A stretch of 64,000 nt of DNA. It comes from Pseudomonas viridiflava. Lineage in GTDB: Bacteria; Pseudomonadota; Gammaproteobacteria; Pseudomonadales; Pseudomonadaceae. This document shows positions 1-64,000 of the stretch, one piece after another. The DNA is taken from the NCBI RefSeq assembly GCF_900580865.1, contig NZ_UTBZ01000134.1, positions 124,001 to 188,000 of the forward strand, read 5' to 3'. The notes below the pieces were generated by a model. It worked only from the letters and a program-made list of their open reading frames with translations, searched no databases and was not told where the DNA came from. The position numbers and the translations under genes were made by a program. How positions within the stretch are numbered: position 1 is the first letter of the stretch; every line of letters begins with the position of its first letter.

Positions 1-1390
1 GCGCCCTTGAAGCCGATGGCCAGACACTGGCCGCGGCCCGCGAGCGCGTGTTTATCGCGCCGATGCTGCAAGGTGAAGCCGCGAGCAAGAACCACGAAGC
101 CATCTGGACCCTGATTGGCTCGCTGCCGACCGACCAACTGCAACCAAACAGCACCGACGATCTCGGCGGCTGGATGGGTCTGGCACTGGCAGTGAAATCC
201 GCTGGCACCCTGGAACAGCAGCAAGCCGCGATCGACACCTGGCGCGCGCAGAATCCAAAGCACCCGGCGGCGATCAACCTGCCGTTGCCATTGACCAAAC
301 TCAAGGAACTGGCCAGCCAGCCCCTGAGCAAAATCGCCCTGCTGCTGCCGCAGGACGGTCAATTGGCCGCCGTCGGCAAAGCACTGCGTGAAGGCTTCAT
401 GGCTGCGCACTACCAGGCTCAACAGGCCGGGCAAAAGCCGCCTGCGATCGAGTTCTATGACAGCTCGAAACTGACCTCGATGGACGAGTTCTACCGCAAG
501 GCTCAGGCTGACGGCGTGCAACTGGTGGTGGGTCCGCTGGAAAAACCACTGGTCAAACAACTGAGCACCCGCCCGCAACTGCCGATCACCACCCTCGCGC
601 TGAACTACAGCGAAGGCGATCAAGGTCCGGCGCAACTGTTCCAGTTCGGTCTGGCCGCTGAAGACGAAGCTCGCGAAGTCTCGCGCCGCGCTCGCGCCGA
701 TGGCCTGCACCGCGCTGCGATCATGGTGCCGAAAGGCGAATGGGGCGACCGCGTACTGCGTGCGTTCAGTCAGGACTGGCAGGCGAATGGTGGCAGTATC
801 GTCGCCACCGAACGTGTTGATCAGCCAGTACAACTGGCCCAGCAGATCGCCGACATGTTCCAGCTGCGTCAAAGCGAAGCCCGCGCCAAGAGCCTGCAGA
901 ATGCCGCCGGCACCAACGTAGCCGCGCAGCCTTCGCGTCGTCAGGACATCGAATTCATCTTCCTCGCCGCCACACCGCAACAGGCGCAGCAGATCAAACC
1001 GACCCTGAACTTCCAGTACGCCGGTGACGTTCCGGTTTACGCGACCTCGCACGTTTACAGCGCCAGCGGCGACATCAATCAGTACAACGACATGAACGGC
1101 ATTCGCTTCTGCGAAACCCCATGGCTGCTGGACTCCAGCGACCCACTGCGTCAGCAAGTGGTTGCGCAGTGGCCGCAAGCCGCCGGCAGCCTCGGTCGCC
1201 TGTACGCGATGGGTGTGGATGCCTATCGTCTGGCACCGCGCTTGGGTCAACTCAAAGCGCTGCCGGACAGCCGCATCGATGGTGAGTCGGGCAGCCTCGG
1301 CATGACCCAGACCCAGCGCGTTGTGCGCCAGTTGCCTTGGGCGCAGTTTGTCAGCGGCCAGGTTCAGCGCCTGCCGGACACCCCACGCTG

Positions 1391-1391
<1 letters not shown>
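1..1391 (+). CDS. lpoA: LpoA-like penicillin-binding protein activator, 5'-truncated
   Basis: Outer-membrane lipoprotein family that activates the peptidoglycan synthase PBP1A from the periplasmic side. The reading frame is open from base 3, so the gene starts before the window and the signal peptide, lipobox and most of the N-terminal TPR-like domain are missing. The visible 460 or so residues hold the end of that helical domain and a complete C-terminal periplasmic-binding-protein fold, starting near KIALLLPQDGQLAAVGKAL, the usual first strand of this fold. The TGA stop overlaps the ATG of yraN (TGATG). The following genes yraN, SIS isomerase and dolP reproduce the enterobacterial yraMNOP order, which supports the lpoA (yraM) call. 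Confidence 0.9.
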
Positions 1392-3026
<1,635 letters not shown>

Positions 3027-3042
3027 CAGCCGAAACGCGCAC

Positions 3043-3076
3043 ACAAAAAAGGCGATCCATCCGGATCGCCTTTTTT
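3043..3076. terminator. Bidirectional rho-independent terminator
   Basis: A perfect 8-bp stem (GGCGATCC/GGATCGCC, 4-base loop) is flanked by an A-run on the left and a T-run on the right. It sits between the convergent dolP and sspB genes and can end both transcripts. Confidence 0.9.
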
Positions 3077-3077
3077 A

Positions 3078-3491
3078 TTATTTCACCACTTTCAGACTTG
3101 GCCGGCCGCTAGGGCGCGGCGGCTCGCTGTCCGGTGGCGGCAAGTCGTCATCCGACTCGATCTCTTCTTCGTCATCCATCGGCGACTCGAGATCGAACAC
3201 CATGCCCTGACCGTTCTCCCGGGCATAGATCCCCAGGATCGCGCTGATCGGCACGTACAAGCTGTGCGGGACACCACCGAAGCGACCTTCGAAGGTCACC
3301 ACGTCGTTGTCCATGTGCAGATGACGCACGGCACTCGGCGAGATGTTCAGGACAATCTGCCCGTCACTGGCGAAACCTTGCGGCACCTGCACCGCCGGGT
3401 ATTCAGAGTTGACCAGCATGTGTGGGGTGCAATCGTTATCAACAATCCACTCGTAGAGCGCGCGGACCAGATAAGGTCGACTGGAGTTCAT
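3078..3491 (-). CDS. sspB: ClpXP protease specificity-enhancing factor SspB
   Basis: Adaptor that delivers ssrA-tagged and other substrates to the ClpXP protease. The 137-residue protein has the family start MNSSRPYLVRALYEWIVDN, the substrate-binding domain to about residue 105, an acidic low-complexity linker (DDEEEIESDDD), and a conserved C-terminal tail (RPSLKVVK) matching the XB peptide that docks on ClpX. The start codon has a strong Shine-Dalgarno site (AAGGAG). It lies 16 bases downstream of sspA, as in most gammaproteobacteria. Confidence 0.95.
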   Translation of the reverse strand: MNSSRPYLVRALYEWIVDNDCTPHMLVNSEYPAVQVPQGFASDGQIVLNISPSAVRHLHMDNDVVTFEGRFGGVPHSLYVPISAILGIYARENGQGMVFDLESPMDDEEEIESDDDLPPPDSEPPRPSGRPSLKVVK

Positions 3492-3507
3492 AGCGGCTCC
3501 TTAAGCC

Positions 3508-4125
3508 TTAGCGCATATCGCGTTCGACACCAGACAGACTCGCCTGGAAAGCCTCACGCGCAAACGAGCGCTCCATATAATCAAGCAGCGGCTTGGCTGG
3601 CCGCGGCAGTTCAATACCCAGAATCGGCAAACGCCAGAGTATTGGCAATAGGCAGCAATCCACCAGACTTTGTTCCTCACTGAGGAAAAACGGCTTGTCG
3701 GCAAACAGCGGCGACACGCCCGTCAGGCTTTCACGCAATTCCTTGCGCGCCACGACACGCGCGGCCTCCTTGGACTTGGGATCCAGAATCAGATCCACCA
3801 GACCACACCAGTCGCGCTGAATACGATGAATCAGCAGGCGGCTGTTGGCACGCGCCACCGGGTAAACCGGCATCAACGGCGGGTGCGGGTAACGCTCATC
3901 CAGATATTCCATCACCACGGTCGACTCCCACAACGCCAGGTCACGATCGACCAGCGTCGGCAGACTGCCGTAAGGGTTTACCTCAATCAGTTTAGGCGGC
4001 TGGCGACCAGCTTCCACATAAATGATCTCGGCGCTGACACCCTTCTCTGCAAGCACAATGCGCACTCGGTGGGAATAGTGGTCGGCGGGGTCGGAGTAAC
4101 AGGCCAACCGATTGGTCACGCCCAT
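3508..4125 (-). CDS. sspA: Stringent starvation protein A (GST-fold RNA polymerase-associated)
   Basis: A 205-residue glutathione S-transferase-fold protein that binds RNA polymerase and affects stress, virulence and acid-tolerance genes in gammaproteobacteria. The N-terminal thioredoxin-like domain ([20 protein letters not shown]) lacks the catalytic residue of true GSTs, as is normal for SspA. The start at 4125 follows GAGGAGG. It forms an operon with sspB and is separated from the upstream petC gene by a long GC-rich inverted repeat. Confidence 0.95.
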
Positions 4126-4167
4126 GGCGATCCTCCTCGCTTGTTGAAATTATCGGAACCGGAAAAA

Positions 4168-4247
4168 CGCGCGCGCCCAGAGGGCGCCTCCCGCAACCTC
4201 TGGCTGACCAGACGTTGCGTTATCGGAGGCGCCCTTGGGCGCGCGCG
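4168..4247. terminator. Large GC-rich inverted repeat between petC and sspA
   Basis: Two arms of about 22-24 bases (4168-4191 and 4225-4247; core GGCGCCTCC/GGAGGCGCC) are near-perfect inverse complements around a 33-base loop. On the minus strand the hairpin lies just after petC and before sspA, and the arm is followed by a short T-run, so it may act as a terminator or attenuator. Confidence 0.6.
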
Positions 4248-4271
4248 ATTAACAGCAATGCTTGAAGCGTA

Positions 4272-5054
4272 TCAGTGCACGTCTTTCCAGTATTCACGCT
4301 TGAGCAGGTAGGCGAACACAAAGAAGAACGCCAGGTACAGCAAAACGTAAGTACCGATGCGCTGATGTTGCAGCTTAACCGGGTTAGCCGAGTAAGCCAG
4401 GAAGGTTACCAGATTCTTGACCTTCTCATCGAACTGCTCTTCGTTCAGAGCACCGGATTTCGGCACGATGGTCAGTTGATCGCACGCTTCATGAGTCAGA
4501 GGCGTACCGGTCAACGGATCATATTGCTTCTTGCCGTCCTCGACGATCTGCACCTGCTTGCAACCCACGACCTGACGACCTTGCAGGCCGACCAGTACGT
4601 TAGGCATGCCGACGTTCGGGAAGACCTTGTTGTTCACACCCCATGGGCGTGCCGGATCTTCGTAGAACGACTTGAGGTAACCGTAGAGCCAGTCGGTGCC
4701 ACGCACGCGAGCCACCAGGGTAAGGTCCGGTGGTGCCGCGCCGAACCAGGTCTTGGCGTCGGCCGGTTGCATGCCGATGTTCATGTGATCACCGATCTTG
4801 GCACCCGTGAATACCAGCTTCTCCAGCATCAGCTCGTGCGGCACACCGAGGTCATCGGCGACGCGCTCATAACGCTGGAACTTGGCGCTGTGGCAGCCCA
4901 TGCAATAGTTGGCGAAAGTGCGCGCACCGTCCTGCAGAGCAGCTTTATCGGAGACATCGATGTCGACTTTTTCCAGCTCCGGACCACCATGTTCAGCGGC
5001 AAAAGACAGGACAGGCAGAGCAGCAAAAATCAGAGCAAAAAATAACTTTTTCAT
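4272..5054 (-). CDS. petC: Cytochrome c1 subunit of the bc1 complex
   Basis: The 260-residue membrane-anchored c-type cytochrome of ubiquinol:cytochrome c oxidoreductase (complex III). It passes electrons from the Rieske centre to soluble cytochrome c on the periplasmic side. A cleavable signal peptide (residues 1-20) is followed by the haem motif CMGCH (51-55). Near the C-terminus one membrane anchor (about 234-254) ends in the basic tail LLKREYWKDVH. The ATG overlaps the cytochrome b stop (ATGA), so it is third in the petABC operon. Confidence 0.96.
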   Translation of the reverse strand: MKKLFFALIFAALPVLSFAAEHGGPELEKVDIDVSDKAALQDGARTFANYCMGCHSAKFQRYERVADDLGVPHELMLEKLVFTGAKIGDHMNIGMQPADAKTWFGAAPPDLTLVARVRGTDWLYGYLKSFYEDPARPWGVNNKVFPNVGMPNVLVGLQGRQVVGCKQVQIVEDGKKQYDPLTGTPLTHEACDQLTIVPKSGALNEEQFDEKVKNLVTFLAYSANPVKLQHQRIGTYVLLYLAFFFVFAYLLKREYWKDVH

Positions 5055-6265
5055 CAGCCAGTCACCCTTTCCGGAACCGGTTTGGTCTTCTCGAGCCTGG
5101 TGTAGAACGGCATCAGAATGAAGTAGGCGAAGTACAGGAAGGTGCAGACCTGCGACAGCAAGGTTCGCCCAGGCGTCGGCGCAAGAACACCGAGAATGCC
5201 GAGAATCACGAACGAAATGCAGAACACCACCAGCCAGATTTTGCTCATCCAGCCTTTATAGCGCATCGATTTCACCGGGCTGCGATCCAGCCATGGCAGC
5301 ACGAACAGCACCGCAATCGCCGCACCCATGGCGATAACGCCCATGAGCTTGTCCGGGATCGCCCGCAAGATTGCGTAGAACGGTGTGAAGTACCAAACCG
5401 GGGCAATGTGCTCTGGTGTCTTGAACGGGTTAGCCGGCTCGAAGTTTGGTTTTTCGAGGAAGTAGCCGCCCATTTCCGGGAAGAAGAACACAATGAAGCA
5501 GAAGATAAACAGGAACACCACGACACCGACTATGTCTTTCACGGTGTAGTACGGGTGGAAGGCAATGCCGTCCAGCGGGATGCCGTTTTCGTCTTTGTGC
5601 TTCTTGATGTCGACGCCGTCAGGGTTGTTCGAGCCTACTTCGTGCAACGCCAGAATGTGCAGCACCACCAGACCGAGAATCACGATCGGCAACGCGACAA
5701 CGTGCAAGGCGAAGAAGCGGTTCAGGGTGATTCCGGAGATCAGGTAGTCACCACGAATCCACTGAGTCAGGTCGTTGCCTATGACGGGAATCGCACCGAA
5801 CAGCGAGATGATCACCTGAGCACCCCAGTAGGACATCTGACCCCATGGCAGCAGGTAACCCATGAACGCTTCGGCCATCAGCGCCAGATAAATCAGCATG
5901 CCGAAGACCCAGACCAGCTCACGCGGTTTCTGGTACGAACCGTAGAGCAAGCCACGGAACATGTGCAGATAGACCACGATGAAGAACGCCGAAGCACCGG
6001 TCGAGTGCAGCAGACGCAGGATCGAGCCGTACTCGACATCGCGCATGATGTATTCAACGGAGGCGAAGGCTTCTTCTGCCGACGGCGTGTAACTCATCGT
6101 CAGCCAGACACCGGTGACGATCTGATTCACCAGAACCAGCAGCGCCAGGGAGCCGAAGAAGTAGAAGAAGTTGAAGTTTTTTGGAGCGTAATACTTGCTG
6201 AGATGGTCTTCCCACATTTTGGTCGCAGGAAAGCGCGCATCAACCCAATCCATGAACTTGCTCAT
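5054..6265 (-). CDS. petB: Cytochrome b subunit of the bc1 complex
   Basis: The 403-residue integral membrane subunit carrying two b haems and the quinol-oxidising and quinone-reducing sites. About eight hydrophobic helices are visible. Key features are the paired haem-ligand histidines in helices B and D (LLHSTGASAFFIVVYLHMFRG and FALHVVALPIVILGLVVLHI) and the quinol-site motif PEWY-like PVWYF. The ATG at 6265 overlaps the Rieske stop (ATGA); the alternative GTG at 6268 is one codon upstream. It is full length and not fused to cytochrome c1. Confidence 0.96.
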   Translation of the reverse strand: MSKFMDWVDARFPATKMWEDHLSKYYAPKNFNFFYFFGSLALLVLVNQIVTGVWLTMSYTPSAEEAFASVEYIMRDVEYGSILRLLHSTGASAFFIVVYLHMFRGLLYGSYQKPRELVWVFGMLIYLALMAEAFMGYLLPWGQMSYWGAQVIISLFGAIPVIGNDLTQWIRGDYLISGITLNRFFALHVVALPIVILGLVVLHILALHEVGSNNPDGVDIKKHKDENGIPLDGIAFHPYYTVKDIVGVVVFLFIFCFIVFFFPEMGGYFLEKPNFEPANPFKTPEHIAPVWYFTPFYAILRAIPDKLMGVIAMGAAIAVLFVLPWLDRSPVKSMRYKGWMSKIWLVVFCISFVILGILGVLAPTPGRTLLSQVCTFLYFAYFILMPFYTRLEKTKPVPERVTG

Positions 6266-6858
6266 CACGCTTTCTCCGTATCGACGCCAATGACAATCAG
6301 GTCATCGGTCTCATAGGAATGCGGGGGAACTGGCAGGTTCAAAGGCGCAGGTTGCGACTTGTAGACGCGGCCAGCCAGATCGTAGTGGGAACCGTGGCAA
6401 GGGCAGAAATAGCCACCGACCCAGTCTTTGCCCAGATCCGCAGGTGCCACTTCGGGACGGAAAGTTGGTGAGCAACCCAGGTGTGTGCAGATCCCGATCA
6501 GCAGCAGAATTTCCGGCTTGATCGAGCGCACTTCAGGATCGACATAGGTGGGTTGCGTGGAGTTTTTGGAGGTCGGATCGGAGAGCTGGCCCTCGATCTT
6601 TTTGAGATTCCCCAGGATTTCCTCGGTACGGCGGACAATGAACACCGGCTGGCCTCGCCACTCAGCAATCATCTGCTGTCCTGGCTCGATTTTGCTGACA
6701 TTCACTTTCACCGGTGCACCGGCGGCTTTCGCCTTGGCACTGGGAAACCATGACCCCACGAACGGGACCGCAGCCCCCACCGCTCCTGCAGCACCCACCA
6801 CGGATGTGGCTGCTACCAAGAAGCGACGCCGGCCTGCATTCACGCCGTCATTGCTCAT
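6265..6858 (-). CDS. petA: Rieske iron-sulfur subunit of the bc1 complex
   Basis: The 197-residue Rieske [2Fe-2S] protein, first gene of petABC. The N-terminus has a Tat-type twin-arginine region (AGRRRFLVAATS) and one hydrophobic anchor (about 14-35). The cluster-binding boxes CTHLGC and CPCHGS are complete. The start follows a strong Shine-Dalgarno sequence (GGGAGAGG). A promoter is proposed at 6944-6972. Tandem ATGA overlaps through the operon suggest coupled, near-stoichiometric translation. Confidence 0.97.
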   Translation of the reverse strand: MSNDGVNAGRRRFLVAATSVVGAAGAVGAAVPFVGSWFPSAKAKAAGAPVKVNVSKIEPGQQMIAEWRGQPVFIVRRTEEILGNLKKIEGQLSDPTSKNSTQPTYVDPEVRSIKPEILLLIGICTHLGCSPTFRPEVAPADLGKDWVGGYFCPCHGSHYDLAGRVYKSQPAPLNLPVPPHSYETDDLIVIGVDTEKA

Positions 6859-6943
6859 TCAGTCCTCTCCCATCAGCTTTTGTGGCCTGTTAAATCAGGC
6901 GTCTACTAAATAAATCAATGTTACTTATAAAAATTTTGCCGAG

Positions 6944-6972
6944 ATGGTAATGAAAAGCCCCAATTCTGACAA
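6944..6972 (-). promoter_or_regulatory. Candidate sigma70 promoter for petABC
   Basis: Read on the minus strand, TTGTCA and TACCAT are separated by 17 bases. The transcript would start about 80 bases before petA. This is consensus matching by eye only. Confidence 0.45.
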
Positions 6973-7071
6973 GGGAATTACCCGGAGCTCGTACCCTCAA
7001 GCCTTGCAGTATAGGGGGTCTACGGAAGTGGCAAGTTGTCGCAGCGCAATTCTTTGATAAATCACAGGCAT

Positions 7072-7110
7072 AAAAAAACGCCCGCTTCCGTGAGGAGGCG
7101 GGCGTTCTTT
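7072..7110 (-). terminator. Rho-independent terminator after rpsI
   Basis: A 12-bp GC-rich stem (ACGCCCGC.../...GCGGGCGT) with a small loop is followed on the minus strand by a seven-base T-run, 20 bases past the rpsI stop. Confidence 0.9.
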
Positions 7111-7128
7111 TTGAACGCGGAAGCGGAA

Positions 7129-7521
7129 TTAACGCTTCGAGTACTGCGGACGCTTACGCGCTTTACGCAGACCAACTTTCTTACGTTCAACTTCACGGGC
7201 GTCGCGAGTAACGAAGCCAGCTTTGCGCAGAGCGCCACGCAGGGTTTCGTCGTAGTCCATCAGAGCGCGAGTGATGCCGTGGCGGATTGCGCCAGCCTGA
7301 CCACTTACACCACCACCGATCACGGTGACGTAGATGTCGAACTTCTCGACAGTCTCAGTCAGCTCCAGCGGCTGGCGAACTACCATGCGGGCAGTTTCAC
7401 GGCCGAAGAAGTTTTCCAGCGAACGGTTGTTGATGGAGATGTTACCAGTACCCGGACGCAGGAAAACGCGTGCGGTTGCGGTCTTGCGACGGCCAGTGCC
7501 GTAATTTTGAGTCGCCGACAT
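7129..7521 (-). CDS. rpsI: 30S ribosomal protein S9
   Basis: A 130-residue ribosomal protein. The N-terminal [15 protein letters not shown] and the basic C-terminal tail [11 protein letters not shown], which reaches the ribosomal P site, are typical and complete. It is cotranscribed 14 bases after rplM, the universal rplM-rpsI order. Confidence 0.98.
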
Positions 7522-7535
7522 AATGTACTATTCCG

Positions 7536-7964
7536 TTAAAACTTCAGTTCTTGGGGCTGCTGAGCAGTATGTGGGTGTGCAGCGCCCGCATAGACTTTCA
7601 GCTTACGGTACATGTCGCGACCCAGTGGGTTTTTAGGCAGCATGCCTTTAACCGCGGTCTCGATCACGCGCTCAGGGGCTTTAGCGATCAGCTTTTCAAA
7701 GTTGATCGACTTGATGCCGCCCGGGAAACCGGAGTGGGAGTAGTACATTTTGTCAGTGGTTTTAGCACCGGTAACACGAATCTGCTCAGCGTTGATTACG
7801 ACGATGTAGTCGCCGGTGTCAACGTGAGGAGTGTACTCAGGCTTGTGCTTGCCACGCAGACGGCTCGCGATTTCGGTGGCCAGACGACCCAGGGTCTGAC
7901 CAGCAGCGTCGACGACAAACCAGTCGCGCTTTACTGTTTCCGGTTTAGCAGTAAAAGTTTTCAT
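7536..7964 (-). CDS. rplM: 50S ribosomal protein L13
   Basis: A 142-residue early-assembling large-subunit protein. It starts with [20 protein letters not shown] and contains the conserved block [21 protein letters not shown]. First gene of the rplM-rpsI operon. Expression is expected to be high and growth-rate controlled; a TTGACT -35-like element and a palindrome lie upstream at 8026-8041. Confidence 0.98.
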
Positions 7965-8025
7965 TCTTTATAGCCTCAGGGGCCGCCCTGTAAATTAGAC
8001 GGCGGATCTTACTGAATAGTGCGTA

Positions 8026-8041
8026 CTTTGACAAGTCAAAG
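8026..8041. promoter_or_regulatory. 16-bp palindrome over the rplM -35 region
   Basis: The sequence CTTTGACAAGTCAAAG is a perfect 16-bp palindrome. On the minus strand it contains TTGACT, a good -35 element, placed about 60 bases before the rplM start. A -10 candidate (TATTCA/TTCAGT) follows at an acceptable distance. It could be only a promoter that happens to be symmetric, or an operator overlapping it. Confidence 0.4.
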
Positions 8042-8209
8042 GCAGCCGGATACAGACGCTTTCGGGGGCTCGGGTCGGCGCGTCCGTTCAACGGCAAGAT
8101 TCTTCGGCGGCGGCGCATCACTTCCACTGCAGAAAGAGGTCGACAATTATGCAGATTGCGAAAAATATTTCAACCTGCTTTTATGATTGTTTTGCCCAAG
8201 GAGCACCCG

Positions 8210-9250
8210 ATGGACTATCGCCAGCTAGGCCGTACCGACCTGAACGTGAGTGCAATCTGCCTCGGCACCATGACCTGGGGCGAGCAAAACACTGAAGCTG
8301 AAGCCTTCGCGCAGATTGAACGGGCCAAAGAGGCCGGGATCAATTTCATCGACACCGCCGAGATGTACCCGGTGCCGCCGAAAGCCGAAACCTACGCTAC
8401 CACCGAGCGCTACATCGGCAATTACTTCAAAAGCCGCGGTGACCGTGCCGACTGGATCCTCGCCAGCAAGATTGCCGGTCCCGGCAACACCATCGATTAC
8501 ATCCGCGACAAAAACCTGCGCCACAACCGCCAGCACATCACCGCAGCGGTGGACGCCAGCCTCAAGCGCCTGCAGACCGACTACATCGATCTGTACCAAC
8601 TGCACTGGCCGGAGCGCAGCACCAACTTTTTCGGACAGCTGGGCTACAAGCACAAGATCGAAGCCAACCTGACACCGCTGGAAGATACCCTCGAAGCGCT
8701 CGACGAACAGGTGAAGGCCGGCAAGATCCGCCACATCGGCCTGTCCAACGAAACCCCGTGGGGCACCATGCGTTTTCTCGCACTGGCCGAAGCCCGTGGC
8801 TGGCCGCGCGCCGTGTCGATCCAGAACCCGTACAACCTGCTCAACCGCAGTTTTGAGGTGGGTCTGGCGGAAATCGCCATCCGCGAACAATGCGGCCTGC
8901 TCGCTTATTCGCCGCTGGCGTTCGGTTTCCTCTCAGGCAAATACGAAGGTGGCGCCCGTCCGCCAAAAGGTCGCCTGAGCCTCTATAGCCGCTTCAGCCG
9001 CTATTTCAACGCGCAGTCGGAAGCAGCGTGCAGCCGTTATGTGGCGCTGGCCCGTGAACACGGTCTGGATCCGGCGCAGATGGCGTTGGCGTTCGTCACA
9101 CAGCAACCGTTCGTCACCAGCAACATCATTGGCGCGACGACGCTTGAGCAACTGGACAGCAACATTGCCAGCGTCGATCTGAAGCTTTCCGATGAAGTGC
9201 TGGCAGGGATCGAGGCGATTCACAAGGATCATCCGAATCCTGCGCCTTGA
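8210..9250 (+). CDS. Aldo/keto reductase, Tas-like
   Basis: A 346-residue NADP(H)-dependent aldo/keto reductase, the same length as E. coli Tas. The (beta/alpha)8 barrel begins MDYRQLGRTDLNVSAICLGTMTWG. The catalytic Asp-Tyr pair is in FIDTAEMYP, the Lys in DWILASKI and the His in YQLHWP. The start at 8210 has AAGGAG seven bases before it; an in-frame extension to 8156 lacks a ribosome site. The natural substrate is unknown. Gene position between rplM and an acyl-CoA dehydrogenase is conserved in Pseudomonas. Confidence 0.9.
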   Translation: MDYRQLGRTDLNVSAICLGTMTWGEQNTEAEAFAQIERAKEAGINFIDTAEMYPVPPKAETYATTERYIGNYFKSRGDRADWILASKIAGPGNTIDYIRDKNLRHNRQHITAAVDASLKRLQTDYIDLYQLHWPERSTNFFGQLGYKHKIEANLTPLEDTLEALDEQVKAGKIRHIGLSNETPWGTMRFLALAEARGWPRAVSIQNPYNLLNRSFEVGLAEIAIREQCGLLAYSPLAFGFLSGKYEGGARPPKGRLSLYSRFSRYFNAQSEAACSRYVALAREHGLDPAQMALAFVTQQPFVTSNIIGATTLEQLDSNIASVDLKLSDEVLAGIEAIHKDHPNPAP

Positions 9251-9264
9251 TTGAACGCTTAAAG

Positions 9265-9329
9265 CTTCGCGAGCAGGCTCGCTCCCACAGGTACAGTGAT
9301 CCCCTGTGGGAGCGAGCCTGCTCGCGAAG
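9265..9329. repeat. REP inverted pair (copy 1)
   Basis: Two 27-base arms, exact inverse complements (core GCGAGCAGGCTCGCTCCCAC), are separated by 11 bases. It lies between the convergent aldo/keto reductase and acyl-CoA dehydrogenase genes. Confidence 0.95.
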
Positions 9330-9351
9330 AGGCCCGCCAATGCAGCGAAGA

Positions 9352-10488
9352 TCAAAGCGACCGCGCAATGATCTCCTTCATGATTTCATTGGTGCCGGCA
9401 TAAATCCGCTGCACACGCGCATCCGCCCACGCCCGGGCCACCGGGTATTCCCACATGAAGCCGTAGCCGCCATGCAACTGCACGCACTCGTCGAGCACCT
9501 TGCATTGCAGGTCGGTGCCCCAATATTTCGCCATCGCCGCTGTTGGCACATCCAGCTTGCCTTGCAGGTGCAGCTCCAGACATTTATCGACGAACACCCG
9601 GCCGATCTGAATCTCCGTGGCCATCTCCGCCAACTTGAAGCGCGTGTTCTGAAAGTCAGCAATTGCCTTGCCGAACGCTTTGCGATCACGGGTGTAATCA
9701 AGCGTCCACTGCAACGCGGCTTCGGCTGAGGCGAGACCACCGATCGCCACTGTCAGACGCTCCTGCGGTAGTTCCTGCATCAGATAAGCGAACCCTGCCC
9801 CGGCCTGGCCCAGAAGGTTTTCCTTCGGCACGCGTACATCCTGGAAGAACAGCTCCGAGGTGTCCTGCGCCTTCATGCCGACCTTCTCCAGGCGCTTGCC
9901 CTTCTCGAAGCCCGGTGTATTCGCTTCGACCAGAAACAGGCTGGTGCCCTTGGCGCCGGCCTTTGGATCGGTCTTGGCCACCACGATCACCAGATCCGCG
10001 AGAAAGCCGTTGGTAATGAAGGTTTTCGAGCCGTTGATGACATATTCGTCACCGTCCAGCACGGCGGTGGTCTTCACGCCTTGCAGATCGGAACCGGCAC
10101 CCGGCTCGGTCATGGCGATAGCCGTGACCATCTCGCCCGACACAAGTTTCGGCAGATACTTGTGCTTCAGCGCCTCACTGCCGTAGTGCAGGATGTACGG
10201 CGCGACGATGTCCGAATGCAGCGAAAAACCGATGCCGGTCAAACCCAGTCTACCGACCTCCTCGATCACCACGGCACTGTAAAGAAAGTCCGCCCCCAGC
10301 CCCCCGTATTCTTCCGGCAGGTGCGAGCAGAGCATCCCCGCCTCCCCTGCCTTGTTCCAGAGTTTGCGGTCGATGTGGCCTTGTTTCTCCCATTGCGCAT
10401 GGAACGGCACCGCCTCTTTTTCGAGGAAGGTTCGTACGCTGTCGCGAAACAATTCGTGCTCGGAGCTAAACAAGGTTCTGGGGATCAT
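9352..10488 (-). CDS. Acyl-CoA dehydrogenase family protein
   Basis: A 378-residue FAD enzyme catalysing alpha,beta-dehydrogenation of an acyl-CoA. The signatures AIAMTEPGAGSDLQG and LHGGYGFMWEYPVARAWAD are present, and the catalytic glutamate is in IYAGTNEIM near the C-terminus. N-terminal, beta-sheet and C-terminal helical domains are complete. It sits alone, divergent from the GlxA-type regulator 151 bases away, which might control it. Chain-length preference cannot be read from the sequence. Confidence 0.92.
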   Translation of the reverse strand: MIPRTLFSSEHELFRDSVRTFLEKEAVPFHAQWEKQGHIDRKLWNKAGEAGMLCSHLPEEYGGLGADFLYSAVVIEEVGRLGLTGIGFSLHSDIVAPYILHYGSEALKHKYLPKLVSGEMVTAIAMTEPGAGSDLQGVKTTAVLDGDEYVINGSKTFITNGFLADLVIVVAKTDPKAGAKGTSLFLVEANTPGFEKGKRLEKVGMKAQDTSELFFQDVRVPKENLLGQAGAGFAYLMQELPQERLTVAIGGLASAEAALQWTLDYTRDRKAFGKAIADFQNTRFKLAEMATEIQIGRVFVDKCLELHLQGKLDVPTAAMAKYWGTDLQCKVLDECVQLHGGYGFMWEYPVARAWADARVQRIYAGTNEIMKEIIARSL

Positions 10489-10639
10489 GCGGCACCTTTC
10501 TTTCTTGTTGGAGGGAGATGACCTTCAGAGACTAAGCCTCCCTTCTGACACAGGACACTGGACACATCCGACAAAAAATAAGACGATCCAGCCGTCTGGT
10601 GACCACTTTCCCTTATAAAAACAAAACAAAAGTTGAATT

Positions 10640-11635
10640 ATGTCCAAGCAAGTCTCCACGCCCTTGCGGCGCGTCAGCATCCTGGCAATCGACCGGGTTT
10701 TCGCTTCCACTCTCATGCAAGCCAAGGATTTTTTCCATCTGGCCAGCCTGCGTTATGGCAAACAACTGGGCCACGGCCTGACACCGGCGTTCGAAACGCG
10801 CCTGGTCAGCCCCGACGGCAAACCGGTGAACAGCTTCAGTGACGTCGTAATGCCGGTCGACGGCGGTCTGGAAAGCGCCGATGTCATTATCCTCCCGGCG
10901 TTCTGGGACGATTTCGACACGCTGTGCAGCCGTTATCCACAAGTCCTGCCGTGGCTGCGTGAACAGCACGCCCGTGGCGCGGTGTTGTGCGGCGAAGCCA
11001 CCGGGGTGTTCTGGCTGGCCGAGGCCGGTCTGCTCAACGGCAAGGAAGCGACCACCTACTGGCGTTTCTTCAATGCCTTCGCCGAGCGCTTCCCCAAGGT
11101 CTACCTCAATCAGGACAAGCACCTGACCGACGCCGACAACTTGTATTGCGCCGGCGGCACCACCTCGGCCTGCGACCTTTACATCTACTTGATCGAGCGT
11201 TTCTGTGGGGCCAACGTCGCGCAAGCCGTGGCCCGCGACATTCTCTACGAAGTGCAGCGCAGCTATTCGCCGGGACGTATCGGCTTCGGTGGGCAGAAGC
11301 TGCACCAGGACGTGATCATCCTGCAGATCCAGCACTGGCTCGAAGAGCATTTCGCCGACAAGTTCCGCTTCGAAGACGTCGCCCGCGAGCATGGCATGAG
11401 CATCCGCAATTTCATGCGGCGCTTCCAGACGGCCACCGGTGACAAGCCATTGCACTACCTGCAACGGCTGCGTATCGAAACCGCGAAAGGTTTGCTGTCC
11501 GGCAGCCGCAAGAGCATCAAGACCATCAGTTATGAGGTCGGTTACGACGATGCGAGCTTCTTCGCGCGGTTATTCCGTCAGCACACGGAGCTGTCGCCGA
11601 ACCAGTATCGGCAGCAGTTTCAGCAGGCTGCTTAG
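10640..11635 (+). CDS. GlxA family transcriptional regulator (DJ-1/PfpI plus AraC HTH)
   Basis: A 331-residue regulator with an N-terminal DJ-1/PfpI-like domain (about 10-190) and a C-terminal AraC double helix-turn-helix (about 225-325). The HTH region includes FMRRFQTATGDKPLHYLQRLR and the end signature ISYEVGYDDASFFARLFRQHT. Relatives control amine, carnitine or arginine catabolism. It is divergent from the acyl-CoA dehydrogenase, so that gene is the most obvious candidate target. Ligand unknown. Confidence 0.9.
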   Translation: MSKQVSTPLRRVSILAIDRVFASTLMQAKDFFHLASLRYGKQLGHGLTPAFETRLVSPDGKPVNSFSDVVMPVDGGLESADVIILPAFWDDFDTLCSRYPQVLPWLREQHARGAVLCGEATGVFWLAEAGLLNGKEATTYWRFFNAFAERFPKVYLNQDKHLTDADNLYCAGGTTSACDLYIYLIERFCGANVAQAVARDILYEVQRSYSPGRIGFGGQKLHQDVIILQIQHWLEEHFADKFRFEDVAREHGMSIRNFMRRFQTATGDKPLHYLQRLRIETAKGLLSGSRKSIKTISYEVGYDDASFFARLFRQHTELSPNQYRQQFQQAA

Positions 11636-11660
11636 CCCTCTGCCCATACACAAACCCATT

Positions 11661-11748
11661 TAGGAGTGAGCCTGCTCGCGATTGCGTCCGTCCATGCAGT
11701 ACTTATGTGACTGATCCACCGCTATCGCGAGCAGGCTCACTCTTACAG
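11661..11748. repeat. REP inverted pair (copy 2, diverged)
   Basis: Arms 11661-11682 and 11724-11747 are inverse complements of the REP family but carry substitutions (GTGAGCCTGCTCGCG; ...GGCTCACTCTTACA), so this copy is older or from a subgroup. Confidence 0.85.
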
Positions 11749-11771
11749 GGTATTGCGGTGAATTCTGGATA

Positions 11772-11810
11772 TAAAAAAAGGGCCTGCAATTGCAGGCCCT
11801 CTTTCTTTTC
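11772..11810. terminator. Rho-independent terminator downstream of zapE
   Basis: A 20-base perfect palindrome (GGGCCTGCAATTGCAGGCCC) has an A-run on its left, giving a T-run on the minus strand 20 bases past the zapE stop; the right side is also T-rich. Confidence 0.85.
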
Positions 11811-11821
11811 CGAAAATCCGC

Positions 11822-12916
11822 TTAAGGCTTGTGCGCCCGCGACAGGAATTCGTGCGATTGCATCTCGAGCAAACGGCTCAGCGTGCGCTGGAACTCGAAG
11901 TTCAGGCGGCCGCCGGTGTACAGATCCTTCAGCTCGACTTCAGCCGAAATGATCAGCTTGACGTTGCGGTCGTAGAACTCGTCGACCATGTTGATAAAGC
12001 GGCGGGCGATGTCGTCGGTGGTGACGCTCATCTGCTCGACACCGCTGAGCAACACCGCATGGAAGATCTTGCCCAGTTCGATGTAGTCGTTCTGGCTACG
12101 CGGGCCGTCGCACAGTTCGCGGAAGTCGAACCAGGCCACGTCGTCACACGTGCGCAGCGCACGGATCTCGCGGTTTTCGATCATCAGCACGTCGTTCTCG
12201 ACCGCAGCAGTGCATTCCGGCGTCAGCGCCTTGAAGCTCTTGCGCAGGCTTTCGTGAGCAGCTTCGTCGAGCGGATAGTGGAACAGTTCCGCTTGCTCGA
12301 GGTGGCGCAGACGGTAGTCGACGCCGCTGTCGACGTTGACGATCTCGGTGTTCTGCTTGATCAGCGCAATCGCCGGCAAGAAGCGCGCACGTTGCAGACC
12401 GTCCTTGTACAGACCGTCCGGGACGATGTTCGAGGTCGCGACCAGGGTCACGCCATTCTTGAACAGCTCTTCCATCAGCGTGCCGAGGATCATCGCGTCG
12501 GTGATGTCGGACACGAAGAATTCATCGAAGCAGATTACCCGCGACTCGGTCGCGAAGCGCTTGGCGATGATGGTCAGCGGGTTTTTCTCGCCGCCGAGGG
12601 TTTTCATTTCTTCGTGCACGCGCTTCATGAAGCGGTGGAAGTGGGTGCGGGTCTTTTCCTTGAACGGCAGCGCTTCGAAGAAGGTGTCGACCAGGTAAGT
12701 TTTGCCGCGACCTACGCCGCCCCAGAAATACAGGCCTTTGACCGGCGTCTGATCCTTTTTGCCGAACAGTTTGCTCAGCAGACCCGGCTTGTTCTGATCG
12801 GCGGCGATCAGATCCTCGTAGAGACGCTGCAAATGACGCACAGCAGTTTCCTGCGCGGCGTCATGGAAGAAGTCCGGGCGTTTCAGATCAGCTTGGTATC
12901 GTTCTAGGGGCGTCAT
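11822..12916 (-). CDS. zapE: Cell division protein ZapE (AFG1-like ATPase)
   Basis: A 364-residue P-loop ATPase of the AFG1/ZapE family. E. coli ZapE associates with the Z-ring and destabilises FtsZ polymers during late division. Walker A is GGVGRGKT, Walker B is VICFDEFFVSD, and a sensor-like LVATSNIVPDGLYKDGLQR follows, all typical. The gene follows trpS on the same strand but is separated by a terminator at 12936-12967. Confidence 0.93.
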   Translation of the reverse strand: MTPLERYQADLKRPDFFHDAAQETAVRHLQRLYEDLIAADQNKPGLLSKLFGKKDQTPVKGLYFWGGVGRGKTYLVDTFFEALPFKEKTRTHFHRFMKRVHEEMKTLGGEKNPLTIIAKRFATESRVICFDEFFVSDITDAMILGTLMEELFKNGVTLVATSNIVPDGLYKDGLQRARFLPAIALIKQNTEIVNVDSGVDYRLRHLEQAELFHYPLDEAAHESLRKSFKALTPECTAAVENDVLMIENREIRALRTCDDVAWFDFRELCDGPRSQNDYIELGKIFHAVLLSGVEQMSVTTDDIARRFINMVDEFYDRNVKLIISAEVELKDLYTGGRLNFEFQRTLSRLLEMQSHEFLSRAHKP

Positions 12917-12935
12917 AATTCGTTAGCAAGGCAAC

Positions 12936-12967
12936 AAAAACGGGCCGTCACTGTAGCGACGGCCCGT
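12936..12967 (-). terminator. Terminator between trpS and zapE
   Basis: A 9-bp perfect GC stem (CGGGCCGTC/GACGGCCCG) with an 8-base loop is followed on the minus strand by five T residues, 40 bases past the trpS stop. Confidence 0.85.
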
Positions 12968-13006
12968 GGGAATGGCAATCGGCCCTTGGTCGGACCGTGC
13001 CGCCGA

Positions 13007-14362
13007 TTAGTCCTGAGCCGGGGTCAGCGCGACGCGCAAAGCCTCGATGGCCGCGTCCCGCGCAGCAGCGTCGGCGAACGCCGGGCTGTCACCGACGCAC
13101 TCGCCTTCCAGCCAGACGCTGAAGCTCAGGTCTTCGCTGCGCACGTCCAGCGGCTGACCGGATTGCAGTTGTTTGGTCACCTGCCCGGCGGTTTTGCCGT
13201 CAGCGAAGTTACGCGATAACAGCAGTTGCTCGCCATCGGCCGCCAGCAAACGGAAACGGAAGCTGCCGTCGTCTTCGCGGAAGCTGACGAAACGCGCGGC
13301 TTTCGCGGCTTTCTTCTTGGTCGTCGCGGCAACCTGAACCTGATTGACGAAGGAGCGCAGGCCGACGGCCTCGCGCAGCTCGTTGAGGAACGGCGTTGCC
13401 ACCGCACGGGCCTTCTTGGCGCCGATCTGCAGGATGTCTTCCAGATCCGCCGGACGCTCGATCAACTGGTGATACTTGTCGCGCGCTTCGCCGAGATCGT
13501 TGTCGAGCAACTGGAACAGACGGCTCTTCGCCTCGCCCCAACCCAGACCGTCGAGCAGTTCGCTGCGGAATTCGTCAGCCTGCGCTGGCGTGGCGAAGGC
13601 CTGGAACAGGGTGAACAGGTGCGAGTTGTCCGGATCCTTCGCTTCGCCTGGCGCTTTGGAGTCGGTGACGATGCGCGAGATCGCGTCCTTCATCTCTTTG
13701 GCGCTGGAGAACAACGGGATGGTGTTGTCGTAGCTCTTCGACATCTTGCGACCGTCGAGGCCTGGCAACGTCGCCACGCTCTCTTCGATCAGCGCTTCGG
13801 GCATGGTGAAGAATTCTTTGCCCTGACCGAACAGGTGGTTGAAACGCTGGCCGATGTCGCGGGCCATTTCCACGTGCTGGATCTGGTCGCGACCGACCGG
13901 CACCTTGTGCGCGTTGAACATCAGGATGTCCGCGGCCATCAGCACCGGGTAGCTGTAGAGGCCCATGGTGATGCCGGCGTCCGGGTCCTCACCGGTTTCG
14001 ACGTTCTTGTCCACCGAGGCCTTGTAGGCGTGCGCACGATTGAGCAGGCCCTTGGCGGCCACGCAGGTCAGTAGCCAGGTCAGCTCAGGGATTTCCGGGA
14101 TGTCGGACTGACGGTAGAAGGTCACGCGGTCGACATCGAGGCCACCGGCCAGCCAGGTCGCGGCGATTTCCAGACGCGAGCGCTGGATGCGCAGCGGGTC
14201 ATCGCATTTGATCAGGGCGTGGTAGTCGGCCAGGAAGTAGAACGAGTCGGCATTGCTGTCGCGGCTGGCAAGGATTGCCGGGCGGATGGCGCCGGCGTAG
14301 TTGCCCAGGTGCGGCGTGCCGGTGGTGGTGATGCCGGTGAGGATACGGGTACGGTTCGTCAT
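13007..14362 (-). CDS. trpS: Tryptophanyl-tRNA synthetase with C-terminal extension
   Basis: Class I synthetase that charges tRNA-Trp. The HIGH-like motif is TPHLGN (residues 16-21) and the KMSKS motif is intact (206-210). The catalytic core ends near residue 339. A Lys/Ala-rich linker (349-356) then leads to an extra domain of about 95 residues (357-451) resembling the DUF1508/YegP fold (FRFRLLAADGEQLLLSRNF). The protein is therefore 451 residues rather than the roughly 335 of E. coli TrpS. ATG 14362 was chosen over an upstream TTG at 14386 because it gives the Pseudomonas N-terminus; its ribosome site is weak, and coupling to the hydrolase 24 bases upstream is possible. Confidence 0.95.
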   Translation of the reverse strand: MTNRTRILTGITTTGTPHLGNYAGAIRPAILASRDSNADSFYFLADYHALIKCDDPLRIQRSRLEIAATWLAGGLDVDRVTFYRQSDIPEIPELTWLLTCVAAKGLLNRAHAYKASVDKNVETGEDPDAGITMGLYSYPVLMAADILMFNAHKVPVGRDQIQHVEMARDIGQRFNHLFGQGKEFFTMPEALIEESVATLPGLDGRKMSKSYDNTIPLFSSAKEMKDAISRIVTDSKAPGEAKDPDNSHLFTLFQAFATPAQADEFRSELLDGLGWGEAKSRLFQLLDNDLGEARDKYHQLIERPADLEDILQIGAKKARAVATPFLNELREAVGLRSFVNQVQVAATTKKKAAKAARFVSFREDDGSFRFRLLAADGEQLLLSRNFADGKTAGQVTKQLQSGQPLDVRSEDLSFSVWLEGECVGDSPAFADAAARDAAIEALRVALTPAQD

Positions 14363-14386
14363 GGGTAATCGCTTGTCAGACTGCAA

Positions 14387-15016
14387 TCAATTCGAGAGAC
14401 GCGGCAGGATCAGATCCTTGAGATCGGTCAGCTTGCCATGAAAAAAGTGTCCGCATTCTGCCACTTTCAGCAGCTCATGGGGGCGCTGGAGTTTTTCCGA
14501 CCAGTCGTAAACCAGTTGCGGATCGATGACCTCGTCGGTTTCTGGCTGGATCACCGTGAGTTCACCCTGCTGCGGCAGTTGATCCTGCTCACCCAGACGC
14601 ATCACCGCTGGCGCGACCATGAACAGGTGCTTGAGCTGCACGCCCTGCGCCTCGAGACGGCCACCGAGACTTGCTGCAACAAATCCGCCGAAGGAGAAAC
14701 CGAACAGGGTCAGCGGCAGATCCGGGTGTTTTTCCCGCAGCCATGCGGCGGCGGCCTGGGCATCGTCAACTTCACCAGTACCCATGTCATGGGAACCTTC
14801 GCTGGCACCGACGCCGCGATAGTTGAAGCGCAAGGTGATCAGGCCCGCATCGCGCGCGGTGCGCTGCAGGGTCGAGACGACCTTGTTAAGCATGGTGCCG
14901 CCCTGCACCGGGTTCGGATGGCAGATCAGCGCGATGCCGATTGGCTGCTCGTTATCCAGGTACAGAGACTCAAGTTGACCCACCGGGCCGTCAATCACTA
15001 CAGGGGTTTCACGCAT
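14387..15016 (-). CDS. Alpha/beta hydrolase family protein
   Basis: A 209-residue single-domain alpha/beta hydrolase. The nucleophile elbow is GFSFGG, an acid follows in the strand containing IQPETDEVID, and the catalytic His is in AECGHFFHG. It begins MRETPVVIDGPVGQLESLYL; a much longer in-frame extension to 15169 runs into the divergent zapG start and has no family support. It probably forms an operon with trpS, as in other pseudomonads. Substrate unknown. Confidence 0.85.
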   Translation of the reverse strand: MRETPVVIDGPVGQLESLYLDNEQPIGIALICHPNPVQGGTMLNKVVSTLQRTARDAGLITLRFNYRGVGASEGSHDMGTGEVDDAQAAAAWLREKHPDLPLTLFGFSFGGFVAASLGGRLEAQGVQLKHLFMVAPAVMRLGEQDQLPQQGELTVIQPETDEVIDPQLVYDWSEKLQRPHELLKVAECGHFFHGKLTDLKDLILPRLSN

Positions 15017-15160
15017 CAGCAAGGAAGGAACTCCGTGACCTCGAATCGGGTCGACTCGTCTAGCAAATTGTCTGTGCCAATCTATTGCGAGTGAATCGCG
15101 GTATACAGCGCAGGTTCGAGCCGTTAACGTAAAGCAAAGCCGTTTATAGAGGAAGGACTC

Positions 15161-15595
15161 GTGGAACACTCGCTCTTAGTTTGGTTGTTACCGACTCTTG
15201 CCCTGGTTGTGGGTGTCGCCATTGGATTCCTGATCGCGCGCGTTGCGCCGAACGCCGCGCCGAGCCGTACGCAGCGTCAACTGGATGATATCCAGGAGCG
15301 TTTCGACAGTTATCAAAACGAAGTGGTCACCCACTTCAACAGCACCGCGATGCTGGTCAAGAAGCTGACCCAGAGCTATCAGGAAGTGCAGGATCATCTC
15401 GCCGAGGGCGCCAATCGTCTGGCCCTGGACGAGCAGACCCGCCAGCGCCTGATCGCTGCCCTGCACGCCGACGCGGCAGTCGCGCCACGCGAACGCCTGA
15501 CGCCACCGCGCGATCAGGAGCCGCCACGTGATTACGCGCCGAAGACCCCGAACTCACCGGGCATGCTCGATGAGCACTATGGTTTGAAGAAGTAA
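15161..15595 (+). CDS. zapG: ZapG/YhcB family (DUF1043) inner-membrane protein
   Basis: A 144-residue protein with one N-terminal membrane helix (about 5-27), a coiled coil (about 35-100) and a disordered Pro/Arg-rich tail. This is the YhcB/ZapG architecture, linked in E. coli to cell division and envelope growth. AGAGGAAGGAC before the start is a good ribosome site. It is divergent from the hydrolase-trpS operon. Confidence 0.9.
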   Translation: MEHSLLVWLLPTLALVVGVAIGFLIARVAPNAAPSRTQRQLDDIQERFDSYQNEVVTHFNSTAMLVKKLTQSYQEVQDHLAEGANRLALDEQTRQRLIAALHADAAVAPRERLTPPRDQEPPRDYAPKTPNSPGMLDEHYGLKK

Positions 15596-15612
15596 TCAGT
15601 CTTCGCTGAAAA

Positions 15613-15652
15613 CAAAAAGCCCCCGGACAGTGATGTGTTCGGGGGCTTTTTT
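15613..15652 (+). terminator. Rho-independent terminator after zapG
   Basis: The stem AGCCCCCG.../...CGGGGGCT is followed by a six-base T-run, about 20 bases past the zapG stop. Confidence 0.9.
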
Positions 15653-15679
15653 GTGTCTGTAATCTTCGGTGTTTGTAGC

Positions 15680-15756
15680 GGCCCCTTCGCGAGCAGGCTC
15701 GCTCCCACAGGGGAATGCATTTCAAATGTGGGAGCGAGCTCGCTCGCGAAGGGGCC
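15680..15756. repeat. REP inverted pair (copy 3)
   Basis: Arms of 30 bases (15680-15709 and 15727-15756) are inverse complements except for GAGCTCGCTCGC in the right arm where the other copies read GAGCCTGCTCGC. Confidence 0.95.
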
Positions 15757-15770
15757 GGCACAGGCCAGAC

Positions 15771-15806
15771 AAAAAAAATGCCCGATCACAGGACCGGGCA
15801 TTTCTT
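15771..15806 (-). terminator. Terminator after the OmpA-like lipoprotein gene
   Basis: The stem TGCCCG/CGGGCA is followed on the minus strand by an eight-base T-run just beyond the stop at 15822. Confidence 0.8.
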
Positions 15807-15821
15807 CATTCGGGCAAGTGC

Positions 15822-16559
15822 TTACGGATACTGCTGAACCGTACCCGGCTGCTGTTGCTGCTGACCACCATACTGCTGACCCGGAATCGCTTTCAGGTTG
15901 ACTTCAACCCGACGGTTCTGCGCCCGGCCATTCACGTCACCGTTACTGGCAATCGGGTTATCCGGACCGGCGCCACGGGCCGAGAGGTTGGCACCGCTGA
16001 CACCTTGCGAGGTCAGGTAGGTTGCCACGCTTTGCGCACGACGCTGGGACAGGTCCATGTTGTGCTGGCGGCTGCCGGTACTGTCGGTGTAGCCAACGAT
16101 TTCGATCTGATTCTGGCTGAACTCTTTCAACGAGCTCGCGAGATTGTTAAGCGGCTGGTAGAAACTGGAGGCGATGTTCGCCGAATCGGTCGCGAAGGTG
16201 ATGTTGCCCGGCATGATCAGTTTGATCTGATCGCCTTGGCGCTGCACTTCAACACCGGTGTTGGCCATGCTCGCGCGCAGTTTCTTTTCCTGCTGGTCGG
16301 CGTAGTAGCCGTAACCGGCAGCAGAAGCGCCCACCACGGCGGCACCGATCAAGGCACCTTTACCGCGATTGTTGTGGTCGATCGCGGCACCGGCCAGCGC
16401 ACCGGCCAGCGCACCGAGGCCGCCGTACTTGGCGGTTTTGCTCATGCCTTGCGAGCCACCGTCGGCCTGCCCTTGATTGTCATACGGGTTGGGCGAGGCG
16501 CAGCCGGACAGCAAGGCCACGGCAGTAGCGACAATAATCAAACGACGCGTGGTGAACAT
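15822..16559 (-). CDS. OmpA-family outer-membrane lipoprotein (YiaD-like)
   Basis: A 245-residue lipoprotein: signal peptide with lipobox LLSGCAS (Cys20), then a glycine-zipper-like hydrophobic stretch (GGLGALAGALAGAAIDHNNRG, about 47-85), then an OmpA C-terminal peptidoglycan-binding domain. The peptidoglycan motif is NQIEIVGYTDSTGSRQHNMDLSQRRA split over residues 145-175, and NRRVEVNL ends the domain. The tail is Gln-rich. It likely tethers the outer membrane to peptidoglycan. The glycine-zipper plus OmpA layout matches E. coli YiaD/YfiB relatives; no partner gene sits nearby. Confidence 0.88.
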   Translation of the reverse strand: MFTTRRLIIVATAVALLSGCASPNPYDNQGQADGGSQGMSKTAKYGGLGALAGALAGAAIDHNNRGKGALIGAAVVGASAAGYGYYADQQEKKLRASMANTGVEVQRQGDQIKLIMPGNITFATDSANIASSFYQPLNNLASSLKEFSQNQIEIVGYTDSTGSRQHNMDLSQRRAQSVATYLTSQGVSGANLSARGAGPDNPIASNGDVNGRAQNRRVEVNLKAIPGQQYGGQQQQQPGTVQQYP

Positions 16560-16676
16560 GGAGAGCTCCTACTTTTTTTGCATTCTGTGGTGCAGCGGCC
16601 ACTGAGTAATGGACCTGTGCGGGCGTTGGATCATGACAATGCACAAAAATTCCGCGGAGCACTCGTGACAAAATAT

Positions 16677-17321
16677 TCAGGCGCGCACAAACGGGTTTTC
16701 GCGCATTTCATCACCCAGACGCGTATCCGGCCCGTGACCGGTTACCACGGTCGCATCCTCGTCCAGCGTATATAGCCGCTGCTTGATCGAACGCACGATG
16801 GTCGCCTGATCGCCGCCCCACAAATCCGTGCGCCCTACGCCGCGACGAAACAACGTGTCGCCGGCAATCAACAGCTTAGCCTCGGAAAACCAGAAGCTCA
16901 TGGAACCGGGTGTATGTCCCGGCGTATGCAGGGCAACGCCGCAACCACAGGCCAGCTCTTCATCGTCGCTCAACCAGCGATCTGGCGATGGCACCGGAGT
17001 GTATGGCACGCCGAACATCTGGCACTGCATTTCGAGGTTGTCCCAAAGAAACTGGTCTTCCTTGTGCAAATGCAGCGTCGCACCGGTTTTTTCCTTCATC
17101 TGCCCCGAAGCGAGGAAGTGATCGAGATGCGCGTGGGTGTGGATGATGCTGACGACTTTCAGACCATGCGCATTGAGCCGCGCCATGATCAGGTCGGGGT
17201 TGCCCCCCGGGTCGACGACAATGGCCTTCTTGGTGACCGGATCGCCGATGATCGTGCAATTGCACTGGAGCGGGCCGACGGGGAAGGTTTCGCGGATCAG
17301 CGCTGAGCCTGGAACGGTCAT
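16677..17321 (-). CDS. MBL-fold metallo-hydrolase, glyoxalase II-like
   Basis: A 214-residue metallo-beta-lactamase-fold hydrolase of the YcbL/glyoxalase II-like type. The metal motif HTHAHLDH is complete, with further ligands in LHTPGHTPGSM and LIAGDTLF and a final His in VVTGHGPDT. It lacks the C-terminal glutathione-binding helical domain of true GloB, so the substrate may be a thioester but cannot be stated. It stands alone 63 bases downstream of the LuxR gene on the same strand. Confidence 0.88.
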   Translation of the reverse strand: MTVPGSALIRETFPVGPLQCNCTIIGDPVTKKAIVVDPGGNPDLIMARLNAHGLKVVSIIHTHAHLDHFLASGQMKEKTGATLHLHKEDQFLWDNLEMQCQMFGVPYTPVPSPDRWLSDDEELACGCGVALHTPGHTPGSMSFWFSEAKLLIAGDTLFRRGVGRTDLWGGDQATIVRSIKQRLYTLDEDATVVTGHGPDTRLGDEMRENPFVRA

Positions 17322-17384
17322 GGGGAAATCCTGGAAAAATAGTCAACAACGGTCGGAACCGGACAAACCGGGATGTTACCGTCG

Positions 17385-20120
17385 CTAAATCATTAACCCC
17401 AGCTCTTTGGCCCGTGCCACCGCCTGCGTGCGCCGCTCAACCCCCAACTTGCTGTTGATATGGCTGGCGTGGGTTTTCACGGTGTGCAGGGAAATGAACA
17501 ATTGCTCGCTGATCTCCTGATTCGAGCAACCTTGAGCAATCAGGCGCAAAACGGCCAGTTCTCGACTGCTGAGCTGTTCGGCCACTGAAACCTCCGCGAC
17601 GGGACGCGCAGCGGGAAGAGGCAGGTGTTCCAGCAATTGCTGGCTGACGGCTGTCGAAGCGATCGCCACCAATTGCCCGCGCAACCAGTCGCCGTGCGCT
17701 TTCACCAGCAGATCGAATGGCTGCGCCACGCCGCCAGCCGCCGCCTCCAGCGCCTGACTCAGTGCTTTTCTAGCCTCTGGCTCACGCCCACCCACCAGCA
17801 ACAGCGCCACCTTTTGCGTCAACGCCATCACACTGAGCAACTGCCGGCCGGTTTGCTGGCCGTTTTCATGCAACACGCTCAAACGCCCTTCGGCGAGCAT
17901 CGGTTGCCCCTGAATCAGGTCAAGCAGCGCTTGTTGCAGTTCCACATGCAGCGGCAGCTGTGGATGAAATTCTGGTGGAGCAGCAGCGCGTTCGCCCGTG
18001 TACGTCTGACCCAGCCGCGCGAGCCAGGCTTCGGCCAGATCGGTTCGCCCCTGCGCCAGCCACAGTTCACATTTGACCAGAGTGATCATCGCCAGATAGT
18101 AAATCGGCGGCACGTCCCAGATATGCATCAGACGTTCGGCTTCGGCGAGTTCGGCAAAAGCCTTGGCGAACTCGCCACTGCTGCCGTCCAGGCGGGCGAT
18201 CACGCAGTGGCCGATCAACACGCTGATATCGCGACAAGCGCGTGCCTCGCCGATTCCGGCCAACAACCGTACGCGCGCCGCCTGAGGCTGCAAGCGCATC
18301 GCTAACAAGAATCCCTCATACAACGTCAGCCGTGCGCGCACCGCGTACAGACGTTGTGGCGACAAGCCGCGCAAGCGCTCCAGGCCCTGATGGACTTCAT
18401 CGAGAGCGCGCAGAATTTCGCCACGCGACTGCAACACCCGTGCACGGTCGTAATGGGCCAAAGCTTCGAACAGCGGATTGCCGACCCGTTGCGCCAGTTC
18501 AAGGGATTCACGGTTAAGACCGCGTGCGCGCCACAGATCGCCATCAGCAATGGCCAGATTGGACAGGGTCGATAAACACATTAGCCGTTGGCCATAACGT
18601 TTGGCCGGCAAGCTTTCGAGGGCTTCGGTGCAGTACCTGATCGTCAATTCACGATGCCCACGCCCGCGAGCGATGATCCCGCTCAGCGCCAGCCATTGCG
18701 CCAGCATCGACTTTTGCGCGGTGGCCGAAGGCGCCGGCAGGAAACGGCTCAGGTGGCTGGACAACTCTTCGGCCGCATCGAGCTGACAGGCCAACCCCAG
18801 CGCCCAACTGTAAAGCACGATCAGCCGCGGCGTGCTGATCAGCAGGCTGTCGGGCAAATCCATTTTCCAGCGCAGCAGCATGCCGACGTTTTGCTCGGCC
18901 AGCAGTTGCTCTTCGGAGAGGTTTTGTACCAGATTTGCCGCGACATCCAGGTGACCGGCGCGCAATGCCTGCTCGACCGCCTCATCCAGCAGCCCTTGCG
19001 CGTTGAACCAGCGACAGGCACGCAGGTGCAGCGTGGCCGTCGGCACCATCGCTTGGGCAATCGGCCGGCTGCGCAGCAGATCCGAGAACAGGTGGTGATA
19101 GCGATACCAGTGACCGTGCTCGTCCAGCGGCACCAGAAAGACCTGATGCGCCAGCAGAAAACGCAAGATCTCGGCGCTGTCATGGGCTTCGCGCACGGCA
19201 TCGCACAGTTCGCTGCAAAAACGCTCTTGCGGTGCGGTGTCGTAGAGAAAGGCCTGCACTTCGGCGGGCAGGCAATCGATGACTTCTTCCAGCAGATAAT
19301 CGCGGATCAGCCCTTCCCCGCCGTTCAGCGCTTGTGGCAGCGCCGCATCACTGCCCGCTTCGGACACCGCCAGCAGCCAGAAGCGCAAACCGGCGACCCA
19401 GCCCTCACTGCGCTGGATCAAATTTTCCAGCGCTTCACCGCGCAGTGAACTGCTGTGGCGATCGAGCAAGGTCAGGGCTTCGTCGTGGGTCAGGCGCAGA
19501 TCCTGCTCGTGCAACTCCAGCAACTGCCGCGACAGACGCAAACGCGCCAGGTGCCAGTCCGGGCGCTGGCGACTGGTCACCATCACCAGCAAGCCATCAG
19601 GCAGGTGATTGAGGAAAAATTGCAGGCAACGGTCAAGCACCGGGCCTTGCGCGAGATGGTAATCGTCGAGCACCAGTAGCAGCGGTGCGCCGGGGTCGAG
19701 GTGCAGGGTCAATTCATCAAGCAGGCCATCGAGCCATTCTTCGAAGGCAAATGGCTGATGGCGTTGGCGCATTTTCAGCAGGCCGAGTGCGCGACTGCCC
19801 AGTTGCGGAAAGTAGTCCTGCAAGCCTTCGAGCAAACGTTCGAGAAAGCGCCCGGGGTCGCTGTCGCGAGGGCTCAGCCCCAGCCAGAGGCTTTGCCAGT
19901 GCGCCGGCAGACTCTGACAGAACTCCACCGCCAGCGAGCTCTTGCCGAATCCGGCGGGGGCGCTGACCAGCAACAAGCGTCCACCGAGTCCGGCCTGCAG
20001 GCGCTCGCAAAGGCGTGGTCGCAGCACGTAGCCGTCAGGTAATGGCGGGCGAAAAAAACGCCCGTCCAATGCCGCGACGGCAACACTTGCGGGACCCGGA
20101 AGTGGGGACAGATCAGTCAT
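17385..20120 (-). CDS. MalT-like LuxR-family transcriptional regulator (LAL)
   Basis: A 911-residue large ATP-binding LuxR regulator. The N-terminal STAND/NTPase has Walker A SAPAGFGKSS near residue 55 and LLLVLDDYHLAQG as Walker B. A long TPR-like region follows, then a C-terminal LuxR HTH (about 845-911) with LSSRELAVLRLIAQGCSNQEIS and HTVKTHASHINSKLGV. It is encoded just downstream of the DUF1302-DUF1329 pair, separated by a terminator, and is the likely activator of that pair or of the adjacent acyl-CoA ligase. Signal unknown. Confidence 0.92.
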   Translation of the reverse strand: MTDLSPLPGPASVAVAALDGRFFRPPLPDGYVLRPRLCERLQAGLGGRLLLVSAPAGFGKSSLAVEFCQSLPAHWQSLWLGLSPRDSDPGRFLERLLEGLQDYFPQLGSRALGLLKMRQRHQPFAFEEWLDGLLDELTLHLDPGAPLLLVLDDYHLAQGPVLDRCLQFFLNHLPDGLLVMVTSRQRPDWHLARLRLSRQLLELHEQDLRLTHDEALTLLDRHSSSLRGEALENLIQRSEGWVAGLRFWLLAVSEAGSDAALPQALNGGEGLIRDYLLEEVIDCLPAEVQAFLYDTAPQERFCSELCDAVREAHDSAEILRFLLAHQVFLVPLDEHGHWYRYHHLFSDLLRSRPIAQAMVPTATLHLRACRWFNAQGLLDEAVEQALRAGHLDVAANLVQNLSEEQLLAEQNVGMLLRWKMDLPDSLLISTPRLIVLYSWALGLACQLDAAEELSSHLSRFLPAPSATAQKSMLAQWLALSGIIARGRGHRELTIRYCTEALESLPAKRYGQRLMCLSTLSNLAIADGDLWRARGLNRESLELAQRVGNPLFEALAHYDRARVLQSRGEILRALDEVHQGLERLRGLSPQRLYAVRARLTLYEGFLLAMRLQPQAARVRLLAGIGEARACRDISVLIGHCVIARLDGSSGEFAKAFAELAEAERLMHIWDVPPIYYLAMITLVKCELWLAQGRTDLAEAWLARLGQTYTGERAAAPPEFHPQLPLHVELQQALLDLIQGQPMLAEGRLSVLHENGQQTGRQLLSVMALTQKVALLLVGGREPEARKALSQALEAAAGGVAQPFDLLVKAHGDWLRGQLVAIASTAVSQQLLEHLPLPAARPVAEVSVAEQLSSRELAVLRLIAQGCSNQEISEQLFISLHTVKTHASHINSKLGVERRTQAVARAKELGLMI

Positions 20121-20233
20121 GGCCGGCTCTTGTTCGAATTGCTGTTGGCGGCGTTGCAGATGTCCGCAGACTAGCCTTAAACGAACCGGTTATGAAGGTT
20201 GCTGCTACAAATGGCTACAAAAAGGCTACAGGC

Positions 20234-20266
20234 AAAAAAACGCCCCGAACCAGTCGGGGCGTTTTC
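20234..20266 (-). terminator. Terminator after the DUF1329 gene
   Basis: An 8-bp stem (CGCCCCGA/TCGGGGCG, 5-base loop) is followed on the minus strand by a seven-base T-run, 36 bases past the DUF1329 stop. It separates that gene from the LuxR gene. Confidence 0.88.
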
Positions 20267-20296
20267 ACGAGGATGCGGCCTCGGTTTTACAGCGGG

Positions 20297-21661
20297 TTAG
20301 CGGACACCGTCCTGACGCAGTGCGGCCGGGGTGAAGTCGCTGGTGGTAGCAGTGAAACCGAAGTCATACGCACTCTTCTCTTCGTTCTTCATGCCCAGTG
20401 CCAGATAGCGGCCGGACTGCAGGTCGTAGAGGGTTTCCAGGGCATACCACGGCACTTGTTTGTCGTAGTAGTTCTCGGCATGCGCCTCGGCCACACGCCA
20501 CAGTTGGCCACGACCGTCGTAGTGATCGATCACCGCTGCCTGCCAGGTGTCTTCGTCGATGTAGAAGTCACGCTTGGCGTAGATATGACGCTGACCTTCC
20601 TTCAGGGTTGCTACCACATGCCAGACGCGACGCAGCTCGTAACGCGCCAGGTCCTGGTTGATGTGGCCGGCCTTGATGATGTCGGCGTACTTCAGCTTCG
20701 GATCGTCGAGCTTGTAGCTGTCGGAGGCGATGTACATCTCTTTCTTGCCTTCGAGTTTCCAGTCGTAGCGATCCGGCGCACCGTTGAACATGTCGAGGTT
20801 GTCGGAGGTACGCAGGCCATCCGCCGCAGTACCCGGGCCGTCGTAGGACACTTGTGGCGCACGACGCACACGACGCTGACCGGCGTTGTAGACCCACGCC
20901 GAACGCGGCTCCTTCACCTGATCGAGGGTTTCGTGCACCAACAGTACACCACCGGCCAGACGCGCCGGCGCAGTCACTTTCTGCTTGAAGTAGAACAGGA
21001 TGTTGCCCGGGTTTGCCGGATCGTAGTCCTTCATCTTGTCGCGGAACACGAACTGATCCTGGAAGTACACCAGGCTGTACGAGCCATTCGGTTGCGGCGT
21101 GGCCTGGGTCACCAGACGGGTCACGCTGCCACCGCGATAGCGGGTGATGTGGTTCCAGATGACTTCCACGCCGCTTTTCGGAATCGGGAACGGCACTGCC
21201 GTGTCGAAATTCTCCAGACCGTTGCCGCCGGACACCAGGTTGGTGGTGGTGGCGTTTTTCTTGATGGCGGCAAACACGTCATCCGGCACGGTTGCGCCAC
21301 GGTGGGACGGGTAAACCGGCATCTTGAAGGTCTCCGGGTAACGCTTGAACATCGCGTATTGACCCGGCGCCAGCTTGTCCTTGTACTTGTCGACATCCTT
21401 GGCAGTGATAGTGAACAGCGGTTGTTCGCTGGCGTAAGGGTTGGACAGGAAGCCCCGCGCATCGACGCTGCCGGCATTCTTCGGCAGCGGCTTCCACGCC
21501 GGGATCGAATTGTCGGCGTTGCCGGCCATTTCCGCGCCCATCGGGGTCAGGCTTTTACCCAGCTTGTCCGCTTCGGCAGCGGGAACCGCCGCCATGACAC
21601 CAGTCGCCAGCAGCGACAGGCCCAGAACACCGGCGTGGAACAGACTCTTTGTTATTTTCAT
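20297..21661 (-). CDS. DUF1329 domain-containing exported protein
   Basis: A 454-residue protein with a cleavable signal peptide (MKITKSLFHAGVLGLSLLATGVMA) and the DUF1329 domain over the rest. The fold of this family resembles LolA/LolB-type lipid carriers in current models; that is family-level knowledge, not visible here. It starts 26 bases after the DUF1302 gene, so the two are one operon. DUF1329 and DUF1302 genes are almost always paired in Proteobacteria. I infer a role in moving hydrophobic compounds through the periplasm. Confidence 0.9.
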   Translation of the reverse strand: MKITKSLFHAGVLGLSLLATGVMAAVPAAEADKLGKSLTPMGAEMAGNADNSIPAWKPLPKNAGSVDARGFLSNPYASEQPLFTITAKDVDKYKDKLAPGQYAMFKRYPETFKMPVYPSHRGATVPDDVFAAIKKNATTTNLVSGGNGLENFDTAVPFPIPKSGVEVIWNHITRYRGGSVTRLVTQATPQPNGSYSLVYFQDQFVFRDKMKDYDPANPGNILFYFKQKVTAPARLAGGVLLVHETLDQVKEPRSAWVYNAGQRRVRRAPQVSYDGPGTAADGLRTSDNLDMFNGAPDRYDWKLEGKKEMYIASDSYKLDDPKLKYADIIKAGHINQDLARYELRRVWHVVATLKEGQRHIYAKRDFYIDEDTWQAAVIDHYDGRGQLWRVAEAHAENYYDKQVPWYALETLYDLQSGRYLALGMKNEEKSAYDFGFTATTSDFTPAALRQDGVR

Positions 21662-21687
21662 AAATTCGTTCGTCCTGAATGCAGTGC

Positions 21688-23577
21688 TTAGAAGTTCACG
21701 CCGAAGCTGAGCGCAACGAAGTCGCGGTCATCCACAGTGGTGTACTTGCCGTCAAAGAAGTTGGTGTAAGCCAGGCTCGCGGTGTAGGTGTTCTGGTATT
21801 CGGCATCAACGCCCAGGCTGACCGCTTTGCGACCTTCCTCGAAGTTGCCGCCAGGGCCTGGCGAGTAACCGCTGACGTCGTGGGACCAGGCCACGTTCGG
21901 CTTGAGGTTCACACCGGCGAAGACGTCGTTGTATTCCCAGATGGCGCGACCGCGGTAGCCCCACGACATCGAGGTGGTGAAGCCGTCGTTGTCGCAATTG
22001 CGGCTGCGATTGTTCTGCGGCGAACCCGGCCCCGCACCATTGATGGTGCTGGCGTTGAGAATGTTGGCGCAGGTATTGACACCGCCAGTGGCTGGCAACT
22101 CACCCGGGCCGTACACCGGATCACGGCCGTAACGCATGTCGGAGCGGCTTTCCAGCCCGCCGACGTAGGTCGCACCGACTTCGCCGACGAGGGTCAGACG
22201 GCTGGCGCCCATGACCTGATCGAAGAAGTGCGTGAACGTCGTTTGAATCTGGGTGATTTCCTTGCGCTCGTAACCGTGCAGGTCCTGACCCGGCACGCCA
22301 GTGAGCAGCGAAGCGTTGGTCAGTGCGCCGCCCAACGGACGTACACCGGCGAACAGAATGTCGGTGGAGTTCAGTTGTACCGGCGCGTTCGGACGGTAGC
22401 TGATCTCACCACTCCACGCCGTACCGGTAGGCAGGGTGGTGGAGAAGCTCAGACCATAGAGGCGAATGTCTTCAGGGTATTCGATGAAGTAGTTCGAGTT
22501 GCCCGCCACCAGCAGTGGTGCGAGGGCCGCGAACGGTCCAGGCAAAGATGCTGCGGTGTTGTAGACCGACTGTGGCGCACCGGTGGCGCTGAAGATCGGC
22601 GCACGGCTGTGGTAGTTCATGAAATACGCGCCGAACTCGGTATCCAGTGGCTCGAACATGTATTTCAGAGACGCGCCCCACTGGCCGCTGTCGCGGGCAT
22701 CGCGGTCCGGACCACGGCGCACCAGAACGCCTTCTTCGTTGACGTTGACACCGTTGGCGGCCAATGGGCCAAGGGCCACGGCCGGGATTTGTGAACGCTT
22801 GTTCAACACGCGCAGGTTGTCGTTGCAACCGTCGGCAACGATGTCCGGCTGCGAGAAGAACGTGCCGCAGTTATCGACGACGGTCTGGTCCCATTCCAGT
22901 TGATAGAACGCTTCAGCCGAAAGGTTTTCGGTCAGGCTCTGGGACACGTAGAACATGTTGACCGGGATCAGGCCTTCCTTGATCTCGGCGCCGGGACGGC
23001 GGAATGCGGAGACGTCGATCGGGTTGATCGAGTTGATGCCGCCGCCGATGAAGGTACTTTCACCCCAGCTCACCACCTGCTTGCCCAGACGCACGGAACC
23101 CGGCTGATCGGCGATCGCGTAGTTGTGGTAGACGAAGGCGTCGAGGATCTGCCCGCCGGACGACTTGGCGCCCTCTTTGCGACCCGAATCGCTGATGTCC
23201 TTGAACTCGCGGCTTTCATCCTTGAGTTCGAAGTCGTACCAGTATTTGCCACGGACGAACACGCCGGTGTCGCCGTATTTCAGTTCAAGGTCATGGATAC
23301 CCTTGAAGATCTTCGAAAAGGTTTCACCGCTCTTGAAGTTGGCGTGACCGTCATCGGACGTCTGCGACAGGCCGTGGCCGCCGTTGTTGACGCCGATCAG
23401 GTTCTTGTTCGGGCTCTGAGTAGACCAACTGGCACCGATCGACAGCGACGAGTCGAACTGGCCTTCGATTTCACCGACGTTGAAACTGACGCCGAATGCG
23501 GGCCCGGCGAGCGAAGAGGCAAGACTGACTGCCAGAGGCAGTTTCGCCCGGCGCCAGAACTGGTTTACTGAGGTCAT
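21688..23577 (-). CDS. DUF1302 domain-containing outer-membrane protein
   Basis: A 629-residue exported protein starting MTSVNQFWRRAKLPLAVSLASSLAGPAFG. It is rich in alternating aromatic/polar segments and ends in VALSFGVNF, a terminal Phe motif typical of beta-barrel outer-membrane proteins. ATG 23577 has GGAG in front and directly precedes the signal peptide; the frame is open to 23832 without a better start. It probably forms the outer-membrane component of the DUF1302/DUF1329 pair, for a hydrophobic substrate. FadL-like uptake or export are both possible. Confidence 0.88.
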   Translation of the reverse strand: MTSVNQFWRRAKLPLAVSLASSLAGPAFGVSFNVGEIEGQFDSSLSIGASWSTQSPNKNLIGVNNGGHGLSQTSDDGHANFKSGETFSKIFKGIHDLELKYGDTGVFVRGKYWYDFELKDESREFKDISDSGRKEGAKSSGGQILDAFVYHNYAIADQPGSVRLGKQVVSWGESTFIGGGINSINPIDVSAFRRPGAEIKEGLIPVNMFYVSQSLTENLSAEAFYQLEWDQTVVDNCGTFFSQPDIVADGCNDNLRVLNKRSQIPAVALGPLAANGVNVNEEGVLVRRGPDRDARDSGQWGASLKYMFEPLDTEFGAYFMNYHSRAPIFSATGAPQSVYNTAASLPGPFAALAPLLVAGNSNYFIEYPEDIRLYGLSFSTTLPTGTAWSGEISYRPNAPVQLNSTDILFAGVRPLGGALTNASLLTGVPGQDLHGYERKEITQIQTTFTHFFDQVMGASRLTLVGEVGATYVGGLESRSDMRYGRDPVYGPGELPATGGVNTCANILNASTINGAGPGSPQNNRSRNCDNDGFTTSMSWGYRGRAIWEYNDVFAGVNLKPNVAWSHDVSGYSPGPGGNFEEGRKAVSLGVDAEYQNTYTASLAYTNFFDGKYTTVDDRDFVALSFGVNF

Positions 23578-23914
23578 CGACGCTACTCCATGTGCATTAT
23601 TGTTATGGCAGTGAGTACTTTTAAAAACGTCCGAAGGACCGGGTGCCAGAGACAGCCCGAAGTCACTCCAAAGATGCATCGCCCCGATTTGTGCGTGTGC
23701 TCCGTTCTTAAAAATCCTTGAGCGGACTATAGCCAGCAGGTGGTACTGCTTGATCCCTCTAAAGTGTGATTTGCAGCTGCCGGCCACTCTGGAACAGTCC
23801 TTTCGCCAGTCCGACGCATGTCGGCACGGCAAGGATGGCTGATTTTTTCGATTTCACAAGCCAAGCGCTTGCTTGGTGGGTCTGGCGCGCCGTTTTCGGC
23901 GCGCCAGCAGACAC
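23578..23914. other. Intergenic region upstream of the DUF1302-DUF1329 operon
   Basis: No gene is supported in these 337 bases. The segment holds the 5' leader and presumably the promoter of the DUF1302 gene. It also contains a 16-base hairpin sequence (CCAAGCGCTTGCTTGG, 23861-23876) and an 11-bp perfect stem (CTGGCGCGCCG/CGGCGCGCCAG, 23882-23907). The second is just past the stop of the acyl-CoA ligase gene and may end that transcript, though no T-run follows. Confidence 0.6.
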
Positions 23915-25597
23915 TTAAAGTGTCGAGAGGAAGGTGCTGTTGTTGGCCTGCCATTCGGTGATGTCGAGGCGGATGCGCTTCTTGTCGAGCTTGCCGACAC
24001 TGGTCTTGGGAATTTCGGTAACAAGGGCGATCTGACTCGGAATCGCCCACTTGCTCAGGTGGCCCAATTCCACGAACGGCTTGAGGTGTTCCTTGAGCTC
24101 GCGCGCCCCGATCTCGTGGCCCTCACGAATCACCAGCAGAGCAAACGGGCGCTCGCCCCACTGCGGATCGGCGATGCCCACCACTGCTACTTCGCGTACC
24201 GCGACGTGGCGGCTGATCAGGTCTTCGAGGTCCAGCGAAGAGATCCACTCGCCGCCGGTCTTGATCACATCCTTGATGCGGTCGCGGATGTCGATCACGC
24301 CCATGCTGTCGAGCGTGGCGACGTCGCCGGTGTGCAGCCAGCCGCCGGCCCAGAGTTCGGCACCCTTCTGCGGTTCGTTGAAATAGCCTTCGGTGAGCCA
24401 TGGCGCGCGCAGCACCAGCTCGCCCTGAGTCTCGCCGTCGGCCGGGAGGAAATTACCGTCGCCGTCGACAATCGCCGCTTCCACCAACGGCCCAGGTACA
24501 CCGGCCTTGATCCGGTAAGTGGTGCGTTCGTCTTCGGTGCCGGCCATCAACTCGTCATTGAGGTGCGCACAGGACACCAACGGCCCGGTTTCCGACATGC
24601 CATACGCGGCGGTCAGCTGAATGCCCCGCGCCTTGGCGGTTTCGTACAGCGTGCGATTGAGCGCGCTGCCGCCAATGACGATTTTCCAACCACCGAAATC
24701 AGTGCCCTGCGCGCCTTTGGCGTTAAGCAGCATTTGCAGGATGGTCGGTACACAGTGAGAGAAGGTGACCTTCTCTTTGCGCCACAACTGCACAAGAAAC
24801 TCCGGATCGTAACGTCCCGGATAAACCTGCTTCAGGCCCAACATGGTCGCCACGTACGGCAGGCCCCAGGCGTGAACGTGGAACATCGGCGTGATCGGCA
24901 TGTACACATCGTTGGTGCCGAGCAGGCGCACGCTGTCGATGGAGCCCATGATCGTCGACACGCCCATGGTGTGCAGCACCAGTTGCCGATGGGTGAAATA
25001 CACGCCTTTCGGGTTGCCGGTGGTGCCGGTGGTGTAGAACGTGGTGGCGACCGAGTTTTCGTCGAAGTCCTGGAAATCGTACTGCGGGCTAGCGGCCGCC
25101 AGCAGTTGCTCGTACTCGCCAACCAGATTCGGCAAATCGGCGGTCTTCTCCGGCAGATCGGTCAGCAGCAGGGTTTTCTCGACCGTGGTCAGGTGCGGCG
25201 CGATCGCTTGGTACAAACCGACAAACTCGCTGTTGACCAGCACAAAGCGGTCCTCGGCGTGGTTCATGGTGTAGAGGATCTGCTCAGGCGACAGACGCAC
25301 GTTGATGGTGTGGATCACCGCGCCAATCATTGGTATCGCGAACATGCACTCCAGATAACGGTGACTGTCCCAGTCCATCACCGCGACGGTGTCACCGGCC
25401 CTCACACCGGCCGCCGTCAGCACGTTGGCCAACCGCGCCACGCGCTCGATCAGGGTCGGGTAGCTATAGCGAATCTGGTCGCGGTAAATGATCTCGCGGG
25501 TTTTCTCGTAGCGGGCGCCGGACATCAGCAGCCGCTTGATCAGCAATGGATACTGGTAGGCCCCATCGGCCGGGGGAATGACGCGAGTCTGCAACAT
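23915..25597 (-). CDS. Medium/long-chain fatty-acyl-CoA ligase (AlkK-like)
   Basis: A 560-residue AMP-forming acyl-CoA synthetase. The phosphate loop is YTTGTTGNPKG, the acyl/AMP site AAYGMSETGP, the hinge region GWLHTGDVATLD, and the catalytic lysine is in VGKLDKKRIR. It resembles AlkK-type medium-chain ligases; in P. putida a comparable enzyme (which I recall as PP_0763) also neighbours DUF1302/DUF1329 and LuxR genes. It activates free fatty acids for beta-oxidation or other use. It is upstream of the DUF1302 operon on the same strand with a 337-base gap, so separately promoted. Confidence 0.9.
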   Translation of the reverse strand: MLQTRVIPPADGAYQYPLLIKRLLMSGARYEKTREIIYRDQIRYSYPTLIERVARLANVLTAAGVRAGDTVAVMDWDSHRYLECMFAIPMIGAVIHTINVRLSPEQILYTMNHAEDRFVLVNSEFVGLYQAIAPHLTTVEKTLLLTDLPEKTADLPNLVGEYEQLLAAASPQYDFQDFDENSVATTFYTTGTTGNPKGVYFTHRQLVLHTMGVSTIMGSIDSVRLLGTNDVYMPITPMFHVHAWGLPYVATMLGLKQVYPGRYDPEFLVQLWRKEKVTFSHCVPTILQMLLNAKGAQGTDFGGWKIVIGGSALNRTLYETAKARGIQLTAAYGMSETGPLVSCAHLNDELMAGTEDERTTYRIKAGVPGPLVEAAIVDGDGNFLPADGETQGELVLRAPWLTEGYFNEPQKGAELWAGGWLHTGDVATLDSMGVIDIRDRIKDVIKTGGEWISSLDLEDLISRHVAVREVAVVGIADPQWGERPFALLVIREGHEIGARELKEHLKPFVELGHLSKWAIPSQIALVTEIPKTSVGKLDKKRIRLDITEWQANNSTFLSTL

Positions 25598-25743
25598 AAG
25601 AATCCCTTTTCTGACTGCACGGTGTTGGCGTAGAGATCGTTACTCTAGAACCCTTATACGCCAGCCAAATCAGCCAAAGGAATGATTTGCAAAGCCGTAC
25701 AAATGCTAGCTTTGCGCCAGCATTTGCCGGTTTTCGTCTTCGG

Positions 25744-26928
25744 TCAGGCCGTTTGTCCTACTGCCTCTTCAGAAGGCGTCCGTGGGAATAAGACTGCAGC
25801 AAGGAAGGTCAAAGCGCCGAAACCCGCGAGAATCAAGTACAGGCCTACAAAACCATGGCGCGGTTCAATATAGGAAATGAGCGGAATCGCCGTCGCACTT
25901 GCACCGAACGATAAACAGTAGCGCAGGGCGAACACCCGTGATTGCCATTGCGGGGCAACGAAGTTGGCAACCATCGCATCGTTCACGGTGACCTGACCAA
26001 ACACCACGAACATGAACGCTGCGCCGAGGGCGATCACCGCCCAGCCGTCGGCATAGGCCAGCGCAAACAGCAGCGGTGCCTGGCACAGCGTCAGGACAAT
26101 GAACGGCCATTTCAGGCTGAGCCGATGCAGCACTCGACCGATGCTCAACTGCGCAATCGCACCAAAGGCATACGCCAGACTGACCACCACGCCGAGGGTT
26201 TGCGGCGAGGCGAACAGTTCATGCAAACGTTCCTGAAACAACTTCGGATAGGTCATGGTGGTGGCGTTGAACACCACGCCGCCGGTGGCCGTGGCCAACG
26301 CCAGCACGCCGAAAACCATCACCATCGAGATGCGCTGACCGGCCGCCCCCTTGAGTGGCGTGTGCGCACGCGTCGGAATCGGTTCTTCGCGCACCTGCAA
26401 GGCGAAGCCAAAACCCAGCACAATCGCCACCGCACCCGGTAACAGAAACGCCGAGCGCCAGCCGAATTGCGCCACCAGCAAGCCGGTGATCAGCGCCGAA
26501 AACGCCACGCCCAGATTGCCCCACATGCCGTTGATGCCGATTTCACGACCACGGTTCTGCGCGGAAGCAACGAGCATTGCCGTGCCCACCGGGTGATAAA
26601 TCGCCGCGAAAATACCGATCAGGGTCAGGCCGATCACCAGCATGCTCGGGCTGCTGCTCAGCCCAGTGAAGATCGCCGAGGCACCGATACCGAAGAAAAA
26701 CACCAGCATCATCTGCCGCCGACTCCAGTGATCGCCGAGCCAACCGGCGGGTAGCGAACAGGCGCCGAAGGCAATGAAACCGCCCAGTGACAAGCCGATC
26801 AGCGTGGCGTAGTCGAGGCCGAACGCTTGAGTCATGCCGAGCACGGCGGCGGGAAAAATCAGCATGAACATGTGATCGATCACATGCGCGGCGTTGATGT
26901 AGCGAATGATATTACGGGATTGATTCAT
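25744..26928 (-). CDS. MFS transporter
   Basis: A 394-residue major facilitator superfamily protein with about twelve hydrophobic segments and the loop 2-3 motif GDHWSRRQMM. It ends PRTPSEEAVGQTA. The substrate cannot be predicted. It is divergent from an AraC-family regulator whose start is 85 bases away, a common regulator/transporter pairing. Confidence 0.87.
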   Translation of the reverse strand: MNQSRNIIRYINAAHVIDHMFMLIFPAAVLGMTQAFGLDYATLIGLSLGGFIAFGACSLPAGWLGDHWSRRQMMLVFFFGIGASAIFTGLSSSPSMLVIGLTLIGIFAAIYHPVGTAMLVASAQNRGREIGINGMWGNLGVAFSALITGLLVAQFGWRSAFLLPGAVAIVLGFGFALQVREEPIPTRAHTPLKGAAGQRISMVMVFGVLALATATGGVVFNATTMTYPKLFQERLHELFASPQTLGVVVSLAYAFGAIAQLSIGRVLHRLSLKWPFIVLTLCQAPLLFALAYADGWAVIALGAAFMFVVFGQVTVNDAMVANFVAPQWQSRVFALRYCLSFGASATAIPLISYIEPRHGFVGLYLILAGFGALTFLAAVLFPRTPSEEAVGQTA

Positions 26929-27013
26929 GGCGGCACGCTATACGTTGTTGTGTGCCGTTTATGCTAGGTTGGCCGCAAAGCGCATTCCTGCCAAGCAAGT
27001 CATCGAATCAGAC

Positions 27014-27778
27014 ATGTTGATCAGCCATTTCGAACACGGCCCGGTGAGTGCCTACCCCCGGGATTATCTGGACGGCGCCCACCAGCCGCTGCACCTGCAT
27101 CGCGAGGCGCAGTTGCTGTATGCCGTCAGCGGGATCATGCGCGTGGTCACGGCATCCGGCGCGTGGGTGATTCCACCGAGTCGCGCGGTGTGGATTCCAC
27201 CCGAAGTGGCGCACGAGATTTTCATGAGTGGTGATGTGCAGATGCGCTCGCTGTTCATCGCCCCGCAACTGTCACCCGCCAGCCTGCAACAGTGCTGCGT
27301 ATTGGCGGTGACGCCGCTGCTGCGCGAGCTGATCCTGCGCGCCGTGCAAGGGCCGCCGCATGCCGACAATCTGCTGATTCAGCAGTTGATGCTGGAAGAA
27401 CTCGCCGGTCTGGAAAACCTGCCGCTGCACATTCCGATGCCCACTGACCGGCGCCTGCAAAACATCTGTCTGGCACTGCTGCACACGCCCGATCACCCCA
27501 ATACGCTGGAAGACTGGGCGCAGCAGGTCGGCGCCAGCTCACGGACGTTGGCGCGGCTGTTTCAGCAACAATTGCAGATGAGTTTCAACGCCTGGCGCCA
27601 GCAACTGCGCCTGATGGAAGCCCTGCCACGCCTGCTCGCCGGGGACAGCGTGCAGCGTGTAGCGCGGGATCTGGGTTACGGCAGCGCGCGGGCGTTCAGC
27701 GCGATGTTTCGCCGTTTGCTCGGGGAAAATCCCCGCGAATATCTGAATACCCTGAGCAAGCTCAGCAAACTGGTGTAA
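27014..27778 (+). CDS. AraC-family regulator with cupin sensor domain
   Basis: A 254-residue regulator: N-terminal cupin-like domain (HQPLHLHREAQLLYAVSG, VIPPSRAVWIPPEVAHE) and C-terminal AraC HTH ending VARDLGYGSARAFSAMFRRLLGENPREYL. The ATG at 27014 is used; the frame is open back to 26927 and no ribosome site is convincing, so the start is uncertain. It is divergent from the MFS gene and probably controls it. This layout is shared with NimR/YdeO-type regulators of efflux pumps. Confidence 0.85.
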   Translation: MLISHFEHGPVSAYPRDYLDGAHQPLHLHREAQLLYAVSGIMRVVTASGAWVIPPSRAVWIPPEVAHEIFMSGDVQMRSLFIAPQLSPASLQQCCVLAVTPLLRELILRAVQGPPHADNLLIQQLMLEELAGLENLPLHIPMPTDRRLQNICLALLHTPDHPNTLEDWAQQVGASSRTLARLFQQQLQMSFNAWRQQLRLMEALPRLLAGDSVQRVARDLGYGSARAFSAMFRRLLGENPREYLNTLSKLSKLV

Positions 27779-27781
27779 GAC

Positions 27782-27875
27782 CCTGTGGGAGCGAGCCTGC
27801 TCGCGAAAGCGGTCTTTCAGCCACCAATAATGTCGATTGACCCAACGCCTTCGCGAGCAGGCTCGCTCCCACAGG
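27782..27875. repeat. REP inverted pair (copy 4)
   Basis: Arms 27782-27809 and 27847-27875 are inverse complements of the GCGAGCAGGCTCGCTCCCAC family, between the convergent AraC and LysE genes. Confidence 0.95.
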
Positions 27876-27895
27876 TTTAAGTCGCGGCTCTGAGA

Positions 27896-28525
27896 TCAGT
27901 GCATTTCGGTAAACGCGATTTTCACGCCGAGAGCGATCAGCACCGCGCCCATCGTGCGGTCGAACCAGTGGCCCATGCGGGCGAAACCGGCGCGTACACG
28001 TTGCTGGCTGAACAGCATCGCCACCAGACAGAACCAAAACGCAGTCGCAACCGCCAGGTAAACCCCGTAACCCGCCTGCACCGCCAGCGGCGTGTGCGGG
28101 TTGATCACCACGGTAAACAGCGACAGGAAGAACAGCGTGGCTTTCGGATTCAGGCCATTGGTCACGAAGCCCGAGGTGAACGCGCCGCGCGCCGTGCGTA
28201 CGCCAGCCTCTTTGTGCAGATCATCGGCCACGACTTTCGCCGGTTGCGCGCGCAACGCCTTGAAGCCGATGTACAGCAAGTAAGCGGCGGCGGCCCATTT
28301 CAAAGCGTTGAACAGCACGATCGACTGCGACACGATCAGGCCGATACCCAGCAGCGAATAACCGACGTGGAGGAAAATCGCCGTACCCACGCCCAGCGCG
28401 GTCCAGGTGCCGGCGCGGCGACCGTGGGTCACGCTCTCGCGCACCACCACGGCGAAATCCGGGCCGGGGCTGGCGACGGCCAGCAAGTGGATCAGTGCAA
28501 CGGTCAAGAACTCGGTCCAGTACAT
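27896..28525 (-). CDS. LysE/RhtB family amino-acid exporter
   Basis: A 209-residue inner-membrane protein of the LysE translocator family with about six hydrophobic segments. The N-terminal signature LLAVASPGPDFAVVVRESVTHGRRAG and the mid-protein GFVTNGLNPKATLFFLSLF are diagnostic. It probably exports an amino acid or homoserine lactone-like compound. It stands alone between two REP pairs. Confidence 0.92.
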   Translation of the reverse strand: MYWTEFLTVALIHLLAVASPGPDFAVVVRESVTHGRRAGTWTALGVGTAIFLHVGYSLLGIGLIVSQSIVLFNALKWAAAAYLLYIGFKALRAQPAKVVADDLHKEAGVRTARGAFTSGFVTNGLNPKATLFFLSLFTVVINPHTPLAVQAGYGVYLAVATAFWFCLVAMLFSQQRVRAGFARMGHWFDRTMGAVLIALGVKIAFTEMH

Positions 28526-28578
28526 GGGGGCTCCTCTGGAGTTGATCGGTCAAGTCGGACTCATGGCGCAGATGATTT

Positions 28579-28672
28579 CCCTGTGAGAGCGAGCTTGCTC
28601 GCGAAGGCGGTGTGTCAGACAACCACAATTCGCTTGATCCACCCTCTTCGCGAGCAAGCTCGCTCCCACAGG
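28579..28672. repeat. REP inverted pair (copy 5)
   Basis: Arms 28579-28606 and 28646-28672 are inverse complements; the core reads GAGCAAGCTCGC/GAGCTTGCTCGC, a compensated change relative to most copies, which suggests selection on the hairpin. Confidence 0.95.
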
Positions 28673-28766
28673 ACTTGCGAGTACCTCTGGCACTGAGTAA
28701 CCAATTGTTTCATCTGGTAGGCTCGGCAGATTACGCCCAACGCTCACAGCACAAAAGGTACAGTTG

Positions 28767-29732
28767 ATGACGAACACGCGCCGCGCGGTATTCCTTGATC
28801 ATCCTTCGCTGGATCTCGGCGACCTCGACCTCAGTCCGCTGCACGCGTGTTTCAGCGATCTGCAGCTGTTCGCCCAGACCTTGCCCGAGCAGGTTGCCGA
28901 GCGCCTGCAAGGGGCGACGGTAGCGATCAGCAACAAGATCCTGATCGACGCGGCCGCCATGGCTGCCAACCCCGATTTGAAACTGATCCTGATCACCGCC
29001 ACCGGTACCAACAACGTCGACCTCGCCGCCGCTCGTGCTCAGGGCATTACCGTGTGCAATTGTCAGGGATACGGCACGCCGTCGGTGGCGCAACACACGA
29101 TCATGCTGCTGCTCAACCTTGCCACGCGTCTGGCCGATTACCAGAAAGCCGTCGGCGAAGGTCGTTGGCAGCAGGCGAAACAGTTCTGTTTGCTCGACTA
29201 TCCGATTGTCGAACTGGAAGGTAAAACCCTCGGTTTGCTCGGCCATGGAGAACTCGGTGGCGCTGTTGCTCGATTAGCCGAAGCGTTCGGCATGCGCGTG
29301 TTGCTCGGGCAGATTCCGGGCCGCCCTGCTCGCCCGGATCGTTTGCCGCTGGATCAACTGCTGCCGCAAATCGACGCCCTCACCTTGCACTGTCCGCTCA
29401 ACGAACACACCCGCCACTTCATCGGCGCCCGCGAATTGGCCTCAATGAAACCCGGCGCCTTCGTGGTCAACACCGCTCGTGGCGGTCTGATCGATGAACA
29501 GGCGCTGGCCGATGCCTTGCGCAATGGCCACCTCGGCGGCGCGGCTACCGATGTGTTGAGCGTCGAGCCGCCGACCCAGGGCAATCCCTTGCTCGCGGCA
29601 GATATTCCTCGCCTCATCGTTACGCCGCACAACGCTTGGGGCAGTCGCGAGGCACGCCAGCGCATCGTCGGCCAATTGACCGAAAACGCTCAGGCGTTCT
29701 TCAGCGGTAAGGCGCTGCGGGTCGTCAGTTGA
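28767..29732 (+). CDS. D-2-hydroxyacid dehydrogenase (glycerate/hydroxypyruvate type)
   Basis: A 321-residue NAD(P)-dependent dehydrogenase. The nucleotide-binding motif is LGLLGHGELGGAVARLAEA, the catalytic Arg follows in FVVNTARGGLIDEQAL, Glu is in DVLSVEPPT and His is in VTPHNAWGS. It resembles glycerate dehydrogenase/HprA. The ATG at 28767 is preferred over a TTG one codon upstream. rsmC follows 32 bases after on the same strand. Confidence 0.9.
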   Translation: MTNTRRAVFLDHPSLDLGDLDLSPLHACFSDLQLFAQTLPEQVAERLQGATVAISNKILIDAAAMAANPDLKLILITATGTNNVDLAAARAQGITVCNCQGYGTPSVAQHTIMLLLNLATRLADYQKAVGEGRWQQAKQFCLLDYPIVELEGKTLGLLGHGELGGAVARLAEAFGMRVLLGQIPGRPARPDRLPLDQLLPQIDALTLHCPLNEHTRHFIGARELASMKPGAFVVNTARGGLIDEQALADALRNGHLGGAATDVLSVEPPTQGNPLLAADIPRLIVTPHNAWGSREARQRIVGQLTENAQAFFSGKALRVVS

Positions 29733-29764
29733 TAAACTGCGGCACTTTTTTTTGAGGAGCAGTT

Positions 29765-30763
29765 ATGGATCCGCGCAGTGAAGTACTGCTTCGTCAGCCC
29801 GAGTTGTTTCAAGGTTCGTTGCTGTTGGCCGGTTTGCCCGCCGACGATTTACTCGGGCGCCTGCCCAACGCATTCGGCTGGTGCTGGCATGCCGGCGATC
29901 AAGCCGCGTTGGACGCTCGCTTCGAAGGTCGCAGCCATTTCGGCGTGAACATCCCGGAGCGGGAATTCGACAGCGCCGTGGTGTTTCTGCCCAAGTCCAA
30001 GGACCTGACCGATTACATCCTCAACGCCGTGGCCTCACGTCTGGCCGGGCGTGAAGTGTTTCTGGTCGGGGAAAAACGCAGTGGCATCGAGGGCGCATCC
30101 AAGCAGCTCAACCCGTTCGGCAAACCGCGCAAGCTCGACAGCGCGCGGCACTGCCAGTTGTGGCAAGTGACTGTGGCCAATGCCCCGGAAGCGAAATCAT
30201 TGGAAAGCCTGGCGCAGACCTATGAATTGCCACTGGCTGAAGGCCCGCTGAAAGTCATCAGCCTGCCGGGCGTGTTCAGCCACGGTCGCCTGGATCGCGG
30301 CAGCGCCCTGCTGCTGGAGCATCTGGACAAACTGCCGAGCGGCCATCTGCTCGACTTCGGTTGCGGCGCAGGTGTGTTGGGCGCTGCGGTAAAACGTCGC
30401 TACCCGCACAATCAGGTCACGTTGCTCGATGTCGACGCGTTCGCCGCCGCCAGCAGTCGCCTGACATTGGCGGCCAACGGTCTGGAAGCTGAAGTGCTGA
30501 CCGGGGACGGTATCGATGCCGCGCCGATGGGTTTGAGCGCGATTCTAAGCAACCCGCCGTTCCATGTCGGCGTGCACACTGATTATTTCGCCACCGAGAA
30601 CTTGCTGCGAAAAGCAGCGAAACATCTGAAAAACGGCGGCGAACTGCGCTTGGTGGCGAACAGTTTCCTCAAGTATCAGCCGCTGATCGAAGAGCATCTG
30701 GGCATCTGTGCGATCAAGGCCGAAGGCAATGGATTCCGGATTTACCGGGCCAAGCGCGGCTGA
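29765..30763 (+). CDS. rsmC: 16S rRNA m2G1207 methyltransferase RsmC
   Basis: A 332-residue SAM-dependent methyltransferase made of two tandem Rossmann-like domains. The C-terminal catalytic domain has the SAM loop [15 protein letters not shown] and the catalytic NPPF motif ([11 protein letters not shown]) that targets guanine N2. The N-terminal domain is the catalytically degenerate copy normal for RsmC. GAGGAG precedes the ATG. It modifies G1207 of 16S rRNA. Confidence 0.92.
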
Positions 30764-30811
30764 AAATTTGTTCTTGCTCAATCGGATTTGCCTAGGCAGA
30801 ATCCGCTCCGT

Positions 30812-30990
30812 CCTAGGGGAGTAGTCTCCCACGAGCGCCAAGCTCGTCCGGCATACGTCAACATACTTGATCCTCAGATCATGGCGTATGCGACCCAAGC
30901 GTCCGCAGCAGACGGATCGCAGGGTTTGACAAGACCTATGACACGCACACCTTACCCGGGGCGGGAAGGCTGTACGTGTCATAGCCGTGT
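30812..30990 (+). ncRNA. yybP-ykoY manganese riboswitch
   Basis: Conserved landmarks of this class occur in order: CTAGGGGAGTAG, then GTCAACATAC pairing with the later GCGTATGC, then CAAGACCTATGACAC, CCCGGGGCGGGAAGGCTG, and GTGTCATAGCC, which pairs with CTATGACAC. It lies directly 5' of a TMEM165/UPF0016 gene, a classic target. The family senses Mn2+ and turns on Mn export when the ion is abundant. The boundaries given are approximate. Confidence 0.9.
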
Positions 30991-31014
30991 CGACCCGCCC
31001 CTTAGGAAATCCTG

Positions 31015-31599
31015 ATGCTGGACTCGTTACTCGTTCCCACCGCAATCGTTGCCTTGGCCGAAATCGGCGACAAGACGCAACTGCTCGCGCTGATTCTCGC
31101 CGCTCGTTTCCGCAAACCCTGGCCGATCATTGCCGGGATTGTCGCCGCGACCCTGGCCAACCACGCAGCAGCCGGTGCGGTCGGCGCCTGGTTCGGCAGC
31201 TTCTTTTCGAATGCGACACTGCACTGGATTCTCGCCGCAAGCTTTACGGCCACGGCGCTGTGGACGCTGGTTCCGGACAAAATGGATGACGATGAAACCA
31301 GCACCGCACGCAAGTTCGGGCCTTTCCTGACCACGCTGATTGCGTTCTTCCTGGCGGAAATGGGCGACAAGACTCAGGTCGCCACGGTGATGCTCGCGGC
31401 ACAATACCCGGATCTGTGGCTGGTGATTATCGGTACCACCGCGGGCATGTTGATTGCCAACGTGCCGGTGGTGCTGGCAGGTAACTTTGCCGCAGACAAA
31501 TTGCCACTGACCTTGATCCGTCGCCTCGCGGCCTCGGCATTCATGATTTTAGCGATCGTTGCGGTGTACAAGGCGATGCAGAGCAGCGGCTGGGTTTAA
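31015..31599 (+). CDS. TMEM165/GDT1 (UPF0016) family Mn2+ exporter, MneA-like
   Basis: A 194-residue inner-membrane protein with two repeats of three helices. Each repeat carries the E-x-G-D-K-T signature: LAEIGDKTQLLAL near the start and LAEMGDKTQVATV in the middle. Family members export Mn2+ (MneA in Vibrio) or exchange Ca2+/Mn2+ for protons. The Mn riboswitch immediately upstream supports manganese efflux here. AGGAAA precedes the start. Confidence 0.93.
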   Translation: MLDSLLVPTAIVALAEIGDKTQLLALILAARFRKPWPIIAGIVAATLANHAAAGAVGAWFGSFFSNATLHWILAASFTATALWTLVPDKMDDDETSTARKFGPFLTTLIAFFLAEMGDKTQVATVMLAAQYPDLWLVIIGTTAGMLIANVPVVLAGNFAADKLPLTLIRRLAASAFMILAIVAVYKAMQSSGWV

Positions 31600-31629
31600 C
31601 GGCGTAAGTCGATAGCCCGAGTCATCGTT

Positions 31630-31710
31630 CTTCGCGAACAGGCTCGCTCCCACAATGGAATGCATTTCAAAGTGGGAGCGATCCTGTCTCCGGGCGGCGT
31701 TCCGACGAAG
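31630..31710. repeat. REP pair (copy 6) with atypical right arm
   Basis: The left arm (31630-31654) is standard. The right arm (31672-31710) begins GTGGGAGCGATCCTGT, then diverges to CTCCGGGCGGCGTTCCGACGA instead of CTCGCGAAG. The same unusual segment is in copy 7. Confidence 0.8.
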
Positions 31711-31736
31711 GGGCCATCAGCCGACCTGTCAATCCA

Positions 31737-32555
31737 TCAGGACTTCGGGGCCTGTTCGTACAGCGGCATAACCTTCGGAATCGCCGCCTGCAACGAAGCA
31801 ATCCGGCTGGTCGAAGCCGGGTGGGTGCTCATGAACTCCGGCGGCGAACCTTCCGACGCTTTGCTCATCTTGTTCCACAAAGTGATCGCGGCGTTCGGGT
31901 TGTAGCCGGCACGTGCGGCCAGTTCCAGGCCGATCAGGTCGGCTTCGTTTTCGTTGGCACGGCTGTTCGGCAGGGTCATGCCGTAATTGGCCACGGTGTC
32001 GGCCAATGCCAGGCTGTCCTGACCCAGACCGAGCAATGCACCCGCGCCCTGCTTGGCCATTTCGATCCCGTACGCCTTGGACATCGCTTCACGACCGTGC
32101 TCGCGCAGGGCGTGGGCGATTTCATGGCCCATGACTGCGGCGATTTCATCGTCGGTGAGTTTCAGGCTGTCGATCAGCCCGGTATAGAAAATGATCTTGC
32201 CGCCAGGACCACAGTTGGCGTTGAGCTCGTCGCTCTTGATCAGATTGACCTCCCACTGCCATTGCGCCGCATCCGGACGGAAGTTCGGCGCCTGGGCGAT
32301 CAGGCGGTTGGCAATCGCCTGAACCCGCTTGGCCTCGGGACTGGTCTTGTCCAGCACACCCTTGCTGGAGGCTTCGCCGACGGTTTTCTGATACGACTGG
32401 GCATACATCTGGTCGACCTCTTGCGAGGACAGCATGCTGAACATGTACTGCTTGCGCTCCACCCCCACGGCGCCGCCGCTGGTGGTGTTGACCGACTGAC
32501 AACCGGCCAGCAACAGCGCTGCGCTCAGTGCACTTACAACCATTGTCTTGTTCAT
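31737..32555 (-). CDS. M48 family metallopeptidase lipoprotein (LoiP/YcaL-like)
   Basis: A 272-residue lipoprotein with lipobox LLLAGCQS (Cys19). The zinc protease motif is VMGHEIAHALREHGREAM (HEIAH), with the third ligand glutamate in NENEADLIGLELAARAGYNP. Homologues act in outer-membrane protein quality control with BepA-like roles. It is a single gene, divergent from the chemoreceptor at 32819. Confidence 0.92.
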   Translation of the reverse strand: MNKTMVVSALSAALLLAGCQSVNTTSGGAVGVERKQYMFSMLSSQEVDQMYAQSYQKTVGEASSKGVLDKTSPEAKRVQAIANRLIAQAPNFRPDAAQWQWEVNLIKSDELNANCGPGGKIIFYTGLIDSLKLTDDEIAAVMGHEIAHALREHGREAMSKAYGIEMAKQGAGALLGLGQDSLALADTVANYGMTLPNSRANENEADLIGLELAARAGYNPNAAITLWNKMSKASEGSPPEFMSTHPASTSRIASLQAAIPKVMPLYEQAPKS

Positions 32556-32818
32556 TCAAAAGCTCCCTGAAAACCTGTCGCGTATCCTAGGCGGGTAATT
32601 GTATCGGCGCCAGATACAACGGACGTGTTGCAGCGACTTTCAGACGTTTCCCACTTGGCCTGTCGTAAAAAATTCACAGCCACCACCAAGCCCCGTGCAA
32701 CTGCGTCGCGCACTGATCCATTTGCGACATCGGCTTGCAATTGCTCCGGCTCGCACTCATGGCCCAATGCCCGCTGCCGATACATCAGCGCAGACGTCCT
32801 CTTGCGTGCGGAGCTCCC

Positions 32819-34960
32819 ATGAAGTTCAAGTCGATCCAGTTTTCCGTTGCCGCCCTGGCCGGCGCCATCGTACTTAGCGTGGTGGCCGCGCTGGTGCTGT
32901 ACGCGCTGTTTTCCGGCGCGCGCACGCAAGAGATGGTGCAACAGCGCACTCAGGCGCAGTTCGAGCAAGTCATCGAACAGCGCCTGACTTCGCTGGCGCA
33001 AACCCAGGTCAGCCAGATCCAGCGCGAACTCGAAGCGCCGCTGCTGATCGCCGGCGGCTTGGTGCGGGTCAACGCCCTGCTCGGTACGCCGGGCGCCGAT
33101 GGCCAGCCGCGCCTGAGCGTCAGCCGCGAACAACTGATCAGCCTGATCAAAGAAAACGTCGAAAAGAACCCGAAGATTCTCGGCACTTACATCGGCTGGG
33201 AAAAGAACGCCCTGGACCACAATGACGCGGCCTACGTCGGCACCAGCGTGGTGGGCATCGATGCCGCCAACGGGCGCTTCCTGCCGTGGTGGTTCCGCAA
33301 CGATGACGGCACCCTCGGCCTGGACAAACTGGTCGACGTCGACGACCAGAAAACCCTGTCCACCGGCGTGCGCGCCAGCGAGTACTACTTGTGCTCGAAG
33401 GAAACCAAGAAAGCCTGCGTGATCGATCCGGCGCCGTACAAGGTCGGCGACAAGATCGTCATGCTCGCCTCCTTTATTGAACCGATCATGCTCAACGGCG
33501 CCTTCCAGGGCATCGTCGGTGCTGACTTGTCGGTGAACTTCATTCAGGAAATGCTCCTCGGCGCCAACCAGAAACTGTACAGCGGTGCCGGGCAGATGGC
33601 CCTGATCGGCGGCAACGGGCGGATCGTTGCCTACACCAAGGACCCGAGCAAGTTCGGCGAAAAAGTCAGCGACATCCTCGACGCCGAGCAGATCGGCAAC
33701 ATGGCCAATCTCAAACGCGGCGAAGTGACTTACTCGGTCAACAAGGACAAGGGCCGCATCGAGTTGTACCTGCCGTTCGGCATCGGCCAGACCGACGCGC
33801 GCTGGACGTTGATGTTGCAACTGCCGCTCAACGCGGTGATGGCGGATCTGCAAAAGCTACAGGCCGATCTGGATGCTCAGCGTAAATCCGACACCTTCGG
33901 CATGGCCATGGTCGGTCTGCTCATCGCCGGCATTGGCCTGCTGGTGATCTGGCTGGTCGGCCACGGCATCGCCCGACCGCTGAAGCAAATGGTCGCCATG
34001 CTCAATGACATTGCTCAGGGTGAAGGTGATCTGACCCGACGCTTGAGCAGTGATCGCAGCGATGAATTGGGCTCGATCGCCAAGGGCTTCAACACCTTTT
34101 TGGCCAAATTGCAGGCGATGATCACGCAAGTGGTGACGTCGGTGCAGAGCGTCAGCGATTCTTCGGAACACACCGCTGACATCGCCATTCGCACCAACAT
34201 CGGTATTCAGAAACAGATGGCCGAGATTGATCAGGTCGCCACGGCAGTGCAGGAAATGACCGCCACCGCGCAGGACGTCGCACGTAACGCAACGCAGGCG
34301 GCACAAGCGGCCAGTCATGCTGATCAAGCGGCCAGCCAGGGCATGCAGATCGTCCGCGACACCTCGAATTCGATCGGCGTGCTGGCAGTGGAAATTGGCA
34401 AAGCCGTAGACGTGGTGCAGACCCTGGCCAAGGACAGCGAAAACATCAACGCGATTCTCACGGCGATTCGCGGGATTGCCGAGCAGACCAATTTGCTCGC
34501 CTTGAACGCGGCGATTGAAGCGGCGCGTGCCGGCGAGCAGGGCCGTGGCTTTGCGGTGGTGGCCGACGAGGTGCGTAATCTGGCGCAAAAGACTCAAAAG
34601 GCCACCGAAGAAATCCAGTCCATGATCCAGCAACTGCAGCAGGGCACGCGCGATGTCGTGCGAGTCATGGAAGACAGCCAGAACCGCACCGACGAAAGCG
34701 TGCAACACGCGGCGAAAGCGGCTCAAGCGCTGGAGACGATTACTCACGCGGTATCGGTAATCAACGACATGAACACGCAGATTGCCAGTGCGGCGGAGGA
34801 GCAGAGTGCTGTGGCCGATGACATCAACCGCAATGTGATCAACATCGGGCAAGTGGCCAATGAAGTCGCGGGTGGTGCGGATGAGTCGAGTTCGGCGAGT
34901 GCTGATTTGACCAAGCTGGCAGAGCAGCAGCGGCGGTTGATCAATCAGTTCAAGGTCTGA
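32819..34960 (+). CDS. Methyl-accepting chemotaxis protein with dCache-like sensor
   Basis: A 713-residue transmembrane chemoreceptor. Membrane helix 1 is at about 8-30. A periplasmic region of about 320 residues follows, with dCache-type features ([33 protein letters not shown]). Membrane helix 2 lies at about 358-380 and HAMP at about 381-435. The signalling domain holds the invariant hairpin [32 protein letters not shown], written here in two parts across residues 555-590. The ATG at 32819 has GGAG and directly precedes helix 1. Ligand unknown; dCache receptors often bind amino acids or organic acids. Confidence 0.93.
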
Positions 34961-34973
34961 AAAGCGAAAAGCA

Positions 34974-35150
34974 CCCTCACCCTAACCCTCTCCCGGAGGG
35001 AGAGGGGATTGATTGGGGGATATTTCAGAATGACACCGACCTGAAAGATCTTCACTGAATCCATAATCGACTCGATGCATCAGGTCGGTGAATCGCTCAA
35101 GACAACTCGGTCGGTCCCCTCTCCCCCCGGGAGAGGGCTAGGGTGAGGGG
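34974..35150. repeat. Inverted repeat of the CCCTCACCCTAACCCTCTCCC family
   Basis: Arms 34974-35007 and 35115-35150 are inverse complements (CCCTCACCCTAACCCTCTCCC versus GGGAGAGGGCTAGGGTGAGGG) around about 107 bases of low-similarity sequence. This is a repeat family distinct from the REP elements; a second, expanded copy is at 38341-38614. Confidence 0.85.
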
Positions 35151-35167
35151 CTTTTGATCTACAGGCT

Positions 35168-35791
35168 TTAACCCGGAGTCAGACACTCCGGCCCATTGAG
35201 CTTCGGATCATTGATCAGATTCGCCAGCACCCGCTCGCGCAACGCCGCCGGCTCACTGGCCAGCAATCCTTGCAACACATGCAATGGCGTCTCCGGATCC
35301 AGCCACGCCGCCTGCCCCGCCTCATCGAGAATCAACGGCCGGCGCTGACTCGACGCCGGTTGAGTAATCACCGCAGTGCTCAGCCACACCTGCTCCTGCA
35401 CCGGATACGCCTCCCAGATCGCCGCGAAAAACAGCGAAGAGCCCTCCCCCGGCGTCAGCCAGTACGGCCGCTTGCGCTGGGTCCCGCGCCATTCGTAAAA
35501 ACCATTCGCCGGTAGCAGGCAACGACGCTGGCGCAGCGCCTCACGAAACATCGGCTGCTCAGCCACGGTTTCCGCCCGGGCATGCGCCGGGGTTTTCGAC
35601 AGATCGGTCAGCCATGGCGGTGTCAGGCCCCAGCGGGCGCGGGCCAACGTGCGCTGGCCATCTTCACCGACACGCAGCATCAACACCGAATCATTGGGGG
35701 AAATGTTCCACTGCGCCTGCTGATCGGCGGGAAAACCTGGCAAGGCCGCGAAGTCGCGGTTCCAGCGAAACAGGGCATAACGTCCACACAT
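35168..35791 (-). CDS. SRAP (YedK/HMCES-like) family protein with altered active site
   Basis: A 207-residue SOS-response-associated peptidase fold protein. YedK/HMCES proteins crosslink to abasic sites in single-stranded DNA through Cys2. Here Cys2 (MCGRYALF) and the glutamate of NGFYEWR (Glu100) are kept. The asparagine normally found in the NAR-ET motif is replaced by His70 (AHARAET). The histidine normally in IHxRMP is absent, the segment reading ASSQRRPLIL (147-154). The protein is full length otherwise. It may be a divergent subfamily with changed chemistry. It is transcribed toward the chemoreceptor and stands alone. Confidence 0.88.
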   Translation of the reverse strand: MCGRYALFRWNRDFAALPGFPADQQAQWNISPNDSVLMLRVGEDGQRTLARARWGLTPPWLTDLSKTPAHARAETVAEQPMFREALRQRRCLLPANGFYEWRGTQRKRPYWLTPGEGSSLFFAAIWEAYPVQEQVWLSTAVITQPASSQRRPLILDEAGQAAWLDPETPLHVLQGLLASEPAALRERVLANLINDPKLNGPECLTPG

Positions 35792-35827
35792 GGGGCAACA
35801 CGACTCTGAAGTAAAACGAAGCTCAGC

Positions 35828-36088
35828 CTAACAGACCAGCGTCCCGGGAAAGCTCTCCGGTTCATCGCCGGGCAGCGGCAGCGCGGCATTGTACGCGGTG
35901 ATCAGCTCGCGGGCGTATTCGGCCTGATCGTTATCCACAGACAAGCCCAACAGACCGAAGATCGGCAGCTCACCAGTGCCGCCGAGCAAATCACGGCCAA
36001 TCAAGTGCGCCTCGATGCCTTCGCTGGCGAGCATGCCCTTGAGCATTTCACCTTCCATCAGGTTTTCCGGCTCATAGATTCGCTGCAT
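35828..36088 (-). CDS. DUF2007 domain protein
   Basis: An 86-residue protein beginning MQRIYEPENLMEGEMLKGML, with the core EGIEAHLIGRDLLGG typical of DUF2007, a small predicted signal-transducing or metal-related fold of unknown function. ATG 36088 has GAGG seven bases before it; a GTG at 36094 is less well placed. It follows the CPXCG gene by nine bases, so the two form an operon. Confidence 0.82.
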   Translation of the reverse strand: MQRIYEPENLMEGEMLKGMLASEGIEAHLIGRDLLGGTGELPIFGLLGLSVDNDQAEYARELITAYNAALPLPGDEPESFPGTLVC

Positions 36089-36097
36089 GGGCACGCC

Positions 36098-36280
36098 TCA
36101 CTCGTTTTCGCTGAAGACTTCCAGATGCCATTCCTCTCCATGAACCTGCAATACAAACGTGATCGGCCGACAACACACCTGACAGTCCTCAATGTAAGTC
36201 TGATCTCCACCGGACAGGTCCAGCGTCGTCTCTACTACTTCCCCACAATAAGGACATTCGTATTCAGCGGTTTCCAGCAT
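36098..36280 (-). CDS. CPXCG motif cysteine-rich protein
   Basis: A 60-residue protein with paired cysteine motifs CPYCG (residues 9-13) and CQVCCRP (33-39), predicted to form a small zinc ribbon. It ends in an acidic tail. The family is common in gammaproteobacteria and has no assigned function. It is first in a two-gene operon with the DUF2007 gene and divergent from the acyltransferase at 36423. Confidence 0.87.
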   Translation of the reverse strand: MLETAEYECPYCGEVVETTLDLSGGDQTYIEDCQVCCRPITFVLQVHGEEWHLEVFSENE

Positions 36281-36422
36281 CGCGGTCTCCCAAGTGACTT
36301 GTGCGTATAATCGCCGGTCTATTTGCAGGGCTATTTTTGTCTGGCTACTTTTTCAGACCGTGCCCCGCGGGTTTTCGATCAAAACCTTTACTTACCCTAG
36401 CCGTTTCCAACAAGAGAGCATG

Positions 36423-37586
36423 ATGGGCGAATTCGATGCCATCCGACCTTACGACGACAGCGAAGTACCTGTGGTACTGGCAAGACTGCTCGGCGACAAG
36501 GCGTTTCTAGATATCCTCACCCACTTCCGCTTCCCGCGTTTTGCCGGAGCCTTCGGCTGGATGCTCAAACCACTTATAGCCCATCGGCTGCGTCGTGAGT
36601 TCGCCGACGTGACCTCGGTGGCGACGTTGCAGGACAAGGTCGAGTCCTACGTCGACCACACCATCGAGCGCGCCACCGACGGCGTGACCTACACCGGTGT
36701 CGAGCAATTCAAGTCCGGCAGCGCTTATCTGTTCATCGCCAACCACCGCGACATCGTGATGGACCCGGCCTTCGTCAACTACGCCGTGTACCACGCCGGC
36801 CTGCCGACGCCGCGCATCGCGATTGGCGACAACCTGCTGCAAAAGCCGTTTGTCAGCGATCTGATGCGTTTGAACAAGAGCTTTATCGTCCACCGTTCGA
36901 TCACCGGCCGTCGCGAGAAAATGGCTGCGTATCAACTGTTGTCGGCGTACATCAACCACTCGATCCGCAACGATTGCGCCTCGATCTGGATCGCTCAGGC
37001 TGAAGGTCGGGCGAAGGACGGCGACGACCGCACCGAGTCGGCGATCCTCAAGATGTTCCACATGAGCCGCAAGGACGAGCCGTTCGGCGAAGTCATTCGC
37101 TCGCTGAACGTCACCCCGGTGTCGATCAGCTACGAATACGACCCGTGCGACCAGGCCAAGGCCCGCGAGCTGTACATCCGCGCCACCACCGGCACCTACG
37201 CGAAAGCGCCGGGCGAGGATGACGTAAGCATCGCCAAGGGCATCACCGGCTACAAAGGCCGGGTGCACGTGAACTTCGCCGCGCCGATCACCGAGCTGTT
37301 TGAAGACACCAAGCAATTGGCGGTCGAAATGGACAAGCAGATTCTCGGCGGCTACCGGTTATTCCCGGTGCATTACCTGGCGTATGCGCAGTGGGCCGAT
37401 GCCGATCCGCAATTGAATGTGCCGAAGGCTGCCGAGGTGTTCCCGGCGGATGAACTGGCCAAGGCGCAGGAAGAATGGCAGAGCCGGCTGGACGCTTGCC
37501 CTGAGGAGCATCGTCCGTATCTGGTGCTGCAATATGCGACGCCGGTGCGTAATCAGTATCGGGTCAAGGCTGGGTTGCCGTTGTAA
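36423..37586 (+). CDS. 1-acyl-sn-glycerol-3-phosphate acyltransferase family protein
   Basis: A 387-residue acyltransferase of the PlsC/LPLAT superfamily. The catalytic motif is NHRDIVMD (H-x4-D), followed by a glycerol-phosphate-binding region near IVHRSITGRREK and an acidic WIAQAEGRAKDGDDRTE. It is longer than housekeeping PlsC (about 245 residues) and lacks a clear membrane helix, so it may be a second acyltransferase for phospholipid or a specialised lipid. ATG 36423 is preferred over ATG 36420 by its spacing from AAGAGAG. Confidence 0.87.
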   Translation: MGEFDAIRPYDDSEVPVVLARLLGDKAFLDILTHFRFPRFAGAFGWMLKPLIAHRLRREFADVTSVATLQDKVESYVDHTIERATDGVTYTGVEQFKSGSAYLFIANHRDIVMDPAFVNYAVYHAGLPTPRIAIGDNLLQKPFVSDLMRLNKSFIVHRSITGRREKMAAYQLLSAYINHSIRNDCASIWIAQAEGRAKDGDDRTESAILKMFHMSRKDEPFGEVIRSLNVTPVSISYEYDPCDQAKARELYIRATTGTYAKAPGEDDVSIAKGITGYKGRVHVNFAAPITELFEDTKQLAVEMDKQILGGYRLFPVHYLAYAQWADADPQLNVPKAAEVFPADELAKAQEEWQSRLDACPEEHRPYLVLQYATPVRNQYRVKAGLPL

Positions 37587-37602
37587 GCGGTTTCCACCTG
37601 AC

Positions 37603-37637
37603 GCAAAAACGGCGCCTTCGGGCGCCGTTTTTTTTTA
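37603..37637. terminator. Bidirectional terminator
   Basis: A 12-bp stem (AAAAACGGCGCC/GGCGCCGTTTTT) with a TTCG tetraloop and a T-run lies between the convergent acyltransferase and the small membrane protein gene. Confidence 0.93.
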
Positions 37638-37649
37638 TACCGGAAGCTT

Positions 37650-37931
37650 TTAGAAGCGTGTGCTGATCCAGGAGACGATCAGGGCCAGGCCCAGGCAAGC
37701 AAAACCAAAACGGTAGAAAAACCGGTTCATGCGCAAGGTCGCCCAATCCAGGATCGGTTCGGCATTCGGCTGCGCCTGACGCTGAGCGGCAATGCTGGCC
37801 ATCGCGCGCTGTTCACGGCGGCGGGTGGCGTGCAGCAGCCAACTGCCCGGAAACGCCAACAACAGCGCCAGCAGGTTGATCAACTTGGCGGGATGGGCGG
37901 TAAACAGCGTCATCAAGTGCAGCGACATCAC
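37650..37931 (-). CDS. Small conserved membrane protein, function unknown
   Basis: A 93-residue protein with two predicted membrane helices (about 16-33 and 73-90) around a basic cytoplasmic loop with RRREQRAM. No domain recognised. ATGs at 37931 and 37928 are adjacent. The clean terminator, hydrophobic pattern and codon use support a real gene. It is divergent from the small gene at 38122. Confidence 0.7.
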   Translation of the reverse strand: MMSLHLMTLFTAHPAKLINLLALLLAFPGSWLLHATRRREQRAMASIAAQRQAQPNAEPILDWATLRMNRFFYRFGFACLGLALIVSWISTRF

Positions 37932-38121
37932 AGACCTCTATCTGAACCGGTATGGCAGTCGCCAGATCGACGACCGCGGCGCGGATTCTAACCAAACCTG
38001 CCGGTTCAACCCCAGTCTTTGCGACAAATAACCTGACAATCGACCGATGGCTGTCCTGTGTCACGGCATCGTCATGTGGATAGGCCACCCTGCGCGCCTC
38101 GAAACACACATGGAACGCGAC

Positions 38122-38328
38122 ATGCTTCACGCTGAAAACCAGGATCGTCTGTACCTCATCACGCCTTACGACGAACAACAGAGCCTCGTCGGCAGTCTCG
38201 CCTTCAATGTTCAGGATCGCCATTGGCTGGTGTATTGCGCGCTGGGCGGGCATCAGCATGCGGATTTGCCGGAGACTGACTTACTGACTGGCGTCAGTGT
38301 CCTCGACTTCTACTCCCAGGCTGCTTGA
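38122..38328 (+). CDS. Small hypothetical protein
   Basis: A 68-residue protein (MLHAENQDRLYLITPYDEQQ...) with no recognised domain. The frame is open back to 38047. The start at 38122 has GGA seven bases before it, whereas the upstream ATGs at 38047 and 38110 have no ribosome site. It looks soluble, with a predicted alpha/beta composition. Moderate confidence that it is expressed. Confidence 0.55.
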   Translation: MLHAENQDRLYLITPYDEQQSLVGSLAFNVQDRHWLVYCALGGHQHADLPETDLLTGVSVLDFYSQAA

Positions 38329-38340
38329 AAAAGCAAAAGC

Positions 38341-38614
38341 ACCCTCACCCTAGCCCTCTCCCAGAGGGAGAGGGGACTGACCGAGTTGTTTGGTCGAGGT
38401 ACATCGACCTGAAATATCAAGCCGAACTCAGATTCTGAAAAGTCCCGATCGGCTCCCTTTCCCCCTCCCCCCCCAGAGGGAGAGGGGACTGACCGAGTTG
38501 TTTGGTCGAGGTACATCGACCTGAAATATCAAGCCGAACTCAGATTCTGAAAAGCCCCCGATCGGCTCCCTTTCCCCCTCGCCCCCTTGGGGGAGAGGGC
38601 TGGGGTGAGGGGGT
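38341..38614. repeat. CCCTCACCCTAG-family inverted repeat with 112-bp tandem duplication
   Basis: Outer arms (38341-38376 and about 38573-38614) match the repeat at 34974-35150. Inside, a 112-base unit occurs twice head to tail (38361-38472 and from 38473) with almost no difference except a small C-run indel. The 3' arm then closes the element. There is no gene in this stretch of about 350 bases. Confidence 0.9.
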
Positions 38615-38631
38615 ACGATTTCATGCCCCAC

Positions 38632-38668
38632 AAAAAAGCCCGGAACCATCACTGGCCCCGGGCTTTTT
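38632..38668 (-). terminator. Terminator after yajG
   Basis: A 7-bp stem (AGCCCGG/CCGGGCT) has an A-run on the left, giving a T-run on the minus strand; a T-run is on the right as well. Confidence 0.85.
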
Positions 38669-38684
38669 CATATCCGCCGAAAAC

Positions 38685-39269
38685 TTACTCAGCCAGAACC
38701 TGACCCACGGTCGGATCCTTGAACAGACGCGTCAACGCATCGCTCAACACATCGCTGACCAGTTTGGTGTTGGTTTCCTGGTTTGGCGCCATGCCGAAAC
38801 GCTGGTCCAGCGAAGCACCGTAACGGCCGCTGTAGCGACGGTTAGCGTTTTGCACGTCGGAGCGGAAGGTCGCGCCGATGGTCGCTTCAGTAACGTACAT
38901 GCCCTCTTTCGGCGACTGATATTTCAGCTCGGCCAGGGTCACGGTCAGCTGCGGAGCATTCGGTGCGTTGTTGGTCGGGGTGAAACCCAACAGGCGCACG
39001 GCAGCTTCAGCCTGAGCCTGCAGCTTCGGCAGGATCTGCTCGCGCTGCACGGTGATGGCGCTGGTTTCCGGGTACAGACCGCCACGGGTGCCCAGAGTTG
39101 GCGACGGACGACCGTCAACCACACGCACGACGACTGGCTGGCCACGGCCGACCGCTGGCAGCTGGGTGGTCAGCTTCGGCTCCGGGTTCAGTTGTTGCGG
39201 GCTGTGGGCGCAGCCGGCCAGGGTCAAACCGGCCACAGTGATCAAACCGAACAACAGGCGTTGCAACAT
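38685..39269 (-). CDS. YajG family lipoprotein
   Basis: A 194-residue lipoprotein with lipobox LTLAGCAH (Cys20) and the YajG domain (VVVRVVDGRPSPTLGTRGG). Function unknown; E. coli YajG is an outer-membrane lipoprotein adjacent to ampG. The start at 39269 has GGAGAGA; the longer frame to 39368 is unsupported. It is a single gene. Confidence 0.88.
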   Translation of the reverse strand: MLQRLLFGLITVAGLTLAGCAHSPQQLNPEPKLTTQLPAVGRGQPVVVRVVDGRPSPTLGTRGGLYPETSAITVQREQILPKLQAQAEAAVRLLGFTPTNNAPNAPQLTVTLAELKYQSPKEGMYVTEATIGATFRSDVQNANRRYSGRYGASLDQRFGMAPNQETNTKLVSDVLSDALTRLFKDPTVGQVLAE

Positions 39270-39473
39270 GCTCTTCTCTCCAGAATCAGGCACAAACAGG
39301 CCGGCAGTATAGCGGTGGGCCACTGCGGGTAACCAGCGCCCGGCAGCGAATACTGAAATGTCTGACAAACCCGTGGCAAAGCGGTTCCTGTCACAGTTTA
39401 TTCACCCGCCATACACGTTGACGTCACGGCGCTTTGACAACCTTGCAATCAGTCCCCCACAAGGTACTCAATC

Positions 39474-39707
39474 ATGCGCTATCTGATCTCGTTGTTCGCA
39501 CCACGTCCACTGCATCGCAGCTTCGCCCTGCTCGACCGCAACGGCCATTGCCAGGCTTTCAAGCAGTGCAGCCTGCAACCGATGGGCGACGGCTGGGTGG
39601 AAATCGAAGAAATCCGCCTCAACTGGTTGCACCAGCCACTGCCCGCCAGCGCCCGCGTCATAGCGTCGCAGCCCCGTGCACGGGTGCAAGCGATGTTGAG
39701 CATCTGA
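39474..39707 (+). CDS. Small conserved hypothetical protein
   Basis: A 77-residue protein (MRYLISLFAPRPLHRSFALLD...) with no recognised domain. AAGGTA precedes the ATG. Two overlapping frames at the same place are longer or of equal length, but this frame has the best start signal and a coherent hydrophobic/charged pattern. Codon use resembles the genes around it. Confidence 0.6.
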   Translation: MRYLISLFAPRPLHRSFALLDRNGHCQAFKQCSLQPMGDGWVEIEEIRLNWLHQPLPASARVIASQPRARVQAMLSI

Positions 39708-40416
39708 CCGGATGCCTAATAAAAGTCATTAAACACGAGCAACTGCCCGCATTTCTTCGATACAATCTCCCCCCGATTATAAGGACGTCTCCTGATCGGG
39801 CCCCGCAACAGCGTCAATGCGCATGCATTTGACATCAAAATCGCCCACAGAGAGCCGCCCACACAGATCGAGTGAAGTTGGCGCGCTTGCCTGTTCTTCC
39901 GGCAAAAACCCCGCTTTTCGCGAATCTGCAGAGCTGTCATGACGCTCGGCCACCGCGTTGTTTTTGCCCTCGGGCAAGGTGCCAGGCCTGGACAGCCCTT
40001 TTTTGAGGTTCACGTCTTCAAAAGAGCGTGAAAAAAACGGGTTTTCACAACTTCACAAGAGTGTGGCGAGCAAATGAAAAGTTTTGCGTCTGAACATGCA
40101 CCATTAGCGTCTGAAACAGCCCAACGACACAGGACCGGGTATACCTCGAATATCGGAGCCTGAAGCCTGTCCGCTACGGATTTGGTTGCACAAAAACGGA
40201 TGTCTCGACCATAAGTCGAATTGCCAGCTGCGTGCTGAAATGAGTTCATGGAGCTCTTGAAAGCCAAGCCGCATACATCCGTCGAAGTTGCGAAAAATTG
40301 CGAAGATTCGGACATGGCGAACCTGACCACGGATAGCTGGGGCATAACTGATCTGTCCCGGAACGCCTGGCAGCCATGCCGACAATTTGGTGCTGCAGAT
40401 TTTGGAGACGCGTTAA
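39708..40416. other. Long intergenic region upstream of mqo
   Basis: No convincing gene is seen in these 709 bases. GC content falls relative to the flanks. A TACAAT -10-like element is at 39761-39766 without a good -35. Several short open frames exist on the minus strand (for example 40010-40345 and 39777-40013), but they lack family support or ribosome sites. It may hold an extended 5' leader for mqo or an unrecognised small RNA. Confidence 0.5.
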
Positions 40417-41925
40417 ATGGCGCATAACGAAGCAGTCGACGTAGTTCTGGTTGGGGCGGGCATCATGAGTGCCACCTTGGCCGTGCTGCTCAAAGAGCTC
40501 GACCCCGCGATCAAGCTGGAAGTCGTCGAGCTGATGGATTCCGGTGCTGCCGAGAGTTCCAACCCCTGGAACAACGCCGGTACCGGTCACGCCGGCCTGT
40601 GCGAGCTGAACTACACGCCGCAAGCCGCTGATGGCACCGTCGACATCAAGAAAGCCGTGCACATCAACACCCAGTTCGAGGTGTCCAAGCAGTTCTGGTC
40701 GTACCTGACCAAGAAAGGCACCTTCGGCTCGTGCAAATCCTTTATCAGCCCGGTGCCGCACCTCAGCTTCGTGCAGGGTGACAGCGGCGTTTCCTTCCTC
40801 AAGGAACGCTTTGACGTGTTGAGCAAGCATCACGCTTTCGCCGACATGGAATACACCGAAGACAAGGGCAAAATGGCCGAGTGGATGCCGTTGATGATGC
40901 CGGGCCGCTCGCCGGACGAAGTCCTTGCCGCGACCCGCGTGATGAACGGCACCGACGTCAACTTTGGCGCCCTGACCAATCAGTTGCTCAAGCACCTGAC
41001 CAGCGCTCCCGACACTCAAGTCAAATACTGCAAGCGCGTCACCGGCCTCAAGCGTAATGGTGCCGGCTGGACCGTCAGCATCAAGGACGTCAACAGCGGC
41101 AGCAGCCGTGAAGTCGACGCCAAGTTCGTCTTCCTCGGCGCGGGTGGCGCGGCGTTGCCGTTGCTGCAGGCTTCGGGCATCGAAGAAAGCAAAGGCTTCG
41201 GCGGCTTCCCGATCAGCGGCCAGTGGCTGCGTTGCGACAACCCGGAAGTGGTCAAGCATCACCAGGCCAAGGTTTACAGCCAGGCTGCTGTGGGTTCGCC
41301 ACCGATGTCGGTGCCGCACCTGGACACCCGTGTGGTCGACGGCAAGAAATCCCTGCTGTTCGGGCCATACGCCGGTTTCACCACCAAGTTCCTCAAGCAC
41401 GGTTCCTTCATGGACCTGCCGCTGTCGGTTCGCGCCGGTAACATCGGACCGATGCTGGCCGTGGCGAAAAACAACATGGACCTGACCAAGTACCTGGTCA
41501 GCGAAGTGATGCAATCGATGGAGCAGCGCCTGGATTCCCTGCGCCGTTTCTACCCGGAGGCGAAAGCCGAAGACTGGCGACTGGAAGTGGCCGGCCAACG
41601 GGTACAGATCATCAAGAAAGACCCGAAAAAGGGCGGCATCCTGCAGTTCGGTACCGAACTGGTAGCGGCCAAGGACGGTTCCCTCGCCGCCCTGCTCGGT
41701 GCTTCGCCAGGTGCGTCGGTGACCGTTTCGATCATGCTCGAGCTGATCGAGAAGTGCTTCCCGGCCAAAGCCAAAGGCGAATGGGCCGGCAAACTGGCGG
41801 AAATCTTCCCGGCCCGTGAAAAGGTTCTGGAAACCGATGCTGCGCTGTATCGCAAGATCAACACGCAGAACAACATCGCGCTGGAACTGGTTGAAGAAAG
41901 CAGCGAGACCCCAAGCTACGCTTGA
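40417..41925 (+). CDS. mqo: Malate:quinone oxidoreductase
   Basis: A 502-residue FAD-dependent peripheral membrane enzyme that oxidises malate to oxaloacetate and passes electrons to quinone, bypassing NAD-malate dehydrogenase. The dinucleotide motif [15 protein letters not shown] is at the N-terminus, and [22 protein letters not shown] is the family signature. The C-terminal [17 protein letters not shown] closes the FAD site. It is preceded by an unusually long gap and followed by a terminator. Confidence 0.96.
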
Positions 41926-41936
41926 TCACGCTGCAT

Positions 41937-41977
41937 AAAAAACGCCCCGTACTCAATGAGTGCGGGGCGTTTTTTTA
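41937..41977. terminator. Bidirectional terminator after mqo
   Basis: A 12-bp stem (CGCCCCG.ACTC/GAGT.CGGGGCG) is flanked by an A-run and a T-run between the convergent mqo and PA4642-like genes. Confidence 0.92.
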
Positions 41978-41992
41978 TGCTTGGGAAAAGTC

Positions 41993-42280
41993 TCAGGTGC
42001 GGGACTTTTCAATCAGCTCGATGTATTCCGGGGCGTTGCGCTGATCGGCGATCAGGTCAACGAAGGTCTTGCCCTGCTCGTCCTTGCCATCCACGTCATA
42101 ACCTGCCGCAACGAAGAAGCCCAGAAAGCGCTCGAAGTCATCGATACGCAGGCCACGGTAGGCCTTGATCAGTTTGTGCAGCGACGGCGAAGTGGCGTCG
42201 ACCGGCTCAAAATCGAGGAACAGCTTGATCTGCTCATCGCCGATCTCGTCACCAATCACTTGTTTCTTATCTTTACGCAT
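41993..42280 (-). CDS. PA4642-family conserved protein
   Basis: A 95-residue acidic protein (MRKDKKQVIGDEIGDEQIKLFLDFE...) conserved next to mqo in pseudomonads. Its C-terminal half (FERFLGFFVAAGYDVDGKDEQGKTFVDLIADQ) resembles an ankyrin-like helix pair. No catalytic motif is visible. Function unknown. Confidence 0.8.
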   Translation of the reverse strand: MRKDKKQVIGDEIGDEQIKLFLDFEPVDATSPSLHKLIKAYRGLRIDDFERFLGFFVAAGYDVDGKDEQGKTFVDLIADQRNAPEYIELIEKSRT

Positions 42281-42343
42281 TGCCGACTCCAGCTCGCAGA
42301 CATTACACGGGGCGGGCAGTTTACCCCTGCCCGGCCGCCGGGC

Positions 42344-42823
42344 TCAACGCGATCGCACGGCACCGGTGTGCAAATCGGCCCAGATGTGGCCGTTGGCGTA
42401 ACTGAGGAACTGCACATACACGGTGTCATTGCGCAGCAGATCGATGATCACGCGGTATTGGGCCTGTGGATAAAACAGCGTCAGGGTTTTGCTCTTGTCG
42501 TCGTAGACCGGTTTTTTCAGGCTTTTGCTTTCGCCGTCGAAATTGACCAGCACTTGAGCAATGCTCGCGCCTTTGTTCAAGGACTTGCCCTTGAGGCGGA
42601 TCATCAATGGCGAGGTGACCGGAATCGGCTGCTGATTGGATTGGCGTTGCGCACCCACGACCACGGAATAGTCGGTGACTTGCATGAGTTGCTGCTGCTC
42701 GGGCTCAGCATCGCGCACGGTCAGATCGTCCGGCGGCAGGAACTGGCTGTGCATCGGCGCGGCGGACAGCGGCAGGCTGAGTATCAGTAAAAGCGCGGCG
42801 AGGCTGCGGATCAAGAGGCGCAT
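42344..42823 (-). CDS. Exported conserved hypothetical protein
   Basis: A 159-residue protein with a signal peptide (MRLLIRSLAALLLILSLPLSAAP) and a mature domain rich in beta-strand pattern (DYSVVVGAQRQ, QYRVIIDLLRNDTVYVQFL). I do not recognise the family; it is probably the PA4643/PA4644-position gene. It is likely periplasmic. Confidence 0.72.
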   Translation of the reverse strand: MRLLIRSLAALLLILSLPLSAAPMHSQFLPPDDLTVRDAEPEQQQLMQVTDYSVVVGAQRQSNQQPIPVTSPLMIRLKGKSLNKGASIAQVLVNFDGESKSLKKPVYDDKSKTLTLFYPQAQYRVIIDLLRNDTVYVQFLSYANGHIWADLHTGAVRSR

Positions 42824-42894
42824 GACAGGCTCCGGAGGGCGGGGCCGAGCACTCTAGCATGGGTATCACGGATGGATCAGCACACACAAAACAA

Positions 42895-42999
42895 CTGTGG
42901 GAGCGAGCTTGCTCCGGGCGGCGTTCCGACGAAGGCAATTTCACATTCAAGACTTATCCTGAATGAAAGATCGCCTTCGCGAGCAGGCTCGCTCCCACA
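42895..42999. repeat. REP pair (copy 7) with atypical left arm
   Basis: The right arm (42973-42999) is standard. The left arm (42895-42936) starts CTGTGGGAGCGAGCTTGCT and continues CCGGGCGGCGTTCCGACGAAG, the same unusual tail as copy 6. Confidence 0.82.
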
Positions 43000-43016
43000 T
43001 TGGATCGAGGCGCGGA

Positions 43017-43574
43017 TTACATGCCTTTAACGGCAAAGATCCCGTTGGCGTTGCGCCAGTAGCCTTTGTAGTCCATGCCGTAACCGAAGATGTAGCGGTC
43101 GATGCACGGCAGGCCAACAAAATCGGCTTTCAGGTCGGGACGCGCCTTGCGGTCGTGATCCTTGTCGATCAGCACGGCGGTGTGCACTTTGCGCGCGCCA
43201 GCGTGTTTGCAGAAGTCGATGATCGCACCGAGGGTGTGACCTTCGTCGAGGATGTCGTCGATGATCAGCACGTCGCGGTCGATGAACGAAACTTCCGGCT
43301 TGGCTTTCCAGAACAGGTCGCCGCCGCTGGTTTCGTTGCGATAACGGGTCGCGTGCAGGTACGACGCTTCCAGCGGGAAGTGCAGATGCGTCAGCAGCTT
43401 GCCGGAGAAGATCAGGCCGCCGTTCATCACACAGAACACCACCGGGTTGCTGTCAGCCAGTTGTTCGTTGATTTGTGCACCGACACGGGCGATGGCCGCC
43501 TCGACTTCAGCTTCGGTGTACAGGCAGTCAGCCTCTCGCATGATTTGACGGATATGCTCGAGATCAGCGGACAT
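43017..43574 (-). CDS. hpt: Hypoxanthine-guanine phosphoribosyltransferase
   Basis: A 185-residue type I phosphoribosyltransferase of purine salvage. The PRPP-binding loop is VLIIDDILDEGHTLG; LTHLHFPLEASYLHATRYRN and the C-terminal FVGLPCIDRYIFGYGMDY (base-binding) are typical. ATG 43574 follows GGAGAG and gives the Pseudomonas Hpt length. It is divergent from upp, with a perfect palindrome at 43665-43680 in the shared upstream region. Confidence 0.95.
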   Translation of the reverse strand: MSADLEHIRQIMREADCLYTEAEVEAAIARVGAQINEQLADSNPVVFCVMNGGLIFSGKLLTHLHFPLEASYLHATRYRNETSGGDLFWKAKPEVSFIDRDVLIIDDILDEGHTLGAIIDFCKHAGARKVHTAVLIDKDHDRKARPDLKADFVGLPCIDRYIFGYGMDYKGYWRNANGIFAVKGM

Positions 43575-43664
43575 GGCGCTCTCCAGGGGTGGCGGAATTG
43601 GAAAAGCGGGCAAAGGTACGCATCCATCGAGGCCGAATCAAGCCTTTATGGACTAACGTACAGA

Positions 43665-43680
43665 ATGTCCTATAGGACAT
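43665..43680. promoter_or_regulatory. 16-bp perfect palindrome between hpt and upp
   Basis: ATGTCCTATAGGACAT is its own inverse complement. It lies in the 162-base divergent intergenic region between the purine (hpt) and pyrimidine (upp-uraA) salvage genes, 57 bases before upp. It looks like an operator for a dimeric regulator; identity unknown. Confidence 0.45.
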
Positions 43681-43736
43681 CACCCTCGGATAGATTAATC
43701 TAGGCCGGTTTTTTTGCCCGCCGCCGGAGTTTTTCC

Positions 43737-44375
43737 ATGCCCATCCTCGAGATCCGCCATCCGCTGATCCGTCATAAACTCGGCCTGATGCGCCGCGCCG
43801 ATATCAGCACCAAGAACTTCCGTGAGCTTGCTCAGGAAGTCGGCGCCCTGTTGACCTATGAAGCTACCAAAGATTTGCCGCTGGAGTCCTACGATATTCC
43901 AGGCTGGTGCGGCACCGTGTCGGTCGAGAAGATCGCCGGCAAGAAGATCACCGTCGTGCCGATCCTGCGCGCCGGCATCGGCATGCTTGAGGGCGTGCTG
44001 AGCCTGATCCCGGGTGCCAAGGTTTCTGCTGTGGGTGTCGCCCGCAACGAAGAAACCCTGCAAGCGCACACCTATCTGGAAAAACTGGTTCCGGAAATCG
44101 ACGAACGGTTGGCGATGATCATCGACCCGATGCTCGCCACCGGCAGCTCGATGGTTGCGACCATTGATCTGTTGAAGAAAGCCGGCTGCAAAGACATCCG
44201 CGCGATGGTGCTGGTTGCCGCGCCGGAAGGTATTGCTGCCGTAGAAAAGGCTCACCCGGACGTGACCATCTACACCGCGTCCATCGATGAGCGCTTGAAC
44301 GAGCACGGTTACATCATCCCAGGGCTTGGCGACGCCGGTGACAAGATCTTCGGCACCAAGCAGAAGGACGCGTAA
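43737..44375 (+). CDS. upp: Uracil phosphoribosyltransferase
   Basis: A 212-residue enzyme converting uracil and PRPP to UMP. The PRPP loop is [20 protein letters not shown] and the uracil-binding C-terminus is [17 protein letters not shown]. Start has CCGGAG before it. It is in an operon with uraA two bases downstream. Confidence 0.97.
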
Positions 44376-44377
44376 CC

Positions 44378-45652
44378 ATGCAGCAAGAGTTCAACGATCC
44401 GCTCTGGCGCACGGTGCTGTCCGGCGCCCAGATGCTGTTCGTGGCTTTCGGCGCTCTGGTGCTGATGCCGCTGATCACGGGCCTGGACCCGAACGTGGCA
44501 CTGTTTACCGCAGGTCTTGGGACGATCCTGTTCCAGATCGTCACCGGGCGTCAGGTGCCGGTGTTTCTGGCGTCGAGCTTCGCCTTCATCACCCCGATCA
44601 TTCTCGCCAAGGGTCAGTTCGGCCTCGCCGCGACCATGGGCGGTGTAATGGCAGCCGGTTTCGTCTACACCTTCCTCGGTCTTGCCGTGAAAATCAAAGG
44701 CACGGGCTTTATTGACCGCTTGCTGCCACCGGTGGTGATTGGTCCAGTGATCATTTCCATCGGCCTGGCCATGGCGCCGATTGCCGCGAACATGGCGATG
44801 GGCAAGGCTGGCGACGGTTCTGAGCTGATCCACTACCAGACCGCGATGATGATCTCGATGCCGGCATTGCTCACCACGTTGATCGTGGCGGTGTTCGGTA
44901 AAGGCATCTTCCGCCTGGTGCCGATCATTTCCGGCGTACTGGTCGGTTTTGCTATGGCGTTCTATTTCGGCGTGGTCGACACGGCGAAGATCGCCGCAGC
45001 GCCATGGTTTGCCATCCCGCATTTCACCGCGCCGGAGTTCAACTGGCAGGCGATTCTGTTCATCGTTCCGGTGGCACTGGCGCCGGCCATTGAGCACATC
45101 GGTGGTGTGATCGCGGTCGGCAGCGTGACCGGTCGCGATTACCTGAAGAAGCCGGGCCTGCATCGCACCCTGCTCGGTGACGGTATTGCCACCACCGCCG
45201 CCGGTCTGTTCGGCGGCCCACCAAACACCACCTACGCCGAAGTGACGGGCGCGGTGATGCTGACCAAGAACTACAACCCGAAAATCATGACCTGGGCGGC
45301 GATCTTCGCCATCAGCCTGGCGTTCATTGGCAAGTTCGGCGCACTGCTGCAAAGCATTCCGGTGCCGGTGATGGGCGGGATTCTGTGCTTGCTGTTCGGT
45401 TCGATCGCGGCGGTGGGCATGAACACCCTGATCCGCCACAAGATTGATCTGGGCGAGGCGCGCAATCTGGTGATTGTCTCGGTGACATTGGTGTTCGGGA
45501 TTGGCGGTGTGCTGGTCGGCACCGGTACCGGCCCGGACGACTTCGGCCTCAAAGGCATCGCGCTGTGCGCGGTGGTGGCGATTGCGCTGAACCTGATTCT
45601 GCCGGGCAATGATGGCTGGAAGAACAAGAAGGCGGATGAGCCGCTGATCTAA
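44378..45652 (+). CDS. uraA: Uracil permease (UraA, NCS2 family)
   Basis: A 424-residue nucleobase:cation symporter with about 14 hydrophobic segments. Signature parts include QMLFVAFGALVLMPLITGLDP, VALAPAIEHIGGVIAVGSVTG and FGGPPNTTYAEVTGAVMLTKNYNP. It imports uracil for the adjacent Upp enzyme, so the pair is a complete salvage route. ATG at 44378 directly follows the upp stop. Confidence 0.96.
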   Translation: MQQEFNDPLWRTVLSGAQMLFVAFGALVLMPLITGLDPNVALFTAGLGTILFQIVTGRQVPVFLASSFAFITPIILAKGQFGLAATMGGVMAAGFVYTFLGLAVKIKGTGFIDRLLPPVVIGPVIISIGLAMAPIAANMAMGKAGDGSELIHYQTAMMISMPALLTTLIVAVFGKGIFRLVPIISGVLVGFAMAFYFGVVDTAKIAAAPWFAIPHFTAPEFNWQAILFIVPVALAPAIEHIGGVIAVGSVTGRDYLKKPGLHRTLLGDGIATTAAGLFGGPPNTTYAEVTGAVMLTKNYNPKIMTWAAIFAISLAFIGKFGALLQSIPVPVMGGILCLLFGSIAAVGMNTLIRHKIDLGEARNLVIVSVTLVFGIGGVLVGTGTGPDDFGLKGIALCAVVAIALNLILPGNDGWKNKKADEPLI

Positions 45653-45681
45653 GCCTTTAGATCGTCGCTGCCTGAAAGATA

Positions 45682-45753
45682 GCTTTCGCGAGCAGGCTCG
45701 CTCCCACAGTTTTGGAATGCGTTTCCCTGTGGGAGCGAGCCTGCTCGCGAAGC
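45682..45753. repeat. REP inverted pair (copy 8)
   Basis: Arms of 27 bases (45682-45708 and 45727-45753) match the family core, between the convergent uraA and hemH genes. Confidence 0.95.
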
Positions 45754-45762
45754 TCTTGGCTT

Positions 45763-46788
45763 TTAAAGGGCCAGCGGTGCTCTTTCGCAGAGGGTCGCCA
45801 ACGCCTTCGCCCATTGCGGGTCGTCATTCAGGCACGGCACCAGCACCAACTCCTCGCCCCCCGCTTCGCGGAACTGTTCCTTACCGCGATCGCCAATCTC
45901 TTCCAGCGTCTCGATGCAATCGGCAACAAACGCCGGGCACATCACCAGAATCTTCTTCACGCCGCTTTTCGCCAGCTCATCCAGCCGCGCTTCAGTGTAC
46001 GGCTCGATCCACTTCGCCCGGCCCAGACGCGACTGAAACGACACCGACCACTTGCCATCCGGCAGGCCCATGCGCTCAGCAAACAACGCCGCTGTGCGCA
46101 GGCATTGCGCGCGATAACAGGTCGCCAATACCGCAGGCGAAGCGTTTTTGCAGCAGTCTTCATTCTTGAAGCAATGATTGCCGGTCGGATCGAGTTTGGT
46201 CAGATGCCGCTCGGGCAAACCGTGGAAGCTCAGCAACAAGTGATCGTAATCCTGCTGCAGATGCGGCCGGGCACTTTCAACCAGCGCATCAAGGTATTCG
46301 GGCTGATCGTAAAACGGTTGCAGCACCGACAGTTGCACGTCGAGTTTCTTCTGCCGGATCACCCGTTTCGCTTCTTCGATCACCGTGGTCGTGGTGCTGT
46401 CGGCGAATTGCGGATACAGCGGCGCCAGCGTGATGCGCTTGTGTCCCGCCGCCACCAGCTTGAGCAAACAGGTTTCAATCGACGGCTCGCCGTAACGCAT
46501 CGCCAGCTCCACCGGGCCCTGGGTCCATTGCGCCTTCATCTGCTGTTGCAGGCGACGGCTGAGCACCACCAGCGGTGAACCCTCCTCCCACCAGATCGAG
46601 GCATAGGCGTGGGCCGATTGCTCCGGGCGTTTGATCAGGATCAGCGACACCAGCAGACGCCGCACCGGCCACGGCAGGTCGATCACATACGGGTCCATCA
46701 GGAATTGATTGAGGTAGCTGCGCACATCGGCCACCGAGGTAGAGGCCGGGGAACCCAGGTTGACCAGAAGCAAGGCGTGATCGGTCAT
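45763..46788 (-). CDS. hemH: Ferrochelatase
   Basis: A 341-residue enzyme that inserts Fe2+ into protoporphyrin IX, the last step of haem synthesis. HemH signatures include [10 protein letters not shown] at the N-terminus, [12 protein letters not shown] (catalytic His) and [28 protein letters not shown] 46788 has AGGACG; the frame opens to 46824 inside the neighbour's end. It follows the TIGR01777 gene by 13 bases and may be cotranscribed. Confidence 0.95.
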
Positions 46789-46801
46789 GCAACGTCCTAT
46801 T

Positions 46802-47704
46802 TCAGAGGCGGCTGGAGAGATCATCCAGAGCCGCGCGTAAATCCGTGAACTGGAAAGTGAAACCCGCTTCCAGCAAGCGTGCCGGCATAGCTTTCTGGCC
46901 GCCGAGCAACAACAAAGACATCTCGCCGAGGCCGACCTTCAGCGCCAGCGTCGGCATCGGCATGAACGCCGGGCGGTGTAGAACGCTGCCCAGCGTCTTG
47001 GCAAATTCGCGATTGCGCACAGGTTTCGGCGCGCACGCATTATAAGGACCGCTGGCCTGATCGCGGTGCAGAAGAAAATCAATCAGGGCGATTTGATCGT
47101 TGATATGAATCCACGGCATCCACTGCCGACCATTGCCCAAAGGCCCGCCCAGCGCGAGTTTGAACGGCAACAACAAGCGCGACAAAAAGCCGCCCTCGGC
47201 CGACAGCACCAGACCGGTTCGCACCAGCACCACGCGGATGCCTTGGGCCTCGGCACGCTGTGCGGTTTCTTCCCAGGCGATGCACAACTGGCTGGCGAAA
47301 TCGTCGATCACCGGCGGCGAATCTTCGGTCAGTTCGCGCTCACCGCCATCGCCGTACCAGCCGATTGCCGAACCGGAAATCAGCAATGCCGGTTTCTGCG
47401 CACGGGTTTCGAGCCATGCCAACAGCGTTTCCGTCAGCGTGATGCGGCTGCTCCACAACAACGCTTTGCGGCGATGGGTCCACGGCCGATCGGCAATCGG
47501 CGCACCAGCCAGATTGATGATCGCGTCCACAGGCTCCTCGCCGAGATCTTCCAGACGCGCGATGCCACGCACCTGCGCACCGCAGATCTTCGCGACCTTC
47601 TCCGGTTTACGGCTCCAGACCGTCAGGCGATGGCCCTGCTGCGACCAGTGTCGGCAGAGCTGACGTCCGATCAAACCAGTACCGCCGGTCAGCAATATGT
47701 GCAT
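46802..47704 (-). CDS. TIGR01777 family SDR epimerase
   Basis: A 300-residue extended short-chain dehydrogenase/NAD-epimerase. It starts [17 protein letters not shown] (glycine-rich NAD loop). [25 protein letters not shown] and [17 protein letters not shown] are diagnostic of TIGR01777 (YfcH-like). Substrate unknown. In pseudomonads it lies directly before hemH, so it is likely cotranscribed. Confidence 0.9.
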
Positions 47705-47826
47705 GACATCTTCCTCGCGTGGCGTTTAACCCGGATCACTAGTCTATTTTTATAAGCAGGGATCTTTTCTATCGGGCAGGCTCTATTGTTTAACCATAGG
47801 CCAAGCTGTCAGAACGAGAACGCTAG

Positions 47827-49100
<1,274 letters not shown>

Positions 49101-49111
49101 ACACCAGCCAT

Positions 49112-49201
49112 TGTGGGAGCGAGCCTGCTCGCGAATGCGGATTAACCTTCAACAGATGCATTGACTGACGCACCGTATTCGCGAGCAGGCTCGCTCCCAC
49201 A
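49112..49201. repeat. REP inverted pair (copy 9)
   Basis: Arms 49112-49136 and 49177-49201 are exact inverse complements (25 bases). It lies between the first operon of the light cluster and the DUF523 promoter. Confidence 0.95.
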
Positions 49202-49228
49202 GGGGATTAGCGCTTTAACCGAAAAAAG

Positions 49229-49303
49229 TTGTACAAATGATTTGACTTGTACACCCTTGAATCTATGCTAAGCCAATGTTGTACAGAGATTGATCTCTGT
49301 ATA
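49229..49303 (+). promoter_or_regulatory. Operator-rich promoter of the DUF523-litR-phr operon
   Basis: Four TGTACA-like motifs occur here: TTGTACA at 49229-49235, 49247-49253 and 49279-49285, and TGTATA at 49298-49303. A promoter TTGACT (49242) with TATGCT (49264) has the second motif inside its spacer. TACAGAGAT/ATCTCTGTA (49282-49301) is a 9-bp perfect inverted repeat with a 2-base centre, in the likely leader. Confidence 0.6.
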
Positions 49304-49323
49304 GGTTTAGATTCGAGGTGCCT

Positions 49324-50286
49324 ATGCTTGCCCTGCCCGCCGCCAAACCAAAAATCGCCATCAGCGCCTGCCTGCTGGGTGCCGAGGTGCGCTACAACGG
49401 TGGGCACAAGGAATCACGACTGTGCAGCCGCACCCTCACCGAGCATTTCGATTTTGTCCCCGTATGCCCCGAAGTGGCCATCGGCCTGGGCATCCCGCGC
49501 GAACCCATCCGCCTCGTCGGCGACGCCGAGCATCCACAAGCGGTCGGCACGGTGAACCGGGCGATCAACGTCACCCAGCCATTGGCCGAATACGGCGAGA
49601 AAATGGCCACCGAACTGGATGACATCTGCGGCTACATCTTCATGCAGCAATCGCCGTCCTGCGGCCTGGAACGGGTCAAGGTCTACCACGCCAACGGCGC
49701 CCCGGTGAACGGCGGCGGACGCGGGATCTACGCCCAAGCGTTCTGCGCGCGTCATCCGGATCTGCCGGTGGAAGAAGCCGGGCGCCTCAATGACCCGGTG
49801 CTGCGCGAGAACTTCATCACCCGCGTGTTCGCCTACAGCGAATGGCAACAAGTCCTCGCCAATGGCCTGAGTCGTCGTGCCCTCACCGAATTCCATTCGC
49901 GCTACAAATACCTGCTGATGGCGCACAACCCGTTGCAATACAAAGCACTCGGCAAGTTGTTGGGCAACATGGCTCACACCGATCCCGCCGAAATCGGCCC
50001 GCGCTACTTCAGCGAACTGATGGCGGCATTGAAGAAATGCGCCACGCGCGGCACTCACAGCAATGTTCTGCAGCACATCAGCGGCTACCTGAAACAGGCG
50101 ATCAGCGCCGAAGACAAACAGGAAATGCAACACGTCATCGGCCAGTACCGCCAAGGCATTGTGCCGCTGGTGGTGCCGTTGACGCTGCTCAAGCATCACT
50201 TTCGCCTCCATCCGGATTCGTACATCGCGCAACAGGTTTACCTGCAACCGCACCCGGAAAACCTCAGCCTGCGAAACGCAATCTAA
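49324..50286 (+). CDS. DUF523 and DUF1722 (YbgA) fusion protein
   Basis: A 320-residue two-domain protein. The N-terminal DUF523 domain (residues 8-150) has KIAISACLLGAEVRYNGG and the cysteine motif QQSPSCGLERV. The C-terminal DUF1722/YbgA domain follows (about 190-310; FHSRYKYLLMAHNPLQYKALGK). In E. coli YbgA lies next to phr. The fusion is a known architecture; function is unknown, perhaps an accessory to photolyase or [Fe-S] chemistry. ATG 49324 has GAGG; a GTG two codons upstream overlaps that site. Confidence 0.9.
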   Translation: MLALPAAKPKIAISACLLGAEVRYNGGHKESRLCSRTLTEHFDFVPVCPEVAIGLGIPREPIRLVGDAEHPQAVGTVNRAINVTQPLAEYGEKMATELDDICGYIFMQQSPSCGLERVKVYHANGAPVNGGGRGIYAQAFCARHPDLPVEEAGRLNDPVLRENFITRVFAYSEWQQVLANGLSRRALTEFHSRYKYLLMAHNPLQYKALGKLLGNMAHTDPAEIGPRYFSELMAALKKCATRGTHSNVLQHISGYLKQAISAEDKQEMQHVIGQYRQGIVPLVVPLTLLKHHFRLHPDSYIAQQVYLQPHPENLSLRNAI

Positions 50287-51227
50287 TGAACGACAAAATG
50301 GATACCAGCGCCCAGGAAGACCTTGGCGCGGATTTTAAAAAGGCCCTCGACGAGGGCTGGCTGCCGATTCGCGAAGTCGCCCGGCAGACCGGCGTCAACG
50401 CGATCACCCTGCGCGCGTGGGAACGCCGCTACGGGCTGGTCGTGCCGCAACGCACCCCCAAAGGCCACCGGCTGTATTCGGCCGAACACGTGCAACAGAT
50501 TCTGACCATCCTCACCTGGCTCAACCGTGGCGTTGCAGTCAGCCAAGTCAAGCCGCTGCTCGACGCGCCACAGGCGTTCAGCGAATCGGTGGAAAACGAC
50601 TGGCAGCGCTTGCGCCAAACCCTGCTTGCAGCCGTCACGCAGCTCAATGAACGCAGCCTCGACGACAGCGTCAATCAGGCCATGGCGCTCTACCCGCCAC
50701 GCACCTTGTGCGAGCAATTGCTGATGCCGCTGCTGGCGGAACTGGAGCAGCGTTGGCAGGGCCAGTTCGGCGCGCAGATGGAACGGGTGTTCTTTTATTC
50801 ATGGTTACGCAGCAAATTCGGCACACGCATCTACCATAACAATCGTCAGTTGCATGGCGCCCCGCTGCTGTTGATCAACCATTCCGACCTGCCACTGGAA
50901 CCTCATCTGTGGCTGTGCGCATGGCTGATCAGTAGCGCTGATTGTCCGGTGCAAGTGTTTGACTGGCCGCTGCCGGCCGCCGAACTGGCGCTGGCGGTCG
51001 AACATCTGCAAGCCCGTGGCGTACTGCTGTATTCCAGCAAAGCCATGAACCTTGCGCAGTTGCCGAAACTATTGAACGGAGTCAGTTGCCCGAAAATGCT
51101 GGTCGGACCAACGGTATGCATCCACCACGCCGAGTTGTCCGTAAGAACTTCCGAGATGGCTGATGTGTTCCTGGCTGAAGACGCGCTTCTGGCGCACCAG
51201 GTACTCGTTCAGCGTGGGCTGATTTAA
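50286..51227 (+). CDS. MerR-family LitR-like light-responsive regulator
   Basis: A 313-residue regulator: MerR HTH (about 25-95; WLPIREVARQTGVNAITLRAWERRYG), a four-helix region (about 105-185) and a Rossmann-like domain (about 190-313). This is the LitR/CarH layout, in which the last two domains bind adenosylcobalamin. Of the cobalamin signatures I recall, ExH is kept (Glu205-Pro-His207). The W-x9-EH motif reads W157-x9-RV and the late GG reads GP, so B12 binding is doubtful. P. putida class II LitR proteins also lack B12 and use separate LOV photosensors. It overlaps the DUF523 stop (TAATG) and is cotranscribed with phr. Confidence 0.85.
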   Translation: MNDKMDTSAQEDLGADFKKALDEGWLPIREVARQTGVNAITLRAWERRYGLVVPQRTPKGHRLYSAEHVQQILTILTWLNRGVAVSQVKPLLDAPQAFSESVENDWQRLRQTLLAAVTQLNERSLDDSVNQAMALYPPRTLCEQLLMPLLAELEQRWQGQFGAQMERVFFYSWLRSKFGTRIYHNNRQLHGAPLLLINHSDLPLEPHLWLCAWLISSADCPVQVFDWPLPAAELALAVEHLQARGVLLYSSKAMNLAQLPKLLNGVSCPKMLVGPTVCIHHAELSVRTSEMADVFLAEDALLAHQVLVQRGLI

Positions 51228-51247
51228 TGGACGCAGTGAGTTCCGAC

Positions 51248-52693
51248 ATGCAATTGATCTGGCTGCGCAGCGACCTGCGCCAACATGACAACACTGCCCT
51301 TGCGGCCGCCGCAGCGCGGGGCCCGACGGTGGCCGTGTACCTGTTGAGCCCGCAGCAGTGGCTGGAACATGACGATGCGCCGTGCAAAGTCGATTTCTGG
51401 CTGCGCAACCTGGGTGAGTTGAGCGCAAGCCTTGGCCAACTGAATATCCCATTGCTGATTCGCAAGGCGCCCCATTGGGATCAAGCCCCGGCGGAACTGC
51501 TCAAACTCTGTCGGCAACTGAAGATCAAGGCAGTTCACGTCAATGAAGAGTATGGCGTCCATGAAAGCCGTCGCGATGCAGCGGTCGCCGAGGCGCTGAA
51601 AACCGAGGGCATCGATTTCCACAGCTATCTTGATCAACTGTTGTTCAAACCCGGCACGGTGCTGACCAAGACCGACAGTTACTTCAAGGTATTCAGCCAG
51701 TTCAGAAAGGTCTGCTACGAACGCCTGCACCGCTCGATGCCTGCCCTGGTCAGAGCCCCCGGCAAACAGGCAAAACTCGAGATCGACAGCGATCCTGTTC
51801 CCGGTTCCGTCAAAGGCTTCGCCACACCGAGCCAAACCCTGCGCGATCTATGGCCCGCCGGCGAAAAGGAAGCCCGGCGCCGTCTCGACACTTTCACCGA
51901 CGCGCAGATCGACTACTACCAGAGCGAACGCGACTTCCCGGCCAAACCCGGCACAAGTCAGCTCTCGGCGTATCTCGCCGCCGGTGTGATCTCGCCACGC
52001 CAATGCCTGCACGCCGCGCTGCAAAGCAATCAGGGCGAATTCGAGAGCGGTAAGGTCGGTGCGGTCACCTGGATCAACGAGCTACTGTGGCGCGAGTTCT
52101 ACAAACACATCCTGGTCGGCTATCCACGGGTCTCGCGGCACCGCGCGTTTCGCCCGGAAACCGAAGCGCTGGCCTGGCGTGATGCGCCGGACGATCTCGC
52201 CGCGTGGCAAGAGGCGCGCACCGGTCTGCCGATTATCGACGCGGCCATGCGCCAATTGCTCGAAACCGGCTGGATGCACAACCGCCTGCGCATGATCGTG
52301 GCGATGTTCCTGACCAAAAACCTGCTGATCGACTGGCGCGAAGGCGAACGCTTTTTCATGCGTCACCTGATTGATGGCGATCTGGCGGCGAACAACGGTG
52401 GCTGGCAGTGGAGTTCGTCGACGGGCACCGATTCGGCGCCGTACTTCCGCATCTTCAACCCGCTGAGCCAATCGGAAAAATTCGACAGCGAAGGCCTGTT
52501 CATCAAGCACTGGCTGCCGGAACTGGCCGACCTCAACAAAAAACAAGTGCATAACCCTGCCGACGTCGGTGGTTTGTTCGGCGCGGCGGATTACCCGTCG
52601 CCGATCGTCAACCTCAGCACCTCGCGTCAGCGCGCGTTGGCGGCCTTCAAGAATTTGCCTTCGCGTGCGTCTTCAGGAGCTGATGATGAGTGA
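51248..52693 (+). CDS. phr: Deoxyribodipyrimidine photolyase
   Basis: A 481-residue FAD enzyme that repairs UV-induced pyrimidine dimers using blue light. It has the N-terminal antenna domain (MQLIWLRSDLRQHDNTALA) and the C-terminal FAD domain. Signatures include WINELLWREFYKHIL, TGLPIIDAAMRQLLETGWMHNR and NNGGWQWSSSTGTDSAPYFRIFNP. ATG 51248 gives the family N-terminus and follows GTGAG; an in-frame ATG at 51227 overlapping the regulator stop is an alternative. Its stop overlaps the NTF2-like gene. Confidence 0.95.
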   Translation: MQLIWLRSDLRQHDNTALAAAAARGPTVAVYLLSPQQWLEHDDAPCKVDFWLRNLGELSASLGQLNIPLLIRKAPHWDQAPAELLKLCRQLKIKAVHVNEEYGVHESRRDAAVAEALKTEGIDFHSYLDQLLFKPGTVLTKTDSYFKVFSQFRKVCYERLHRSMPALVRAPGKQAKLEIDSDPVPGSVKGFATPSQTLRDLWPAGEKEARRRLDTFTDAQIDYYQSERDFPAKPGTSQLSAYLAAGVISPRQCLHAALQSNQGEFESGKVGAVTWINELLWREFYKHILVGYPRVSRHRAFRPETEALAWRDAPDDLAAWQEARTGLPIIDAAMRQLLETGWMHNRLRMIVAMFLTKNLLIDWREGERFFMRHLIDGDLAANNGGWQWSSSTGTDSAPYFRIFNPLSQSEKFDSEGLFIKHWLPELADLNKKQVHNPADVGGLFGAADYPSPIVNLSTSRQRALAAFKNLPSRASSGADDE

Positions 52694-53108
52694 ATTCCTG
52701 CGCCGCTTCGCCCGGCAATTTTCAGCGTTGAACAAAGACAACCTGCAAAGTCTGGGCGAGCTGTACAGCGATGACATTCATTTCACCGACCCGCTGCACG
52801 AGGTGCAGGGTCTGGCGCAGTTGCGCGACTACTTCGGCGAGCTATACGCCAACGTCAGCGAACTGCGTTTCGACTTTCACGGTTTCGACCAGATCGGCGA
52901 CTGCGAAGGCTACCTGCGTTGGGTCATGAGTTATCGCCATCCGCGCCTCGCGGGTGGCCGCTTGATTCGCGTCAGCGGCTGCTCGCACCTGCTCTGGCGT
53001 GACAAGGTTTATCGCCACCGGGATTACTTCGATGCCGGGGCGCTGCTGTATGAACACTTGCCAGTATTGGGTCGGGTGATTGCCTGGCTGAAAAGGAGAA
53101 TGGGATGA
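52686..53108 (+). CDS. NTF2-like (SnoaL family) protein
   Basis: A 140-residue single-domain cone-shaped fold protein of the nuclear transport factor 2/SnoaL type (LRRFARQFSALNKDNLQSLGELYSDDIHFTDPLHEVQG). Such proteins bind small hydrophobic ligands or act as isomerases or hydratases. AGGAG lies six bases before ATG 52686. It overlaps phr and the SDR gene (ATGA), so it is in the middle of the operon. Confidence 0.87.
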   Translation: MSEFLRRFARQFSALNKDNLQSLGELYSDDIHFTDPLHEVQGLAQLRDYFGELYANVSELRFDFHGFDQIGDCEGYLRWVMSYRHPRLAGGRLIRVSGCSHLLWRDKVYRHRDYFDAGALLYEHLPVLGRVIAWLKRRMG

Positions 53109-53887
53109 GTCGTACACCTCCACGGCGTTATTGGTTGACCGGGGCCAGCAGTGGCATCGGCGCGGCGCTGGCTGAAGAGATCCTGAAAACCGGAGCGCAC
53201 CTGGCGGTCAGTTCCCGTCAGGTCGCCCCGCTCAAGGTCTTGTCGCAACGCTATCCGGGGCAGGTTTTGGTGGTGCCGGGGGATCTGACCAACAGCCAGA
53301 CAGTGCGCGAAATCGGTGAGCAGATCGCCGCAGACTGGGGTTCACTGGACTCGGTGATTCTCAACGCCGGCACCTGCGAATATGTGGATGCCAAGCAGTT
53401 CGATTCCTCGATCATCGAGCATGTGGTGCGCACCAATCTGCTCGCCAGCAGTTACTGCATTGAGGCCGCCCTGCCGCTGCTGCGCAAAGGCACCGCGCCG
53501 CATCTGATCGGCGTGGCCAGTTCGGTCACCTACCTGCCGCTGCCACGGGCCGAAGCCTATGGCGCGTCGAAGGCCGGTTTGCGTTACCTGTTCGAATCGC
53601 TGCGCATCGATCTGGCCGACGAAGGCATTGAAGTCACCGTGGTCAGCCCGGGTTTTGTCGAAACACCGCTGACCGCCAGAAATGATTTCCCGATGCCCTT
53701 GAGCTGGCCTGTGGATAAAGCCGCGCGGCACATCTTCGCCAAGCTCAAGGACCGGCCGTTGGAGATCGCCTTTCCGGCGCTGTTCATGGCCGCGCTGTGG
53801 CCGCTGTCGAAACTGCCGGCACGCGTGCAACTGGCGATCGGCAAGCGCATGGTGCGCAAGTCACCTCCGCTGACGGATCCGACATGA
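53105..53887 (+). CDS. Short-chain dehydrogenase/reductase
   Basis: A 260-residue classical SDR. The cofactor loop is YWLTGASSGIGAALAEE, the active site is the Ser of GVASSVTYLP with YGASK. The C-terminus is hydrophobic (ALFMAALWPLSKLPARV), suggesting membrane contact. It overlaps its neighbours on both sides by four bases. With the oxidase, DUF1365 and methyltransferase it forms a conserved cluster seen in light- or singlet-oxygen-responsive regulons. Confidence 0.9.
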   Translation: MSRTPPRRYWLTGASSGIGAALAEEILKTGAHLAVSSRQVAPLKVLSQRYPGQVLVVPGDLTNSQTVREIGEQIAADWGSLDSVILNAGTCEYVDAKQFDSSIIEHVVRTNLLASSYCIEAALPLLRKGTAPHLIGVASSVTYLPLPRAEAYGASKAGLRYLFESLRIDLADEGIEVTVVSPGFVETPLTARNDFPMPLSWPVDKAARHIFAKLKDRPLEIAFPALFMAALWPLSKLPARVQLAIGKRMVRKSPPLTDPT

Positions 53888-55131
53888 AAATCGCCATCGT
53901 CGGCAGCGGGATCGCCGGGCTGACCTGCGCCTACCTGCTCAATCGCCGCCATGAAGTCACGGTGTTCGAGGCCGGCGACTGGGTCGGCGGCCACACGCAC
54001 ACCGTGCCGGTGACCGTCGATGGCCGCCAGTACGCCGTGGACACCGGTTTCATCGTCTTCAACGACTGGACCTACCCGAACTTTATCCGCCTGCTCGGCC
54101 AGCTCGGCGTGGCGTTCAAACCGACGGAAATGAGTTTCTCGGTGACCGACCCGGACACTGGCCTCGAATACAACGGCAACAACCTCAACAGCCTCTTCGC
54201 CCAGCGCAGCAATCTGTTGTCGCCGGGGTTCTGGGGCATGTTGCGCGACATTCTGCGCTTCAACAAAGAAGCCCAGCGCGACCTCCTCGAATTGCGCATC
54301 GCCGCCGACACCACCCTCGACGAATATCTCAAGGCTGGCGGTTACGGCGAGCGTTTCATCCTGCATTACATCGTGCCGATGGGCTCGGCAATCTGGTCGA
54401 TGCCGATGGCGGAAATGCTCAATTTCCCGCTGCAGTTCTTCGTACGTTTTTTCAAGAATCATGGACTGTTGTCGGTCAGTGATCGTCCGCAGTGGCAAGT
54501 CATCGAAGGCGGCTCGAGCGCCTATATCGCGCCGCTGACGGCAGCGTTCAAGGAGCGGATTCGTCTCAACTGCCCGGTCACCCGGGTTGATCGCGATGTG
54601 CATGGCGTAGTTATCCACAGCCCGGCGGGCCTCGAACACTTCGACCAGGTGGTGTTCGCCTGTCACAGCGATCAAGCGTTGAAACTGCTGGCGGTCCCGA
54701 GCGAGGCCGAACGCGCGATCCTCGGCGCCCTGCCCTATGCCGACAACGAAGTGGTGTTGCACACCGATACGCGTTTGCTGCCGACGCGAAAACTGGCCTG
54801 GGCGAGCTGGAACTATCGACTCAGCGGCGCCGGCCACACCCACGCCGCTGTCACCTATGACATGAACATTCTGCAGGGTATTCAGAGCGACACCACGTTC
54901 TGCGTCAGCCTCAATCAGAGCGCCGGCATCAGCCCGGACAAAGTGCTTGCCCGCTATACCTATGCCCATCCGCAATTCAGCCTCGCAGCGGTGGCGGCAC
55001 AAAACCGCTGGGGCGAACTGGATGGCGCGCAGCACACGCATTATTGCGGCGCCTATTGGGCCAACGGTTTTCATGAGGACGGTGTGGTCAGCGCCTTGCG
55101 CGTGGCCGCCGCATTCGGGGAAACCTTATGA
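53884..55131 (+). CDS. FAD-dependent amine oxidase family protein
   Basis: A 415-residue flavoprotein beginning MKIAIVGSGIAGLTCAYLLN, with VFEAGDWVGGHTHTV (FAD motif) and a C-terminal HYCGAYWANGFHEDGVVSALR. It belongs to the NAD(P)-binding, protoporphyrinogen oxidase-like/amine-oxidase superfamily; close relatives in alphaproteobacteria accompany CFA-like enzymes and may act as fatty acyl desaturases. The ATG overlaps the SDR stop (ATGA). Confidence 0.9.
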   Translation: MKIAIVGSGIAGLTCAYLLNRRHEVTVFEAGDWVGGHTHTVPVTVDGRQYAVDTGFIVFNDWTYPNFIRLLGQLGVAFKPTEMSFSVTDPDTGLEYNGNNLNSLFAQRSNLLSPGFWGMLRDILRFNKEAQRDLLELRIAADTTLDEYLKAGGYGERFILHYIVPMGSAIWSMPMAEMLNFPLQFFVRFFKNHGLLSVSDRPQWQVIEGGSSAYIAPLTAAFKERIRLNCPVTRVDRDVHGVVIHSPAGLEHFDQVVFACHSDQALKLLAVPSEAERAILGALPYADNEVVLHTDTRLLPTRKLAWASWNYRLSGAGHTHAAVTYDMNILQGIQSDTTFCVSLNQSAGISPDKVLARYTYAHPQFSLAAVAAQNRWGELDGAQHTHYCGAYWANGFHEDGVVSALRVAAAFGETL

Positions 55132-55943
55132 ACAGCGCCCTCTACAGCGGCTGGATCGGCCATCGGCGCTTCTCGCCGCGCCGCCATGAATTCCGTTACC
55201 GGATCGGCTTGCTCTACCTCGATCTCAGCGAGCAGGACGCAGTGCTTGCACTGTCGCCGCTGGCCGGACGCAGCCGTTTTGCGCCGTTCTCATTTCGCGA
55301 GACTGACTACCTGAAGACCTTCACCGGCCGTGGCATACGCCTGATCGACGCCGTGCGTCAGCAGGTCGGCATCGCCATCGGCCATGAACCGCAAGGCGCG
55401 ATCTGCCTGCTGACCCAGGCGCGCAGTTGGGGGCTGTCGTTCAACCCGGTGAGTTTCTTTTACTGCCATGAGGCGGACGGGCAACTGGCAGCGATTGTCT
55501 GCGAGGTCACCAACACTCCGTGGCGCGAGCGCTATCACTACGTGCTGCCGGCGCGCACGCCCGTCGACCTGCGGGATTTTCACCAGCACTTCGCCGTGGC
55601 CAAGGCCTTTCACGTTTCGCCGTTCCTGCCGCGCGACCTCGAATACCGCATGAGCTTCAGCCCCGCTGCGCAAACCCTCGGCGTGCACATGGCCGACTGG
55701 CAAGGCGAGCACAAACTGTTCGACGCGACGCTCAATCTGCAACGCGAAAGCCTCGATCGCCATAGCCTGCATCGTTACCTGCGGCGGTTTCCGTGGATGA
55801 CCGCAAAAACCGCGTTGGCGATTTACTGGCAAGCGCTGCGACTGCTGCTCAAACGCGCACCGATCTTTGCTCATCAGACTGCCGACGGCAGCTTTCAAAC
55901 CGCCACTGTGCCTCCCAAGGAGCACCGCCATGAAATCCTCTAG
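55128..55943 (+). CDS. DUF1365 domain-containing protein
   Basis: A 271-residue DUF1365 protein (LYSGWIGHRRFSPRRHEFRYRIG; QARSWGLSFNPVSFFYC; HVSPFLPRDLEYRM). Function unproven; the family is almost always found with the amine-oxidase-like flavoprotein and CFA-like methyltransferase. The ATG overlaps the preceding stop, and the 3' end overlaps the methyltransferase start by 14 bases, indicating strong coupling. Confidence 0.9.
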   Translation: MNSALYSGWIGHRRFSPRRHEFRYRIGLLYLDLSEQDAVLALSPLAGRSRFAPFSFRETDYLKTFTGRGIRLIDAVRQQVGIAIGHEPQGAICLLTQARSWGLSFNPVSFFYCHEADGQLAAIVCEVTNTPWRERYHYVLPARTPVDLRDFHQHFAVAKAFHVSPFLPRDLEYRMSFSPAAQTLGVHMADWQGEHKLFDATLNLQRESLDRHSLHRYLRRFPWMTAKTALAIYWQALRLLLKRAPIFAHQTADGSFQTATVPPKEHRHEIL

Positions 55944-57195
55944 TCTGTCGGTCAGTCGGTTCAGCACCAACGGTGTGACCGGATCGCTGCTGCGTCGCGG
56001 CGTGTTGCGCCAATTGGCGCAGCTCAAAAACGGGCAACTGCTGGTGGTCGAGGATAGCGAACGGTTGATGTTCGGCACTCCGGGCAGTGCGTTGTTAGGG
56101 GAAATCCATGTGACGGATCCGGCCGTCTGGGGCATGGTCGCCGGCAATGGTTCGATTGGTGCCGGCGAGGCCTTTATCCACGGCTATTGGAGTTCGCCGG
56201 ATCTGACCGCGGTGGTGCGCGTGTTCGTCAGCAACCTCGACGTTCTTGATGCCATGGAGCGTGGTCTGGCCCGTCTCAGCCGGCCGCTGGTGCAAGGTCT
56301 GCACTGGCTCAACCGCAACACGCGCAAGGGTTCGCAGAAGAACATCGCTGCGCACTACGATCTGGGCAACGACCTGTTCGAGCAGTTTCTCGACCCGACC
56401 ATGATGTATTCGGCGGCGCAGTTCCTCACCCCCGAAGACAGCCTCGAACAGGCGCAACTGAACAAACTCGAGCGGATCTGTCAGAAGCTCGCGCTGCAAC
56501 CCGGCGACCATTTACTGGAGATTGGCACCGGTTGGGGCAGCATGGCGCTCTACGCCGCACAGAACTACGGTTGCCGCGTCACCACCACGACACTGTCGAA
56601 AGAGCAGTACGCGTTTACCGCGCAACGTATCGAACAACTGGGCTTGCAGGATCAGGTCACGCTGCTGCTCAAGGACTACCGCGACCTGACCGGCGAGTAC
56701 GACAAACTGGTGTCGATCGAAATGATCGAAGCGGTCGGTCACCGCTTCCTGCCGACCTACTTCAAACAATGCGCGCAGTTGCTCAAGAGCAACGGCCTGA
56801 TGCTGATCCAGGCCATCACCATCCGCGAACAACGCTATGAACAGGCCAAGCGCGGTGTCGATTTCATCCAGCGCTACATCTTCCCCGGCGGCGCCCTGCC
56901 CTGCGTGCAGAAAATGCTCGAAGTGGTCGGCCGCGACACCGACATGAACCTGTTGCATATGGAAGATTTCGGCCTGCACTACGCCCGCACCCTGCGCCTG
57001 TGGCACGAGAACTTTCGCCGCGCCCACGGCCGCTTGAGCGAGTTGGGTTACGACGATTACTTCCTGCGGCTGTGGGAGTTTTACCTGTGCTACTGCGAGG
57101 GCGGTTTCCTCGAACGCACCATCGGCACCGCGCAATTGTTGCTGGCCAAACCGGCCGCGATGACTGCGCCGCTGCTCGGACGCTTCGATGCTTGA
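55930..57195 (+). CDS. Cyclopropane-fatty-acyl-phospholipid synthase family methyltransferase
   Basis: A 421-residue SAM-dependent methyltransferase of the CFA/Ufa family, acting on unsaturated chains in membrane phospholipids. N-terminal lipid-binding region, then SAM domain with LLEIGTGWGSMALYAA, SIEMIEAVGHRFLPTYF and the aromatic C-terminal HYARTLRLWHENFRRA. The N-terminus is short, as in UfaA-type enzymes. GGAG precedes ATG 55930. In R. sphaeroides, relatives contribute to methylated and furan fatty acids; the product here is unknown. Confidence 0.92.
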   Translation: MKSSSLSVSRFSTNGVTGSLLRRGVLRQLAQLKNGQLLVVEDSERLMFGTPGSALLGEIHVTDPAVWGMVAGNGSIGAGEAFIHGYWSSPDLTAVVRVFVSNLDVLDAMERGLARLSRPLVQGLHWLNRNTRKGSQKNIAAHYDLGNDLFEQFLDPTMMYSAAQFLTPEDSLEQAQLNKLERICQKLALQPGDHLLEIGTGWGSMALYAAQNYGCRVTTTTLSKEQYAFTAQRIEQLGLQDQVTLLLKDYRDLTGEYDKLVSIEMIEAVGHRFLPTYFKQCAQLLKSNGLMLIQAITIREQRYEQAKRGVDFIQRYIFPGGALPCVQKMLEVVGRDTDMNLLHMEDFGLHYARTLRLWHENFRRAHGRLSELGYDDYFLRLWEFYLCYCEGGFLERTIGTAQLLLAKPAAMTAPLLGRFDA

Positions 57196-57679
57196 GCGTG
57201 TGGCCAATGCCGTGCTGTTCCAGATCGGCTGGCTGACCTGCGTGCTCGGCGGCAACAGCTTGTGGTTGTTGCTGGCGTTGGCGGTGCTGGTGATTCATCT
57301 GCGCTGGATCAGCAATTGGGCGGCTGAAGGCCGTTTGATTTTGAGCGTGGTGATTGTCGGCACAGCCGTGGACAGTGTGTTGCGCGGTGTCGGGGTGTTC
57401 GAGTTTCAGGATCAGTCGCCACTGATTCCACTGTGGCTGATGCTGCTCTGGGCGCTGCTGGCGACCACCTTGCGTCATTGCCTGGCATGGAGCGCCCGGC
57501 CGTGGTGGCTGGCCAGTGTGCTGGGCGCGGTCGGCGGAGCACTGTCGTATTACGCTGGCGGACGCCTGGCCGGGGTGCAATTTCCCTATGGCGAGTTACC
57601 GACACTGATCGGCATCGGCCTGCTCTGGGCGCTGCTGTTTCCGCTGCTGCATGCGATGGCGCGACGGCTGGCTCACTGA
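57188..57679 (+). CDS. DUF2878 membrane protein
   Basis: A 163-residue inner-membrane protein with about five hydrophobic segments (FQIGWLTCVLGGNSLWLLLALAVLVIHL and others). It matches DUF2878, a family found at the end of CFA/DUF1365 operons. It overlaps the methyltransferase by 8 bases. Function unknown; last gene of the run. Confidence 0.87.
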   Translation: MLERVANAVLFQIGWLTCVLGGNSLWLLLALAVLVIHLRWISNWAAEGRLILSVVIVGTAVDSVLRGVGVFEFQDQSPLIPLWLMLLWALLATTLRHCLAWSARPWWLASVLGAVGGALSYYAGGRLAGVQFPYGELPTLIGIGLLWALLFPLLHAMARRLAH

Positions 57680-57732
57680 GCGTCTGTCAGACCTTTCACA
57701 CGCATGTCGGCCACTGCCTTACACTGCCGGCC

Positions 57733-58038
57733 ATGAAGACCATTCCCCACCAACAAATCACTGAACCGGCGGTCACCTGCTCGACCTGCGCGGCGTGCTG
57801 TTGCCAGCTCGAAGTGATGCTGATCACCGACACCGGCGTGCCTGATCGCTTTATCGATACCGATGAGTGGGGCGGCGAAGTGATGCTGCGTCTGGACGAC
57901 GGCTGGTGCGCGGCGCTGGATCGCGACACGATGATGTGCACGATCTATGAGAAACGCCCGCTGATCTGCCGCGAGTTCGAAATGGGCGCGCCGGAGTGCA
58001 TCGAAGAACGCAAAGGCATCACTACCGCCTACCGCTGA
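57733..58038 (+). CDS. YkgJ family cysteine cluster protein
   Basis: A 101-residue protein with the cysteine cluster CSTCAACCCQ, then CAALDRDTMMCTIYEKRPLICREFEMG, a predicted metal site. Function unknown. It begins 53 bases after the DUF2878 gene on the same strand, so it could be a late member of the operon or have its own promoter. Confidence 0.85.
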   Translation: MKTIPHQQITEPAVTCSTCAACCCQLEVMLITDTGVPDRFIDTDEWGGEVMLRLDDGWCAALDRDTMMCTIYEKRPLICREFEMGAPECIEERKGITTAYR

Positions 58039-58039
58039 T

Positions 58040-58115
58040 TTAAAGCAAAAGATCGCAGCCTTCGGCAGCTCCTACAGGAGAAATCATTCCCATGTAGGAG
58101 CTGCCGAAGGCTGCG
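58040..58115. repeat. Perfect 30-bp inverted repeat, second REP type
   Basis: Arms 58040-58069 and 58086-58115 are exact inverse complements (AAAAGATCGCAGCCTTCGGC...) with a 16-base spacer. The core CAGCCTTCGGCAGCTCCTAC is a Pseudomonas repeat family different from the nine others. It may also end the flanking convergent transcripts. Confidence 0.92.
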
Positions 58116-58130
58116 ATCTTTTGATCTTTT

Positions 58131-58649
58131 TTAGAGCGGCATTGTGTAATGCAGCGCGTAACTTTCTACACCGTCGTTGTCACTGGCAAGGCCAGCGTTG
58201 GAATAGTGCGTCGCACGGATTCCGACTTCATGCCCGCCATTGAAGCGCAGACCAAAACCGAGGCGGTCTTCAAACTGGAAAGAGCCGCCGAGATTGTTGG
58301 ATTCGTACTTGGTGTTAGAGAAGGCCGCCACACCGATCCCCGCTTCGATGTACGGTTTGACCGACTGACCGGCGAACTCGTAAACAAATACCGGCGAGAA
58401 CGACAGGCTGTTGTTACTGGAGGTCTTGTCGCCTTCCCAGTAGGTGTAGGCGCCGCTCCAGTAACCGGTCAGGCGACCGACGTCGCTCTGCAGCCAGCTC
58501 TTGTCCCAGTCGAAATTCATGCCCAGGCGGTACGTCATGGTCGAATCGCTGGTGGCCCCCACCGCAAACTCAACACCTGCCGCTTGTGCAGTAATACTTT
58601 GCCCCATCAGTGCGGCCGCAATCGCGGCCAAGCAGAATAGTCGCTTCAC
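58131..58649 (-). CDS. pagL: Lipid A 3-O-deacylase PagL
   Basis: A 172-residue outer-membrane beta-barrel enzyme that removes the 3-O-linked acyl chain from lipid A, lowering TLR4 stimulation and changing the outer leaflet. The signal peptide (1-23) is followed by strands with alternating aromatic residues and a terminal Leu. The catalytic His148 and Ser150 (THYSN) and Glu162 (DGVESY) match PagL. The gene position next to murI is that of P. aeruginosa pagL. GGAAG precedes the start. Confidence 0.93.
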   Translation of the reverse strand: MKRLFCLAAIAAALMGQSITAQAAGVEFAVGATSDSTMTYRLGMNFDWDKSWLQSDVGRLTGYWSGAYTYWEGDKTSSNNSLSFSPVFVYEFAGQSVKPYIEAGIGVAAFSNTKYESNNLGGSFQFEDRLGFGLRFNGGHEVGIRATHYSNAGLASDNDGVESYALHYTMPL

Positions 58650-58761
58650 GTTGAAACTTCCTTTTCCGGAACGATCGTTTGGTTTTCTAGATAACTCTTC
58701 GCTATAGAAGCTGGCGCCTGCTTAGAAGTTCAGCTGATTTTTTAGTTATTTCACAATTTTT

Positions 58762-59553
58762 TTACAAGTCGAAGTTTTGCACTTCGCCAGCGTTTTGTCC
58801 GAGCAGTGGCAGGATATTTTTAAAGTACTCAGGATCGGCGCTGGTCCAGAATCTGACTGGTTGGTTCGGGCCGGCAGCGAGCAAATCGCGCTCGGCCAAA
58901 AGCCGCTGAAGTTGCCGCGCTACAGCAGCACCGGTATCGATCAGACTGATGTCCACAGGGATCATCGATTTGAGCATCGGCTTGAGAAAGGGATAGTGGG
59001 TGCAGCCCAGAATGATCGTGTCGCAACCGCTGGCCAACAGCGGCTCGACGTAACCTTGCAGCAACTGGCGCAACTCGGCGCTGTGCAGATCGCCGCTTTC
59101 AATCAACTCGACCAGGCCGGGGCATGGCTGGGTGACCACGCGCACATCAGCGGCAAAGCGATCCAGCAACGCGGCGAACTTGGCGCTCTGCAACGTGCCA
59201 GTGGTGGCGAGCACACCGACCACACCGCTGCGGGTCGCGGCGGCGGCAGGTTTGACCGCAGGCTCCATGCCGACAATCGGCCAATCGGGAAAATCACGAC
59301 GCAAATCGGCAACGCCCGCGACCGTCGCGGTATTGCAGGCCAGCACCAACGCCTTGGCGCCCTGCTCACGGAAAAACCCGGCCATCACACTGCAGCGCTG
59401 GCGGATGAACTCCGGGGTTTTCTCTCCGTAGGGAATATGACCGCAATCGGCGACATAGAGCAGCGATTCATTGGGCAGCAAACGCTGGATTTCCGCCAGT
59501 ACCGACAAGCCGCCGACGCCGGAGTCGAACACGCCGATCGGCGCTTCACGCAT
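58762..59553 (-). CDS. murI: Glutamate racemase
   Basis: A 263-residue enzyme that makes D-glutamate for peptidoglycan. The two catalytic cysteines are in [12 protein letters not shown] (Cys73) and [12 protein letters not shown] (Cys183). The N-terminal [15 protein letters not shown] is typical. ATG 59553 lies inside the end of moeB (overlap 8 bases); the longer frame lacks support. Last gene of the hemA operon. Confidence 0.95.
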
Positions 59554-60301
59554 GGCGCGAACCACAGACGCTGCACCCCGGATCACGCTTGACGCGCAAC
59601 TCGCGGAAACGCGAACCGAGGGCATCGATCAACAGCAAACGTCCCACCAGCGGTTCGCCGAAACCGACCAGCACTTTCAAGGCCTCGAGCGCTTGCAGGC
59701 TGCCGACCAGACCGACCAGCGGCCCGACCACACCGGCCTCGCTGCAGGTCAGTTCGGCTTCGCTGCCGTGACCGTATAAACAGTGGTAGCACGGACTCTC
59801 GGCACGACGCGGGTCGAACACCGACAACTGCCCTTCCAGACGAATCGCCGCGCCGCTGACCAACGGTTTGCACGCAGCCACACACGCAGCGTTGACCGCT
59901 TCGCGCGTAGAAAAATTATCGGAACAGTCGAGCACCAGATCCACCGCAGCCACAGCGGCGGCGAGAGAATCCTCGTCCAGCGCCTGACGATGGGCGATCA
60001 GTTCAATTTCGGGATTGATCGCGGTCAGACGCTTGAGCGCCGAGTCGACCTTGCTCATGCCGACGCTGTCGGTGTCATGAATGATCTGGCGTTGCAGGTT
60101 GGTCAGATCGACTGTGTCGAAATCCGCCAGATGCAATTCGCCGACACCCGCCGCTGCCAGATACAGAGCAACCGGTGCACCGAGACCGCCGAGGCCGACG
60201 ATCAGCACGCGACTGGCCTTGAGCTTCAACTGCCCCTCGATGTCGATGTGTTGCAGCAGAATCTGCCGGCTGTAGCGCAGCAACTCCTGATCATTCAGCA
60301 C
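59546..60301 (-). CDS. moeB: Molybdopterin-synthase adenylyltransferase MoeB
   Basis: A 251-residue ThiF/MoeB E1-like enzyme that adenylates MoaD for molybdenum cofactor synthesis. The nucleotide loop is [16 protein letters not shown], with adenylation Arg/Asp in [11 protein letters not shown]. Zinc pairs are CYHC and CSVC. It lacks a rhodanese domain. ThiF-type activity is also possible. It overlaps prmC by 7 bases. Confidence 0.93.
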
Positions 60302-61125
60302 GGCAGGCGCCCCAGACTGATGCGTTGATGGCCGCCCAGATCGGTACGGCTGTGGACTTCTTCGAAACCGCGCGTCAGCAGCAGATCACGCACGGCTTCG
60401 GCTTGATCATAGCCGTGTTCGAGCATCAGCCAGCCAGCGGCCTCCAGATGTTCCGGGGCCTGCGCAACGATCAAACGCAGATCATCGAGTCCATCCTCTC
60501 CGGCAACCAGCGCACTGGCCGGTTCGAAGCGCACATCGCCCTCGACCAGATGCGGATCGGCCGCAGCGATGTACGGCGGATTGCTGATGATCAACTGGAA
60601 ACGCTGACCTTCCAGTGCGCTGAACCAATGACTGCTCAGCACCGTGGCGTTGTTCAAATGCAGACGCTGACGATTGCGTTCGGCCAAGGCCACGGCTTCG
60701 AGTACGCGATCCACGGCGGTGACTTTCCACGCCGGACGTTCGCTGGCCAAGGCCAATGCGATCGCACCGCTGCCAGTGCCGAGGTCGAGCACTTTGGCCG
60801 GGGTCGCGGGCAGCAATTCCAGCGCCGCTTCCACCAGCAATTCGGTGTCCGGACGCGGGATCAGCGTGTGCGGCGCGACTTCCAGATCGAGTTTCCAGAA
60901 ACCTTGCTGACCGAGAATGTAGGCCACCGGCTCACCGCCACGACGCCGTTGCAGGTATTCGGCGAACGTCAGCGCTGCCTCACTCGGCACGATGCGCTCG
61001 GGCCAGGTGTGCAGAAAGCTGCGCGACTTGCCCAACGCGGCGGCTAAGAGCAACTCGGCATCCAGACGCGCGGTGGGCGAGTCCGGCAATTCGGCGGCGC
61101 GCAACAGGCTGGCGATGATGGTCAT
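60295..61125 (-). CDS. prmC: Release factor glutamine methyltransferase PrmC
   Basis: A 276-residue SAM enzyme that methylates the glutamine of the GGQ motif in RF1 and RF2. The catalytic NPPY motif is in LIISNPPYIAAAD, and the SAM loop is VLDLGTGSGAIALALA. Its target gene prfA sits directly upstream, with the stop and start codons adjacent. Confidence 0.96.
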   Translation of the reverse strand: MTIIASLLRAAELPDSPTARLDAELLLAAALGKSRSFLHTWPERIVPSEAALTFAEYLQRRRGGEPVAYILGQQGFWKLDLEVAPHTLIPRPDTELLVEAALELLPATPAKVLDLGTGSGAIALALASERPAWKVTAVDRVLEAVALAERNRQRLHLNNATVLSSHWFSALEGQRFQLIISNPPYIAAADPHLVEGDVRFEPASALVAGEDGLDDLRLIVAQAPEHLEAAGWLMLEHGYDQAEAVRDLLLTRGFEEVHSRTDLGGHQRISLGRLPC

Positions 61126-62208
61126 TTATTCACCTATCGCTGCAAGTTGGTCAGCCTGATATTCGGCCAGCAACGGCTCGATCACCGCTTCAACGCCACC
61201 GGCGAGAATTTCATCGAGAGAATACAGGGTCAGGTTGACGCGATGGTCAGTGACCCGGCCCTGGGCAAAGTTGTAGGTGCGAATCCGCTCGGAACGGTCG
61301 CCGGAACCCACCAGCAATTTACGCTCGCTGGCGATCGCATTGGCCGCCGCAGCGGTTTGCTGATCGTTGAGTTTGGCCGACAACCAGGCCATCGCCCGCG
61401 CCCGGTTCTTGTGCTGGGAACGTTCTTCCTGACACTCGACGACGGTGCCGGTCGGTATGTGCGTAATGCGGATCGCCGAGTCGGTGGTGTTGACGTGCTG
61501 ACCACCGGCCCCGGAGGAGCGGAAGGTGTCGACGCGCAAATCCGCCGGGTTGATCTCGATGGCTTCGCGCTCGTCGGGCTCGGGCAACACCGCCACGGTG
61601 CAGGCCGAGGTGTGGATACGGCCCTGGGATTCGGTGGCGGGTACACGCTGAACGCGGTGCGCGCCGGACTCGAATTTCAGCTTGCCGTAAACGTTGTCGC
61701 CTTCAATGCGCGCGATGACTTCTTTATAGCCGCCGTGCTCGCCTTCGTTTTCCGAAAGGATCTCCACACGCCAGCCACGGCGTTCGGCGTATCGCGAGTA
61801 CATGCGGAACAGGTCGCCGGAGAAGATCGCCGCCTCGTCGCCACCGGTACCGGCGCGAATTTCGAGAAAGACGTTACGCCCGTCGTTGGGATCCTTGGGC
61901 AGCAACATGCGTTGCAGGTCGGATTCCAGGGTGATCAGCAATTCCTTGGCTTCGCGGACTTCTTCCACGGCCATTTCGCGCATGTCCGGGTCGCTGTCCT
62001 TGAGCAGCGCCTGCGCGCCTTCAAGATCGCCTTGTACGCTGAGCAGCTTTTTATAGCCTTGTACCACCGGCTCGAGTTCGGCGTATTCCTTGGAATAGGC
62101 GCGGAATTTGGTCTGATCGGCAATGACTTCGGCGTCGCCGAGCAGCGCGGTCAGTTCCTCGAAACGGTCCTGGAGGATGTCCAGTTTATTGAGCAGTGAC
62201 GCTTTCAT
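61126..62208 (-). CDS. prfA: Peptide chain release factor 1
   Basis: A 360-residue release factor reading UAA and UAG. The catalytic motif is [14 protein letters not shown], and the codon-recognition tripeptide is PAT in [11 protein letters not shown], as in RF1. Full length. Overlaps hemA by four bases (ATGA). Confidence 0.97.
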
Positions 62209-63491
62209 TGCGGTTTTTTATCCGAAAAGCTATCCGGTGAGCCCTCGAGGGCGAAGAGTTCCTGGGCCATGGCCAGCGCATCGAGGCGGCCTTCGGCAGA
62301 AAGCTTTTTCAATTGCACGCTGGGTGCGTGCAACAGTTTATTGGTCAGGCCACGGGCCAGTTGCCCGAGCACGTCTTCGGCGTTGCCGCCGTTGGCCAGC
62401 AAACGCAGGGCTTTTTGCAGCTCTTCGTCGCGCAGGCGTTCGCTCTGTTGACGATAGGCCTTGAGCACGTCGACTGCCGCCAGTTCGCGCAGGCGCACCA
62501 TAAAATCGTCGGCGCCGACCGAGACCATCTCTTCCGCTGCCTGGGCTGCACCCTGACGACTCTTGAGGTTCTCGGCGACCACTTCGTGGAGGTCGTCGAC
62601 GCTGTAGAGGTAAACGTCGTCCAACTCGCCGACTTCCGGCTCGATATCCCGAGGAACGGCGATGTCGACCATGAAGATCGGTTTGTGTTTGCGCAACTTC
62701 AAAGCGCTTTCTACCGCGCCTTTGCCAAGGATCGGCAACTGACTGGCGGTCGAACTGATCACAATGTCGCTGCGCACCAGTTCCGCCGGGATGTCCGAGA
62801 GCAACACCGCGTGAGCGCCGAACTGTTCGGCGAGCAGACTGGCGCGTTCGAGCGTGCGGTTAGCGACGACGATGCGCTTGACCCCCAGCTCGTGCAAATG
62901 GCGGGCGACCAGGGTGATGGTCTCGCCGGCGCCGATCAGCAAGGCTTGGCTACGCTGCAAATCACTGAAAATCTGCTTGGCCAGGCTGACGGCGGCGAAT
63001 GCCACGGACACCGGGTTTTCCCCGATTGCGGTGTCGGTGCGCACCTGTTTGGCGGCATTGAACGTCGCTTGAAACAGTCGCCCCAACAGCGGGCCGATGG
63101 TGCCGGCCTCGCGAGCCACGGCATACGCCGACTTCATCTGACCGAGAATCTGCGGCTCGCCGAGCACCAGCGAGTCAAGCCCGGAGGCGACGCGCATCAT
63201 GTGACGAACTGCCGCATCATCTTCATGCACATAAGCACTCGCGCGCAGCTCATCGAGGCTTAAATGGTGATAGTCGGCCAGCCAGCGCAGCACGATATCG
63301 GCAGAAAGCTGATCCTGTTCTATATAAAGCTCACTGCGATTGCAGGTGGAGAGGATCGCGGCTTCGCGGCTGTCGGTCAGTCGGCAGAGCTGCTGCAAGG
63401 CCTCCACCAGCTGTTCAGGAGTAAAAGCCACGCGCTCGCGGACGTCTACTGAAGCAGTCTTGTGGTTGATACCGAGTGCAAGGAAGGCCAT
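62205..63491 (-). CDS. hemA: Glutamyl-tRNA reductase
   Basis: A 428-residue enzyme that reduces glutamyl-tRNA to glutamate-1-semialdehyde, the first step of C5 tetrapyrrole synthesis. Catalytic Cys50 lies in [14 protein letters not shown]. The NADPH loop is [16 protein letters not shown]. The N-terminal residues regulate stability in other bacteria. It leads the hemA-prfA-prmC-moeB-murI operon; hemH is at 45763. Confidence 0.97.
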
Positions 63492-63585
63492 TCAAGGTCG
63501 CTGATGGTGACGTGAAGCCGGCAATTGTCCACCTTCGAAAGATTCAGAACAACTACCGCTGACTATTGTCCCAATCGTCAGCCCC

Positions 63586-63591
63586 TATAAT
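63586..63591 (+). promoter_or_regulatory. Candidate -10 element of the TPR lipoprotein gene
   Basis: A perfect TATAAT lies 83 bases before the ATG at 63674. No clear -35 is at 17 bases (CTATTG is the best match). It could serve the divergent region instead. Confidence 0.35.
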
Positions 63592-63673
63592 GGGCACAAT
63601 TGAGTCTCGGTTATGTTTGGCCGAAGGCTTGTGTCATGATGATCCGACCGCAGGTTAGTCGTCCTCTTCCTAT

Positions 63674-64000
63674 ATGAATAGATCTTCCGCGTTGCTCCTC
63701 GCATTTGTCTTCCTCAGCGGCTGCCAGGCCATGGCGCCCGTTTCGCCGGACGGTACGCCGTCGGTTGAAGACACCACGCCCGCGCCTGAAAAGCCCAAGG
63801 TTTACAGCTCGTTCAGCGAGGAAACCGTTTTCAGCCTGTTGAGCGCCGAACTCGCCGGCCAGCGCAATCGTTTCGACATTGCCCTGGACAACTACGTGAC
63901 CCAGGCCATCAACACCCAGGATCCGGGCGTCTCCGAGCGCGCATTCCGTATCGCCGAATATCTGGGCGCCGATCAACCGGCCCTCGATACCGCGCTGATC
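63674..64000 (+). CDS. TPR-repeat lipoprotein, 3'-truncated
   Basis: The gene starts with a lipoprotein signal peptide (MNRSSALLLAFVFLSGCQA, Cys17) and continues with an acidic Pro-rich linker and helical sequence (SEETVFSLLSAELAGQRNRF, ALDNYVTQAINTQDPGVSERA) typical of TPR arrays. The frame stays open to the window edge. It is the gene before lolB in Pseudomonas (PA4667 position). It is divergent from hemA. Confidence 0.85.
   Translation, partial: MNRSSALLLAFVFLSGCQAMAPVSPDGTPSVEDTTPAPEKPKVYSSFSEETVFSLLSAELAGQRNRFDIALDNYVTQAINTQDPGVSERAFRIAEYLGADQPALDTALI

Follow-up and report, generated by a model that had tools for sequence, protein, structure and literature searches.

A widespread Pseudomonas SRAP protein lacks two of the four YedK-type catalytic residues and appears to belong to a clade with altered active sites

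SRAP proteins belong to the response to DNA damage and normally attach themselves covalently to abasic (AP) sites. In 2013, the cysteine of the SRAP domain was called absolutely conserved and always residue two, and absolutely conserved His, Glu and Cys were proposed as a potential catalytic triad (PMC3765255, in part). The neighbors named there for SOS-associated SRAP genes are umuDC, imuAB-dnaE2, dinB and Ku or ligase genes (PMC3765255, in part). For YedK, the sections of a mutant study cited here report that crosslinking was about 10-fold slower in H160A and H160Q and modestly slower in N75A, that Glu105 was essential and that residue 75 hydrogen-bonds to Cys2 (PMC9436759, in part). YedK C2A yielded lyase products instead of crosslinks, and the Schiff bases formed by C2A and by C2S could be trapped with borohydride. 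The double mutant C2A H160Q matched C2A in the speed of Schiff base formation and had a lyase rate 2.5-fold below it, whereas Schiff base formation was severely reduced in C2A E105Q and the lyase activity of C2A fell 25-fold without Glu105. According to the same sections, the crosslink did not reverse in E105Q and reversed at a severely reduced rate in H160Q, and with 3'-PUA ends the His160 mutants were milder while N75A was weakened (PMC9436759, in part).

We analyzed a stretch of 64,000 nucleotides from Pseudomonas viridiflava, referred to here as the window, that encodes an SRAP-domain protein of 207 amino acids with an ATG start on the minus strand (35168..35791). This assignment rests on the open reading frame, the Pfam family PF02586, alignment and an AF2 model. 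In the Pfam profile search the protein reached 153.9 bits with PF02586 (5.8e-45; curated cut-off 27.1). The AF2 model, built on a 56-sequence alignment (pLDDT 91.3, pTM 0.89), has the SRAP fold with a VIA Z of 24.4 to HMCES (6oov_B) and 23.3 to YedK (6kbz_H). With the NCBIfam model PRK09951.1 the protein scored 54.1 bits, under the curated cut-off of 349 bits; the canonical paralogue from the same genome (L001) likewise stayed under it with 185.6 bits. Alignment to YedK by phmmer and MAFFT, for which the E. coli K-12 copy (L123) served as MAFFT reference, paired Cys2 with Cys2, Asn75 with His70, Glu105 with Glu100 and His160 with Ser148. The N-terminus reads MCGR and thus provides the N-terminal Cys2 of a YedK/HMCES-type crosslinker; among the remaining catalytic residues of this type the equivalent of Glu105 is present, and Asn75 and His160 are not. 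The original prediction had described exactly this state, with Cys2 and Glu100 present, Asn changed to His70 and the histidine of the IHxRMP motif absent, and given the SRAP identity together with the replacement of both residues it was correct. A normal histidine at an offset position was looked for as well, and the only histidines of the protein are 70 and 171, the latter within the C-terminal helix (170-177) of the model. The loop preceding Arg-Arg-Pro is about 6 residues shorter than in aligned canonical SRAPs, and for this reason the window protein has a gap in the His160 column of wider alignments; the absence of His does not depend on where this gapped column is placed. By profile and fold the window protein is therefore an SRAP domain protein, but two residues place it outside the catalytic C-N-E-H group.

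YedK (PDB 6NUA, 6KBZ, 8D2M) has its fold in common with the window protein (VIA Z 22.4-23.3 over 192-199 residues), and both share Cys2, Glu105, R4, P40, W61, W67, R77, R95, T149, R162 and P164. Unlike YedK, to which it is 23-26% identical, the window protein carries His for Asn75, Ser for His160 and the shorter loop before Arg-Arg-Pro. The SRAP domain of human HMCES (PDB 6OOV, 5KO9) also shares the fold (VIA Z 24.4, rmsd 2.2 over 205 residues), the Glu and a PECL-type C-terminal end and presumably, like the window protein, begins with an N-terminal Cys, but the Asn and His of the HMCES catalytic set are missing from the window protein. A second, canonical SRAP gene was sought in the same genome and was found (G000:C52, L001), with the motifs INARVEK and IHDRRP. 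Its product shares PF02586 and is 33% identical over window residues 1-178 but, unlike the window protein, has the full C-N-E-H set.

To describe the family of the window protein (f1), we read 80 members (the 69 loci L033-L101 plus L204-L214). Position 2 is Cys in 69, Ser in 8 and Thr in 3 of them, position 75 in YedK numbering is His in 69 and Gln in 11, and the equivalent of Glu105 is kept in 80/80. His at position 160 occurs in 0/80 members, where mostly Ser, Asn, Thr, Gly or Tyr is found. The subfamily with a changed catalytic set that had been predicted from the window alone thus holds up, since the change is common to all 80 family members, and it extends to one branch of the order. The prediction had treated Cys2 as fixed, which is right for the window protein but not for the 11/80 members with Ser or Thr. 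On a tree of f1 and its outgroup position 2 changed four times, and at least two of these changes are forced by well-supported branches; the thiol may therefore have lost its importance in the window protein as well. In three genomes (G013, G028, G054) a Ser2 protein is the sole PF02586 match. Residues R4, P40, W61, W67, R77, R95, T149, R162, P164 and W175 are each invariant (80/80). Given the DNA-contacting residues that we take from the YedK and HMCES structures, the alignments indicate that the altered clade kept the residues of the single-stranded-DNA groove.

A homologue with an E-value of 1e-40 or better is encoded in 248 of 249 Pseudomonas genomes and in 240/240 of those of good quality, the sole exception being a 73% complete assembly without any SRAP match. 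Canonical copies reach no better than about 1e-21 with the window protein as query, and the genus-wide matches at 1e-40 are therefore of the altered type. Wherever residues were read in this set (L033-L101, from 69 of the 71 genomes G000-G070), the altered state was found (69/69); the two further genomes contain copies that are split by frame breaks (G034) or over contig ends (G038). The frame-broken altered SRAP of G034 (L102) could be an assembly error, and this genome has nine SRAP matches, some of them perhaps fragments. By hand count, 58/249 genomes (54 at ≥90% completeness) have a single PF02586 match, and since all 58 hold an altered-type homologue, the altered type is the only SRAP found in them. 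The median dN/dS of the altered SRAP is 0.15 (1764 pairs from L033-L101 with dS 0.15-1.2); the value of 0.39 for canonical copies comes from 60 pairs, and with few pairs unsaturated it allows no fair contrast with the altered copies. Based on tree and synteny we infer vertical inheritance, and as part of our best explanation taken whole, which we hold at about even chances, the altered SRAP would be the vertically inherited, non-SOS SRAP of Pseudomonas.

The gene next upstream of the SRAP gene, separated by a gap of 36 bp, encodes a DUF2007 protein (PF09413; 35828..36094, minus strand). It is preceded by a gene for a CPXCG cysteine-rich protein (PF14255; 36098..36280, minus strand), which is likely the first gene of the operon. 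An acyltransferase gene (PF01553; 36294..37586, plus strand, start codon unrefined) diverges from this group and marks the syntenic position; all three were assigned from open reading frames and Pfam. The arrangement suggests a CPXCG-DUF2007-SRAP operon with co-transcription of DUF2007 and SRAP. Within the fetched stretches, DUF2007 lies upstream on the same strand in 80/80 f1 loci and in 8/9 loci of another altered family (f8), CPXCG lies upstream on the same strand in 79/80 f1 loci, and the acyltransferase lies upstream on the opposite strand in 79/80 f1 and 9/9 f8 loci. That f1 and f8 share DUF2007 and acyltransferase supports their orthology independently of the tree. Between the convergent genes for SRAP and a methyl-accepting chemotaxis protein (MCP) we noticed a 35-nt inverted repeat at 34974-35149, with arms that are 94% complementary and separated by 106 nt. 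The genome contains 79 exact copies of its core 21-mer and none of the reversed control, so that the repeat resembles a dispersed element of the REP/REPIN type and perhaps also serves as a terminator here. A second, less exact repeat pair is located at 38342-38611.

No SOS-type neighbors (umuDC, imuAB-dnaE2, dinB, Ku or ligase) are present beside the window SRAP, whose neighbors are CPXCG, DUF2007, acyltransferase and MCP. SOS control of the altered SRAP was also considered at the level of exact LexA boxes, which we take to be CTGT-N8-ACAG, and was rejected: such a box occurs in 0/69 loci within 150 bp upstream of the altered SRAP gene and in 0/69 at the operon start. A single locus among the 69 carries an exact box elsewhere within the fetched stretch. 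Canonical Pseudomonas SRAP genes were scanned in the same way in a set of 31, made up of the best-scoring Pfam matches and the window genome's own copy, and 22/31 have an exact box within 150 bp upstream, 20 of these at -74 to -83; L001, the copy of the window genome, has no exact box. The best raw scores for partial boxes were 5-7 of 8 for altered and 5-8 of 8 for canonical copies. Pseudomonas thus seems to possess a housekeeping altered SRAP and often, in addition, an SOS-controlled canonical SRAP of phage type.

The canonical type represented by L001 is common in viral contigs, with 461 relatives among 462 matched stretches, of which the best 80 were kept, and it corresponds to PHROG 1599. 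Viral SRAPs are C-N-E-H in 159/160 rows and C-T-E-H in one; these rows come from 165 fetched loci after removal of short or incomplete ones, and at least one contig is present twice (L264/L299). Among 274 canonical rows, Cys2 and Asn75 are each kept in 272; because the presence of Glu and His was the criterion for picking these rows, the counts for Cys2 and Asn75 alone are informative. One canonical-branch Pseudomonas SRAP (L005 from G027) has Val for Asn75 with Cys2, Glu and His intact, and Asn75 alone can therefore vary. Together with L003 (G138), L005 represents a third SRAP type of some Pseudomonas that groups with SRAPs of the order's other families. G138 has two strongly matching SRAP copies about 10 kb apart, one of them with an in-frame TAG.

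Searches across the order show that the altered state takes several forms. The f8 proteins have lost His160 in 9/9 and keep Cys2 and Asn75, and Glu105 is replaced by Gln in 5 and Asp in 4. In f36 all four catalytic residues are gone in 16/16 proteins (Ala or Thr at 2, Cys at 75, Val, Ile, Leu or Ala at 105 and Thr, Ser or Gly at 160), and R4, P40, W61, W67, R77, R95, R162 and P164 are retained in 16/16. One f37 protein reads Ala2, Thr75, Asp105 and Ser160. When the four catalytic columns were masked, the altered proteins came together as one branch both in a first tree (95/82; 94 rows, 35 altered) and in a second (97/79, SH-aLRT 79; 93 rows, 21 altered), in which two viral rows and 25 canonical rows of other orders were included. 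The tool rated the branch in this second tree as neither fully shown nor rejected. The f37 row has a long branch and odd composition. Rows more than 82% (first alignment) or more than 72% (second tree) identical to a kept row were left out, as were L111, L116, L117 and L261 in both trees, L268 in the second and the 80 named near-copies L124-L203. We further dropped L021 and L102 for broken frames (L102 had been in a preliminary tree and was left out of the first), L002 as a duplicate of the window copy, and open reading frames below 165 amino acids. Support for a single clade of altered SRAPs in the order is fair but not overwhelming. His160 appears to have been lost once, at the root of the clade, before the other three positions changed separately in individual lineages. 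When SRAPs of the order were chosen regardless of likeness to the window protein, 85 places were found in 66/145 genomes. Residues were read at 75 of these, the other ten including several fragments: 13 are altered and all belong to f1, f8, f36 or f37, while the remaining 62 keep Glu and His. The 40 places fetched for this tally comprise 37 C-N-E-H proteins and three that keep Glu and His, one split (L485) and two without a readable Cys2 start (L494, L495). Outside the order, a profile search across 369 genomes of the class returned no altered SRAP among the 26 best-scoring places, which are all C-N-E-H. An M16 (insulinase-type) peptidase gene lies beside SRAP in 17/17 f36/f37 loci (L104, L218-L223, L225-L229, L232, L234, L236, L238, L241; Pfam was run on L218), downstream on the same strand in all six whose coordinates were inspected.

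Small second residues such as Cys, Ser, Thr and Ala permit removal of Met1, and since position 2 was read only as one of these four, a free alpha-amine is to be expected in the clade members read. The start codons of 21 loci, among them Ser2, Thr2 and Ala2 cases, were inspected and mostly have no alternative nearby upstream start in frame; one is available in L095, L099, L100, L104 and L220. Our best explanation, to which we give about an even chance, is that the window protein is a housekeeping, non-SOS SRAP from a clade of the order that kept the ssDNA groove while its YedK/HMCES catalytic set was dismantled. After removal of Met1 it would bind ssDNA as YedK does. The N-terminal amine of Cys2, assisted by Glu100, could then still react with an aldehyde present in the open form, either that of an AP site or a 3'-PUA end, to give a Schiff base and subsequently a thiazolidine. 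Without His160 a closed sugar ring would be opened inefficiently and crosslinking to ordinary AP sites would therefore be slower. A crosslink, once formed, would come off at a much lower rate. The residue at the Asn75 place, His70 here and Gln in some relatives, would only hold the N-terminus as Asn does. Each chemical step is carried over from YedK mutants, whose background evolved with His160, and a native short loop may behave differently. The altered release chemistry that had been suggested for the window protein is plausible because H160Q severely slows crosslink reversal in YedK (PMC9436759, in part). The weakening of YedK by N75A on 3'-PUA ends, reported in the same sections, may count against these ends as the preferred substrate of a protein with a changed Asn75. 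As the thiol is replaced by Ser, Thr or Ala and Glu is lost in sister lineages, DNA binding or recognition appears more likely as a clade-wide function than a stable covalent shield.

Other readings of the locus have to be weighed against this one. Misalignment or sequencing error, with a normal Asn and His merely misplaced, has a negligible chance: the nearest named Pseudomonas loci (best 80 of 552, 89-99% identical) show C-H-E without His160 in 80/80, and the window protein offers just its two histidines. The rearranged catalytic set proposed in the original prediction, in which His70 beside Cys2 replaces His160 as general acid and yields a normal crosslinker of different geometry, is now disfavored and in our view very unlikely. 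It draws on the hydrogen bond between residue 75 and Cys2 in YedK (PMC9436759, in part) and on His at this position in 69/80 f1 members. However, Gln, which is incapable of acid-base catalysis, takes its place in 11/80 and thereby makes the swap unlikely; the Cys2 thiol is absent in 11/80 and some relatives of the clade lose even Glu. In addition, f8 lost His160 but keeps Asn75 in 9/9, so the two changes are separable.

The protein might instead form a changed product, as a Schiff-base AP lyase or as a reagent for open-chain 3' ends, an improbable reading that would apply most clearly to the Ser2, Thr2 and Ala2 lineages. Lyase products are indeed made by YedK without the Cys2 thiol, and C2A H160Q keeps this activity at a level 2.5-fold below C2A (PMC9436759, in part), but the window protein retains Cys2 and would be expected to complete the thiazolidine ring. 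In f36, the proteins with Ala2 or Thr2 also lack Glu105, a loss with which the C2A lyase of YedK falls 25-fold (PMC9436759, in part). Doubtful, yet deserving more weight, is the idea that the whole clade including the window protein consists of pseudoenzymes that bind ssDNA or AP sites non-covalently, possibly together with DUF2007 and CPXCG, with Cys2 and Glu100 left as structural or vestigial residues. The retention of the groove residues in 16/16 f36 proteins that lost all four catalytic residues is in line with such a role, as are the four changes of position 2 in f1 and its outgroup, including the three genomes with Ser2 in their sole SRAP, and the absence of an exact upstream LexA box. 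A pure binder would, however, need neither Glu100, kept in 80/80 f1 members, nor Cys2, kept in 69/80. Still, with thiol and Glu gone in relatives, a pseudoenzyme role stays in contention across the whole clade.

In titles and abstracts of open-licence PMC papers we found no account of an SRAP clade with altered active sites. The clade described here is widespread and under selection, and it breaks the set of residues regarded as conserved in 2013 in a graded series: His is lost in every member read, Asn is replaced by His, Gln, Cys or Thr, Cys by Ser, Thr or Ala, and Glu105 by Asp, Gln, Val, Ile, Leu or Ala. Its members are natural separation-of-function proteins close to the studied YedK mutants H160Q, C2A, C2A H160Q and E105Q. 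We regard it as possible, though only tentatively, that this clade of core non-SOS SRAPs gave up covalent crosslinking in favor of a role as non-covalent binder of ssDNA or AP sites or as transient Schiff-base lyase. If this were true across the clade, the crosslink would not be the sole conserved function of the SRAP fold. The altered clade would make it testable whether the role for which the SRAP fold is selected is the crosslink, its release or binding.
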